From assembly GCA_014379585.1 (NCBI GenBank), contig JACMLN010000030.1:1-47516 (forward strand): 47,516 nucleotides of DNA, written 5' to 3'. Positions 1-47,516 of this stretch are shown piece after piece. A program made the translations under genes and the position numbers. Source of the stretch: Gloeobacterales cyanobacterium ES-bin-313 (GTDB lineage Bacteria > Cyanobacteriota > Cyanobacteriia > Gloeobacterales > Gloeobacteraceae). The number at the start of each line of letters is the position of its first letter. Within the stretch, counting starts at the first letter, position 1. A model generated the notes under the pieces. That model saw only the letters and a program-made list of their open reading frames with translations. It did not search any database and was not told the origin of the DNA.

Positions 1-38
1 ATTGCCGCCATCTGCGACTTGGTGAGTCCCAAACTCAT
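1..38 (-). CDS. Possible 5' end of a gene running off the left edge
   Basis: On the minus strand an ATG at 38-36 opens a frame reading MSLGLTKSQMAA up to the window edge. It begins just downstream of the stop of the 107-residue gene. The opening is compatible with the first helix of an XRE-type helix-turn-helix protein, but twelve residues cannot establish a family. The same frame also stays open upstream of the ATG, so the start is uncertain. Confidence 0.25.
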   Translation of the reverse strand, partial: MSLGLTKSQMAA

Positions 39-49
39 TCCAGCCAAAC

Positions 50-373
50 TCAATCGGGATACTGATCTATCTTCGCATTTTCTGGTGTCGGATCGCTAGC
101 GGCCTTGGAGAGCCACTCGCTGTAGGGGGTGCTGATCACTCTGCCAAAACTGCGCATCCGCCGGGCGAGATCTCGGAGGGCACGGTTAAAATCGACCCCA
201 GCATCGACTTGGCTGCGCAGGTCATGGGCTTTTAGATAGTCGCCAATTTCGTCGATCAAGTCTGGCTGACTGTCTGCGGGTGCTTGACTATAAAGATTTT
301 CGAGCATGGAGATGCGCTCTTCGAGTTCCCCGATGCTCAGTTGGGTCAAGAGCTTAATACGTTGCAAATTCAC
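50..373 (-). CDS. Hypothetical protein, 107 aa
   Basis: I do not recognise this protein. It is short, soluble and mostly helical in character, with an acidic, glutamate-rich stretch (ELEERISMLENLY) near the N-terminus and a basic central region (LRDLARRMRSFGR). There is no signal peptide or membrane segment. It lies beside a possible downstream partner frame at the left edge and is followed upstream by non-coding DNA holding a dispersed repeat. The first codon is an ATG whose frame covers the whole ORF. A small regulatory or antitoxin-like role is possible, but this is only inference from size and position. Confidence 0.6.
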   Translation of the reverse strand: MNLQRIKLLTQLSIGELEERISMLENLYSQAPADSQPDLIDEIGDYLKAHDLRSQVDAGVDFNRALRDLARRMRSFGRVISTPYSEWLSKAASDPTPENAKIDQYPD

Positions 374-447
374 AGTTCGATCCTTCGTCTTTCTCTAGTT
401 TAAGTTGCCCAACTTGGGTGCGGCAGTGAGTTAGGGCACAACCCCTC

Positions 448-545
448 GGCAACTTTTATGGCTTGATACTCGGAATTGCATCGGGCGCTACGCGTGGTGA
501 TGCGGAATTGGAGACGGATTGGGAGAGGTTTGGGTTAGCGATGGG
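448..545 (+). repeat. Dispersed repeat, copy 1 (about 100 bp)
   Basis: This segment matches the reverse complement of 24814-24912 over most of its length. Shared blocks include GGCAACTTTTATGGCTTG near the start and GCGGAATTGGAGACGGAT in the middle, then GGGAGAGGTTTGG near the end. Both copies lie between genes. Read in one frame, most differences are silent or conservative, with common peptide blocks ATRGDAELETD and ERFGLAM, but neither copy has an obvious start codon with a ribosome site. It may be a member of a cyanobacterial dispersed repeat family. Confidence 0.7.
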
Positions 546-607
546 AGACGCAATGGGTTTTGAACCCCCAGGCACTCATTCCGAGAACGAATCGGTATTA
601 GAAGCTT

Positions 608-1393
608 TCAAAAACAATGGGGTGGGGGAGTGATTGACCGCATCCAGTCCAAATCTTTTGCTGCGAACACAGGTGGTGGTGGCGGCTGCCCGTAGTCGAT
701 GGACAATTCGTAGGCCGCTTCAGCGTAGATTTCACTGAATGCCCTGCCCAAATCCAGTGCCACATCGCTGTCTGGTTCACAGAGTGGGACGGGGATAATC
801 GGTAGTGGCTGTTGAAGCGTGATCGGCCACAGTTCAACCGCACTCGCATGTGCCCGCGTCAAAGCAACCAGATAGGGTACATCCGGCAAACGCGGATGCT
901 TGAAGAGACGGGTTCCCCGCCGCAGAAAATCCAACTCGATTAAATGCACCGCTGCACCATACAATCGCTGTCGCTTCTGGCGATAGGGCGTGAGTCCTGG
1001 CTCTCGTTTGTTGACTGGGGAGAGAATTTCTATTGATGTCACCAGTCGATTGCCCGCTGTATCTCGAATTTCAACACTGGGAATACGGACAATCACAGGC
1101 TGCATCACGGGCAACCTCAGTAGGGCAGGCGTTGTCGCAACCCCAGAATCAGCGTAGGGCAGTCGATCGATTGGTTCTGCTTGCCGCAGCACCACTTCGA
1201 CATCGGGGTAGAGGATGCCAATTTCACCTTCCGGAGCTGTATCTTCGACAACATAGATCTCCAATCGTGCTGTGTAGCGGGGGCGCAACAGCGGTACGAG
1301 AAGTTGCCGAATTTTACTCGCCAGGGCGTTATGAACATCTGCCCAGAGATAGCCTTCAAGGTAAGGATCCATACCAGGAAAGGGAGAAGGCAT
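608..1393 (-). CDS. DUF4058 family protein
   Basis: The start is placed at the ATG giving MPSPFPGMDPYLE, the hallmark opening of DUF4058 proteins; a longer frame upstream lacks family character. The product is 261 aa, close to the usual size for this family, which is common in cyanobacteria and often present in many copies per genome. The function is unknown. The visible core contains IGILYPDVEVVLRQ and IEILSPVNKREPGL, the latter a conserved segment of the family that recalls nuclease-like (PD-(D/E)XK-type) folds, though I do not claim catalysis. There is no signal peptide or TM segment. It stands alone between a dispersed repeat and a palindrome. Confidence 0.88.
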   Translation of the reverse strand: MPSPFPGMDPYLEGYLWADVHNALASKIRQLLVPLLRPRYTARLEIYVVEDTAPEGEIGILYPDVEVVLRQAEPIDRLPYADSGVATTPALLRLPVMQPVIVRIPSVEIRDTAGNRLVTSIEILSPVNKREPGLTPYRQKRQRLYGAAVHLIELDFLRRGTRLFKHPRLPDVPYLVALTRAHASAVELWPITLQQPLPIIPVPLCEPDSDVALDLGRAFSEIYAEAAYELSIDYGQPPPPPVFAAKDLDWMRSITPPPHCF

Positions 1394-1497
1394 TGGGACA
1401 ATCCTACGGTGGTCAACGGATGGCTTTATGGTAAGGCGATTTGCCTTATACCAGTGGTACTTCAAGGGCACATTAACGCTCCTTTCCACGACAATTC

Positions 1498-1530
1498 TAA
1501 TCTTCTCGTGCTTCAGGTACGAGAAGATTA
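1498..1530. repeat. Perfect 12-bp inverted repeat with 9-nt loop
   Basis: TAATCTTCTCGT at 1498-1509 is followed, after nine bases, by its exact reverse complement at 1519-1530. A second small palindrome (TACCA...TGGTA) lies just beyond it. No T-run follows on either strand, so a simple intrinsic terminator is unlikely. It sits between the start of the DUF4058 gene and the HipA remnant. It could be an operator, a transcript-protecting hairpin or the scar of a mobile element. Confidence 0.6.
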
Positions 1531-1594
1531 AGTTACCATCCTGGTATGGCCTAGCCTCTGAAACTTCTTGTCACCACAGGTCTGCACGCATCCA

Positions 1595-2406
1595 ATGGCT
1601 CTGTATCTCATCGGACTCAATCTGGATAGTCCCACTGCGCATTACAGAGTGGAGCGTGGGTTTCTCAATGAACTACTCCGGGGGATCTATATCGATGCAG
1701 TGGATAACGCAGACGATGTTGTACTGCAACTGCAAGGCATCTCGGTTTTACTGTCCAAGCACATGCTTTGGTAGAGATGCCACAGAACTTACCACCCGCT
1801 CTGATTGTGGAGCGCTTCGACATCCGTTGTGGATCTGAGGATGCTCAGAAGTTGTATTGTCTGGAAGATTTCTGTTCGCTACTCAGCATTCCTTCCGCAG
1901 CAAAGTACGATTCAACCATTGAGCGCGTGGCTAAAGCTTTACGGCCTGTTTCGACCAACCCGGAGGAAGACCTACTGCTTCTGTTTCGAAGGGCACTGTT
2001 CGCTTGGCTGATCGCCGATGGAGACATGCATCTTAAGAATCTGGCAGTGCTCAGAACTGCTACACCAGGAGAGCGATCATTTCTCTCTGTGCGCTTGGCT
2101 CCGGTGTACGACACCCTCACAACCCGTGTGTTTCCAGTTCTGGCGCAAGACCGCATGGCCTTAAAGCTCAATGGTAAGGATGATCGTTTGCAGACCAAAG
2201 ATTTTCTGGCTTTGGCAAGAACCATCGGGATCAAGGTGACGACAGCCGAAGAGGAGATCGAGAAAATGGCCAGGGAACTTGTGCTTGCGCTTCGGGAGGT
2301 TCGCCTTCCCCCAATGTCAAACTATGGTTCTCAAGGTCTAGAGCGCTTTGCTCAAATTCAGGAGATTGTCGAAACACGCTGTCGGGAGATTAATCAATCG
2401 GACTAA
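1595..2406 (+). pseudogene. Remnant of a HipA-family Ser/Thr kinase toxin
   Basis: Two pieces of a HipA-like protein lie in different frames. The first, from the ATG at 1595 to a stop at 1774, contains ERGFLNELLRGIYIDA, resembling the N-terminal domain of some HipA-domain proteins. The second, readable from about 1730 and closed at 2406, reads LGFTVQAHALVEMP, then LPPALIVERFDIR, then the kinase catalytic loop ADGDMHLKNLAVL and the metal-binding LAPVYDTL. The ATP-binding lobe expected between them is absent. The total is about 270 codons against roughly 440 for intact HipA. So there is an internal deletion plus a frame change near 1700-1740. The C-terminal 212 codons alone could be translated from the TTG at 1768, but they lack the nucleotide-binding loop and are unlikely to be an active kinase. 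No HipB-type antitoxin gene is seen nearby. Confidence 0.75.
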
Positions 2407-2459
2407 AAAACCAAGATCAGCAAACACATTCGCATTTCCGTGAGTGATTTCTGGATTAT

Positions 2460-3815
2460 TCATTTCTCCTGCCACTTTTTCAACTCCTTTACTAATAGTT
2501 CTGCATCTTCTTCGTTGAATTTGCCGAGTGGAAATCTGCGACCTTTATTGTCGATTAGGGTGATGAACTGATCACCACTCATGATGTGGCGTTTGGAACC
2601 AGCGTCAAGATAATCTATTGCAACTTGAAATGAAGCACTCAATTGATAAGATTTGCGAAACAAGAATCCCCAGTAAATTATGTATTGTCGCTTATCTTTT
2701 TTGAATAGTAACTTTTCCCTGCGAATTGCAACTACTAAAGGCGCACCAAATAAAATTAAGAGTGATAGTTGATTAAGTATATAGAGTGGCAAGGGTAGTG
2801 AGCCGGTGTAATGGTCTAGATTCTTTAAGCTGGAAACTGATAGCAAAAGTCCAAATACAACTGAAATAATTGAAACAAAAATCGTAATCGAGAAGTTGAA
2901 GTTGGAACTATATGGAACACTCACTTGCAAACTATCAAAGTTGATTTTCAACTGCGAATTGCCTTTTTCAACTGGAAGATGCTCTTTCGATAGCCTTAAC
3001 TCAGTCTTCTCTGCCCCTTTTAGAAGTGCTTTTTTGGCTTCTAATGCAGTCTTGAAACGCTCATTACAGTCCGGCATTAGAAGTTGCTCAAGCCACTTAC
3101 GAAAAGTGCGATCATCGACGATCTCTTCATCGACAATGATTTGTGAACCTTTTCTTGGTAAATCTGCTGGATCTAATCCACTTAACAAATACAACAGCGT
3201 TGCACCTAAGCTGTATAGATCTGAAGCAGGTGAAGTCTGTCCTGCGAATTGTTCAGGAGCCATGTACCCGTAGGTACCAACAATGGTTAATGTTTTACCT
3301 GCTGTTGTATCAGTCTGCACTGAACCAAAATCAATCAAGCAAACTTGCTGATCTGCCGTACGTAAAATCAAGTTAGCAGGTTTGATATCACGGTGTATAA
3401 CAGGTGGGGCATAGTTATGTAAAGTTTCTAAAATCGCCAAGATCTCTGCCGCAATTTCTTTTACTCTTGAAAGTGAGAGTGTACCTTTATTGACCACCAA
3501 ATCAGCAAGAGACTCACCTGGAATATATTCGTTAACTAGACAAAAATATCCTCCTTCAGACATTTCAAGCCAAAAGTCTTTAATGAACTTAGGTATATTA
3601 GGATGAGCGATACTTTTTAGAGTTGCCGCCTCTCTTTCAAGAAGTTTCCGGTTTTGCCAAACTTGCTCATCTGATGAAAAATAAAGTGCCTTAAGGACAC
3701 AATTTTGTTGAGTAGCCCTATCTTCGACAAGCCAAGTCTGCTTACTATTCGTAGAACTTAATCGGTGTAGAAGCTTATAACGTTCATGAAAGAGTTCTCC
3801 AGCTTTCCAAAACAC
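2460..3815 (-). CDS. Membrane-anchored Ser/Thr protein kinase (paralogue A)
   Basis: Hanks-type kinase of 451 aa that would phosphorylate Ser/Thr of unknown partners. The kinase domain spans about residues 13-265: the ATP-anchoring lysine is K42 (VLKALYF), the catalytic loop HRDIKPAN has D143, DFG is at 162-164 and the activation segment ends in APEQF (186-190). The glycine-rich loop is degenerate (LSSTNSKQTWL in place of GxGxxG). After a linker there are two predicted membrane segments (about 308-327 and 342-364), then a roughly 85-residue beta-rich tail with a final amphipathic helix. That puts the kinase and the tail on the same, presumably cytoplasmic, side. The gene begins 3 bp after the stop of paralogue B, so the two are almost surely co-transcribed. 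The tail resembles the C-terminal half of the 160-aa protein at the head of the operon. Confidence 0.93.
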   Translation of the reverse strand: MFWKAGELFHERYKLLHRLSSTNSKQTWLVEDRATQQNCVLKALYFSSDEQVWQNRKLLEREAATLKSIAHPNIPKFIKDFWLEMSEGGYFCLVNEYIPGESLADLVVNKGTLSLSRVKEIAAEILAILETLHNYAPPVIHRDIKPANLILRTADQQVCLIDFGSVQTDTTAGKTLTIVGTYGYMAPEQFAGQTSPASDLYSLGATLLYLLSGLDPADLPRKGSQIIVDEEIVDDRTFRKWLEQLLMPDCNERFKTALEAKKALLKGAEKTELRLSKEHLPVEKGNSQLKINFDSLQVSVPYSSNFNFSITIFVSIISVVFGLLLSVSSLKNLDHYTGSLPLPLYILNQLSLLILFGAPLVVAIRREKLLFKKDKRQYIIYWGFLFRKSYQLSASFQVAIDYLDAGSKRHIMSGDQFITLIDNKGRRFPLGKFNEEDAELLVKELKKWQEK

Positions 3816-3818
3816 AAT

Positions 3819-5195
3819 CTAATCCTCAGGTTGTGAATTGAATTGGTCTTTTCGCATTCGAAACTGTTTTAGTAACCATTCAAGTTCTGTTTCCTTAATA
3901 TGAACCTTGAATTGCACTGACTTCGCTGAAGCCTTGTCTTGTAATAGCAAAGTTATTTCTGGAGTTTTCTCTGGAAGATTATCGCTGTGCGCACGCTTAA
4001 AAACTAACAATTCAACCTGGGATTTAAGCGGAAACTGAATATGTTGAATTGGTAAGGAAATTGCTGTTTGATTAAGTTCACATTGCCCGTCACCAATCTT
4101 TATCTTGCTCACACGAGGAACAATAGAAAGACTGCAAAAAATTGCTAAAATAATCTCAAGTACTAAAGCACTGCCTGCCCCTAAGAATCCAAATTCATCG
4201 TTGAGTACCCAAAAACCAACAACAGAATTAACCATCATAGAAATCGAAGCAATTATCCAATAGTTTCTAGTCCTATAATTAGCAGAAGTATTACTATTCG
4301 AACTCAAAGTAACTCGCAAGCGCTCTTCATTGCACTCCTCCACGATGAAACGCTGCGTTGAGGGCAATGGTGGCTCGCAAGAAACTACAATCCCCTCTTG
4401 CTTTTTCTCAAAAGCTACGAGTGCTTCTGAAGCGGTTGAGAAGCGATGTGTTAACTCTGGCTCAACCATTTGTTCTAACCAATAACCTAGCCAACCGCTT
4501 AAAGAAGAATGTTTGGGCAAGTGTAAATTTCCAGCACTGTCTGCTAGATCCCTTGGTGATAGCCCGGTGAGGAGTTGTATCAGTGTTGCTCCTAAACTGT
4601 AGAGATCAGAGGCTGGTATTGCCCAACCGATAAACTGTTCGGGGGCCATATAACCAAATGTGCCTGCCACTGTTAGGGTGCGCCCCTCCTGCCCTATAAC
4701 CTGTGCTGCTCCAAAGTCAATGAGGTGAACTTTCTGATCATCGCCCCAGATCAGGTTGCTGGGTTTGATGTCCCGATGCACAAGCGGCGGATCTTGAGTC
4801 TGTAGGTAGTTCAACACCCCCAGTAAATCTCGCGCCAATGCTTCGACTTGGGCACGGTCAAAGCGTCCGCCCTTCGTAAGGCGTTCAGCCAAAGAAGCTC
4901 CTGGTACGAACTGCTGAACGATGCAAAAATAATGACCTTCTGGCTCCTCCAGCCAAAAAGTATCCAGAAATTTCGGAATCAGGGGATGGTCAAGTTTGGG
5001 AAGAATCTGAAGTTCACGTTCAAAAGGCTCAAATTGCTGCCAGTCGAGGTCTTGGCCGAAGTAAAGGGTTTTTAGAGTTATTTGAGAACCAGTCTGCTCG
5101 TCAGTGGCAAGCCAAGTGCGCCGTTCCCCATTAGAGCCAAGCAGTCGAACTAAGCAATAGCGTTGTAGGAGGCGAGACGGGAGTGAAAGTGCCAT
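3819..5195 (-). CDS. Membrane-anchored Ser/Thr protein kinase (paralogue B)
   Basis: Hanks-type kinase of 458 aa, paralogous to its downstream neighbour. It has a partly conserved glycine loop (LLGSNGERRTWLA), K42 in ITLKTLYF, catalytic loop HRDIKPSN with D142, DFG at 160-162 and APEQF at 184-188. All residues needed for phosphotransfer are present. Two predicted membrane segments (about 312-331 and 338-360) follow, then a charged, beta-rich C-terminal domain with no recognised family name. The layout (kinase, linker, hairpin of two TM segments, cytoplasmic tail) differs from PASTA-type kinases, which have one TM and an outer sensor. The gene is the middle member of a three-gene minus-strand operon, 42 bp after the 160-aa gene. 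Confidence 0.93.
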   Translation of the reverse strand: MALSLPSRLLQRYCLVRLLGSNGERRTWLATDEQTGSQITLKTLYFGQDLDWQQFEPFERELQILPKLDHPLIPKFLDTFWLEEPEGHYFCIVQQFVPGASLAERLTKGGRFDRAQVEALARDLLGVLNYLQTQDPPLVHRDIKPSNLIWGDDQKVHLIDFGAAQVIGQEGRTLTVAGTFGYMAPEQFIGWAIPASDLYSLGATLIQLLTGLSPRDLADSAGNLHLPKHSSLSGWLGYWLEQMVEPELTHRFSTASEALVAFEKKQEGIVVSCEPPLPSTQRFIVEECNEERLRVTLSSNSNTSANYRTRNYWIIASISMMVNSVVGFWVLNDEFGFLGAGSALVLEIILAIFCSLSIVPRVSKIKIGDGQCELNQTAISLPIQHIQFPLKSQVELLVFKRAHSDNLPEKTPEITLLLQDKASAKSVQFKVHIKETELEWLLKQFRMRKDQFNSQPED

Positions 5196-5237
5196 TAAGG
5201 TGCTTTTATTACTATCGTATAGAACTATCCCCGAATT

Positions 5238-5720
5238 TTATGTATGCAAAGTACTCAGCCTCTTTTGCAAGACGCATTGTAGACGAGTTGCCTCAACCTC
5301 ATCAAAAAAACCTAGCCAAAACTGCAGTCCATCCTCCTTTTCTTCGCTGAGAAATAATCGATACAAATGCTGACTATTCTCATAAGGATGGATTTCTAAG
5401 CGCAACTCTCCAGTCAATTTGCATCGATAACGCCATAAGCCGAACCAAGTAAGTTCAGCAAAACGATTCCCTTCTTCTACAACCAACCGTCCACTTGCAA
5501 AAGAAGAGAATTTCCAAGATGTGAAGGAACCGAAAACAAAGATAACTTCAGCGAAAAAGATTGCGCCGAAAAATCCAAGCGCGACACGGATCAGCAGCGG
5601 CATTGCTGGAATACAAGCCAGGGTCACAGCACCCCATCCTACTAAAAAGATTGGTAGAGGACCTGAACTATTAAGCAGGCCAGCCTTTGGGGCATCAAAT
5701 TGCGGAGGCTCACTAAACAT
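5238..5720 (-). CDS. Two-TM protein resembling the kinase C-terminal module
   Basis: Protein of 160 aa with no named family that I recognise. Two predicted membrane segments (about 22-40 and 43-64) are followed by a beta-rich domain and a closing helix. The order of elements matches the kinase tails. A turn with WFGLWRYRCKL (kinase A: YWGFLFRKSYQL) leads into beta-strands, then an LGFFDEVEA helix start (kinase A: LGKFNEEDAE). It therefore looks like a stand-alone copy of the kinase sensor/anchor module; this is my inference from eye alignment. It is the first gene of the operon with the two kinases and may pair with them in the membrane. Confidence 0.8.
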   Translation of the reverse strand: MFSEPPQFDAPKAGLLNSSGPLPIFLVGWGAVTLACIPAMPLLIRVALGFFGAIFFAEVIFVFGSFTSWKFSSFASGRLVVEEGNRFAELTWFGLWRYRCKLTGELRLEIHPYENSQHLYRLFLSEEKEDGLQFWLGFFDEVEATRLQCVLQKRLSTLHT

Positions 5721-5928
5721 GGGAATGACTCTAATGTAATGCCTATTAATCAGTGTTTTCGAGCCAAAAGTTGCATTTGCTTTTTGATTGAGCGGGAAAA
5801 GTAACTCTTAAGAGAGCATAACAACCAACTCCAGTTATAAGCAATATCCATGATTCAAACTTAGTTTATTCGACTACAGTTGTACTGTTCTTAACCTGCT
5901 TGATGTGGAACAAGCTATCCAACCGGCA

Positions 5929-6792
5929 TCACTCTAAGCTCTGCCCCAAAAACCAATGCTCTAAAGGCCAAATCTGGGCTTCCAATGATGGACGGGTCGA
6001 AGTGAGACAAAGATTCGCAGGGCGCACCCCAGGAAAATCGTGGATTGAGCTTGGCACGATGCTTTCAGGTGGCCAACCGAAATGCTTTGCAAGTTGCATT
6101 CCGATTGCGTAGCGCGAAAGGCACTGGGGGCCGACGACATGACGAATGCCTGTTTCAGAACTTTCAGCCAGATCCAGGAGCGCTGAAGCCAGATCGGAAG
6201 CGGCGAGAGGGCAACGAAATTCATCGGTGAACAATTTTGCTGGGATGCCTGCATTGACTTGTTGAATGAGGCGTTCGTCGGCACTGCGGTTGCCCCGTGG
6301 ACTTGCCCCGAAGAGCAACGAAGTGCGCACAACTAAAGTATTCGGCATTGCCAGCAGCCGCTCTTCCGCCATCGCTTTGGTTCTGCCGTACCAGCCGAGG
6401 GGCGTTGGCAGACTCGCTTCGTCGTAAGGTGCAGTCTTGCCATCGAACACCAGATCCGTCGAGAGAAAAATAAATCTTTTCCCTTGGCTTGTCACGGCCC
6501 TTGCCAACTGCTCTGTAGCATCGACATTCACTTTGATCGCCAGCGCAGGATCTTGATCGCAGACGCGCCCTTCGCTGATCGCTCCACAGTGAATCGTGAC
6601 ATCACTTTCCCAATCAACGAGCTGTGCAATCGATACTGGGTCGGAAAAATCGGTAATGGCGACATCGATTGGCAATTGCGTTGTGAAACCACCGACTGTT
6701 CCAAGAACATGCCATTTTTCAATAGCTTGTTGGGCAACATGATCGCCCAAGAGTCCACTAACTCCAGTCACTAACAGGCGTTTCTTTTTCAT
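5929..6792 (-). CDS. RmlD-like NAD(P)-dependent sugar reductase (extended SDR)
   Basis: A 287-aa extended short-chain dehydrogenase of the dTDP-4-dehydrorhamnose reductase (RmlD/RfbD) type. The ATG chosen gives MKKKRLLVTGVSGLLGDHV, a Rossmann fold starting at once with the GxxGxxG motif; the longer upstream frame overlaps the lpxD promoter and start and has no family character. The catalytic YxxxK is in GWYGRTKAMAE, and FLSTDLVFDG is the typical RmlD strand before it. The family reduces 4-keto nucleotide sugars, but divergent members have other substrates and no other rml genes are present, so the substrate is open. It is transcribed away from lpxD, with about 220 bp between the two starts serving as a shared promoter region. 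Confidence 0.85.
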   Translation of the reverse strand: MKKKRLLVTGVSGLLGDHVAQQAIEKWHVLGTVGGFTTQLPIDVAITDFSDPVSIAQLVDWESDVTIHCGAISEGRVCDQDPALAIKVNVDATEQLARAVTSQGKRFIFLSTDLVFDGKTAPYDEASLPTPLGWYGRTKAMAEERLLAMPNTLVVRTSLLFGASPRGNRSADERLIQQVNAGIPAKLFTDEFRCPLAASDLASALLDLAESSETGIRHVVGPQCLSRYAIGMQLAKHFGWPPESIVPSSIHDFPGVRPANLCLTSTRPSLEAQIWPLEHWFLGQSLE

Positions 6793-7016
6793 TGCAATAA
6801 CCAACTCAGCATAGGCTTCCAGTTTGCCGCAAACTGTTTTCCCTTCGCGCAGGTTGCTATTTTGGACAGGACTTAAGCAGATTTTGCCGGAAAACATTCG
6901 AAGCGTATGGGTGTCGAGGGGATTGCCGATGCGTATAGTGGTTATGCAGTGCGGAATCGTCGGTTGTCCACTGGATTTCCTCGATGCCACCGAAACTATC
7001 CACAGAGTTAACGAAG

Positions 7017-8069
7017 ATGAAGCTGTCGGAGATTGCAAGCAAACTGGGCTGTACCTTTGAAGGTGATGGCGATCTGGAAATCCTCGGGGTTGCCACCCTC
7101 GAAGAAGCTGAGTCTGGTCAGATCACTTTTCTGACCAATCTCAAATACAAGTCAAAATTGCAGACTTCGGCAGCCTCGGCAGTGATCGTTGCGAACAATT
7201 ATGTATCGGACGGGAAGCACTCCATGGCGCTGCTTAGACATGGAAATCCCTATCTCAAATTTGCCCAGGCGATTGAACTGTTTTATACCGCACCGGAGAT
7301 GCCCGCTGGAATTCATCCGACGGCGGTGATCGCGCCAACTGCGACTCTGGGCAAAAATGTCAAAGTGGGCCCCCACAGCGTGATTTGGGACGATGTTGTT
7401 ATCGGCGACGATGTGACGATCCACCCAAACTGCGTGGTCTACCCCGGTGCGCAGATTGGTTCAGGCAGTACGCTCCATTCCAACTGTGTCGTGCGCGAAT
7501 ACGTAGTGCTTGGGGAGCGCTGTACCCTACAAAATGGCGCTGTGATCGGTGCTGACGGCTTTGGCTACGCCAAACAAGCCGATGGGAGTTGGTACAAGAT
7601 TCGCCAGTCGGGTCGGGTTGTGCTTGGAGACGATGTCGAAGTTGGCGCCTGTTCCACCATCGACCGCGCCACGATTGGCGAAACCCGCGTTGCCTCAGGG
7701 GCTAAAATCGATAACCTCGTCATGGTCGGCCATGGCTCTCGCATCGGCGAAAACACGCTGCTCTGCGGACAAGTCGGGCTAGCTGGCAGTACCATCATTG
7801 GCAGGAATGCCATGCTGGCAGGCCAAGTCGGTGTGACCGGGCATCTTTCCATTGGCGATAACGCCGTGATCACTGCTCGCTCTACGATTTGGCGATCAGT
7901 TCCCGCCAACGAAGTGATCAACGGCAGCATTCCAGCCTGCGATAGCCGCAGTTGGCTTAAATCTTCCGCGATCTTTCTGCAATTGCCACAACTCCAAAAG
8001 AATGTGCGGGAATTGCAGGCAAAGATTGGTGTCTTTGAATCCCAACAAGCCCCAACAGAAAATCTGTAG
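7017..8069 (+). CDS. lpxD: UDP-3-O-acylglucosamine N-acyltransferase
   Basis: LpxD transfers a hydroxyacyl chain from acyl carrier protein to the 2-amino group of UDP-3-O-acyl-glucosamine in lipid A synthesis. The 350-aa product has the LpxD N-terminal domain (SGQITFLTNLKYKSKL, about 33-48) followed by a long left-handed beta-helix of hexapeptide repeats from about residue 97. The expected catalytic histidine is H239 in DNLVMVGHG. A C-terminal helical extension follows (LQLPQLQKNVRELQAKI). The ATG at 7017 fits the usual start (MKLSEIASKLG); an in-frame ATG at 6984 would add eleven residues. No other lpx gene is in the window. Confidence 0.95.
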   Translation: MKLSEIASKLGCTFEGDGDLEILGVATLEEAESGQITFLTNLKYKSKLQTSAASAVIVANNYVSDGKHSMALLRHGNPYLKFAQAIELFYTAPEMPAGIHPTAVIAPTATLGKNVKVGPHSVIWDDVVIGDDVTIHPNCVVYPGAQIGSGSTLHSNCVVREYVVLGERCTLQNGAVIGADGFGYAKQADGSWYKIRQSGRVVLGDDVEVGACSTIDRATIGETRVASGAKIDNLVMVGHGSRIGENTLLCGQVGLAGSTIIGRNAMLAGQVGVTGHLSIGDNAVITARSTIWRSVPANEVINGSIPACDSRSWLKSSAIFLQLPQLQKNVRELQAKIGVFESQQAPTENL

Positions 8070-8517
8070 CATCTGGGCTTCGGGTCATCCTCTGCGCCCG
8101 AAAGTTTTCGTATCGCAGTTCCATTGGTGGCAGGCTGCGCGCCTGACTGAGCCAAATCATTGAAAACCGTTGAAGGCACGCGCCCCTACCCAACACATTC
8201 TGGATCTAAGGTGTTAGTAGGTAGGATTTGAGATTTTGTATATTTCCTAGTTTTGACTATTAGATATGCATGTGAATGCAGTTTTACATCCACCTCTGGA
8301 TAGAAATTAAGAGAGAAAATATTAAGCTTCAGGTGGATAAATCTTTTAGTTTTAAATGGTCTAATTCATTCATAAGGAAGGTAATCTTGTTAGAGAACTT
8401 GACAAAAATTGAATTCAGACTACTTATTGAGAAATAAGAGTTCCGTTTTCACTACATAGAATTACAGAATTGCCAAGAATTATCTTGGATTGCCCAAGTT
8501 TTTAAAAGGAGAGATGC
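8070..8517. other. 448-bp gene-free stretch
   Basis: No convincing ORF lies here. The first part carries a weak hairpin after lpxD (TTCGGG...CCCGAA near 8079-8102, followed by AGTTTTCG) that could be a terminator. The rest is A+T-rich and holds an inverted repeat ATCCACCT/AGGTGGAT (8288-8295 and 8331-8338, 35-nt spacer). It most likely contains the promoter of the glycosyltransferase operon that starts at 8518. Confidence 0.5.
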
Positions 8518-9597
8518 ATGAGAATTGCTCAGATTGCCCCCCTTTGGGAGAGTGTTCCTCCTCCAGCCTACGGTGGTATTGAACTAGTCGTTTCCCATTT
8601 AACAGATGAATTGGTCAGGCGCGGCCACGAAGTAACATTGTTTGCCTCTGGCGATTCCCAGACCCTTGCCACCCTAGAATCTGTTCATCCTCAAGCTCTG
8701 CGACTCGATCCGAGCGTCAAAGAACCGGGCATTTACGAGATGTTGCATCTCAGTCGTGTTTATGAACGGGCACAACAGTTTGATATTATTCATTCTCATA
8801 TGGGTTGTGCTGCTTTGCCCTACGCAGGACTTGTGAAGACACCAACCGTTCATACATTGCACGGCGTTTTTACACCAGACAACCAAAAGATTTTTGTTCA
8901 TGCCCGTCATCAACCCTACGTCAGTATTTCCGAAGCACAGCGAGAAAATAGACTAGAAATGAACCATGTTGCGACTGTCTACAACGGTATTAACCCGGCT
9001 AATTTTGCCTTCGAAACCCCAATAAATCCCCCTTACTTGGCTTTTGTTGGCAGGCTTTCACCAGAGAAAGGCCCCCATCACGCTATTGAAATTGCCCGTC
9101 GTTCCGGTTGGAAGCTGAAGATGGCCGGAAAGCTGGATGCGGTGGATCGTGAGTTCTATGAAACAGTGATCAAACCTCATATTGATGGTCAGCAAATTGA
9201 ATATCTCGGTGAAGTCTCCCATCAAGAAAAAAGTGCCCTTCTTTCCGGCGCGACAGCAACACTCTTCCCGATCACTTGGCGCGAACCCTTCGGTTTGGTG
9301 ATGATCGAGTCTATGGCAGCGGGCACCCCCGTGATTGCGATGGCGATGGGTGCAGCCCCTGAAGTCGTTGTCCATGGCAAGACAGGGTTTCTCTGTCAAA
9401 CCGTCGATGAATGCGTTTCCGCCCTCGATAAACTTGGCTCCATTCGTCGCCAGGACTGCCGAGATCACGTTGTTGCTTCTTTCAGTGTCAAGCAAATGGT
9501 CGATGGCTACGAGGCTGTCTATCGGCAGGTGATGGCAGGCAACCATACCTTGAACGGCCACACTGAAGTGCCAGTCAGGGTGACAACCCGTCGATAA
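8518..9597 (+). CDS. GT4-family glycosyltransferase
   Basis: A 359-aa GT-B fold glycosyltransferase of family 4. The N-terminus MRIAQIAPLWESVPPPAYGG is typical of a well-populated cyanobacterial group, with the glycine-rich acceptor-side motif followed by ELVRRGHEVTLFASGDS. The C-terminal half has AFVGRLSPEKGPHHAIEIA and the E-x7-E nucleotide-sugar motif EPFGLVMIESMAAGTPVI. Donor and acceptor cannot be read from the sequence. The start is well set by GGAG eight bases upstream. It is followed after only 18 bp by another GT4 gene and then a debranching-type hydrolase, so a role in making or remodelling a sugar or glucan is inferred. Confidence 0.92.
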   Translation: MRIAQIAPLWESVPPPAYGGIELVVSHLTDELVRRGHEVTLFASGDSQTLATLESVHPQALRLDPSVKEPGIYEMLHLSRVYERAQQFDIIHSHMGCAALPYAGLVKTPTVHTLHGVFTPDNQKIFVHARHQPYVSISEAQRENRLEMNHVATVYNGINPANFAFETPINPPYLAFVGRLSPEKGPHHAIEIARRSGWKLKMAGKLDAVDREFYETVIKPHIDGQQIEYLGEVSHQEKSALLSGATATLFPITWREPFGLVMIESMAAGTPVIAMAMGAAPEVVVHGKTGFLCQTVDECVSALDKLGSIRRQDCRDHVVASFSVKQMVDGYEAVYRQVMAGNHTLNGHTEVPVRVTTRR

Positions 9598-9615
9598 ACC
9601 GATTCGGTGATCCCT

Positions 9616-10914
9616 ATGTCTCTTTCTGCACTTATTGCTCGCAAAACGCGAACCCATCTGCCGACTATCGCCATGATTTCAGAACACGGCGACCCAGCAG
9701 CAGATATTGGTCGCGAGGAGGCTGGTGGCCAAAATGTCTATGTTCGTCAGGTCGGTGAAGCACTCGCAGAGTTGGGTTACAGGGTCGATATGTTCACCCG
9801 CCAAATCGACCCCGAACAGCCAGTGCTTGTCCAACACACACCACGCTGCCGCACTATCCGCTTAAAAGCTGGCCCACTGCACGCCATCCCGCGCGACGAG
9901 TTGTTTGCCTGGATGGGAGAGTTTGTGGACTCTTTTCGGCAATTCCAGCGCCAAGAAGGGCAGCGATATAGCCTGATTCATTCTCATTACTGGATGTCCG
10001 GCTGGGCAGCGATGCAATTAAAAGCGGATCAAAAAGCACAGCTCGTCCATACGTACCATTCGCTAGGCGCGATCAAGTATGGTTCTGTGGACACAATTCC
10101 GCAGATTGCCCGTACCCGTTTGGCGGTCGAGCGTCAAATCTTGGAGCAGGTTCACTGCGTCGTCGCAACGAGCCCCCAGGAACAAGACCAGTTGCGGGCT
10201 TTGGTTTCACGGCGCGGCACCATCGAGGTGATTCCCTGCGGCACAGATCTGCGTAACTTTCGGGTGATCCCGAAGCAAGAAGCCAGAAGACAACTTGGCC
10301 TTCCCCTTTCAGAACCGATCATTCTCTATGTAGGGCGATTTGATCCGCGCAAAGGCATCGAAACCTTAGTGCGGGCATGCAGCACTTTACAGAACCATGC
10401 CCGGTTAATGATTGTTGGCGGCAGCGACCCTGAAAAAGCCGATGGTCTTGAGCGCAAACGCATTGAAGCAATCGTTGAAGAAATCGGTCTTCGCGAACAA
10501 ACCCAATTTGTCGGACAAGTCGGTCATGACCGTTTGCCCCTCTACTACGCCGCTGCCGATGTCTGCGTTGTTCCCAGTCACTACGAGCCTTTTGGGTTAG
10601 TAGCCATCGAAGCGATGGCCTGTGGCACACCTGTGATCGCCTCGGCGGTGGGGGGCTTGGTGTCTACGGTGGTGCCAGAAATTACAGGTCTGCTAGCTCC
10701 CCCACGAGATGTTCCTGCTTTCCGTGCAGCCATCGACCGGGTCTTGGGGAATCGCCAATGGGCGCAGCAGATGGGTGAGCAAGGTTCGCTGTGGGTAGGC
10801 GAGCACTTTAACTGGCCACGCGTCGCAACGCAACTTGACAGCCTCTACAGATCTCTGAGTGGGTCTGGAAAGATTCTAGAACTCCCCCAAACTAGTACGG
10901 CATCATTTCTCTAA
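9616..10914 (+). CDS. GT4 glycosyltransferase, sucrose-phosphate-synthase-like
   Basis: A 432-aa GT-B enzyme. The N-terminal signature MISEHGDPAADIGREEAGG then QNVYVRQVGEALAELGY is that of the sucrose-phosphate synthase/sucrose synthase-related GT4 group. The C-terminal half has LYVGRFDPRKGIETL and the E-x7-E motif EPFGLVAIEAMACGTPVI. In that group the enzyme moves glucose from a nucleotide sugar to fructose-6-phosphate. The nearby invertase makes this plausible, but the group also holds enzymes with other acceptors, and there is no fused phosphatase domain. ATG 9616 is preceded by a GGTGA site; a GTG at 9607 would add three residues. It lies 18 bp after the first GT gene. Confidence 0.85.
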   Translation: MSLSALIARKTRTHLPTIAMISEHGDPAADIGREEAGGQNVYVRQVGEALAELGYRVDMFTRQIDPEQPVLVQHTPRCRTIRLKAGPLHAIPRDELFAWMGEFVDSFRQFQRQEGQRYSLIHSHYWMSGWAAMQLKADQKAQLVHTYHSLGAIKYGSVDTIPQIARTRLAVERQILEQVHCVVATSPQEQDQLRALVSRRGTIEVIPCGTDLRNFRVIPKQEARRQLGLPLSEPIILYVGRFDPRKGIETLVRACSTLQNHARLMIVGGSDPEKADGLERKRIEAIVEEIGLREQTQFVGQVGHDRLPLYYAAADVCVVPSHYEPFGLVAIEAMACGTPVIASAVGGLVSTVVPEITGLLAPPRDVPAFRAAIDRVLGNRQWAQQMGEQGSLWVGEHFNWPRVATQLDSLYRSLSGSGKILELPQTSTASFL

Positions 10915-10932
10915 AGGGAGGATCGATTTTCT

Positions 10933-13182
10933 GTGAATCCAACTAAAATAGCCTTTGAACCGATTGAGCGCGACGGCAGGATCTTCTTGCCTGCTGAAGA
11001 ATCGGTGTTTCCAGAGTGGCCCTGTGTGATTGGCGCCCATGCCCAGACGACGCTGACCCTCAAAGATGACGATCTCTTTTTAATTACTGACACCTTGGGC
11101 AATATTTCTGGGTGTGCCGAACCCGGCAGAAAGACAAGCCTGGGGTTGTATTGTCGAGATACTTGCTTTCTGAGTCGCCTCGAACTCCAGATCGAAGGTC
11201 GGATGCCGATTTTGTTAAGCAGCAATGCAGATCGCGGTTTTTCTTTGTCTGTCCTGTGTGCCAATCCGAAAATTGAAGATCGAATCCCGACTGAAACCAT
11301 TGGCATTCAAAGAGAAATTGTCCTCAACGGTGGACTTTTTGAAGAACTGCTGATTACAAACTGTGGGACAGATCCCGTCGAATTTGAGTTGACCCTGAGT
11401 TTCGACGCTGATTTTGCTGACCTTTTTGAGATTCGTGGTTTTGCGCGGACAGCCCATGGCCAACTTTTGCGCTGGACAGCGCCAGAAACCACCGAAGTCG
11501 ATGCCCGTCCCTTGTTTCCCAACGAAATCCACATGGCGTACCTCGGTCTCGACGGTGCCTTGATGGAATCGCGCATCCAGTTCAGCCATCAGCTCCCAGA
11601 CCGCTTTTTTGGCAACACGGCGGTCTGGAAACTGAGTCTCGCCTCCCACGCAGAAGTTCAACTCGGCTACCGCCTCCAGATGCTCACGGATAGTGGACCC
11701 ACCTCGACAGTCAACATCCCTGTGACGCTGATGCAGGCCAAAGCGGCTGAACTGATGGAAGAGCAGAGTTGGCAAAATAATGTCACACGGATTCGCACCG
11801 ATGACAAAGCCCTCAATCGGGTGATTGCACGGGCGGAACAGGATATTTATCTGTTGCGGCAGTCTTTTGGGCGCAACAAAGTCCTCTCCGCTGGCGTGCC
11901 GTGGTTCTCGACACTGTTTGGACGGGATTCTTTGATTTCTGCCTCTCAAACACTGATTCTCGATTCGACCATCGCCCGCGATACTCTGACAATCTTGGCC
12001 CAGTACCAGGGCAAATCCGAAGATCCCTGGCGCGATGAAGCACCGGGCAAGATGCTCCACGAATTGCGCCTTGGCGAAATGGCGCGCTGTCGGGAAATTC
12101 CCCATACGCCTTACTACGGCACTGTCGATGCCACACCGCTTTGGCTGATGCTCTATGCCGAATATTATGCCTGGACCCACGACAACGAATTGTTGGTGCG
12201 TCTGTGGCCGAACGCCTGTCTGGCCATGGACTGGATCGATCATCAGATGCAGAAATCTGGCTATCTGACCTATGCGTGTTTCTCTGATCGGGGATTGCGC
12301 AACCAGGGCTGGAAAGACTCAGAGAACTGTATTATTGATCGTCACGGCCACCTTGCCCAAGGCCCAATTGCTCTGAGTGAAGTGCAAGCCTACGTCTACG
12401 CCGCGAAAGTGCGCCTGAGTGGCATTGCGGCGCTACGCAAGCGCATCGACCTCGCCGACCGTTGGCGAGAAGAAGCCGATGATCTTAGGGAGCGTTTCAA
12501 CCGCGATTTCTGGCTTGAAGACCAGGACTTCTGCGCACTAGCGCTAGATGGAGACGGCAAACCTGTCGATAGTGTGACCTCCAATCCAGGCCACTGTTTG
12601 AGTTTAGGGATTCTCACCCCCGAACGCGCGCTCCTTGTCGCCGAGCGGCTCCGGGCACCGGATATGTTCAACGGCTGGGGTATTCGCACCCTAAGCAGTC
12701 TTTCTCCGGCCTACAATCCGATGGGCTATCACATCGGCTCGGTCTGGCCCCACGATAATGGCCTGATCGCCCTTGGTCTACGTTCCCTCGGCCTCGTCGA
12801 ACAAGCCCTCGAACTCTCCCAGGGATTGATCGACATGACCCTGCAACAGCCCTACTACCGTCCCCCCGAACTCCTCTGCGGCTACGACCGCAGTGAAGGA
12901 AAAAGCCCTATCCAGTATCCAGTTGCCTGTTCTCCTCAAGCTTGGGCGAGTGGCTCTATCTTTCAACTGATTCAGATGATTGCCAACTTGGTGCCTGACG
13001 CACCGAGCAACTGTGTCCACATCATCGACCCTGCCCTGCCAGAATCCATTCAGCAACTCTCCCTCGAAAATCTCCGCATTGGCACGACACTCATCGATCT
13101 GATCTTCGAGCGGACAGGGGATTCGACAGCCTGCCGAGTAACGCGCAAACGCGGCAATCTGCGGGTCGTTATTGAAGCCTAA
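10933..13182 (+). CDS. Amylo-alpha-1,6-glucosidase / glycogen-debranching-like protein
   Basis: A 749-aa protein with the bacterial debranching-type layout: an N-terminal beta-sandwich (GDE_N_bis type, about 45-235; ITDTLGNISG, LGLYCRDTCFLSRLEL) and an (alpha/alpha)6 barrel from about 290 with VPWFSTLFGRDSLI, LRLGEMARCREIPHTPYYG and GYHIGSVWPHDNG. Proteins of this type are annotated as amylo-alpha-1,6-glucosidases and cleave branched glucans; few have been assayed and some may act on other alpha-glucosides. The start is a GTG preceded by GGGAGGAT, 18 bp after the SPS-like gene, so it is the third gene of the operon. Its stop faces the stop of the invertase gene about 100 bp away. Confidence 0.88.
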   Translation: MNPTKIAFEPIERDGRIFLPAEESVFPEWPCVIGAHAQTTLTLKDDDLFLITDTLGNISGCAEPGRKTSLGLYCRDTCFLSRLELQIEGRMPILLSSNADRGFSLSVLCANPKIEDRIPTETIGIQREIVLNGGLFEELLITNCGTDPVEFELTLSFDADFADLFEIRGFARTAHGQLLRWTAPETTEVDARPLFPNEIHMAYLGLDGALMESRIQFSHQLPDRFFGNTAVWKLSLASHAEVQLGYRLQMLTDSGPTSTVNIPVTLMQAKAAELMEEQSWQNNVTRIRTDDKALNRVIARAEQDIYLLRQSFGRNKVLSAGVPWFSTLFGRDSLISASQTLILDSTIARDTLTILAQYQGKSEDPWRDEAPGKMLHELRLGEMARCREIPHTPYYGTVDATPLWLMLYAEYYAWTHDNELLVRLWPNACLAMDWIDHQMQKSGYLTYACFSDRGLRNQGWKDSENCIIDRHGHLAQGPIALSEVQAYVYAAKVRLSGIAALRKRIDLADRWREEADDLRERFNRDFWLEDQDFCALALDGDGKPVDSVTSNPGHCLSLGILTPERALLVAERLRAPDMFNGWGIRTLSSLSPAYNPMGYHIGSVWPHDNGLIALGLRSLGLVEQALELSQGLIDMTLQQPYYRPPELLCGYDRSEGKSPIQYPVACSPQAWASGSIFQLIQMIANLVPDAPSNCVHIIDPALPESIQQLSLENLRIGTTLIDLIFERTGDSTACRVTRKRGNLRVVIEA

Positions 13183-13282
13183 ACCTGCCACGAATGGACA
13201 TAACTCGATATTCAGGGCCTATTTAGATCGGGAAATGGATATCGGGTGAAGTGAGCCTCCCTCTCGCCAAAGCCGACCAACT

Positions 13283-14713
13283 TTACGTCAAGTTCTGGTT
13301 TGTCTCAAATTTGCGTTCTAGATCTTTGAGAACGGGAAGATCGAGAATGTTTGCATCGTCAGGACAGACTTTTAAGAAATGGTGGACGAGGAGAAAGCCG
13401 ACGATCGTCCAGGTTTGATTCAGGCGTGCTTGCTGGCCGATCCAGGTGCCATTCGGGCCATCAAAGTATTCGGCCCAACGCTGGCGGGGCAACTGCTGGA
13501 GCAGGAGTTGATAGATCTGGTTGAGCAGAATAAGAATCTGCGGGTCGAGGATGGAATCTGGATAGTGCTTTCGGTAACTTTGGATCGCAAGCACCAAATA
13601 CCAGGAAAGACTGGGCCAGTGACCCGCATTGTGGTAGCACCAGGGCAGATTTTTGCGGTCGTAGCCTGTTTTGCGTCGCCACTCTTCATCGTTGAGAGGG
13701 GGATGGCAGATGCGCATGGGCATTTGGCCGACGAGGGCTGTTTGGTTGTGAATGACTAACTCAAACAGAGCGCGTTGCTGCCTAGGGCTAATCACTCCGA
13801 AGATCGCGCCTAGACAATTGCCCAGGGTGAAAAAACGAAAATCTGGCCGGCCCGTGCGAATATTGCCGAGCAAAAAACCACCATCGGCTCCCAGCCAATC
13901 CTGCAACCAGTGCGGAATCATTTCTGTCTGAATGTTGTACTCGTTGGTGATGGTGTCGCCGTACTCTTCTGTGGGGCGGCGGCGGAGCACTTGAATGGTT
14001 TGGCGGTTTACCCAGTAGTGTTTCAGCAAATAATGTCGCAGTCGTCTAGCCCGGTCTAGACAGCGCTTCAAAAGATGTTGATCGCCCTCAAAATGGTGGA
14101 GCATCAAACCCGCACTACTCAGCAACGCACCGTAGAGCAGCACTTGAATTTCGAGGGGCGCGCCCCAAACATCTAAGGGACGGTCGATCATAAATGCGCC
14201 ATCTGGAACAAACAGCGTCGGCGCTTCTCGAAACTGTGGATGCAAGATCAATTCTAAAAAGCGCTGCAGGCCAGACTGCACGGTGGGCGAGCAAGCCCAT
14301 TCCTGATCGCCTGTGCGCTGCACGTACATCCAAGCAAGAATCGGCCACCATAAAGTGGCATCGACAGAGACCACGCGCCCAATCGCACGCTGTCCATAGT
14401 CAGCGATCAGTTTGCCCTCCTGCTCGACAAAGCTAGTCGGGAAAATACCCCGTGTCTGAAATTGGCTACTCTGCAGTTGCAAGCAAGTATTGAGAAAATG
14501 GCGAACAATTTCAGTCTTTCCTTTGAGCAGCAAGTAAAGCATGACCGGAACATTATCCCGGATAAAGACTTCGCCATAGTTCAGTCCTGGCGCATCACCT
14601 AACTGCGATAAGGCCGCCACAGCACCCACGTAAGCCCCCTGAAATTTAACGAGGGCTTGATCGAAGATCAGTGCTTCGGCGAGGGCAATTACTGATTTTT
14701 CTTTGGTCATCAT
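13283..14713 (-). CDS. GH100 alkaline/neutral invertase
   Basis: A 476-aa glycoside hydrolase of family 100, which splits sucrose into glucose and fructose in the cytoplasm of cyanobacteria and plants. Diagnostic segments are GEVFIRDNVPVMLYLLLKG, SVDATLWWPILAW (containing the presumed catalytic aspartate), GDTITNEYNIQTEMIP and GYDRKNLPWCYHNAGHWPS. Length is normal and there is no signal peptide. Two adjacent ATG codons (14713 and 14710) could start it. It converges with the GT4-GT4-debranching operon. Together the four genes can be read as a sucrose/glucan turnover module, the invertase releasing hexoses from the product of the SPS-like enzyme; the link is inferred from position. Confidence 0.93.
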   Translation of the reverse strand: MMTKEKSVIALAEALIFDQALVKFQGAYVGAVAALSQLGDAPGLNYGEVFIRDNVPVMLYLLLKGKTEIVRHFLNTCLQLQSSQFQTRGIFPTSFVEQEGKLIADYGQRAIGRVVSVDATLWWPILAWMYVQRTGDQEWACSPTVQSGLQRFLELILHPQFREAPTLFVPDGAFMIDRPLDVWGAPLEIQVLLYGALLSSAGLMLHHFEGDQHLLKRCLDRARRLRHYLLKHYWVNRQTIQVLRRRPTEEYGDTITNEYNIQTEMIPHWLQDWLGADGGFLLGNIRTGRPDFRFFTLGNCLGAIFGVISPRQQRALFELVIHNQTALVGQMPMRICHPPLNDEEWRRKTGYDRKNLPWCYHNAGHWPSLSWYLVLAIQSYRKHYPDSILDPQILILLNQIYQLLLQQLPRQRWAEYFDGPNGTWIGQQARLNQTWTIVGFLLVHHFLKVCPDDANILDLPVLKDLERKFETNQNLT

Positions 14714-14951
14714 CGCTCAGTTTTTTTCATGGCGAACGGTACATTCAAGTGCAAGATGCTACGGTACTTCACTTCGCTAAGAATAGCTCACTGAGGATTC
14801 AAGTATTGCCGAGAAGCAATGTGTGCGCAGCATCGAAACCATCTTCGATATCGCCGAGTAGGCCACCAGTGGCAACATTAAGGGCTGAATTAGCCATTTC
14901 GCCGCTCTCTTCTGCCGCGCCTTCCCAATCCCCTATAGCAGCAACAATTCT

Positions 14952-15650
14952 TCAGGGATGATATTCAACCAACCCTAAATCAAAATCGTTGGTAGAACCA
15001 TTGTGATGATAGCGGAGTTTGCAGAAGCCTAGATTTGGGACAAAAATCAACTCAAAAAATCCGGTATTATCCCGCTGGGCGAGCAAGTAGCCAGTTTTCG
15101 CTTGTGTGCCGCTGCCTTTAATGTTCTCTAATTGAATCGGTGTAGAACTCTCTACAGACCAGTCGTATCGCTTACTGGCAAAGCGTTTTGCCCGAATTGG
15201 ATTCATATTTAATAGTAACTCAAAATTCTTTTGCACTAGAGCGAATCGCCCCCCATTTTTGCGCAGTATGTCTGTTAGTCCAGCGAAAGTCTCGACAGCT
15301 GCAACCGGGTCTGTATTTCCGGCGCGCCTCACACTGTAATACAGCTTTGTTTGATCTTTGAGAATAAACAAATAGGTAGAAGGCTGTAGCTTCTCACCGC
15401 ACTCAGGGTCAAGAAAACCGCCGCGCACTTCGGCAATTGTGATGGTGCCAATTTTGGTGCTCTGCAAGACTTCCATCTGAAGGGACAGGGGCTGAGGCGT
15501 TTCTTTGCTTGCCTGGGTGTTGTAGCAGGTTTGGGTGCCCTGATAACGCCAAACAGTGCCAGTCTCCAACGGAAAAGGAGATTGTCCATAGGCTCCTGAT
15601 CCAAAGCTAAGAACCCAAAAAATAGACCCAAGACTCCAAAATTTTCTCAT
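14952..15650 (-). CDS. Secreted/periplasmic hypothetical protein
   Basis: A 232-aa protein with no recognised family. The ATG at 15650 gives MRKFWSLGSIFWVLSFGSGA followed by YGQSPFP, a clear signal peptide with likely cleavage after AYG; the longer frame upstream would bury this signal. The mature part begins with FPLETGTVWRYQG, an opening seen in many secreted beta-rich proteins of unknown role, and has two cysteines near residues 40 and 84 that could form a disulfide. It starts 38 bp after the DACNV-type gene and may be in the same transcript. Confidence 0.75.
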   Translation of the reverse strand: MRKFWSLGSIFWVLSFGSGAYGQSPFPLETGTVWRYQGTQTCYNTQASKETPQPLSLQMEVLQSTKIGTITIAEVRGGFLDPECGEKLQPSTYLFILKDQTKLYYSVRRAGNTDPVAAVETFAGLTDILRKNGGRFALVQKNFELLLNMNPIRAKRFASKRYDWSVESSTPIQLENIKGSGTQAKTGYLLAQRDNTGFFELIFVPNLGFCKLRYHHNGSTNDFDLGLVEYHP

Positions 15651-15688
15651 CGTCAACCCCACAGAGCAGCAAAAGCAAATTCGAACGA

Positions 15689-16975
15689 TTACAAAGAAAG
15701 ATCCACGTCTTCCCAAAGGACGACTGTACTACCCAGCTTTTTGACCGCTTTCACACCACCGTCCTGGGAGACGACGAAGGCGACAGCGACATCGAGGCTT
15801 TCGCAAAGACGGAAGGCTGCACCGTGCCTTGCTCCGTAGGATTCGACCCCAATCGTGCCATTGCAGTCACCGTTGCTATCGTAGGCAATACTGACTTGAC
15901 GGAGCAAGGAAGGCACAATAATCATGGCACCAAAACCCAGCAACCGGAAGCGGTCTGTGATTACGACTGCGCCATCCACTGCCGACAATCCAGCTAAGAA
16001 ACTGACTGAGTTGGAGAGCGCTGCGTCTAGCTCCGCACGGCGTTCGTAGAGCGTAAACACCTCTTCGTAGATGGCTTGGGGGACCCCTGCCTCACCAAAG
16101 GATTTTTGCCGAAGCGCGCTGTAGCGATCTCGTAGAATCAGGCTCTCCAAAACCAGCCGACGGGTTCGACTGCGGGTGCAGGCGTACTTGATGCGCAGAC
16201 GCCCTCCTAGGGTTGGATCGTCTTTGACGACTTCTTCTGGAATGATCAATAACGTCCCACCGTGCGCTTTATCGCGAATGCGCAGCAGCACTTTTTTGAG
16301 ATATTGCATATAGACCTGGCCAATAGTTTCGAGGCTCGCTACAGGGTATCGGTAGACCTCAATCGCTTCTTGGCGAATTCCAGCGATGGCTGCGTGCAAA
16401 GAAGCAGCGACGGGGCCTTCTGCCAAGATATTGGCGGGTTCAAGGAGTCTGCCCTCCCGCAAATTGAGCACACTGGAAGCGCCACAGGTGACACTCAGAC
16501 TGCCTGGCTCGATGGCTGAAACGGTGAGGAAAGGGGGCGGCGGATCGCCGTAGTCAACATTGCCTGTGAGGTCTTGAAAGCCTGAATTGAAGTCTTGGTG
16601 CGTAGAGCCGCAGTCTACTAAGCCCCACACTTGCAATTCATCCTTGTTATCAAGGGCAATACCGATGGCGACGCGACTTGGATCCGTGGCTGGAGCCAAC
16701 CGATAGATCTCGCCCACTGAAAACTTTCGGGGTATCGAAAAGCAGGTGGTTGCTCCTGGATTTGTGGCTTCAAGTTGTTCGTAGGTGCTAAAAATCGCCC
16801 GAAAACCGACTCGCCGCCCTTCTTCTGTATGAAATGTCGAATGGTAAGTGACTTCCAGCAATTCTTGAAGTACTTGATCGGGGATAAGGTCAAGTAAGTG
16901 ATCTAAAGGTTCAGGAACGCGCAGGGGCCAAAGCTTACGTAGCTTAGAAACCAGATTCCCCGGATAAATAAACAT
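15689..16975 (-). CDS. DisA_N-like (DACNV-type) putative nucleotide-sensor protein
   Basis: A 428-aa protein whose last 110 residues look like a diadenylate cyclase (DAC/DisA_N) domain. SAVDGAVVIT (DGA at 334-336) matches the DGA motif, GARHGAAFRLCESLD (381-395) matches the RHRAA motif, and VAFVVSQDGGVKAV matches the strand after it. The second arginine of RHRAA is replaced by glycine, so activity is doubtful. Database families named DACNV ('probable sensor domain') have this layout. The N-terminal 300 residues lack a familiar domain but include a repeated beta pattern around 80-190. Possible roles are c-di-AMP synthesis, or binding of a nucleotide as a sensor. The gene for ComFB, a family reported to bind cyclic dinucleotides, lies 1.2 kb away on the same strand. 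Confidence 0.75.
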   Translation of the reverse strand: MFIYPGNLVSKLRKLWPLRVPEPLDHLLDLIPDQVLQELLEVTYHSTFHTEEGRRVGFRAIFSTYEQLEATNPGATTCFSIPRKFSVGEIYRLAPATDPSRVAIGIALDNKDELQVWGLVDCGSTHQDFNSGFQDLTGNVDYGDPPPPFLTVSAIEPGSLSVTCGASSVLNLREGRLLEPANILAEGPVAASLHAAIAGIRQEAIEVYRYPVASLETIGQVYMQYLKKVLLRIRDKAHGGTLLIIPEEVVKDDPTLGGRLRIKYACTRSRTRRLVLESLILRDRYSALRQKSFGEAGVPQAIYEEVFTLYERRAELDAALSNSVSFLAGLSAVDGAVVITDRFRLLGFGAMIIVPSLLRQVSIAYDSNGDCNGTIGVESYGARHGAAFRLCESLDVAVAFVVSQDGGVKAVKKLGSTVVLWEDVDLSL

Positions 16976-17002
16976 GTTTTCGAACCGACGTGTGCCTGTT
17001 CC

Positions 17003-18067
17003 TTATTTTGGCAGCACGTCTTGACAAGCGCGGTAGTAGCCTGTGTCGTCGTGGAGATGGCACTCGCTGACAATGGAACGCATCAATGACCAGGAAAACT
17101 CAGTTTCGTGCATATAGTCCGCCCAATGCTGTTTGAGGGCAGCGTGAGCCTTGCGGAGGTTGTAGCTCGGGATCGCTGTCGAGACGTGATGGGGAATGTG
17201 GACGTTGATGTCGTGGCAAAGAAATTCGACCCAGGCTGGATAGACACAGTGAATGGTCGAAAACAGTTGTGCGGTGACGGGAGTCCAGATGGCCGCCCGA
17301 TAAAAAGGAATGTCGGGGTGGGTGTGGTGAACTAGGGTAAACGTACTCATCCAGAAGTGATAGACCAGCCAGGGGAGCAGCCAGTACTTCACCACAGCCC
17401 AAGGACCACCGATCCAGAGCAAGGCCGGAAATAGAACGGCAACAAAGGCGAGCACAACACCAGCGGAGAGACGAATATCTGGACGATCTTTTTCTTTGAA
17501 CAAAGAGGGCTTGAAGTGCAAATTGAGTTGATGAAATACAGAAGCGATCCACCAACCGTAGCCACGGGCGAACTGATAGGCGACTTGCGTACCACGGCCT
17601 AAACTCTGAAATTTTTCGATGGAGAGGGGCCGCCAGGCGTTGTCCATCTCGATCTGGTTGGTGAATGCGTGGTGCTGGTTGTGCTTGATCCGCCAGCCAT
17701 GAAAAGGATAGAGCAGGGGCAACAAAAACAGGTGGCCGACGATGTCATTCACCCGACGGCTTTTGGAAAAGCTGCGATGGCCGCAGTCGTGGGCGATCAC
17801 AAAAAAGCCAGTGAGGGCCGTACCCGTAAAGAGCCAGAGGGCAGGGAGGAGCCACCACCAAGGGTTCAGGGCGAGCGCTGCATAGCCTGCAGCCACAAGC
17901 AACACATTGACGACCAGACCCACCCAAGCTTTGGTACTGTCTACCTCAAAGCATTCTTTGGGAATGGTTTTGATCACATCGTTGAGGGTGGCTTTTTGTT
18001 CGAGGGAGGCAATACGCTGCTGGTCCAGAATACGACTGGTTTCTTCAACTTTTTGACGCTGGACCAT
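17003..18067 (-). CDS. desA: Acyl-lipid Delta12-type fatty acid desaturase
   Basis: A 354-aa integral membrane desaturase of the DesA group, which puts a double bond at Delta12 of C18 chains on membrane glycerolipids using ferredoxin. The three histidine boxes are HDCGH (93-97), HNQHH (129-133) and HIPHH (290-294). LNDVIKTIPKECFE near the N-terminus and WLFTGTALTGFFVIAHDCGH lead into the first box as in known cyanobacterial Delta12 enzymes. The second box is HNQHH, where many cyanobacterial DesA have HDHHH. Regiospecificity cannot be proven from sequence. It lies 27 bp upstream of the DACNV-type gene, possibly in one transcript. Confidence 0.9.
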   Translation of the reverse strand: MVQRQKVEETSRILDQQRIASLEQKATLNDVIKTIPKECFEVDSTKAWVGLVVNVLLVAAGYAALALNPWWWLLPALWLFTGTALTGFFVIAHDCGHRSFSKSRRVNDIVGHLFLLPLLYPFHGWRIKHNQHHAFTNQIEMDNAWRPLSIEKFQSLGRGTQVAYQFARGYGWWIASVFHQLNLHFKPSLFKEKDRPDIRLSAGVVLAFVAVLFPALLWIGGPWAVVKYWLLPWLVYHFWMSTFTLVHHTHPDIPFYRAAIWTPVTAQLFSTIHCVYPAWVEFLCHDINVHIPHHVSTAIPSYNLRKAHAALKQHWADYMHETEFSWSLMRSIVSECHLHDDTGYYRACQDVLPK

Positions 18068-18144
18068 CCAGGAGACTCCTCACTTCTAAGATTCTGTGCC
18101 CATAGGCACTGATAAGCAATGTAACAGAGAAGGGAGCCAAAGCG

Positions 18145-18537
18145 TTACAGCGTACTTTCCCAGTTCCAACTGCCCTCGGTCGTACTAATTTCAGGAAATA
18201 GGGGAGTATCGCTGGGTTGGGCGTTATTGTAAACAGCAAAAAGCCCTTTGCGCACGGTTCCGACTAGCAACCCACCCTGCTCTTGAAGAATTTGATCTTC
18301 GACAGATTTTGCCCACCGCTTACTGGTGACATAGCGAGGCGGCAAGCGATTGAGCACCCAAGCCTCTACGTCTGTCAAATCTATTTTGGTGTGCACCTGT
18401 TCTGAGAGGCGGCTGTACTGCGCTTCTATTTCTTTAATGACAAGGCTTTCCATCACATTGAAGCGGCGCTTACTGCGCTTCATTTTTGGATCCTGCCACA
18501 TCTGCAACTTCTTGGTTTTGGCTTCCCAGGGATTCAT
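18145..18537 (-). CDS. comFB: ComFB family protein
   Basis: A 130-aa protein of the late-competence ComFB family. The core runs from about residue 28: NVMESLVIKEIEAQ, then KIDLTDVEAWVLNRLPPRYV, both typical. The ATG at 18537 (MNPWEAKTKK) is preferred; a longer frame begins at 18570. The N-terminus is strongly basic (KMKRSKRRF). Cyanobacterial ComFB-type proteins have been reported to bind cyclic dinucleotides and to affect motility and DNA uptake, which makes the nearby DAC-like gene and the type IV pilin operon elsewhere in the window of interest. It starts upstream of desA on the same strand with about 80 bp between. Confidence 0.88.
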   Translation of the reverse strand: MNPWEAKTKKLQMWQDPKMKRSKRRFNVMESLVIKEIEAQYSRLSEQVHTKIDLTDVEAWVLNRLPPRYVTSKRWAKSVEDQILQEQGGLLVGTVRKGLFAVYNNAQPSDTPLFPEISTTEGSWNWESTL

Positions 18538-18715
18538 AGAGATCCTGCCTTGCGTATATCCATCTTGCATTCCATCTTGATTGGAAAACTTTTTTTGTCA
18601 CCCGTACCACTACCGTAGCGAGAAAATCGCAGAGTTTTGTAAAGAGTCCATCAAGAACAAATGTCGGTTTTGAAGGATGAAAGGGTAAATTTAGTTATAG
18701 AATTATTGCGCACTT

Positions 18716-19204
18716 ATGATGATTCGCCCAATGTTCGAACTACTGCCCTATCGAAAGTTCCGAGATACGCCTTCGGTCAGCTTTTTCGATATCACTGTAG
18801 CTGAGTCCAACGCCCGCGATCTCGTCCACCACGATGGCCCAGCCATCAGCCCACCCGATTCCCCGGAGGGCTACTGGCAGTTCTATCTGCATCCTAACCA
18901 GCAGGATAATCTGATGGCGATCCGGGGTGGTCGCACGTTCTATCTGGTCAATCTTTCTTGGAACTACCCCTTCCACATCGTGCGCCTCGACACCAACGGC
19001 GAGATTCTGCGCATTCCCGAAGGCACGTTTCACCGCTCCATCTCCGACCGAGAGGGTTCGACGGTGCTCAACCAAGCAGTCCGGCACCCCAATGCCTCCC
19101 TCGAACATGAGTTTCGGGTCTACAACAGCGGCAACATCCCAGCGCTCCTGCGGACAACCTCGAAATCAGCCCCTTTACCAAAACTCCACGGCCTGCGTTG
19201 GTAG
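18716..19204 (+). CDS. Conserved hypothetical protein, cupin-like
   Basis: A 162-aa soluble protein. Beta-rich segments (GYWQFYLHPNQQDNLMAIRG, FYLVNLSWNYPFHIVRL, GEILRIPEGTFHRSIS) and scattered histidines suggest a cupin-type barrel, but the metal-binding motif is not complete, so this is only a structural guess. I do not recognise a named family. Two adjacent ATGs (18716, 18719) could start it, and no strong ribosome site is visible. It is read alone, divergently from comFB, and is closed by a very strong terminator. Confidence 0.7.
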   Translation: MMIRPMFELLPYRKFRDTPSVSFFDITVAESNARDLVHHDGPAISPPDSPEGYWQFYLHPNQQDNLMAIRGGRTFYLVNLSWNYPFHIVRLDTNGEILRIPEGTFHRSISDREGSTVLNQAVRHPNASLEHEFRVYNSGNIPALLRTTSKSAPLPKLHGLRW

Positions 19205-19236
19205 GCCAAAATCTGGTGCAAATATCGATCATTCCT

Positions 19237-19277
19237 AGCGGCATGGATCCTTCAGATCCATGCCGCTCAAGGTTTTT
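19237..19277 (+). terminator. Strong intrinsic terminator after the cupin-like gene
   Basis: A perfect 13-bp stem, AGCGGCATGGATC (19237-19249) with GATCCATGCCGCT (19255-19267), has a five-base loop CTTCA and is followed within six bases by TTTTT (19273-19277). It isolates the upstream gene from chlH. Confidence 0.85.
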
Positions 19278-19491
19278 ATCCCCTTAAATTCCTATATTGC
19301 GTTATATTGCTGAAACTGATGTGGGGCTGAGGATTTGATTAAGATTCGTTGCACACCCTTCCCTTTACATGCGCTTGGCATCACGATCTCAGCAGATCTA
19401 CTGTTTAGTCTTTCCAGTCTTAAGAAGGTGAACTGCCCTACAGTGCTTTTTTACCGCCCCTAAAATACATCCCATTTCGTGAAAGGAATCT

Positions 19492-22400
19492 GTGCAGCGT
19501 ATGCTCACTCATCTCTCCAACCCTACTAGTGCCCGCGTCGCACCTATGAGCCTGAATGGACGGACACTTCTCAAACTTGTCTACGTCGTTCTAGAACCCC
19601 AATACCAAAGTGCTGTGGCTGCTGGTGCAGAGCTGATTAACCGCTCCAACCCAGTGCTTGCGGTCGATGTCAAAGGCTATTTGATCGAGGAACTCAGAGA
19701 TCCCGAGCGCTACGCCGAATTCCGCAGCGATGTCGCCAATGCGGACATTTTCTTTGCTTCGATGATCTTTATCGAAGATCTGGCCAACAAGATCGTCGAT
19801 GCGGTGAAACCCCACGTCGCTACGCTCAAAGCTTCCGTCATTTTCCCCTGTATGCCCCAAGTGATGCGCCTCTCCAAGGTTGGATCGTTCTCCATGGGCA
19901 GCATGGGTCAATCTAAGAGTGCCCTCTCTTCGTTCATGAAGAAACGCAAAGCCCAAAATAAGGGCGGTAGCTTCCAAGAAGGGATGCTCAAGATGGTGCA
20001 GACCCTGCCAAAAATCTTGAAGTACCTGCCCATGGAAAAGGCGCAGGATGCCCGCAACTTCATGCTCAGCTACCAGTACTGGCTGGGTGGTTCGTCGGAC
20101 AATATGGCGAACTTGCTGCTGATGCTTGCCCATCACTACTTTCCTAATCAACGCAAACTGAGCTTCCAGCCCCCCATCGAGTACCCCGATCTGGGCATCT
20201 GGCATCCCCTCGCTCCCAAGATGTTCGAAGATGTCCGCGAGTTTCAATCCTGGTACAACAACCGCTCCGATTTGGCCGAATTGACCCGCGACCCGATGGC
20301 ACCGACCATTGGCCTGATCCTGCAGCGCACCCACTTGGTGACAGGGGACGATGGTCACTATGTCGCCATGGTGCAGGAACTCGAATCCCGTGGCGCACGG
20401 GTGATTCCGATCTTTGCAGCCGGTCTCGACTGCTCCAAGCCCGTCGAAAAGTTCTTCTACAGCCCAATCAATAACCAGGCTCTCGTCGATACTGTGGTCT
20501 CTTTGACTGGCTTCTCTTTAGTGGGTGGTCCCGCCAAAAACGATCCAGAAGCGGCGATTGCGGCCATGAAGAAACTGAATCGCCCCTACATGGTTGCCCT
20601 GCCCTTGGTCTTCCAGACCACTGAAGAGTGGGAGAGTTCAGATCTCGGCCTGCACCCCGTCCAAGTGGCTCTCCAAGTGGCGCTACCGGAACTCGACGGT
20701 GCCATTGAACCGATCATTCTCAGTGGTCGCGACGCAGCCACAGGCAAAGCCATACCGATGGCAGACCGCATCGAACTGGTCGCTGCCCGTGCCCTCAAGT
20801 GGGCCAACCTGCGCAAGAAGCCACGCCTCGACAAAAAAGTAGCGATCACTGTATTTTCCTTCCCACCGGACAAGGGCAACGTCGGTACCGCTGCTTACTT
20901 GGATGTGTTTGCGTCGATCCACAATGTCCTGCGAGCCCTCAAAGAGAACGGCTACGATGTCGATGGCTTACCCACCGATGGCCATGCCCTGCTCCTTGAA
21001 GTCCTCCACGATGTCACCGCCCAGATTCGCAGCTCTGAAATCAATGTCGCTGCCAAGATGACGGTGCAGGAGTACGAAGCCCTCACTCCCTTCAGCGATC
21101 ACCTCGTTGCCAACTGGGGCGCGGCACCAGGGCCTTTCAATACCGATGGCACCAACTTGGTGGTCTACGGCAAGCACTACGGCAACATCTTTATCGGGGT
21201 GCAACCCTCCTTCGGCTACGAAGGCGACCCGATGCGCCTGATGTTCTCCAAGTCCTGCTCGCCCCACCACGGTTTCGCCGCCTACTACACCTACATCGAA
21301 AAAATCTGGGGAGCCGACGCAGTCCTCCACTTCGGTACCCACGGTGCCCTGGAATTCATGCCCGGTAAACAGATGGGGATGTCAGGCAACTGCTACCCGG
21401 ATCGGTTGATCGGCACGATGCCCAACCTCTACTACTACTCCGTCAACAACCCCAGCGAAGCGACGATCGCCAAGCGCCGTTCCTACGCCTCGATCATCAG
21501 CTACTTGACGCCCCCCGCTGAAAACGCTGGGTTGTACAAGGGTCTCAAGGAACTTCAAGAACTGGTCGCCTCCTACAAGCAACTGCGGGAATCGGATCGG
21601 GGCACGATGGTCTGCGAAACCATCGTCGAAAAAGTCCGCCAGGTCAATCTCGACAACGATGTGCCAATTCCTGAAGTGCTGGGCAGTATCGAAGATCGGG
21701 ACAACTTCATCGGTCTGGTCTACAAGTTCTTGATGGAAATCGAAGATCGTCTGGTGCCCTGCGACTTGCATGTCGTCGGTACCGCCCCAACTGCCGTCGA
21801 AGCGATCGATACCCTCGTTGGTGTGGCCAGCTTTGACCGCCCCGAAATGGACATGGAAGGTCTTGACCGGATGCTCGCCCGCTCGAAGGGCTGGGACATC
21901 GAAACCCTCCAAAAAGCGGCTGACACAGGTTCCATTGAATCCCTCGACCATATCCGCACGATCAAAGTAGCAGCAAAGGCGGCAGTTCGCGCCCTCGTCG
22001 ATGCTCAAACCGATGCCAATGGCCGGGTATCGCGGGTTTCTTTGTTGAACTTCTTCAAGATGGGCACCACCGAACCCTGGGTCGATGCACTCAAAGCCCA
22101 AGGCTTTGTGCTTGACCCCAAAGACATCAAGCCAACCTTCACCTACTTAGAAGATGTGTTGGAGCGGATCGTCTCCGACAATGAATTGGGTGCGTTGGTC
22201 AAAGCCCTCGAAGGCGACTTCACGATTCCTGGGCCTGGTGGCGACACCGTGCGTAACCCGCTTGTGCTGCCCACAGGCCGGAACATTCACGCCCTCGATC
22301 CCCAGTCCATCCCGACCGCCGCAGCGGTCAAGTCCGCCCAGATCGTTGTAGACCGGATGTTGGCGCGCCACAGAGCCGAAAATAATGGTCAATGGCCCGA

Positions 22401-23490
22401 AACGATCGCCACTGTGCTTTGGGGTACGGACAACATCAAGACCTACGGCGAAGCCCTCGCCCAGATCATGGCGATGATCGGGGTGAAGCCAACACCTGAC
22501 TCCATCGGTCGGATGAACTGCATCACCGTCATTCCTCTTGAAGAACTGGGCCGTCCTCGCATCGATGTGGTCGTCACCTGCTCCGGCATCTTCCGGGATC
22601 TCTTCCCGAACCAGATGGAACTCGTCGATCACGCGGTCAAAACCGTCGCGGATCTCGACGAACCTCTCGACCAAAACTACATCCGCAAGCACGCCCTCGA
22701 TCAGGCCAAAGAACTGGGCATCACTCCCCGTCAAGCCGCCACCCGCGTTTTCTCCAATGCCTCCGGTTCCTACGCTGCCAACGTCAACTTCGCCATCGAA
22801 AACAGTGCCTGGGAAACCGAGGATCAGTTGCACGAAATGTATCTGAGCCGCAAGTCCTTCGCCTTCGGCACCGATGCCAACAACCAACAGCAGCGCGGCA
22901 TCTACGAAGCGGCTCTCAAAACGGTGGATACTGCCTTCCAAAATCTCGACTCCAATGAGACGAGCATTACGGACGTAGATCACTACTTCGACTATCTCGG
23001 TGCTGTCACCGGGGTTGTCGAGAAGATGCGTGGTGGCAAGCGCCCCTCGGTCTACATGGCTGACACCACCTCTGCCCAAGCCAAAATCCGCTCCATTGAA
23101 GAGATGGTACGTCTCGACTCCCGCACCAAGCTGCTCAATCCGAAGTGGTACGAAGGGATGCTCAAGCATGGCTTCGAAGGGGTGCGCGAACTTCAATCTC
23201 GCCTTGTCCACACCTTCGGTTGGTCGGCAACTGCCCACGCCGTCGATGGTTGGGTCTACGACGAGACCGCCAACACCTTCATGAACGATGAAGAGATGGC
23301 GGATCGCCTCAAGCAACTCAACCCCCACGCCTTCCGCAAGATGGTCGGTGTGTTGCTAGAAGCGAATGGGCGCGGCTACTGGGAGACCACCAAAGAACAG
23401 ATGGAACGTCTCCAGGATCTCTACCAAGATCTTGAAGACGACATCGAAGGTGTCAATCTGCCACCCTTGCAGAAGACACCTCTGCTTTAA
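19492..23490 (+). CDS. chlH: Mg-protoporphyrin IX chelatase, subunit H
   Basis: ChlH is the large porphyrin-binding subunit that, with ChlI and ChlD and at the cost of ATP, inserts Mg2+ into protoporphyrin IX, the first step committed to chlorophyll. The product is 1332 aa, the normal cyanobacterial length, colinear with cobaltochelatase CobN-type proteins: N-terminal domain with LKLVYVVLEPQYQSA, then VFSFPPDKGNVGTAAYLD, QPSFGYEGDPMRLMFSKSCS and the hallmark HFGTHGALEFMPGKQMGMSG near residue 615. The GTG at 19492 is chosen because GAAAGGAA lies six bases before it. A second in-frame start (ATG 19501) is only three codons on. It is monocistronic, bounded by terminators at both ends; chlI, chlD and gun4 are not in the window. 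Confidence 0.98.
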   Translation: MQRMLTHLSNPTSARVAPMSLNGRTLLKLVYVVLEPQYQSAVAAGAELINRSNPVLAVDVKGYLIEELRDPERYAEFRSDVANADIFFASMIFIEDLANKIVDAVKPHVATLKASVIFPCMPQVMRLSKVGSFSMGSMGQSKSALSSFMKKRKAQNKGGSFQEGMLKMVQTLPKILKYLPMEKAQDARNFMLSYQYWLGGSSDNMANLLLMLAHHYFPNQRKLSFQPPIEYPDLGIWHPLAPKMFEDVREFQSWYNNRSDLAELTRDPMAPTIGLILQRTHLVTGDDGHYVAMVQELESRGARVIPIFAAGLDCSKPVEKFFYSPINNQALVDTVVSLTGFSLVGGPAKNDPEAAIAAMKKLNRPYMVALPLVFQTTEEWESSDLGLHPVQVALQVALPELDGAIEPIILSGRDAATGKAIPMADRIELVAARALKWANLRKKPRLDKKVAITVFSFPPDKGNVGTAAYLDVFASIHNVLRALKENGYDVDGLPTDGHALLLEVLHDVTAQIRSSEINVAAKMTVQEYEALTPFSDHLVANWGAAPGPFNTDGTNLVVYGKHYGNIFIGVQPSFGYEGDPMRLMFSKSCSPHHGFAAYYTYIEKIWGADAVLHFGTHGALEFMPGKQMGMSGNCYPDRLIGTMPNLYYYSVNNPSEATIAKRRSYASIISYLTPPAENAGLYKGLKELQELVASYKQLRESDRGTMVCETIVEKVRQVNLDNDVPIPEVLGSIEDRDNFIGLVYKFLMEIEDRLVPCDLHVVGTAPTAVEAIDTLVGVASFDRPEMDMEGLDRMLARSKGWDIETLQKAADTGSIESLDHIRTIKVAAKAAVRALVDAQTDANGRVSRVSLLNFFKMGTTEPWVDALKAQGFVLDPKDIKPTFTYLEDVLERIVSDNELGALVKALEGDFTIPGPGGDTVRNPLVLPTGRNIHALDPQSIPTAAAVKSAQIVVDRMLARHRAENNGQWPETIATVLWGTDNIKTYGEALAQIMAMIGVKPTPDSIGRMNCITVIPLEELGRPRIDVVVTCSGIFRDLFPNQMELVDHAVKTVADLDEPLDQNYIRKHALDQAKELGITPRQAATRVFSNASGSYAANVNFAIENSAWETEDQLHEMYLSRKSFAFGTDANNQQQRGIYEAALKTVDTAFQNLDSNETSITDVDHYFDYLGAVTGVVEKMRGGKRPSVYMADTTSAQAKIRSIEEMVRLDSRTKLLNPKWYEGMLKHGFEGVRELQSRLVHTFGWSATAHAVDGWVYDETANTFMNDEEMADRLKQLNPHAFRKMVGVLLEANGRGYWETTKEQMERLQDLYQDLEDDIEGVNLPPLQKTPLL

Positions 23491-23505
23491 GACGAGTTGA
23501 CTGAG

Positions 23506-23535
23506 GCCAAAAGCCCCCAAGTGGGGGCTTTTGGC
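23506..23535 (+). terminator. Terminator after chlH
   Basis: GCCAAAAGCCCCC (23506-23518) and GGGGGCTTTTGGC (23523-23535) form a perfect 13-bp stem with loop AAGT, starting 15 bp after the chlH stop. Only a short T-rich stretch follows, but the A/T part of the stem supplies a TTTT run. Because it is symmetrical it could act on both strands. Confidence 0.85.
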
Positions 23536-23623
23536 ATTTCAGACCCTTGAGCGGCGTTTTCATGGATTGGAACCCAAACCCAAACTTATCCGTCTGCTGA
23601 GAATTATCTGCACGGAGCCAAGT

Positions 23624-24154
23624 ATGAAAAACAAACTAAAAACATTATTTGCGAGCCAACAGGAAAATCTCAAATCCTTGCTGATCGCTCTTGTTCTGGC
23701 TTTTGGCATACGCAACTTTGCAGCACAAGCATATTACATTCCGAGCGGCTCCATGTTGCCGACCTTGCAGATCGATGACAAAGTCTTCGTAGACAAGATC
23801 ACGTACAATTTCCGCACGCCTGTCCGTGGAGAAGTGATCGTCTTCCAACCGCCTTTCCCCACCAAGGACGACACACCGTTAATCAAGCGCATTGTTGGCC
23901 AGCCTGGGGACACGATCAGTGTTGCCGATGGACACTTGATCCTCAACGGTGTTCCACAGCAAGAAGTTTATATTGCCGAGTCTCCCCACTACTCCATGAA
24001 GCCAGTGAAAGTCCCAGCGGGAGATTATTTTGTCATGGGTGACAACCGCAACGACAGTTATGATTCACACTTTTGGGGTTTCTTGCCGCGCAAGAATATT
24101 ATTGGCCATGCTGTCTTCAAGTATTGGCCCCTCAATCATGCGGGTGGACTTTAG
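23624..24154 (+). CDS. lepB: Signal peptidase I
   Basis: LepB removes signal peptides from proteins exported across the plasma or thylakoid membrane. The 176-aa product has one N-terminal membrane segment (about 17-35), the active-site serine S43 in IPSGSMLPTL and the general-base lysine K88 in PLIKRIVGQPGD; GDNRNDSYDSHFWG is the conserved box near the C-terminus. The ATG at 23624 is chosen because GGAG lies nine bases before it; a longer frame would run back into the chlH terminator. The length is typical of short cyanobacterial LepB. Confidence 0.95.
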   Translation: MKNKLKTLFASQQENLKSLLIALVLAFGIRNFAAQAYYIPSGSMLPTLQIDDKVFVDKITYNFRTPVRGEVIVFQPPFPTKDDTPLIKRIVGQPGDTISVADGHLILNGVPQQEVYIAESPHYSMKPVKVPAGDYFVMGDNRNDSYDSHFWGFLPRKNIIGHAVFKYWPLNHAGGL

Positions 24155-24235
24155 CCTTCCCAAGCAACAGCTTCTTGATCAAATAGGAAAATGAAGTTCA
24201 TTCTATGCAAAACTATCTAAATGTTGGAGAAGTAG

Positions 24236-24772
24236 ATGCCACAGCTTGAACAGAAGATCCCGACTATTTTGGAAGAACTCTTTTCAAATAGCCCAAATCC
24301 TGAAGCATTGCTTTCACAGTTAATGCCGATTTTGTGCCAGGTGATGGATTGCGAACGCTGCTTATTATTCCTACGCGATCCTGTCACCAAGATGGGGGCA
24401 TGTACCCACAGTTATTCGACACGCCCGGAGTACCCCTATCCCGTGAGCGAATGGGCTTTAGAGTCCCCTACTTTGGTTGAAGACGATCCCCTTTTCGCCG
24501 AAGCGTTGCGCAACCCCGAAGCCCTTTATGTTGAAGATGTCGAGAATGCAGATCCAAGCATTCTGAACATCGCCTTTGAAAAGGAGTACTTCGCCCACAG
24601 TGCCTTGATTCATGCTCCGATTTACTACGAAGGGGCAATGTACGGAATCTTAGAACCCTGCAACTTTGACAAGCCAAGGATTTGGACAGTCTTTGATCGC
24701 ACGATCACTGCTTGGGTGCAAACGAAGCTTGCTCCACTGGCAGCTGAATACGCTCGCCTGAAAAGCCTGTAA
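24236..24772 (+). CDS. GAF domain protein
   Basis: A 178-aa protein made almost entirely of one GAF domain (about 20-165). Visible family features are LLSQLMPILCQVMDCERCLL near the start, LVEDDPLFAEALRN, and HAPIYYEGAMYGILEPCNF in the C-terminal strand pair. There is no linked kinase, cyclase or DNA-binding domain, and the Cys-His pair of bilin-binding GAF domains is not seen, so a small-molecule sensor or a partner of another signalling protein is more likely than a photoreceptor. GGAG lies ten bases before the ATG. It sits 81 bp after lepB with no terminator between. Confidence 0.82.
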   Translation: MPQLEQKIPTILEELFSNSPNPEALLSQLMPILCQVMDCERCLLFLRDPVTKMGACTHSYSTRPEYPYPVSEWALESPTLVEDDPLFAEALRNPEALYVEDVENADPSILNIAFEKEYFAHSALIHAPIYYEGAMYGILEPCNFDKPRIWTVFDRTITAWVQTKLAPLAAEYARLKSL

Positions 24773-24813
24773 TTTCATTTTTAGCGCCACACCTATTGGC
24801 TTCCCATAGATAT

Positions 24814-24912
24814 CTCCATCGCCAAGCCAAACCTCTCCCGATCCGTCTCCAATTCCGCGTCACCACGGGTCGCGCAATTTATAATTTCAAGTACCAAGCC
24901 ATAAAAGTTGCC
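24814..24912 (-). repeat. Dispersed repeat, copy 2 (inverted)
   Basis: The reverse complement matches 448-545. Conserved blocks are GGCAACTTTTATGGCTTG at its start (24912-24895) and GCGGAATTGGAGACGGAT in the middle. It lies just after the GAF gene and next to two G+C-rich hairpins that copy 1 lacks. Confidence 0.7.
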
Positions 24913-24936
24913 AAGGGGGTGTGGGAAGCAGTCTGT

Positions 24937-24986
24937 CCCCCACGGGGCGGGGGTTTTAGGGGGCGGGGCTTGCCCCTACCCCCTAA
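24937..24986. repeat. Tandem G+C-rich hairpins
   Basis: Two hairpins stand side by side: CCCC with GGGG within 24937-24953, and AGGGGGCGGGG (24958-24968) with CCCCTACCCCCT (24973-24984), loop CTTG and a small internal bulge, extended by TT/AA. There is no strong T-run. They may stop or protect transcripts between the GAF gene and clpC, or form part of the repeat next to them. Confidence 0.6.
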
Positions 24987-25096
24987 TGCAGTTCGCTATA
25001 TTTGTCTCGCTCACTAAAATAGAAATTTTCAGTGCATGTGTATCGAGCAACATCTCAATATGGTATGAGCCAAATTGACGCTCGGAAAATCTCCAC

Positions 25097-25135
25097 AAAA
25101 AAGAGCGCTCTCAAATCTGAAAGCGCTCTCTTTTC
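25097..25135 (-). terminator. Terminator after the clpC-like gene
   Basis: On the minus strand AGAGCGCT pairs with AGCGCTCT across a short spacer, followed by a run of T (AAAAAA at 25097-25102 on the given strand). It begins about 15 bp after the clpC stop codon. Confidence 0.75.
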
Positions 25136-25149
25136 GTATTGACCTACGC

Positions 25150-27435
25150 TTACGAGTAGGTAAGCACTGGTGCTGGTGCATCCATATCGGTGAAAACAAG
25201 TTCACCAGAGGGATCGACATCGATCAAGTAGTGCCGCTCGCTCATCAGTTTGCCGGCAAGAATCGCATCGGCGACCCGATCTTCGAGGAGGCGTTGGAGA
25301 GCACGACGCAAAGGACGCGCGCCGTAGTTCGGGGAGTAACCTTCGGCGATCACCTTGTTTAAGAACGCTTCGCTCGCTTCAAGGCGAATGCCCAGGGCGC
25401 GAACCCGTTCGAGGGATTCCGTGAGGAGTAAGCCAGCAATTTGGCTGAGTTCCTCGCGGCTGAGAGACTGAAAGATCACGGTTTCATCGAGGCGATTCAG
25501 GAATTCTGGGCGGAAGACCTGTTTGAGGGCCTCACGAACCAATACCCCAGTTTGATCGTTGCCATCTTTGCTGAAACCCAGTCCACCGCCACCTTTGACG
25601 ATCACCTGAGAGCCAACGTTGGAGGTCATGATCAAGAGGGTGTTCTTGAAGCTGACGACACGGCCTTTGCTGTCGGTGAGGCGGCCATCTTCAAGTACCT
25701 GAAGCAGGGTGTTGAAGATGTCTGGGTGGGCTTTTTCGATCTCATCGAAGAGGATGACCGAGTAAGGCTTGCGCCGAACGGCTTCGGTAAGTTGTCCGCC
25801 TTCGTCGTAGCCTACATAGCCCGGAGGAGAACCGATCAGCTTCGAAACCGTGTGGCGTTCCATAAACTCGGACATGTCGAGGCGGATCATTGCGTCTTCA
25901 GCACCAAACACTGTCGCAGCCAAAGCTTTAGCGAGTTCGGTCTTACCTACACCCGTTGGTCCAGCAAACAAGAAGCTGGCAATCGGGCGATTCGGGTTCT
26001 TCATGCCAGTACGGGCACGACGTACAGCACGGGCAACCGCACTGACAGCCGGTCTTTGTCCGATGATCCGCTCGTGGAGCCGCGCTTCGAGGTGCATAAG
26101 ATTCTCGGTCTCGTTGCCTGTGAGCTTGCCAACCGGGATGTTGGTCCAGTCAGAAAGCACTTTGGCGATCTGCTCGACTCCAAGTACCGTCGAAGTTTCA
26201 CGACCCCGCGAGATTTGTACCCGCAGCATCGAGCCCGCTTCATCGACGAGGTCAATGGCCTTATCCGGTAAGAAGCGGTCGGCAATGTAGCGATCTGAGA
26301 GGTTTGCAGCCGCTTCGAGGGCATCATCCTGGATCTGGATGCGGTGATGTTGCTCGTAGGCAGACTTGATCCCCCTCAGGATATCGAAGGTCTCAGCGAC
26401 ACTCGGTTCACCGACGTTCACCGATTGGAAGCGCCGCTCTAGGGCTGCGTCGCGTTCGATGTATTTTGTGTACTCGTCGCGGGTGGTCGCTCCAATGCAC
26501 TGCAATTCGCCACGTGCTAGGGCAGGTTTGAGCAAGTTGGCGGCGTCCATGCCACCTTCGTTGGCTCCAGCGCCGATCAGAGTGTGAACCTCATCGATGA
26601 ACAAAATCACTCGACCTTCGGCTGCACGAACTTCTTTGAGAATCGCAGTGATCCGCTCTTCGAAGTCTCCCCGCATCTGGGTTCCGGCCAGCAATCCAGC
26701 CATGTCAAGACTGATCACCTGCTTATCTTGCATGTGCTCGGCAATGTCGCCCTGGGCGATCCGCAACGCCAATCCTTCTGCGATCGCAGTTTTACCGACG
26801 CCTGGTGAACCGACGAGAACGGGGTTATTTTTGGTGCGCCGTCCGAGAATCTGAATCACCCGCTCAATTTCGTTGTCTCGCCCGATGACAGGATCGATCT
26901 TGCCGTCAGTGGCGAGCTTGGTGAGATCCCGTCCGAAGTGTTCGAGGGCTTTACCACTGAATCCGGCTGAACGCTGTTGTTGCTGACGACTACCACCACC
27001 GACTTTCGTGGAGCGATCAAGCTTATCTAAAAGCAGTTCGCGTACGGCATTTCGGTCTACGCCAAGTTCGTCGAGAACCTGGACTGCAATACCGTCAGTA
27101 TCTTGGATCAAGGTCAACAGAATATGCTCTGGTTGGACGGGCAACTGGTTGCGGTTTCTTGCTTCTTCGGCTGCAGCAGCAAGTACCCGACCTGCGCGCG
27201 GTGTATAGGCGATACGCTGGGAAGCGCTGGACGTACCCCGTCCGATAATCTGCGCAACCCGTTCGCGGACAAGGGCTGGCTCGACACCGAGGACGATTGC
27301 TGCAGGCATATTCGGATCGCTGAGCAGACTGACGAGGAGTTGCTCTGTGCCGACGGTGCTGTGACCGAGTCTGCGCGCTTCCTGTTGGGCCAAGTTGAGC
27401 ACTTGAAGTGCTGCTGGACTGAATTGTTCAAACAT
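25150..27435 (-). CDS. ClpC-type AAA+ unfoldase lacking the M domain
   Basis: Hsp100 unfoldase of 761 aa that would feed substrates to a ClpP-type peptidase. It has a double Clp_N domain (about 4-140) and a first AAA+ module with Walker A GSPGVGKT (209-216) and Walker B VILFIDE (276-282). The second module has GPTGVGKT (492-499) and [12 protein letters not shown]. The ClpP-docking loop is kept ([11 protein letters not shown] at 619-621). Unlike normal cyanobacterial ClpC (about 820 aa), the coiled UVR/M domain is missing: [20 protein letters not shown] passes straight to the second module. The Clp_N domain is also divergent. It is thus probably a paralogue, not the main ClpC. It follows a TetR gene by 21 bp, so the two are co-transcribed. 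Confidence 0.92.
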
Positions 27436-27456
27436 GGAAACCTCTCGTAACAGGGT

Positions 27457-28011
27457 CTAGAGCAAACTTTGGCTAAAATCTCTGGCCCATTTTTGAGCAA
27501 AAGACTCCTCGATCGCCCGGTGCATAACCTGGGCGGTGTAAACGTGGTAGAAGAGCGGCCCGCAAAATGCAACAGCGAGATACTGAGGATTGTCGGCGCG
27601 GATGCGCCCGACTGCCATCTCTCGCTGGAAGTACAGGACTTGCAGTTCGCTCGTTTTCTGGGGGCCTGTGCAGCAAGCGTTGGGCTTGAGTACCCGCAGC
27701 AAAAGCGCATGAAGGTTGTGCTCGTAGTAGCGCACGGTGAAAAGCGCGGCTTCTTCGAGCAATTCGCCAACACTACCCTTGCCGATCCGCTTGCTGAGGT
27801 TCAGCCAGAATTCCTGGGGATCCAGGTTCTCCGTCATGCAGGCCCTCAACAGTTCCTCCTTGCTAGTGAAGAACTTGTAGATCGATGCCTCAGAAATGCC
27901 CGCTTGTTGGGCAATCTGGGAAATCGTGATCGCCTCGACGCCTCGCGTCGAGAGCAAAATCAGAGCCGACTGCACGATCTGTTCCGGCTGGATGCCTGGA
28001 CGACGACCCAT
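27457..28011 (-). CDS. TetR/AcrR family transcriptional regulator
   Basis: A 184-aa repressor-type protein. The N-terminal helix-turn-helix (about 8-55) reads IVQSALILLSTRGVEAITIS then IAQQAGISEASIYKFFTSKE, a textbook TetR signature. The helical C-terminal ligand and dimer domain is variable, with CC at about 113-114 that could sense thiols or metals, though this is speculative. A near-perfect palindrome lies three bases upstream of the start codon, which suggests that the protein represses its own gene and the clpC-type gene 21 bp downstream. Confidence 0.92.
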   Translation of the reverse strand: MGRRPGIQPEQIVQSALILLSTRGVEAITISQIAQQAGISEASIYKFFTSKEELLRACMTENLDPQEFWLNLSKRIGKGSVGELLEEAALFTVRYYEHNLHALLLRVLKPNACCTGPQKTSELQVLYFQREMAVGRIRADNPQYLAVAFCGPLFYHVYTAQVMHRAIEESFAQKWARDFSQSLL

Positions 28012-28014
28012 GAG

Positions 28015-28044
28015 TAAATAAGTGAGTGTTTACTTACTTATTTA
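28015..28044. promoter_or_regulatory. Operator-like palindrome in front of the TetR gene
   Basis: The segment starts TAAATAAGTGAGT and ends ACTTACTTATTTA. The two arms agree at all but one position over the outer 13 bases, with a four-base centre. It ends three bases from the TetR start codon and would overlap its ribosome site. TetR proteins usually bind palindromes of this size next to their own gene. Confidence 0.7.
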
Positions 28045-28065
28045 TAGCCAAGGGTCCGTGTAGTG

Positions 28066-28797
28066 TCAAGTGCGGTGCACCATGGTCGCCCGTGCCTGGG
28101 CAAGGGGTTTGATCACGATCTGGTCAATGTTGACGTGGGCGGGACGGGTGACAGCCCAGACGACGGTATCAGCAATGTCTTCGGCACTCAGAGGTTGCAT
28201 TCCGGCGTAGACTTTTTTGGCTTTTTCGGTGTCCCCATCGAAGCGCACCAGACTAAACTCGGTTTCCACTAAGCCCGGATCGATCTCGGTGACGCGGATC
28301 GGCTTACCAAACCACTCAAGCCGCATGGTGTCGTTGACAGCGCGGACTGCATGTTTAGCAGCGGTGTAACCTGCGCCACCGGGGTAGGTTTCCAGACCAG
28401 CGATACTGCCAATATTGACAACATGGCCATTCCCAGAGGCTTCTAGTCGGGGGAAGAGATACTTTGTGACGCGAGCTAGCCCTAAAACATTGGTTTGATA
28501 CATGGACAACCAATGATCTTCGTCGAGTTCTGTAATCGGTTCTAGGCCGAAGGCACCACCGGCATTGTTGACCAATACATGCACTTGCTCAGGCAATTGG
28601 GCGACAAAAGTGGTGACACTAATGGGATCTGTGACATCGAGGGGGTGGGCGGTGCCTGAAATCTCAGCGGCCAGACTTTCGAGGCGATCCAAGCGGCGGG
28701 CACCGAGAAAAACTTTGAAGCCTACGGTGGCGAGTTGTCTGGCTGTGGCTGCTCCGATTCCTGAAGATGCTCCAGTCACTACGGCGATCTTCTGCAT
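28066..28797 (-). CDS. Short-chain dehydrogenase/reductase (YdfG-like)
   Basis: A 243-aa classical SDR. The NAD(P)-binding TGASSGIG is at the N-terminus, NNAG follows in VHVLVNNAGGAFG, and the active site has the serine in VVNIGSIAGLE with YTAAK as YxxxK. The sequence pattern is nearest to YdfG-type 3-hydroxy acid dehydrogenases, which oxidise serine and other 3-hydroxy acids, but the substrate cannot be read. An arginine after the first strand (GARRLDRLE) favours NADP. The ATG at 28797 has GAGG at the right distance; an upstream TTG is less likely. It begins just after the mreD stop and is the last gene before the TetR unit. Confidence 0.88.
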   Translation of the reverse strand: MQKIAVVTGASSGIGAATARQLATVGFKVFLGARRLDRLESLAAEISGTAHPLDVTDPISVTTFVAQLPEQVHVLVNNAGGAFGLEPITELDEDHWLSMYQTNVLGLARVTKYLFPRLEASGNGHVVNIGSIAGLETYPGGAGYTAAKHAVRAVNDTMRLEWFGKPIRVTEIDPGLVETEFSLVRFDGDTEKAKKVYAGMQPLSAEDIADTVVWAVTRPAHVNIDQIVIKPLAQARATMVHRT

Positions 28798-28811
28798 CTT
28801 GATCCTCAAAG

Positions 28812-29330
28812 TTACGAAGTCTCAGTATGCCACCACCATCGCAGTGGCAAGTAGACCAGGGGTGCCCAAAGACTGCTGATCAAAGCAGAACCGAGAGCGG
28901 CCCACTGATGATGAGACCAGACATTGGCAATGGGGAGATTGCCCAAAAACGAGTATTGAACGGCGAGACAAGTTTCGGCAAGCACCGCCATGGCAAAGGT
29001 AATCACCGCCATAGAAATAAAATCTTCTTGGATGTAGCGCTGTTTTTCGAGGCGCGCCGTCAAGATGCCAACTAGAGCAAGTCCCAGGGCGTGACTAGGT
29101 CGCGTCGCGGTCAAACCGTCCTGTGCCCAACCGAGAGCCAGTCCGGCGATTGCTGCTTGGAGGGGGGAGCGGCGTACACTCCAACAGACGATCCAGATCA
29201 ACGGCCAGTCAGCACTGGCTCCAGCAATTTCCCAAGCGGGAACGGGCACTAGGAGCGCAACCAAGCTAAGAATTGCGGTTGTAAACGTCCCGAACCAATT
29301 AAGGAGTTGACGCCCCAGGGAGAACGGCAT
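28812..29330 (-). CDS. mreD: Rod shape-determining protein MreD
   Basis: MreD is the polytopic membrane partner of MreC in the cell-wall elongation complex. The 172-aa product has about five predicted membrane segments, with SADWPLIWIVCWSVRRSPLQ typical of cyanobacterial MreD. The ATG at 29330 is the plausible start, so the gene overlaps the end of mreC by 32 bp, which implies coupled translation. MreD diverges fast and its identification leans on position after mreB and mreC. Confidence 0.88.
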   Translation of the reverse strand: MPFSLGRQLLNWFGTFTTAILSLVALLVPVPAWEIAGASADWPLIWIVCWSVRRSPLQAAIAGLALGWAQDGLTATRPSHALGLALVGILTARLEKQRYIQEDFISMAVITFAMAVLAETCLAVQYSFLGNLPIANVWSHHQWAALGSALISSLWAPLVYLPLRWWWHTETS

Positions 29331-30069
29331 CTTGACGAACCTCTGGATAGATCTTGACAACTTCGAGATGACCCAAGGGTGCCCCAAATACGATGTCACC
29401 TTGGGGAGCTGCCTTTTTGCGGTCGTAGTGAACGACTTTGCCGATGGGCAGTCCCGCAGGGAAACGCGAGGAAAGCCCTGAGGTTACCAAGAGATCGCCT
29501 GGTTTCGCTGGGGTGGCTTCAAAAAATTCGGCGGTTGCCTTCTCCCGGCGGCGACCTTGGAGGATGCCCATGACCCGTGTGCGGATCACCATGACACCAA
29601 CTTGAGAGGTCGGGTCACTGAGCAACAAAATCCGGCTTGCATGGTCAGAAACTTGTTTCACTTGGCCGACTAAACCACCGACACCCATGACTGCTGCTCC
29701 CGAATGCACGCCATCGAGACTGCCACGATCGACAACAATTTCTTGCCACCAATGATCGCCGCTACGACCAATCACCTGCGCAGTAATCAGATTCTTGCCT
29801 AAAGTATCGTCTAGCTTGAGCAAAGTCCGCAGTTGGCGGTTTTCCTGCTCAAGGGTGGCAAGTTGCGCTTGGACTTCGGCAGATTGCACTGTCGCAATTT
29901 CTTGGGGGGATGGCCCAACGGCAATAAAGGGGGTCGCCAGACCTGCAAAGACTTCTGTAATCAAGGCACCTTGACTCTGGCGCAGCCACCAGCCCATTCC
30001 GAGGGCAACAACCCCTGCCAAGGTCAGCAAGCCTGCCCGAAACCACCATCTTCTGAGCTGATCAACCAT
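29299..30069 (-). CDS. mreC: Rod shape-determining protein MreC
   Basis: MreC is a periplasmic scaffold that activates the elongation synthases. The 256-aa product has one N-terminal membrane segment (about 11-30), a coiled coil (QAQLATLEQENRQLRTLLKL) and the beta-domain with QIVGRSGD-like AQVIGRSGDHWWQ and GDLLVTSGLSSRFPAGLPIG. The ATG at 30069 overlaps the mreB stop by eight bases, which ties the genes into one transcript; an upstream frame to 30096 would run into mreB. Confidence 0.94.
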   Translation of the reverse strand: MVDQLRRWWFRAGLLTLAGVVALGMGWWLRQSQGALITEVFAGLATPFIAVGPSPQEIATVQSAEVQAQLATLEQENRQLRTLLKLDDTLGKNLITAQVIGRSGDHWWQEIVVDRGSLDGVHSGAAVMGVGGLVGQVKQVSDHASRILLLSDPTSQVGVMVIRTRVMGILQGRRREKATAEFFEATPAKPGDLLVTSGLSSRFPAGLPIGKVVHYDRKKAAPQGDIVFGAPLGHLEVVKIYPEVRQDAVLPGASTP

Positions 30070-31111
30070 TTGTATCCGTTGGGCGTTCGAGGCCACTACT
30101 GAGGGTGCGCTCGAAACGCTTGTACTCCTCTAAGACTTTACCAATCCCGTGGGCTACACAGCGCAACGGATCTTCAGCAATGTGGGCAGCGATGCCTGTT
30201 TCATGGGTGATGAGGGCATCGATTCCAGGGAGCAGTGCACCCCCCCCAGTCAGGACGATCCCGCGATCGGCAATGTCCGCAGCCAATTCCGGTGGTGTAC
30301 GCTCCAAAATGCGCTTGATCGACTCGACAATCACGCCTAATGGCTCGCTCATACTTTCGCGGACTTCTTCTGCGCGAACCGATAAAACTCGAGGCAAACC
30401 CGAAAGCAGATGGCGGCCCCGCACTTCTTGTTTGTTCAGCGTCAGGCGCGTTGGGAACGCCGACCCGATCTGAATTTTCAATTGCTCTGCTGAATGCTCG
30501 CCAATAATAAGATTGTGTACTTTTTTCATGTAAGCGCTGATCGCTTCATTTAGCTCGTCTCCGGCTGTGCGCACTGTTTCGGCGACGACGATACCACGCA
30601 AAGCAAGAACAGCAATTTCGGTGGTTCCGCCACCAATGTCGATCACCATGCTCCCAGTTGGTTCTGTAACAGGCAGTCCAGCACCAATGGCTGCAGCAAT
30701 CGGTTCTTCGATCAGGCGTACTTCACGGGCACCAGCACGGCTTGCGGCCTCCATGACTGCTCGACGTTCAATATTCGTGACACCACTCGGAATACTGATC
30801 ACGATCAAGGGTGAGACCAAATACTTACCACCGTGACCTTGCTGAATAAAGTGCTTCAGCATGAGTTCAGCAATCTCAAAATCGGCAATCACGCCATCGC
30901 GCAGGGGACGAATCGCGTGAATCGATTGCGGGGTACGCCCAATCATTTGCCGCGCTGCTTCACCAAAAGCAAGCGGTTGTCGCGTTTGCTGGTCTACTGC
31001 CACAACCGAAGGCTCCGCAAGAACCACGCCCCGGCTAGCCACGTAGATAAGCGTGTTCGCCGTGCCGAGGTCGATTCCCATATCGCTGGAGAACCGACTA
31101 AATAGACCCAC
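30062..31111 (-). CDS. mreB: Rod shape-determining protein MreB
   Basis: Bacterial actin homologue of 349 aa that forms membrane filaments and guides lateral wall growth. The ATPase motifs are clear: GIDLGTANTLIYV (phosphate 1), VIDIGGGTTEIAVLAL (phosphate 2) and GIVLTGGGALLPGID (adenosine). The N-terminus MGLFSRFS is an amphipathic start typical of a membrane-binding MreB. The gene follows rodZ by about 70 bp and precedes mreC. Confidence 0.97.
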   Translation of the reverse strand: MGLFSRFSSDMGIDLGTANTLIYVASRGVVLAEPSVVAVDQQTRQPLAFGEAARQMIGRTPQSIHAIRPLRDGVIADFEIAELMLKHFIQQGHGGKYLVSPLIVISIPSGVTNIERRAVMEAASRAGAREVRLIEEPIAAAIGAGLPVTEPTGSMVIDIGGGTTEIAVLALRGIVVAETVRTAGDELNEAISAYMKKVHNLIIGEHSAEQLKIQIGSAFPTRLTLNKQEVRGRHLLSGLPRVLSVRAEEVRESMSEPLGVIVESIKRILERTPPELAADIADRGIVLTGGGALLPGIDALITHETGIAAHIAEDPLRCVAHGIGKVLEEYKRFERTLSSGLERPTDTNG

Positions 31112-31182
31112 GCTGTAACTCCCTGAAGCTGTTCGTTGGGGATCCTAACATAAGGAAGATTAGCTTCTGTGGACAAGGGTGC

Positions 31183-32007
31183 TCACTTGGCTTGGCGGAA
31201 CTCGCGCTCAACAACTTGGCCTGACTTTCCCATCTTTCCGAGGGGCTGGTTATTGAGGGTAATCATGACCCCTCCAGCGTTTCCGGTGCGTACCTTGAGT
31301 AACTGTTTGGCCTGCCAACTGTGCTTTGTCCCTTGGCGCAAATCTCCCTCAAAGGCCACTTGGCCATCCGTGGTAATGCGAACCCAAGAAGGTTCTTCGA
31401 CGTTCATATTCACTTGCAAAGGGGTTCCGGGCGGCAATGTGGTGGCAATCGCAGTGCCATTGTTGCGTAGAACGATAGTCCCTGGTGTTGAAGCTTTTGC
31501 AACAGGTACAACTGGCACTGCCGTGGTGACTGCCGGTGTAGAGGGTGTGGAGTTTTTGTTTGTGGCGATGACTGTGTTGTCAGGCTCAGAGGATCCTGTT
31601 TGGCGCTGTAGATAAGAAAGTCCGACGACACCAACAATCACCAACGCTCCATAGAATAAATACAACTGGTAGGGGCGAGGGATCAACGCTTCCTTGGAGT
31701 CCATCGATTTTGATGCCACGCGGGCTTGCGCAACTGGCGTAGGAGTGGGTGCAGGATCAGGCTGAAGATCTTTGACGAGAGATTGACCATCCAAATCGAC
31801 GAGATCCCCAAATTTGCGAATAAAAGCACGGACGTACACTGGTTCAGGGAGGTGAGCAACGTTGCCTGATTCGATCGCCACGAGGTAGCGCATCGGAATC
31901 CGAGTGGTTTCAGCAACATCCTCTAAGGAGAGACCCTTTGCTTGGCGTCCCTTCGAAAGTAAATCTCCAATGGCCTGGAGGGTACTGGGTAAATTATCAG
32001 CGGTCAT
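31183..32007 (-). CDS. rodZ: RodZ-like cell-shape protein
   Basis: RodZ links MreB filaments to the membrane. The 274-aa product has an N-terminal helix-turn-helix (about 14-75: LLSKGRQAKGLSLEDVAETT then RYLVAIESGN) used to bind MreB, a proline-rich linker, one predicted membrane segment (about 114-133) and a periplasmic domain of the DUF4115 type (about 175-265: LPPGTPLQVNMNVEEPSWVR). Its place directly before mreB supports the call. It starts two bases after the stop of the pseudouridine synthase gene. Confidence 0.9.
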   Translation of the reverse strand: MTADNLPSTLQAIGDLLSKGRQAKGLSLEDVAETTRIPMRYLVAIESGNVAHLPEPVYVRAFIRKFGDLVDLDGQSLVKDLQPDPAPTPTPVAQARVASKSMDSKEALIPRPYQLYLFYGALVIVGVVGLSYLQRQTGSSEPDNTVIATNKNSTPSTPAVTTAVPVVPVAKASTPGTIVLRNNGTAIATTLPPGTPLQVNMNVEEPSWVRITTDGQVAFEGDLRQGTKHSWQAKQLLKVRTGNAGGVMITLNNQPLGKMGKSGQVVEREFRQAK

Positions 32008-32009
32008 AA

Positions 32010-32747
32010 CTAGCTGTTCCCCGTCGCTCGCAATTGGCCTACTTCAGTATCTCGCAAAAGTCGATAACTCCCGGCTGAAAGTTTCCCTAATTCTACAGAA
32101 CCGATGGCCACCCGATGCAGTTGCTCGACTGGATAGCCGAGCAGTTGGGAAACTTTGCGAATTTGGCGGTTACGACCTTCCACAAGCGTAATCCTCAGCA
32201 GTGTGCGCTTCATTTGTCGATCAAGAATATCTACCCTAGCTGGCAGGGTCATTTTTCCTTCGAGAATCAGACCTGCCCGCCACCGATCTATGGCATCTTC
32301 GCAAATCGAACCGCTCACCCACACTTCGTAGGTTTTGGGTTGATGGTGGCGTGGGTGGGTGAGTTGGAAGGTCAGTTCGCCATCGTTCGTAATCAATAGA
32401 GCGCCTGAACTGTCGCTATCGAGGCGACCAACGGGGTGCAGGGCTTGGCCGTTACGCCATTGCTCAGGAAGTAAATCCAAAACCGTTGTGCGACCAAAAG
32501 GGTCAGAGCAGGTACTGAGAACATTGAGGGGCTTATGTAAGAGAATGTAACGCAAAGTCGGAGAATTGTGTAAAGGTTCTCCCCTGACTTCGATCGTATC
32601 TTGCTCAGGATCGACGCGGGTACCGAGTTCTTGGACAACTTGGCCGTTCACCCGCACTTGGCCTGTGCTAATCAGTGCCTCAGAGTGACGGCGCGAAGCA
32701 ATGCCGCGTTCAGCTAGGAGTTTTTGAAGACGGATAGGTGGTGCCAT
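32010..32747 (-). CDS. Ribosomal pseudouridine synthase, RsuA/RluB family
   Basis: A 245-aa pseudouridine synthase that would modify a uridine in rRNA. An S4 RNA-binding domain (about 4-60; LQKLLAERGIASRRHSEALI) is followed by the catalytic domain with the active aspartate D110 in HPVGRLDSDSSGALLITNDG and the C-terminal EGRNRQIRKVSQLLGYPV. The RluB/RsuA target (23S or 16S) cannot be told apart safely. The ATG at 32747 lies inside the preceding gene, overlapping its end by about 38 bp. Confidence 0.93.
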   Translation of the reverse strand: MAPPIRLQKLLAERGIASRRHSEALISTGQVRVNGQVVQELGTRVDPEQDTIEVRGEPLHNSPTLRYILLHKPLNVLSTCSDPFGRTTVLDLLPEQWRNGQALHPVGRLDSDSSGALLITNDGELTFQLTHPRHHQPKTYEVWVSGSICEDAIDRWRAGLILEGKMTLPARVDILDRQMKRTLLRITLVEGRNRQIRKVSQLLGYPVEQLHRVAIGSVELGKLSAGSYRLLRDTEVGQLRATGNS

Positions 32748-33192
32748 TCCCGCCACTGTTGAAAAAACCGACTTGATAACTATTTGCTTCTTCGGGAGGA
32801 GTGTGGACGAGGACACATTCGAATTCGCGGGCGAGGTTGTGTACTTCTCGCAGATCTTCTTCGGACCAGATCGTCCAGCTTCCGCGCAACTCTTCTCCAA
32901 CGCGTACTTCAACGCGGTTCCCAATGATGTACATGATCCGCTGACGTTGGGTTGCACCACGCGCCTTAGCTTCGATGACTGCCATGGGGTCGATCCCTAG
33001 GAGGCGCATGGCGACCATCAAACGTGGAAGGGCTTCAGAAACTTTTTGGCGTGCCTTATCTGGATTGCTGCGCAGCCAAGCGATTTGAGACTCCGTTACC
33101 TCTTGGTGGAGGTACTTGAGTGCCTCAAGGGGAGATTTTGTTTGGTAGTGCTGGCTACCACAAATTTCATCCAGCGCTTCCTGAAAATCCAT
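32710..33192 (-). CDS. Conserved hypothetical protein, 160 aa
   Basis: I do not recognise a named family. The N-terminal half is helical (MDFQEALDEICG, EALPRLMVAMRLLGIDPMAV). The C-terminal half has short strands (IMYIIGNRVEVRVGEELRG, FECVLVHTPPEEANSYQVGF), giving an alpha then beta design. There is no signal peptide or TM. The ATG at 33192 (MDFQEAL) is favoured over an upstream TTG. It is first in the long shape operon, and its 3' end overlaps the pseudouridine synthase start, so coupled expression is likely. Confidence 0.75.
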   Translation of the reverse strand: MDFQEALDEICGSQHYQTKSPLEALKYLHQEVTESQIAWLRSNPDKARQKVSEALPRLMVAMRLLGIDPMAVIEAKARGATQRQRIMYIIGNRVEVRVGEELRGSWTIWSEEDLREVHNLAREFECVLVHTPPEEANSYQVGFFNSGGNGTTYPSSKTPS

Positions 33193-33385
33193 AAACCCCA
33201 AACGCAATTCCTGAAAAGCAGATCAGCAGAGAATAGACCAATAGTCAACAATATAACTGCTTCCTCGCGAATATGACCAATTTCTCATCGCTCAAAAAAA
33301 TATTTCCAAACGTTAAGCAATTTGTGAGCCAGAACTTTGGAGGAAGAATACACTTAAGAGCATAATATGCAGCCGAGAGTTTCCG

Positions 33386-34162
33386 ATGATTAGAGTTTGG
33401 ATGGTGACTATCACTTTGCTTTGGAGCTTGCTGTGGGTAGCAAGCGCGAATGCGGAAGTAACTTTGCCTCAACCACCTGTTCCTGTCGTCGATCTCGGTG
33501 AACAACTTTCTGCCAAGCAAAAAGCACTGCTGACGGGCGAGATCGCCAACTTGCAAAAAGATTCAGGCTTTAAAGTTAGGGTGCTTACCCAAAAAGCAGA
33601 ATCCCCCGGGCGTGCTGTTCGGCCATACTGGGGACTGGATGAGAAATCGATCTTAGTGGTTGTCAACGTTTACGAAAATAATCCCCTCGACTTCAATATC
33701 GGCTCGGATGTCCGTCCAAAGCTTCCCCGCGTTTTTTGGCAGGAGTTACAAGGACGCTACGGGAACCAGTTTTATATTCAGGAGCATGGACGTGCCCAAT
33801 CCCTGATCGAGACTGTCAAAGCGATCGATATTTCGATCCGCCAAGGGGGCAGAGCTTCCGTTCCTGGTATCCCAGCGGAGCATTGGGCGTTTACGTTCGT
33901 TCTTTCGATCTGCGGTGGCTTGGTGGCTGGATTCGCCAGTCATGGACGGGGAGAAAATGAGGGCTTTAGTTGGCAAGGTTTGTTGATCTCTTCTCCCCTC
34001 TGGTTCATCTTGTTCGTCGCATTTGGTCTTGGACCGGTACTGACCCGCACCAACGATTTTGTCTTAATCCTTGAAAATATCGGGGGATTTTTGGCTGGGG
34101 GATTATTTGCCTACTTAATTCCTTCTCCGAAGCGCGACACCCCTGGCACGAACCCTTCTTAA
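33386..34162 (+). CDS. TPM-domain protein related to plant thylakoid lumenal 15 kDa protein
   Basis: A 258-aa exported membrane protein. A signal peptide of about 24 residues ends in SANAE. The TPM domain (about 30-150) contains GFKVRVLTQK, SILVVVNVYENNPLDFNIGS and LPRVFWQELQGRYGNQFY, which recall the plant thylakoid lumenal 15.0 kDa protein 2 more than Psb32/TLP18.3; this comparison is from memory. Three predicted membrane segments follow (about 170-190, 200-225 and 235-252), a C-terminal part that the plant protein lacks. TPM proteins in photosynthetic organisms help photosystem II repair or assembly, so a similar role is inferred. It precedes ycf34 by about 40 bp. Confidence 0.82.
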   Translation: MIRVWMVTITLLWSLLWVASANAEVTLPQPPVPVVDLGEQLSAKQKALLTGEIANLQKDSGFKVRVLTQKAESPGRAVRPYWGLDEKSILVVVNVYENNPLDFNIGSDVRPKLPRVFWQELQGRYGNQFYIQEHGRAQSLIETVKAIDISIRQGGRASVPGIPAEHWAFTFVLSICGGLVAGFASHGRGENEGFSWQGLLISSPLWFILFVAFGLGPVLTRTNDFVLILENIGGFLAGGLFAYLIPSPKRDTPGTNPS

Positions 34163-34203
34163 ATTGTTAGCTTGTTGAGTACCCGCTCTTTGAGAAAGTG
34201 CCT

Positions 34204-34446
34204 ATGTGCATCTGTATTAACTGCGCTCGGGTAGACCGCTGCTTAACCTACAACCAAGTAGAAACTGTCCACGAACAGCCTCACCTCACTTCAAATCCAG
34301 ACTTCGATCCTGTCCATCCGGTGATCAATGTCAACCTTTACGATTACGGCAAGGGCATGGAGTGGGATGTGGTAGGCTGCGATAGTTTTGTCTCTGAGCC
34401 TGGACGCTGGAGTCGTCTGCGGCCTGGAGAATTACTCCCTAACTAG
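34204..34446 (+). CDS. ycf34: Ycf34 family iron-sulfur protein
   Basis: An 80-aa protein of the Ycf34 family, found in cyanobacteria and red-lineage plastids. Cysteines C2, C4, C7 and C13 in MCICINCARVDRCLTY form the conserved N-terminal motif; the rest has INVNLYDYG, VVGCDSF and RLRPGELLPN. The Synechocystis homologue has been reported to bind an iron-sulfur cluster and to matter for photosynthetic electron supply. The ATG at 34204 gives the conserved MCIC start; a GTG two codons upstream is less likely. Its TAG stop is in the same frame as lgt and overlaps the likely lgt ribosome site. Confidence 0.93.
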   Translation: MCICINCARVDRCLTYNQVETVHEQPHLTSNPDFDPVHPVINVNLYDYGKGMEWDVVGCDSFVSEPGRWSRLRPGELLPN

Positions 34447-34455
34447 GATACGCTT

Positions 34456-35250
34456 CTGTTTGCTTCACCTGGCCCTGTGCTGCTCACCGTTGGCCCGCTG
34501 TCGATCCGCTGGTACAGCATTTTGATCTTGACGGGCATCATTTTGGCGACAGCACTCTGTCGGCGCTTAGCTCGCGAGCGCGATCTCGACCCAGAAATAT
34601 TCTCAGATCTTGTCGTCTGGCTTGTCGTTGGTGCCATCCCGATGGCAAGGGCGTACTACGTATTTTTTGAATGGCCACGCTTTTCCCAAGAACCCCTCTG
34701 GAAGATTTTTGCGATTTGGGAGGGTGGGATCGCCATTCATGGTGCGATTATTGGTGGTTTGATGGCTGGGTATTTATTTGCGCGCCGCCGCAAGTTGTCC
34801 TTTTTGACCTTAGTGGATGTTGTTGCCCCTGGACTGATTCTGGGGCAAGCGATTGGGCGGTGGGGCAATTTCTTTAACTCCGAGGCTTTTGGTGGCCCCA
34901 CAGATTTGCCTTGGAAACTGTTTATTCCGCTCGCCAATCGGCCATCAGGCATGGAGAGCGTCGCCTTTTATCACCCCACTTTTTTGTACGAATCGTTTTG
35001 GAACCTGGGTGTATTCGGCCTGTTACTGTTTGTCTTTTTTCGCTTTCGACAGCTCAAACCAGGCAGCCTATTTTGCCTCTATGCACTTACTTACAGCTTA
35101 GGCCGGATCTGGATCGAAGGTTTGCGGATGGATTCGCTGATGTTCGGCCCGCTACGGGTTGCCCAATTGATAAGTTTCTCTGGCATCCTACTCGGTCTGA
35201 TTGGATGGGCTTGGCTCAATCGTAGACGGCCCGAAAAATTACTTTCTTGA
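34456..35250 (+). CDS. lgt: Prolipoprotein diacylglyceryl transferase, probable CTG start
   Basis: Lgt moves diacylglycerol from phosphatidylglycerol to the lipobox cysteine of prolipoproteins. The product has seven predicted membrane segments, GGIAIHGAIIGG and the signature GQAIGRWGNFFNSEAFGGP. GTG at 34477 is the first standard start, but the frame is open to 34447 and encodes LLFASPGPV just before it, and an SPGP segment followed by LGPLSIRWY is the normal N-terminus of cyanobacterial Lgt. No ribosome site precedes 34477, whereas AGGA (34445-34448) lies seven bases before CTG 34456. I therefore place the start at CTG, giving 264 aa; the 257-aa form from GTG is the alternative. Confidence 0.93.
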   Translation: MFASPGPVLLTVGPLSIRWYSILILTGIILATALCRRLARERDLDPEIFSDLVVWLVVGAIPMARAYYVFFEWPRFSQEPLWKIFAIWEGGIAIHGAIIGGLMAGYLFARRRKLSFLTLVDVVAPGLILGQAIGRWGNFFNSEAFGGPTDLPWKLFIPLANRPSGMESVAFYHPTFLYESFWNLGVFGLLLFVFFRFRQLKPGSLFCLYALTYSLGRIWIEGLRMDSLMFGPLRVAQLISFSGILLGLIGWAWLNRRRPEKLLS

Positions 35251-35251
35251 C

Positions 35252-36400
35252 CTAGGCGTGGGCATAGGAAATCATACCAATCGCATCTTCAGGTTTGTAC
35301 TGGGGAACTTGTACCCAGAAGCAAGAGCCGCGATGTTGTTTCGAATGCATTCCGATACTACCACCCATCCCATGGATAAATTCTTGACAGAGGACGAGGC
35401 CTAGTCCTGTGCCTTTGAATCGGTCATCGCTGGTTTGATCTTCGCCTGCAAGTTGGGCATAGCGACGAAAGAGTAAAGACTGTTTATCTTCAGCAATTCC
35501 TGGTCCCTCATCGATAATCCCAATCAAGATGTCGGAGGGGCTAAGGTGGGTTTGCACCAAAATTCGGCTGTCTTCGGGACTATATTTGCAGGCATTGGAG
35601 AGCAAGTTCAATAGCACTTGTTGCAGTTTCTCGCGGTCAGCGAGGACAAAAGCACTGGCATGATTGACACCGATATATTGGCGCTTGAGGCGGGCGAGGG
35701 GCGTGATCTGCTCGATCACTTTGTCGATAAACTCGCGAATATCGATGGGCTGAAGGTTGAACTCCATGCGCCCTTCTTCAAGTTTGCGCAGATCGAGAAG
35801 GGTTGAAATCAGCTCTGACAACTGAATCGCTTGTTGTTCAGCAGTATCGAGCAATTCTAAGTTTTCGGCTAAGTTGGCAGGATCGTTTATATCCATGCGC
35901 AACATTTCGAGCGAAATGCGCAGAACTGCCAAGGGTGTTTTGATTTCATGGCTTGCGAAGGCCAACATGTCCGACTTGAAGCGATTGAGTTTGGAGAGTA
36001 CCGTATTTTGGGCAACGAGTTTGCTGTGCATGGACTGCACCCGTAGCCCCGTTCGAACCCGCGCCCGCAACTCGTCAGTCCTGATCGGTTTTGAGAGAAT
36101 ATCGTCAGCCCCTGCGTCCAGGCCGAGTATACGATCTTCACTGCCTGTACGAGCAGTCACCAAGATAAAGTAAGTCCAAAGATTTTGGGCATCTGCTTTG
36201 AGTTTACGGCAGAACTCAACACCTTCGAGGTGGGGCATCGTCCAATCGGAGAGCACGACATCTGGATTCTCTTTGAGAGCAATTTCTAAAGCTTGAACCC
36301 CGTCGCATGCCTCAAAAATCGTGTAACCATCGCAACGCAGGCTATCTGCGATGAGCGCCCGCACAGCGCGATCATCATCTGCAATCAAGATCTTGGCCAT
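35252..36400 (-). CDS. Response regulator / histidine kinase hybrid
   Basis: A 382-aa soluble signalling protein: an N-terminal receiver domain (1-120; DDD at 8-10, phospho-acceptor D52 in LSDWTMP, SKP with the conserved lysine near 104), a short linker helix, a HisKA dimerisation domain with H151 in FASHEIKTPLAVL, and a HATPase_c domain with NLLSNACKYSPED (N box), DEGPGIAED (G1) and GTGLGLVLCQEF (G2). There is no membrane segment or sensor of its own, so it is probably fed by another kinase through D52 and passes the signal on, in the manner of cyanobacterial receiver-first hybrid kinases. It converges with lgt, one base apart. Confidence 0.94.
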   Translation of the reverse strand: MAKILIADDDRAVRALIADSLRCDGYTIFEACDGVQALEIALKENPDVVLSDWTMPHLEGVEFCRKLKADAQNLWTYFILVTARTGSEDRILGLDAGADDILSKPIRTDELRARVRTGLRVQSMHSKLVAQNTVLSKLNRFKSDMLAFASHEIKTPLAVLRISLEMLRMDINDPANLAENLELLDTAEQQAIQLSELISTLLDLRKLEEGRMEFNLQPIDIREFIDKVIEQITPLARLKRQYIGVNHASAFVLADREKLQQVLLNLLSNACKYSPEDSRILVQTHLSPSDILIGIIDEGPGIAEDKQSLLFRRYAQLAGEDQTSDDRFKGTGLGLVLCQEFIHGMGGSIGMHSKQHRGSCFWVQVPQYKPEDAIGMISYAHA

Positions 36401-36486
36401 TCATACCTTACACTGTGCATCCATACCAAAGTTACCCAAACCCTCAACAATTTCCCTCCGCAAAGATGGGGCTGTACACATTTTGA

Positions 36487-36519
36487 TAAAAAAAGACCCT
36501 GTCGATTCAAGACAGGGTC
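36487..36519 (-). terminator. Terminator after the 30-aa ORF
   Basis: GACCCTGTC (36495-36503) and GACAGGGTC (36511-36519) form a perfect 9-bp stem; on the minus strand it is followed by a run of seven T. It closes a minus-strand transcript that starts before the hybrid kinase gene, consistent with the 30-aa gene being expressed on its own. Confidence 0.8.
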
Positions 36520-36625
36520 GCTCTAGGAGAGGAAAATTTGGTCAAAATTTGAGGGCAATACTGATAGTTTTCATGTCGTTAAACTCCAGTCATAAAAAGC
36601 AGTACAGAGTTGAGATACCATCACC

Positions 36626-36718
36626 TTAGAATTTTTCTTGGCGGCGGCGCAGGCGAGCAGCAGGACGATCCAGAACCGTTAAGGCTAGTAGTGCAAGTCC
36701 AATCAAAATGAGTTCCAT
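36626..36718 (-). CDS. Small single-TM protein, 30 aa
   Basis: An ATG at 36718, preceded six bases by GGAG, opens a 30-codon frame. It begins MELILIGLALLALTVLDRPA and ends with a basic tail (RLRRRQEKF). The profile, one membrane helix plus a positive C-terminal end on the cytoplasmic side, matches the many tiny membrane proteins of cyanobacteria, though I cannot assign it to a known photosystem, cytochrome b6f or NDH subunit. A strong ribosome site before it and a terminator about 105 bases after its stop support it being a real gene. Confidence 0.6.
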   Translation of the reverse strand: MELILIGLALLALTVLDRPAARLRRRQEKF

Positions 36719-36888
36719 CTCTTTCTCCGTTTGCTTAGGTCTTTCTAGGCATTGTGCGCTGCATAATTAAGCCTGGCAGTGGGGCAAGCGGTAGGGATGG
36801 TTGCGCGAAAACGCAGTGTGGCACTGTGCGGTGCTTCCAAGCAGACTGCTACAGCGCATTCAATATCTGTGTTGATCGAGGCAAGTCG

Positions 36889-39024
36889 ATGCGCACAAAG
36901 CGAGGAATGGTTCTGGTTCTGGTTCTGCTGCTTGGGTTGATGCTGATGGTCATGGCTCTCACCCTTTTAGGGATCAGTACAATGCATTCGGGTGCAACAC
37001 TCAGCCGGAGGGACAATGCAACCGCTCAACAACAGGCTGACAGCACAAGTCTTCTTATCCAAAGTAAATTGCTGGAGGACTTTCAGCAATCTGGATTGAC
37101 TCGCAGCGAGTGGATGCGCCGTTTGCAACTTCCTCCGCAAGATCCGCTTTCGCGCTATCAGGCAAATGCCAATCGACCGGAACTCCAGCCTTTTTTACAA
37201 ATTTCATCAAAAAATCTCTGGAATACCCCTGGCTTAATCGCGATTGCCAGTGTTGCGCCTGTTGAAACAGCTGCCCGAATTTTTGCAGACAAAAATCTCG
37301 AAGTGCAAGCTACCGCCTATTTAAGAGGATCAAGTCAGACGGTTGTTCGGACATTACAAGGCTCAGATCAAGAAATTCTGAGCTTTGCGCTCGCTGCGGC
37401 TGCGCCCCACTGCCAGTTTTGCCATCTCCACGTTCAAGGAGATGTGGCGGTGCTGAGTAACGTCTGGCCACAACAACCTCTAGATTCCGCTCTCGATTCC
37501 GCGATCAAGGGCAATCTCTATAGCTACCAACCTTTGGGGGAAGCCGTTAAAAAGATTGATCGCAGCCCAGACAGCAAGATTTTTGCTCCTTACTACGGCC
37601 CCAAATTTGCCCTTTGGCGGGGAAGTGATGTCAATGGCGACGGATTGTTGAATGATTTTCCACCCATCGATCCGACTGCTTTTGGAACGAATACTGGAAG
37701 TGTCGAAGGCAATGTCCAAGTCGTTCCGTTGGGTGCACATTTTGAAGGAAGTGCTCTTGGCCGTCTCCAAGGCCCAGCCCAAGGCCATGTCGTGCTCGTT
37801 GGCGAGGCACCGAGTCCAACAAATCAGTACTGCCGAAAAGCCCAGCAACCCCTAAAAATCGATGGCGATCTGTTTATCCTTGGTGACTTGGTGATTGAAG
37901 GCTGTATTGCGGGACAGGGTCGTCTTTATAGTGCTCGCAATATTTATATTGCCGGAGATCTTGTCTACACCCACGATCTTCAGAATGCTCAAGACAGTTT
38001 GGGTCTTCTCGCCAACGGCAGCATTATCTTGGGCGATTACACCGAAAAAAATGCGGGTGCAATGCCGAAGCTTTATCGCGATCAACTCGGTGCCCACTAT
38101 CTGCGTGCCCGATTTGGATTGCCCCCCGGAAAACAAGTGGCTCTAGAGACAACTGCACCACTGTTTACGGAATTGATTCAAGATCTTCAAGGCAACTATC
38201 GCAGACTGAGTGGCAGTCTTGTGGACAAAAACAATCTGCAATTTCAAGAAGGTTACGATGCCCTGATCCGTCCTGCAGCCGAGTGGTTGAGCGATCAGCA
38301 GTATGTGAACTTACTTGGGGAAGCTGTGCCAGGTGGTAAGGACTCAGTGAGTACCTGGCGGATCGATCCCCAAACCTATATGCTTGCCGGTGATACCCTC
38401 TGGAATCTTGCCCACAGCCAAGATCCAAAGCAAAGACAAATCCTCCAGAACTTCTTTGTTCAAAATTTACAGTTTGGCTCTTACTCCACGGCTAATCAGG
38501 ACGCTGTTAGTCGTGCTCAAGGCATTTTGGATCAGTTGAAAATCGGTGTCAGCGGCTGGAGTGAAAAGGGTTTTACCTACTTAGACAACGATCTTCGTCT
38601 CACAATCTTTAATCGCATCCCGAAGGGAAAAGACTTTGACTACGATGTACCTAGACCTGTGCAAATTCAGCGCATCGACGGATTTTTGTACAGTGCCCAC
38701 CGGATTGGTGGCGTTGTGAATGGGACAAACTTGGCAATCAATGGAGCGGTGAGTGCACCCGATGTGGCGATCACTGCCCCCGGTATCGGCGAGTTGCAGG
38801 CTGCTTGGACAGAGAATCAGGCACTTAAAAAGCGCCTCATCGTCAAAGGACAGCAGATCAATCCTCTCCAAAACACAAGTTATAACTATGGAGCGATTCT
38901 CTACGATGAGCGACTGCGCAACCTTCCACTGCGCTACCTCTCTCGCCTCAATGCCGCTGAGCAGATGCAATTCAAACTCACCGCCTCCCCTGCAAAGGTT
39001 TGTCGCAATGCCCAGTGCAACTAA
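36889..39024 (+). CDS. Large PilX-like minor pilin / type IV pilus-associated protein
   Basis: A 711-aa protein, first of a four-gene pilin operon. The N-terminus MRTKRGMVLVLVLLLGLMLM has the basic leader and hydrophobic helix of PilX-type proteins. The ATG at 36889 has GAGG nearby; upstream codons lack this character. Distinct parts are a CxxC (CQFCHLHVQGD, about 188-198), an EF-hand/dockerin-like loop DVNGDGLLND (247-256), and a region of alternating GDL strands (LKIDGDLFILGDLVIEG, YIAGDLVY; about 320-370) that suggests a beta-helix. It is much larger than usual PilX (about 200 aa). It may sit at the pilus tip as an adhesin or initiator; this is inference. It overlaps the next gene by 17 bp. 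Confidence 0.75.
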   Translation: MRTKRGMVLVLVLLLGLMLMVMALTLLGISTMHSGATLSRRDNATAQQQADSTSLLIQSKLLEDFQQSGLTRSEWMRRLQLPPQDPLSRYQANANRPELQPFLQISSKNLWNTPGLIAIASVAPVETAARIFADKNLEVQATAYLRGSSQTVVRTLQGSDQEILSFALAAAAPHCQFCHLHVQGDVAVLSNVWPQQPLDSALDSAIKGNLYSYQPLGEAVKKIDRSPDSKIFAPYYGPKFALWRGSDVNGDGLLNDFPPIDPTAFGTNTGSVEGNVQVVPLGAHFEGSALGRLQGPAQGHVVLVGEAPSPTNQYCRKAQQPLKIDGDLFILGDLVIEGCIAGQGRLYSARNIYIAGDLVYTHDLQNAQDSLGLLANGSIILGDYTEKNAGAMPKLYRDQLGAHYLRARFGLPPGKQVALETTAPLFTELIQDLQGNYRRLSGSLVDKNNLQFQEGYDALIRPAAEWLSDQQYVNLLGEAVPGGKDSVSTWRIDPQTYMLAGDTLWNLAHSQDPKQRQILQNFFVQNLQFGSYSTANQDAVSRAQGILDQLKIGVSGWSEKGFTYLDNDLRLTIFNRIPKGKDFDYDVPRPVQIQRIDGFLYSAHRIGGVVNGTNLAINGAVSAPDVAITAPGIGELQAAWTENQALKKRLIVKGQQINPLQNTSYNYGAILYDERLRNLPLRYLSRLNAAEQMQFKLTASPAKVCRNAQCN

Positions 39025-39865
39025 GCGAACCCGCCATGGCATTACCCTCGTCGAAGTGTTAGTGGCGATGGTGATCTTGGCTCTATTTATGGTTACCCTG
39101 GCACCGATGCTTTCGGCCTCGGTGCTCCTGCGCCGCCAGCAAGAACTGATCGCCGAATCGACGGATCTAGCCCAGTTGGAAGTGGAAGAGGTGCGCCGCT
39201 CGTGGGCGATCCTTGATGCTCAGGGGGGCACTACGGCCAGCCAGAACCTCGGTGGCCTCACACCTTTGTACATGCGCGAACGGGCGATCCCCCTCCCCCA
39301 GCCCTGCAAGCTCAGTGCGACTGAAGATCCTAACTGTCAACAAGATCCACCAGTTCCACCACCGTTGCCGAGCCTACCCGCTTCCAGTACCTACCCTTAC
39401 GATTCCGCCGGATATGAGGTAACCAGTCCTGATCCTTCTGGCAGTGGCATCGATGATCTGTATCTCTACGATCCGAATCTGGAACCTCCGTCTTCTGAGA
39501 AAATTGCCCACTTCACGATGCGCGGTGTGCGAGGATCCCAGACCTACTACACGCAAGTGTTTTGGGGATACGCACCGGGATCGACAACGCCTGCCCAGGC
39601 AAGTACCAATCCCCGCTGGTACGAAAAAGAAGTGGTGCGGGTGGTGGTGCGCATCTATCTAGCTGGGCCGAAAGGGACACTCCCAGTTGATACGGAGGGC
39701 AACCCGACGCGCTTAACCCGTGCTTCGCGGGTCTTAATCAATGGCCAAATCCGAGATCTCTCCGACAACAGTGCGAAATCGAACGATCCAACTGCACCAA
39801 CCGTCTTTAGTCCTCTGGCTCCCTTAGTTGTCCTCACTGCGGATATTCCAAGGAGGTACCAGTGA
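39008..39865 (+). CDS. PilV-like minor pilin
   Basis: A 285-aa prepilin. The ATG at 39008 gives a short basic leader, then the class III signal motif HGITLVEVLVAMVILALF: cleavage by PilD after glycine, the conserved glutamate at +5, then a membrane helix. The body is proline-rich (PPVPPPLPSLPASSTYPY) and otherwise unassigned. By order and length it matches the PilV position in minor pilin operons. Its start lies inside the end of the preceding gene, and its stop overlaps the next start, so translation is probably coupled. Confidence 0.85.
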   Translation: MPSATKRTRHGITLVEVLVAMVILALFMVTLAPMLSASVLLRRQQELIAESTDLAQLEVEEVRRSWAILDAQGGTTASQNLGGLTPLYMRERAIPLPQPCKLSATEDPNCQQDPPVPPPLPSLPASSTYPYDSAGYEVTSPDPSGSGIDDLYLYDPNLEPPSSEKIAHFTMRGVRGSQTYYTQVFWGYAPGSTTPAQASTNPRWYEKEVVRVVVRIYLAGPKGTLPVDTEGNPTRLTRASRVLINGQIRDLSDNSAKSNDPTAPTVFSPLAPLVVLTADIPRRYQ

Positions 39866-40434
39866 GAAATCCAAAGGGATTTACCCTCCTTGAGTTGCTG
39901 GTGGTGGTTGTGATTGTCGGCATTATGAGTGGTACAGCGATTGTCTCTAGCCTCGGTCTGTTGCAGTCGCGGCGTTTCGACAGCGCTGTGGAATCCTTTG
40001 CCAGTGCCGCCCGTCAAGCAAGGCAGTTCGCCCAAAATCGCGGTGAAACCTACACCTTTGAATTTACCTTGCACGATCCAAATAGCAATAAAAGTGCTGA
40101 GGATCCGCCCGATCACTACCTTCTCTATCGAGGCAGTCTGCGACCCAAAAATCCGGATTGGCAACCCCTTCCGGAGCATATCTGGATTTACCGTACCAGC
40201 CTCAATGGCCCGCCTTTCCAGTGGACTTTTGATGAACGCGGTACGATTGCCCCGAACCAAATGGGCACAATTGTGCTTCAAGACAACACAAATTTGGATC
40301 CTGGCCTCGAAACAGCTGGATCCCTAGCCGAGTATCTGCGTGGAAAAAAGACCAACCCCAATGGCCGCAGTCGCGGAATCATCATGAATACATACTTGGG
40401 AAAAATGTCTGTCGTGACCATAGGAACACTGTGA
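39862..40434 (+). CDS. GspH/FimT-type pseudopilin
   Basis: A 190-aa prepilin. MRNPKGFTLLELLVVVVIVG is a textbook prepilin N-terminus: short leader, glycine before phenylalanine, glutamate at +5. Length and the short soluble domain (FASAARQARQFAQNRGETYT, ending near EYLRGKKTNPNGRS) match GspH/FimT proteins. The start is a GTG with a perfect AAGGAGG six bases upstream, overlapping the stop of the PilV-like gene by four bases. Confidence 0.9.
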   Translation: MRNPKGFTLLELLVVVVIVGIMSGTAIVSSLGLLQSRRFDSAVESFASAARQARQFAQNRGETYTFEFTLHDPNSNKSAEDPPDHYLLYRGSLRPKNPDWQPLPEHIWIYRTSLNGPPFQWTFDERGTIAPNQMGTIVLQDNTNLDPGLETAGSLAEYLRGKKTNPNGRSRGIIMNTYLGKMSVVTIGTL

Positions 40435-41402
40435 TGTTGCGCAAGCGAAATGGGGTCACCCTGATTGAACTATTAGTAACAATTACGATCAGCACGATCC
40501 TCATGGCTGCGCTCACCTACACGTTTGTCAACTTTGGTCGCAGTGCCTTGATCGAGGCTTCGGTGAGCGATGTCCAGGCTGATGTCCACAGTGCCCTTGC
40601 TTTTATGACCGATGAACTGCGTCGCGCCCGCTACATCTACAACACAGACGAAACCAGTAAGCGTACAGACCGTCTCTACCTCAATCCTCTCAATCCCGTC
40701 ACTGAAACGGATCCAGAACAATTAAGTCAAGTGATTTTTGATAAAAGTGAACTGATCCAGGCCAATTCCCCTGGTTTTCGGATCTTGCTAGCCTTTTGGG
40801 TGCCTAGCGTCTCTGGTACTTCCCGATTGCCCAAAGATCAGCGCCCTCCTGTAGAGAAAGGCACACCGCTCGCTTTTAGTGTGAGCAAAGGGGAGCTGGT
40901 TGCTTGGGGAACCCCTGCATCGATTCCGGCCTACAACTTGGTCGTCTACTATGTCACCGACCCACCCCCAAAATCGGCATGGATTGGGCCGCGTCTGCTA
41001 GAGCGATGGGAATCGGAGCCAACTCCAATTCGCTTTGAAGAATTTGTCGAAGCGGAGACTTCCGATCAATTTTTAGCACCGGATTCCGTGGACATCACAA
41101 ATGCCCCACCGATCGACAGTATTTACCTAAGAAAACTCCCGCCAAGCGATGCGAGTAGTTTCGCGCTTGCTGATTTTATGTCTAAGGATGAAGGGAGCGC
41201 TGTCAGCTATCTCAGTCCTCAGACCGTTGCCATCTCTTTGAAAGGTAGCCTTGAAGGCAGTCAAGCCGAGCGCTATCTTCAAGGCTCCTCGACAGCTGAA
41301 ACCTACCTCAAATCGAATGTTGGAGATGCTTTGAGCGCTTCAACCACTGTGGTTGCCCGCAATGTTTGTGTCACGAACACGATCTGTGTAAAAGATCCGT
41401 GA
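40434..41402 (+). CDS. PilW-like minor pilin
   Basis: A 322-aa prepilin from the ATG at 40434, overlapping the previous stop in TGATG; the GTG just before is an alternative. The N-terminus MLRKRNGVTLIELLVTITIS has the class III leader with glycine before valine, glutamate at +5 and a hydrophobic helix. ALAFMTDELRRARYIY fits the helix-to-head passage of PilW-type proteins. Its last ten residues include two cysteines (NVCVTNTICVKDP), which may form the C-terminal disulfide loop found in pilins. It completes the operon. Confidence 0.85.
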   Translation: MLRKRNGVTLIELLVTITISTILMAALTYTFVNFGRSALIEASVSDVQADVHSALAFMTDELRRARYIYNTDETSKRTDRLYLNPLNPVTETDPEQLSQVIFDKSELIQANSPGFRILLAFWVPSVSGTSRLPKDQRPPVEKGTPLAFSVSKGELVAWGTPASIPAYNLVVYYVTDPPPKSAWIGPRLLERWESEPTPIRFEEFVEAETSDQFLAPDSVDITNAPPIDSIYLRKLPPSDASSFALADFMSKDEGSAVSYLSPQTVAISLKGSLEGSQAERYLQGSSTAETYLKSNVGDALSASTTVVARNVCVTNTICVKDP

Positions 41403-41469
41403 TTGAGAGAAAGTTGCGCAAAAATATTGTAAAAGCCAAATTATTTTCTCTTAGGGAGCGTTGAAAGTC

Positions 41470-41619
41470 TTAGGGTGTCTTTTTGAGCTGGCTGAAAATT
41501 AGCACTGACATAATACTGACAGCAATAACGAGACCGGCGAAAAGGCTAATAAAAATTGGCCAAGAGATCATTTGCCCAGGTGCGTCATCATACATAAAGA
41601 GAATTCCAGCATCATGCAT
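41470..41619 (-). CDS. Small single-TM protein, 49 aa
   Basis: A minus-strand frame from ATG 41619 (or ATG 41595, 41 aa) to TAA at 41470. It starts MHDAGILFMYDDAPGQMISW, then one clear membrane helix (PIFISLFAGLVIAVSIMSVL) and a basic end LKKTP. I cannot place it in a known family. No strong ribosome site precedes either start, so it is less certain than the 30-aa gene. It lies in the otherwise empty space between the pilin operon and the aminopeptidase gene. Confidence 0.45.
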   Translation of the reverse strand: MHDAGILFMYDDAPGQMISWPIFISLFAGLVIAVSIMSVLIFSQLKKTP

Positions 41620-41783
41620 CTGGCAATCAGTATGGCATACCCCTTATAACGATATGGTGAGGAAAACGCATCATTACCTCGACACCTGGCAATGTTTCTT
41701 GTGTCGAAAACTTGCAGAATTCCCTATCCGTCGATAGGTAGGGTAGTTCATGATAAAGGGAGCAAAGTTTCCCAGGCACACCG

Positions 41784-43604
41784 ATGGTACTTCTGAGCAC
41801 TTCTGTCTCTCTCTCCCAAACCAGACTCTCCCACCTGCGCATGCACCTTGAAAGCGCAAACCTCGATGTCTATTGGGTGCCGTCAGCGGACGAACATCTC
41901 AACGAATATCTGCCCGCTGCAAAGTGCCGTCGAGAATGGCTGAGTGGATTTACTGGTTCGGTAGGGGATCTGCTGGTTGGCCGCGAACAGTGCTGGCTAT
42001 TCGTCGATTCTCGTTACTATGAGCAATCTGAGAAAGAAGTAAATACTCAATTCATCACTGTTTGCAAATTGGGACTGCCTGACGAGGCGAACTTGCAGGA
42101 GACTTTGGAATCTTTAGCAAAATCTGGAAAGTTGAGGATTGGCTTCGATCCTTGGATAACAGCATTAGCAGGCTTCCGTAGCCTCGAAAAGCGACTGGAG
42201 CGCTATGGAGTCGATTGGGTGGCAACTGCTGAAAATCTTGTCGATCAGGTCTGGAAACAGTCGGGAATTCCCGATTTTCCCCAATCGAAGGTCTTTACGA
42301 TCTCGGATCGGATTTCAGGCGAAAGTATGGCCTCAAAACTAACAAGAGTGCGAGAAGTTTTGAAGCGCCATGGAGCAAATCTACTTCCAATCACAAAGTT
42401 AGATCAAATCGCTTGGTTGTTTAACCTGCGTGGACAAGACATTCCCTACAACCCTGTATTTATTGGCTACGCTTTGATCGATCTCGAAAAAGCTTATCTA
42501 TTTACCGATTGCGCTCGAATCGATGCATCACTCCAAAGCTCTTTGGGTGAATTTGTTGAATTTCTTCCCTACGAAAGCTTTTCAGAGACTTTACAAAATC
42601 ATCTATCCGGAAACACCACAGCTTTGATCGACGCGAATCAAATTACAGTTGGAGCCTATGAGCTTTTGGATCAAGATCATGTCACCGTGATCGAGCTTCC
42701 AAGTCCTGTGGACGCAATGAAAGGGGAAAAAAATCCAACTGAGCTTGAGCAGATGCGCCTTGCGAACTTGAAAGCAAGTTTGGCCAAGACCCTGGCAATC
42801 AAGACGATCGACGAAATATTAACTATAGGAAAAAGGCTCAGTGAAAAAGATATTGCCCACTGTGTAGAGCAGGAATATGCCCAATCAGAAGGATTTGTCG
42901 GATTAAGCTTTAATACGATTGCTGCGCTTGGTGAAAATGCTTCCATTGTGCATTATGGTACACCCAGCGCTTCGCGCTTGGCCCAACCCAGTGAGCTGAT
43001 TCTGCTCGATTCAGGTGCGCAGTTTTGGGGAGGAACCACCGACGATACCCGCACAATCAGCACAGGTCAGCCCACTCCCCGCCAAATTTTTTGTTACACC
43101 CAGGTGCTCAGAGCGCATATCAACTGTGCCATGCAACGCTTCCCAAAAGGAACGCTCGGGAGTCAACTCGATGGCATCACCCGCTCCTGTCTTTGGCTGG
43201 CTGGATTGAACTATGGCCATGGCACGGGGCATGGGGTTGGCGCTTTCTTGAATGTCCACGAAGGCCCTCACGGTTTAAATGCCCGTGCCCTTCACCCACT
43301 TGAACCAGGGATGATTACGAGCATTGAACCAGGCTTTTATGAATCGGAGTGGGGCGGAATTCGCCTTGAAAATCTTTATATTGTCATCGAAGTCGAACCG
43401 AACTGGTACGGATTTGAACCGCTTACCTACATTCCTTTTGATCGACAACTGATCGACCTCGCCTATTTCGATATGCATCAACTGCATTGGCTCAAAAACT
43501 ACCACACTGCAGTGGTCGAAAAACTTTCCCCTCTGCTCGACGCTACCCAGATGGATTGGCTCCGCCAGTCAGTCCATATCGGGGAGGAGTTGCAAAACCC
43601 CTAA
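41784..43604 (+). CDS. Xaa-Pro aminopeptidase (M24B)
   Basis: A 606-aa aminopeptidase P that removes N-terminal residues before proline. It has the three-domain form of the large (APP1-like) type: two creatinase-type N-terminal domains (SANLDVYWVPSADEHLNEYL near the start) and a C-terminal pita-bread domain with two-metal ligands in LLDSGAQFWGGTTDDTRT (two aspartates), HGTGHGVG (histidine), SIEPGFY and IRLENL (glutamates). The frame from ATG 41784 agrees with the usual start. Its last 36 bases overlap the end of the convergent DUF6930-like gene. Confidence 0.95.
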   Translation: MVLLSTSVSLSQTRLSHLRMHLESANLDVYWVPSADEHLNEYLPAAKCRREWLSGFTGSVGDLLVGREQCWLFVDSRYYEQSEKEVNTQFITVCKLGLPDEANLQETLESLAKSGKLRIGFDPWITALAGFRSLEKRLERYGVDWVATAENLVDQVWKQSGIPDFPQSKVFTISDRISGESMASKLTRVREVLKRHGANLLPITKLDQIAWLFNLRGQDIPYNPVFIGYALIDLEKAYLFTDCARIDASLQSSLGEFVEFLPYESFSETLQNHLSGNTTALIDANQITVGAYELLDQDHVTVIELPSPVDAMKGEKNPTELEQMRLANLKASLAKTLAIKTIDEILTIGKRLSEKDIAHCVEQEYAQSEGFVGLSFNTIAALGENASIVHYGTPSASRLAQPSELILLDSGAQFWGGTTDDTRTISTGQPTPRQIFCYTQVLRAHINCAMQRFPKGTLGSQLDGITRSCLWLAGLNYGHGTGHGVGAFLNVHEGPHGLNARALHPLEPGMITSIEPGFYESEWGGIRLENLYIVIEVEPNWYGFEPLTYIPFDRQLIDLAYFDMHQLHWLKNYHTAVVEKLSPLLDATQMDWLRQSVHIGEELQNP

Positions 43605-45131
43605 TCCGAAATCTTTTTCGCGGAGTACGGGGGCAATAAATGCAGCAACGAAATCGTTGATCCCTGGTTGTCCTTTGGTCATCCCTGTAACGCCTTTGGC
43701 AATCAGCAAAGCGCAGAATCCCTTGCTTTTTTTGCTATTTTGTTCCCAGCGTCGACGGCAACGGATTTGGACAGGTTCGTCTTGAGGAAAATCGTTCAGT
43801 AAGTAAAGATTGTCATTGCCGAGTCGGGCGATCAACAAATCGTAATGTTCGTCAAAGAAAGGTACTTCTCCTGGATTGATCCCAATACCTGCTAAACCGT
43901 TGGCTGCTTTGATCTTCTCGATTAAAGTTTTCGCTTTAGGCCGACTAGTTTGAATAAAGATCGCAGGTACCTCCTCACTAAATCGCTCACAGCTTCCTTG
44001 CAATAGGCTGAGGTTGCTCAGGTGATCTAAGACTTTCCAAGGAACTGATCCGAAGATCACCCAAGAGCCGTCGGGGATCAAGTCGTTGTGCAGTCTCGGC
44101 TCACCGTCCAATGATTCGGGATCAGCTGCGGGGATCGCGAAAAGTTCCGCTGAGAATTCTGGCAGTGTTGAAACCGTGATATCAAGGGATCCCTCTTCTC
44201 CTGGAATAGGAACTGAGTACTCGCCACTGAGAGCAGGAAAGCGATCAGGACTGAGTTTGCGACCATGATCGCTCCAGAAATTCTGAAGGGCGTTCAACGC
44301 GACCATCAGTGCCTGTGCTTCTTCTTCATCGAGGCTGGCTCTTAGTCCTTCAAGGGGGTGCAAGCTACCAAAGATCGGTTCGATTTCGCTTATTGGGAAG
44401 CTGGCCAAGTCTCCAACCGGCTCTTCACCGTCGCTGTGGGAGTAATTTAAGAATAGGCAGTCCTGTTGTAAGTAGGCTTCTTCAAGCTGTTCTTGACGGG
44501 ACTGAGAAGCAATTGCCGTTCGAAAGCGGCGCAGAGAATTTTCAGAGCGATAAAGAATCACGCCATACTCTACAGCTAGTAGCCCCATCAAAGAGACGTA
44601 GAACTTTTCGATTCCCCAACGGTTCAGTTCAACTGCCAAGATCTGGTGATCTGCCAGATTGCGCCAGGGCGCTGTGCGCCAGACGTCGAGGGCAGTTTCT
44701 GTCAACGCTTCTTCGTATTGAGCAGGTAGATGGGGCGTTTCTGGTTCTAAAAAGCCTTGAAGACTGGCAAAGGCATCTTCAATTAAGGGCAACTCTTGGG
44801 CGTATTCGACGGTGATCTCAAGATCTTGGAGGGCACCACGCAAATAGAACTGCGTCTCTCGATCCCGAACAACGATGCGTTGGGGACGCATGGGCCGTCC
44901 TGGGCGGCTTGGCTGTTCCATCGCCCGCAAAAGAACCCTCACCATCGCTTCCGCACTCGATCCTTGCGGGACGACCTCGACGGCGAGCACAATTTGCTGT
45001 TGGGTATCAACCCAAAGAATGCACTCAGCACCCGGTGGTGAAGGCATGGGACGGCGATCCCCTTCCCAGATAGCAGGGAGTTGAGGAAGTTTTTGGAGGC
45101 GGCGAAGGGTCGAACGGTTAAATGCAGTCAT
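43569..45131 (-). CDS. Cyanobacterial conserved protein, DUF6930-like
   Basis: A 520-aa soluble protein. The N-terminus (LPQLPAIWEGDRRPMPSP), the core LWVDTQQQIVLAVEVVPQG and the repeated acidic stretches resemble a cyanobacterial protein family listed as DUF6930; this is from memory. No catalytic motif is seen. A middle domain (about 150-275) and a C-terminal domain from about 370, with VPFFDEHYDLLIARLGNDNL and the VTGMTKGQPGINDFVAAF end, could be separate folds. The start is the ATG at 45131. Its stop lies inside the aminopeptidase gene on the other strand. Confidence 0.72.
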   Translation of the reverse strand: MTAFNRSTLRRLQKLPQLPAIWEGDRRPMPSPPGAECILWVDTQQQIVLAVEVVPQGSSAEAMVRVLLRAMEQPSRPGRPMRPQRIVVRDRETQFYLRGALQDLEITVEYAQELPLIEDAFASLQGFLEPETPHLPAQYEEALTETALDVWRTAPWRNLADHQILAVELNRWGIEKFYVSLMGLLAVEYGVILYRSENSLRRFRTAIASQSRQEQLEEAYLQQDCLFLNYSHSDGEEPVGDLASFPISEIEPIFGSLHPLEGLRASLDEEEAQALMVALNALQNFWSDHGRKLSPDRFPALSGEYSVPIPGEEGSLDITVSTLPEFSAELFAIPAADPESLDGEPRLHNDLIPDGSWVIFGSVPWKVLDHLSNLSLLQGSCERFSEEVPAIFIQTSRPKAKTLIEKIKAANGLAGIGINPGEVPFFDEHYDLLIARLGNDNLYLLNDFPQDEPVQIRCRRRWEQNSKKSKGFCALLIAKGVTGMTKGQPGINDFVAAFIAPVLREKDFGLGVLQLLPDMD

Positions 45132-45238
45132 CAGAATAAAAGTTCTACTTGGAGTTGTAGCATGAACTACCCCACCATGTAGCTGAGTTGGGGATGCAAG
45201 AGTTTGGTTATGATCATCCTATCGATTTGTGTGTTCTG

Positions 45239-46712
<1,474 letters not shown>

Positions 46713-46727
46713 TTAGAGATAGTGACC

Positions 46728-47516
46728 GTGAGCGACGATATCCTGCAGCAGAATGATCCGTTAATTGCCAGTTGGATCGACCGGGAACTAGGCCGCCAAC
46801 GCTCCCACCTCGAACTGATCGCGAGCGAAAACTTTACTTCAGCAGCGGTCATGGCGGCGCAAGGTTCGGTGTTGACAAATAAATATGCCGAAGGACTACC
46901 CAGCAAGCGCTACTACGGTGGCTGTGAATTTGTCGATGCCGTAGAACAAATTGCCATCGACCGTGCCCGCAGCCTGTTTGGAGCCGCCCACGCCAATGTC
47001 CAACCCCACTCCGGTGCTCAGGCCAATGCGGCTGTCTATTTGGCTTTGATTAAGCCAGGGGACACGATTATGGGTATGGATCTTTCCCATGGTGGGCATC
47101 TAACGCACGGTTCTCCGGTAAACTTCTCAGGGCTTTATTTCAACGTTGTCCACTACGGCGTGCATCCTGTCACCAATACCATCGACTTCGACCAAGTGCG
47201 CGAACTTGCCCTCGCCCACAGGCCCAAGATGATCATCTGTGGCTACTCTGCCTATCCACGCATTATTGACTTTCAGCGCTTTCGCGAGATTGCCGACGAA
47301 GTCGGTGCCTACTTATTGGCGGATATTGCCCACATCGCTGGCCTCGTGGTTGCTGGGGTGCATCCAAATCCTCTGCCGATCTGCGATGTTGTGACTACCA
47401 CCACCCACAAGACCCTGCGTGGCCCTCGTGGTGGCCTGATCTTGACGAGAGACAGTGAGCTAGGCAAAAAGTTTGACAAGGCTGTTTTCCCTGGTACCCA
47501 AGGTGGTCCCCTCGAA
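46728..47516 (+). CDS. glyA: Serine hydroxymethyltransferase, 5' part
   Basis: GlyA interconverts serine and glycine using tetrahydrofolate and PLP. The gene runs off the right edge: 263 codons are present, against about 425 for the family. The start is a GTG (alternative GTG at 46722). The N-terminus has [16 protein letters not shown] and [19 protein letters not shown], both conserved. The PLP lysine lies in [14 protein letters not shown] near the window end. Shared control with fabG is possible, as their start codons are about 100 bp apart in divergent order. Confidence 0.97.

Follow-up and report, generated by a model that had tools for sequence, protein, structure and literature searches.

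A four-gene minor-pilin operon, identified in the 47,516-nucleotide window (the whole stretch of DNA analysed here), is led by a giant pilin-like protein. The most informative feature of this giant is a CxxCH motif, which was overlooked in the preliminary description. We lean towards the view that the giant sits at the pilus tip as a minor pilin, has a head that is probably a beta-solenoid, contains a calcium site and, most likely, a c-type haem, and acts as a PilY1-like adhesin or receptor.

Minor-pilin operon and the N-terminus of the giant

The operon consists of the giant and three small prepilin genes, all located on the + strand at positions 36889–41402. The giant (36889–39024, + strand; 711 aa) starts with an ATG after GATCGAGGCAAGTCG. 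It is followed by a PilV/HpsB-like prepilin (39008–39865, + strand; 285 aa), a GspH/FimU-like prepilin with a GTG start (39862–40434, + strand; 190 aa) and a PilW/HpsC-like prepilin, also with a GTG start (40431–41402, + strand; 323 aa). Neighbouring genes overlap by 17, 4 and 4 bases in gene order, in agreement with the four overlapping genes described earlier. The host genome, which is that of a Gloeobacter-like cyanobacterium, encodes PilB- and PilT-type pilus motors.

All three small proteins matched Pfam N_methyl (E = 5.5e-7, 1.8e-8, and 2.1e-7 in gene order) and possess Glu5. Such class III prepilin N-termini in adjacent genes identify a type IV minor-pilin or pseudopilin operon. The best NCBIfam placements, all of them under the curated cut-offs, were HpsB (2.5e-6) and PilV (2.2e-4) for the 285-aa protein, GspH (E = 2.1e-12) for the 190-aa protein, and HpsC (E = 3.4e-9) for the 323-aa protein. 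Together with the N_methyl matches, they agree with the preliminary assignment of three ordinary prepilins (PilV-, GspH-, and PilW-like).

A hydrophobic pilin-type N-terminal helix occupies residues 6–41 of the giant (36904–37011, + strand; RG followed by MVLVLVLLLGLMLM...; PilX_N residues 5–41). The match to Pfam PilX_N (PF14341) had an E-value of 0.037 and 14.5 bits, and did not reach the gathering score of 25.5. Among the 23 family members in alignment A6, PilX_N was matched at E < 0.05 in four and the GspK N-terminus (NF037980) weakly in nine (best E = 0.0012); no full-length NF037980 match over the cut-off was found in any of the 23. Glu at position 5 was present in none of these aligned giants, as in GspK-type tip pilins. 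The PilX_N match and the GspK-like N-termini of the relatives bear out the pilin-like helix noted before and, with the N_methyl matches of the small proteins, the view of a minor-pilin operon led by the giant.

Conserved sites and head of the giant

The CxxCH motif, which is the consensus for c-type haem attachment, lies at residues 175–179 (CQFCH; 37411–37425, + strand). Both cysteines of the CxxC reported previously are present, and the motif extends to a histidine as C175-Q-F-C178-H179. It was invariant in all 24 full-length homologues from three phyla, and its histidine is the only conserved one of the family. When the sequence of the giant was shuffled, CxxCH arose in 16 of 20,000 trials. 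A second subfamily kept the motif in 13 of 14 aligned members and lacks the calcium loop, indicating that the two sites are separable. In the lone exception, L114, C, C, and H were all replaced, and this joint loss indicates that the three residues are kept or lost together.

A CxxCH motif on an exported protein is a mark of c-type cytochromes, and the prepilin-type N-terminus suggests that the giant is exported. The host genome also encodes the haem-attachment family CcsA (PF01578, E = 4.4e-69). No cytochrome model or fold was matched in Pfam and NCBIfam by any family member, and the family alignment contained no conserved Met, His, Lys, or extra Cys as a sixth iron ligand. In five-coordinate haem c, a distal ligand is dispensable. 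Judging from these sequence features, the giant probably carries a covalently bound c-type haem.

The PilY1-type calcium loop is located at residues 247–258 (DVNGDGLLNDFP; 37627–37662, + strand), where conserved columns correspond to the PilY1 calcium-loop consensus Dx[DN]xDGxxD (PMC8833165). The EF-hand-like DVNGDGLLND of the preliminary description was indeed found at residues 247–256 and is conserved across phyla; it has N at position 9 and D at position 10, and was counted as a loop of this type. The strict consensus occurred in most Deinococcota members, and D247, G252, D256, F257, and P258 were kept in 23 of the 24 full-length members. A DxDxDGxxD-type motif appeared in 96 of 20,000 shuffled versions of the giant. 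Like the CxxCH, this site is conserved across phyla, and the sequence suggests that calcium may be bound at the DxNxDG loop.

Two conserved solenoid-like blocks follow. The most conserved one covers residues ~318–384 (GDLFILGDLVIEGCIAGQGRLYSARNIYIAGDLVY ... GSIILGDYT; 37840–38040, + strand) and has invariant G, D, R, N, and Y columns, and the second covers residues ~587–634 (VPRPVQIQRIDGFLYSAHRIGG...NGAVSAPDVAITAPG; 38647–38790, + strand), with D597, Y601, R605, G608, G619, and G632 conserved. GD-V-x-x-G strand repeats were found in the giant, and weak matches to MinC_C, FapA, DUF7305, and hexapeptide repeats were obtained with relatives or the profile. An AlphaFold2 model based on a 7-sequence alignment was poor (mean pLDDT 46); it had strands over residues 301–350 (pLDDT 64–78) and a pLDDT below 50 over residues 155–263, the region of the CxxCH and the calcium loop. 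The repeats and the weak solenoid-family matches make the beta-helix-like core proposed before plausible but do not prove it, and neither does the model; the head is probably a beta-solenoid.

Distribution of the family and comparison with known systems

Full-length homologues of the giant showed 24–49% identity. Carriers were 7 of 9 Gloeobacterales, 13 of 111 Deinococcota, and 6 of 294 sampled Planctomycetota genomes, and no family member was detected in the crown cyanobacteria sampled. The other phyla were reached by profile A1 and not by single-sequence search: neither phmmer of the single protein against PDB nor a single-protein search of the genome contigs gave a match, and the A1 profile yielded only noise against PDB. 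L102–L105 were left out of the member count, as they have only the solenoid-like stretch in common with the giant. The family has no name yet. In Deinococcota and Planctomycetota as well, the homologous giants carry both sites and adjoin prepilin genes, so the idea of a tip complex specific to a cyanobacterial lineage was not upheld.

PilY1 (PF05567) was absent from the host genome, and no PF05567 match was found in the giant or the operon proteins; the reported lack of PilY1 thus held when a pilY1 gene elsewhere was looked for. Among 291 cyanobacteria searched with PF05567, 290 were without PilY1 and one had a match at E = 1.3e-35. None of the 26 genomes carrying the giant had PilY1, which is weak evidence for replacement because PilY1 is missing from cyanobacteria anyway. 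It is nevertheless plausible that the giant takes over the PilY1 role. PilY1 is the known calcium-binding adhesin of the pilus tip, and its seeming near-absence in cyanobacteria raises the question of what occupies their pilus tips. Which cyanobacterial minor pilins form the tip complex is hard to tell (2025 review, PMC12288463), and the giant family offers a concrete tip candidate in the earliest-branching cyanobacteria and two other phyla.

PilY1, which is encoded with the PilVWX-FimU minor pilins, is a tip-complex protein that likewise has a Dx[DN]xDGxxD-type loop; unlike the giant, it contains the PF05567 beta-propeller and does not belong to the pilins. In Myxococcus xanthus, the gene for the cytochrome c TfcP belongs to a minor-pilin cluster, and TfcP helps PilY1 to bind calcium (PMC8833165). 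Both TfcP and the giant are thus CxxCH proteins of minor-pilin clusters, and TfcP is tied to calcium binding by the tip complex. However, TfcP is small and soluble, has a distal Cys and lies outside the pilus, whereas the giant has CxxCH and the calcium loop together in one pilin. The pilA9-slr2019 operon of Synechocystis (pilA9-pilA11, slr2018), which is needed for flocculation (PMC6755745), is a further cyanobacterial minor-pilin operon. Unlike the giant, the crown cyanobacterial giants sampled were without CxxCH; slr2018 was outside this comparison.

Proposed role and alternatives

The type IV pili of the cell may have several alternative tip (priming) complexes, one of which this operon would provide. 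By analogy, the giant would take the outermost place, that of PilX/GspK, where, lacking Glu5, it would need no subunit above it, and the PilV-, GspH-, and PilW-like pilins, each of which has Glu5, would link it to the shaft. Its large head, probably a beta-solenoid set into the pilin fold as in Thermus ComZ, would bind calcium at the DxNxDG loop and carry the Cys-x-x-Cys-His at its start, and the probable covalent haem may stabilise or tune this calcium-dependent head. In organisms without PilY1, the giant could thereby serve as a calcium-dependent tip adhesin or receptor. A bolder version, which we put forward tentatively, is that a type IV pilin is itself a c-type cytochrome whose head, located at the tip, combines one covalent haem with a calcium site. 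It would replace PilY1 across Gloeobacterales, Deinococcota, and Planctomycetota, and possibly work as an adhesin or sensor that depends on redox state or haem. If this were true, one protein would combine the roles of Myxococcus TfcP and PilY1. Should the CxxCH bind haem, the giant would be the first pilin with covalent haem within the literature searched, and would add to the unusual connection of cytochrome c with calcium at the pilus tip that was described for TfcP.

The same tip minor pilin could instead hold C, C, and H as a structural zinc site, or as a disulfide with a neighbouring His, capping the solenoid without haem, and we regard this as a real possibility. The motif lies where the strand-rich head is entered, a plausible place for a cap, and this reading would accord with the lack of a cytochrome domain match and of a conserved distal ligand. 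Cys pairs outside the cytoplasm often form disulfides. A disulfide, however, leaves the absolutely conserved His and the joint loss in L114 unexplained, and the fourth invariant Cys or His ligand for zinc was not found in the alignment. Moreover, in a cell that has CcsA, an exported protein with CxxCH carries the motif of a haem-attachment substrate.

A large PilX/GspK-type minor pilin is also encoded in the minor-pilin locus of Thermus thermophilus, namely ComZ (PDB 6qvi), a pilin with an inserted beta-solenoid that is argued to sit at the tip (PMC6561018). Both proteins have a long head, a beta-solenoid in ComZ and probably in the giant, and the tip position is argued from size. The similar layout and size, the N-terminal pilin helix, the need for cyanobacterial minor pilins in transformation (PMC12288463), and the com genes of Gloeobacter (PMC7690421) would suit a complex like ComZ-PilA2, with the solenoid head as a DNA receptor for natural transformation. 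We consider this unlikely, as similarity to ComZ was confined to ~67 N-terminal columns (hhalign), and Meiothermus has in the same gene region both the giant and a genuine, separate ComZ, which matches PDB 6qvi at E = 3.3e-98 (phmmer) and is without CxxCH. The giant was therefore rejected as a ComZ orthologue.

Less probable still is a divergent HpsABCD-type pseudopilin set that serves to secrete polysaccharide instead of providing an adhesin at the pilus tip. HpsA with HpsBCD (NF038301) also has a giant PilX-like leader followed by three pilin genes, the small pilins scored well against HpsB and HpsC, and another Gloeobacterales giant, L065, showed HpsA homology (E = 5.7e-28). In crown filamentous cyanobacteria, giants of HpsA size (1538–1955 aa) occur in the same arrangement, and the host genome contains at least one further giant-plus-three-pilins set. 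A PilX-like giant leader without PilY1 is therefore not unusual, and a layout special to the Gloeobacterales lineage was rejected, since hpsABCD is common in cyanobacteria. Identity of the giant with HpsA was rejected too, since NF038301 was matched by no family member in NCBIfam. The HpsA-sized giants examined share the DxDxDGxxD motif, but are about twice as long and lack CxxCH, and the present family extends to Deinococcota and Planctomycetota. The role of the HPS pseudopilins is itself unsettled (PMC12288463).

Adjoining the operon, a divergent response-regulator/histidine-kinase hybrid (35252–36400, - strand; 382 aa) is, by position only, a possible regulator of it. Pairs of a histidine kinase and a LuxR-type response regulator likewise adjoin homologous operons in Deinococcota.

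The minor-pilin operon and the predicted place of its giant

Gene calls confirmed the four genes at positions 36889-41402: the PilX/GspK-like giant (711 aa; 36889-39024) is followed by three prepilin genes, with overlaps of 17, 4, and 4 bases from the giant through the third prepilin. The window makes up all of contig C18 of the draft genome, which is 4.26 Mb, 96% complete, and 1.5% contaminated. All three small proteins carry an N-methylation motif of the standard type and Glu5. The N-terminus of the giant is RG|MVLVLVLLLG, without Glu5, and Glu5 was present in none of 22 aligned relatives. A missing Glu5 is a signature of GspK-type tip pseudopilins. The GspK model matched 9/23 family members, weakly. 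By analogy with GspK and ComZ (a Thermus minor pilin with an inserted beta-solenoid), both thought to sit at the tip, the giant probably occupies the pilus tip.

An inverted repeat, GACCCTGTC...GACAGGGTC (36496-36521), preceded by an A run, lies in the gap that separates the operon from the divergent kinase gene and appears terminator-like.

Distribution of the family and absence of PilY1

Pfam and NCBIfam contain no family that spans the giant. Within cyanobacteria, its relatives were found only in Gloeobacterales (7/9 genomes of the order; homologous loci include L092 of a Gloeobacterales cyanobacterium and L093 of Aphanocapsa lilacina), and the remaining 381 of the 390 cyanobacteria sampled had no full-length relative. 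In a search with a profile built from Gloeobacterales giants, Meiothermus, Trueperaceae, one more genome of Deinococcota, and Planctomycetota yielded full-length relatives; whole-genome searches found the giant in 13/111 Deinococcota and 6/294 sampled Planctomycetota genomes. The maximum-likelihood tree contained one group per phylum, and the gene lay among prepilin genes in all phyla, wherever neighbours were examined. In Deinococcota and genome G007, a small gene (126-145 aa) follows it.

The preliminary description had reported PilY1, the usual calcium-binding tip protein, as absent, which was borne out by a search of the rest of the genome: PF05567 had no match there or elsewhere in Gloeobacterales, and 290 of the 291 cyanobacteria sampled likewise gave none. 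The sole cyanobacterial match (L091, G064:C299 218-1345, E 1.3e-35), on a high-numbered contig of an 88% complete draft and possibly contamination, indicates that the search works. PF05567 was also unmatched in all 19 giant-carrying Deinococcota and Planctomycetota genomes; the agreement between the giant and missing PilY1 is therefore complete (26/26). These lineages may lack PilY1 for reasons other than the giant.

CxxCH site and calcium-type loop

The CxxC noted previously is present, but the full motif is Cys-x-x-Cys-His (residues 175-179), which in an exported protein is the haem c attachment motif. All 24 full-length members have C175, C178, and H179, even those most remote from the window giant (24-29% identity to it), and H179 was the sole conserved histidine. 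CxxCH is also kept, as NNAECIFCHLDV, in a more distant second subfamily (about 700-870 aa, mostly from Meiothermus-type genomes). In one relative of that subfamily, L114 of Deinococcota genome G293, C, C, and H are jointly replaced by G, S, and N, with the rest conserved; hence the triad behaves as one functional unit, and L114 provides a natural test case. The Meiothermus-type genome G335 encodes two distinct adjacent CxxCH giants (706 and 747 aa; L197 5938-13221), each with its own pilins.

The EF-hand-like loop of the earlier reading (residues 247-258) indeed matches the PilY1 consensus Dx[DN]xDGxxD (PMC8833165). It reads DTDGDGIPDFPP in Meiothermus, DVDGNGRLDDFPP in Gloeobacter, and DVNGDGLLNDFPP in the window giant; D247, G252, D256, F257, and P258 were kept in 23/24 full-length members, and the second subfamily lacks the loop. 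HpsA-sized giants (1538-1955 aa; L194 7650-13514, L195 1723-6336, L196 8981-14086) carry DxDxDGxxD near residue 165-180, with several further such motifs (DVNNDGDLD) in that of L196, and lack CxxCH. Judging from these motifs, a calcium loop may be common among cyanobacterial pilin giants.

The head of the giant would be a putative beta-solenoid that may bind calcium and might carry haem. A CcsA-type haem-attachment protein is encoded in the genome. Against haem, Pfam and NCBIfam revealed no known cytochrome fold in the family, and no sixth ligand was conserved in the 24 full-length members; we consider haem slightly less likely than not. The structure model from 7 sequences was of too low quality (pLDDT 46) to judge the fold by. 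No description of a pilin with CxxCH was found in the open-access literature, and the giant represents a novel form of the already known giant tip pilins, one that possibly has a new property.

Other minor-pilin sets and neighbouring systems

The same genome has at least two further minor-pilin sets: an 890-aa giant with PilV-, GspH-, and PilW-like genes on contig C29 (L084, 2550-11208), and three pilins at the end of contig C100. In filamentous crown cyanobacteria, HpsA-sized giants are likewise followed by three pilins. The plain layout is therefore ordinary, whereas the CxxCH/calcium head is not. CxxCH is absent from the two other giants noted in this genome (890 aa on C29, 723 aa on C189). 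In Synechocystis, different minor-pilin sets are proposed to form different tip complexes (2025 review, PMC12288463).

The 723-aa PilX-like giant lies in one gene run (L030, G000:C189 5917-11571) with a T2SSE ATPase (517 aa), a secretin (about 640 aa), and a 180-aa protein. The run of ATPase, secretin, and giant also occurs in Gloeobacter and is separate from the main PilB/PilT/PilC genes; it appears to constitute a type IV filament or secretion system of its own.

The C29 set adjoins genes for a contractile tail-like apparatus (baseplate J-like and gp25-like), and a gp19-like tail-tube gene lies close to the L069 giant of genome G004. Giant-bearing minor-pilin operons in Deinococcota and one crown cyanobacterium are flanked by a histidine kinase paired with a LuxR-type response regulator (L098 3575-9860, L096 1212-2883, L064 4100-5901, L197, and L198).
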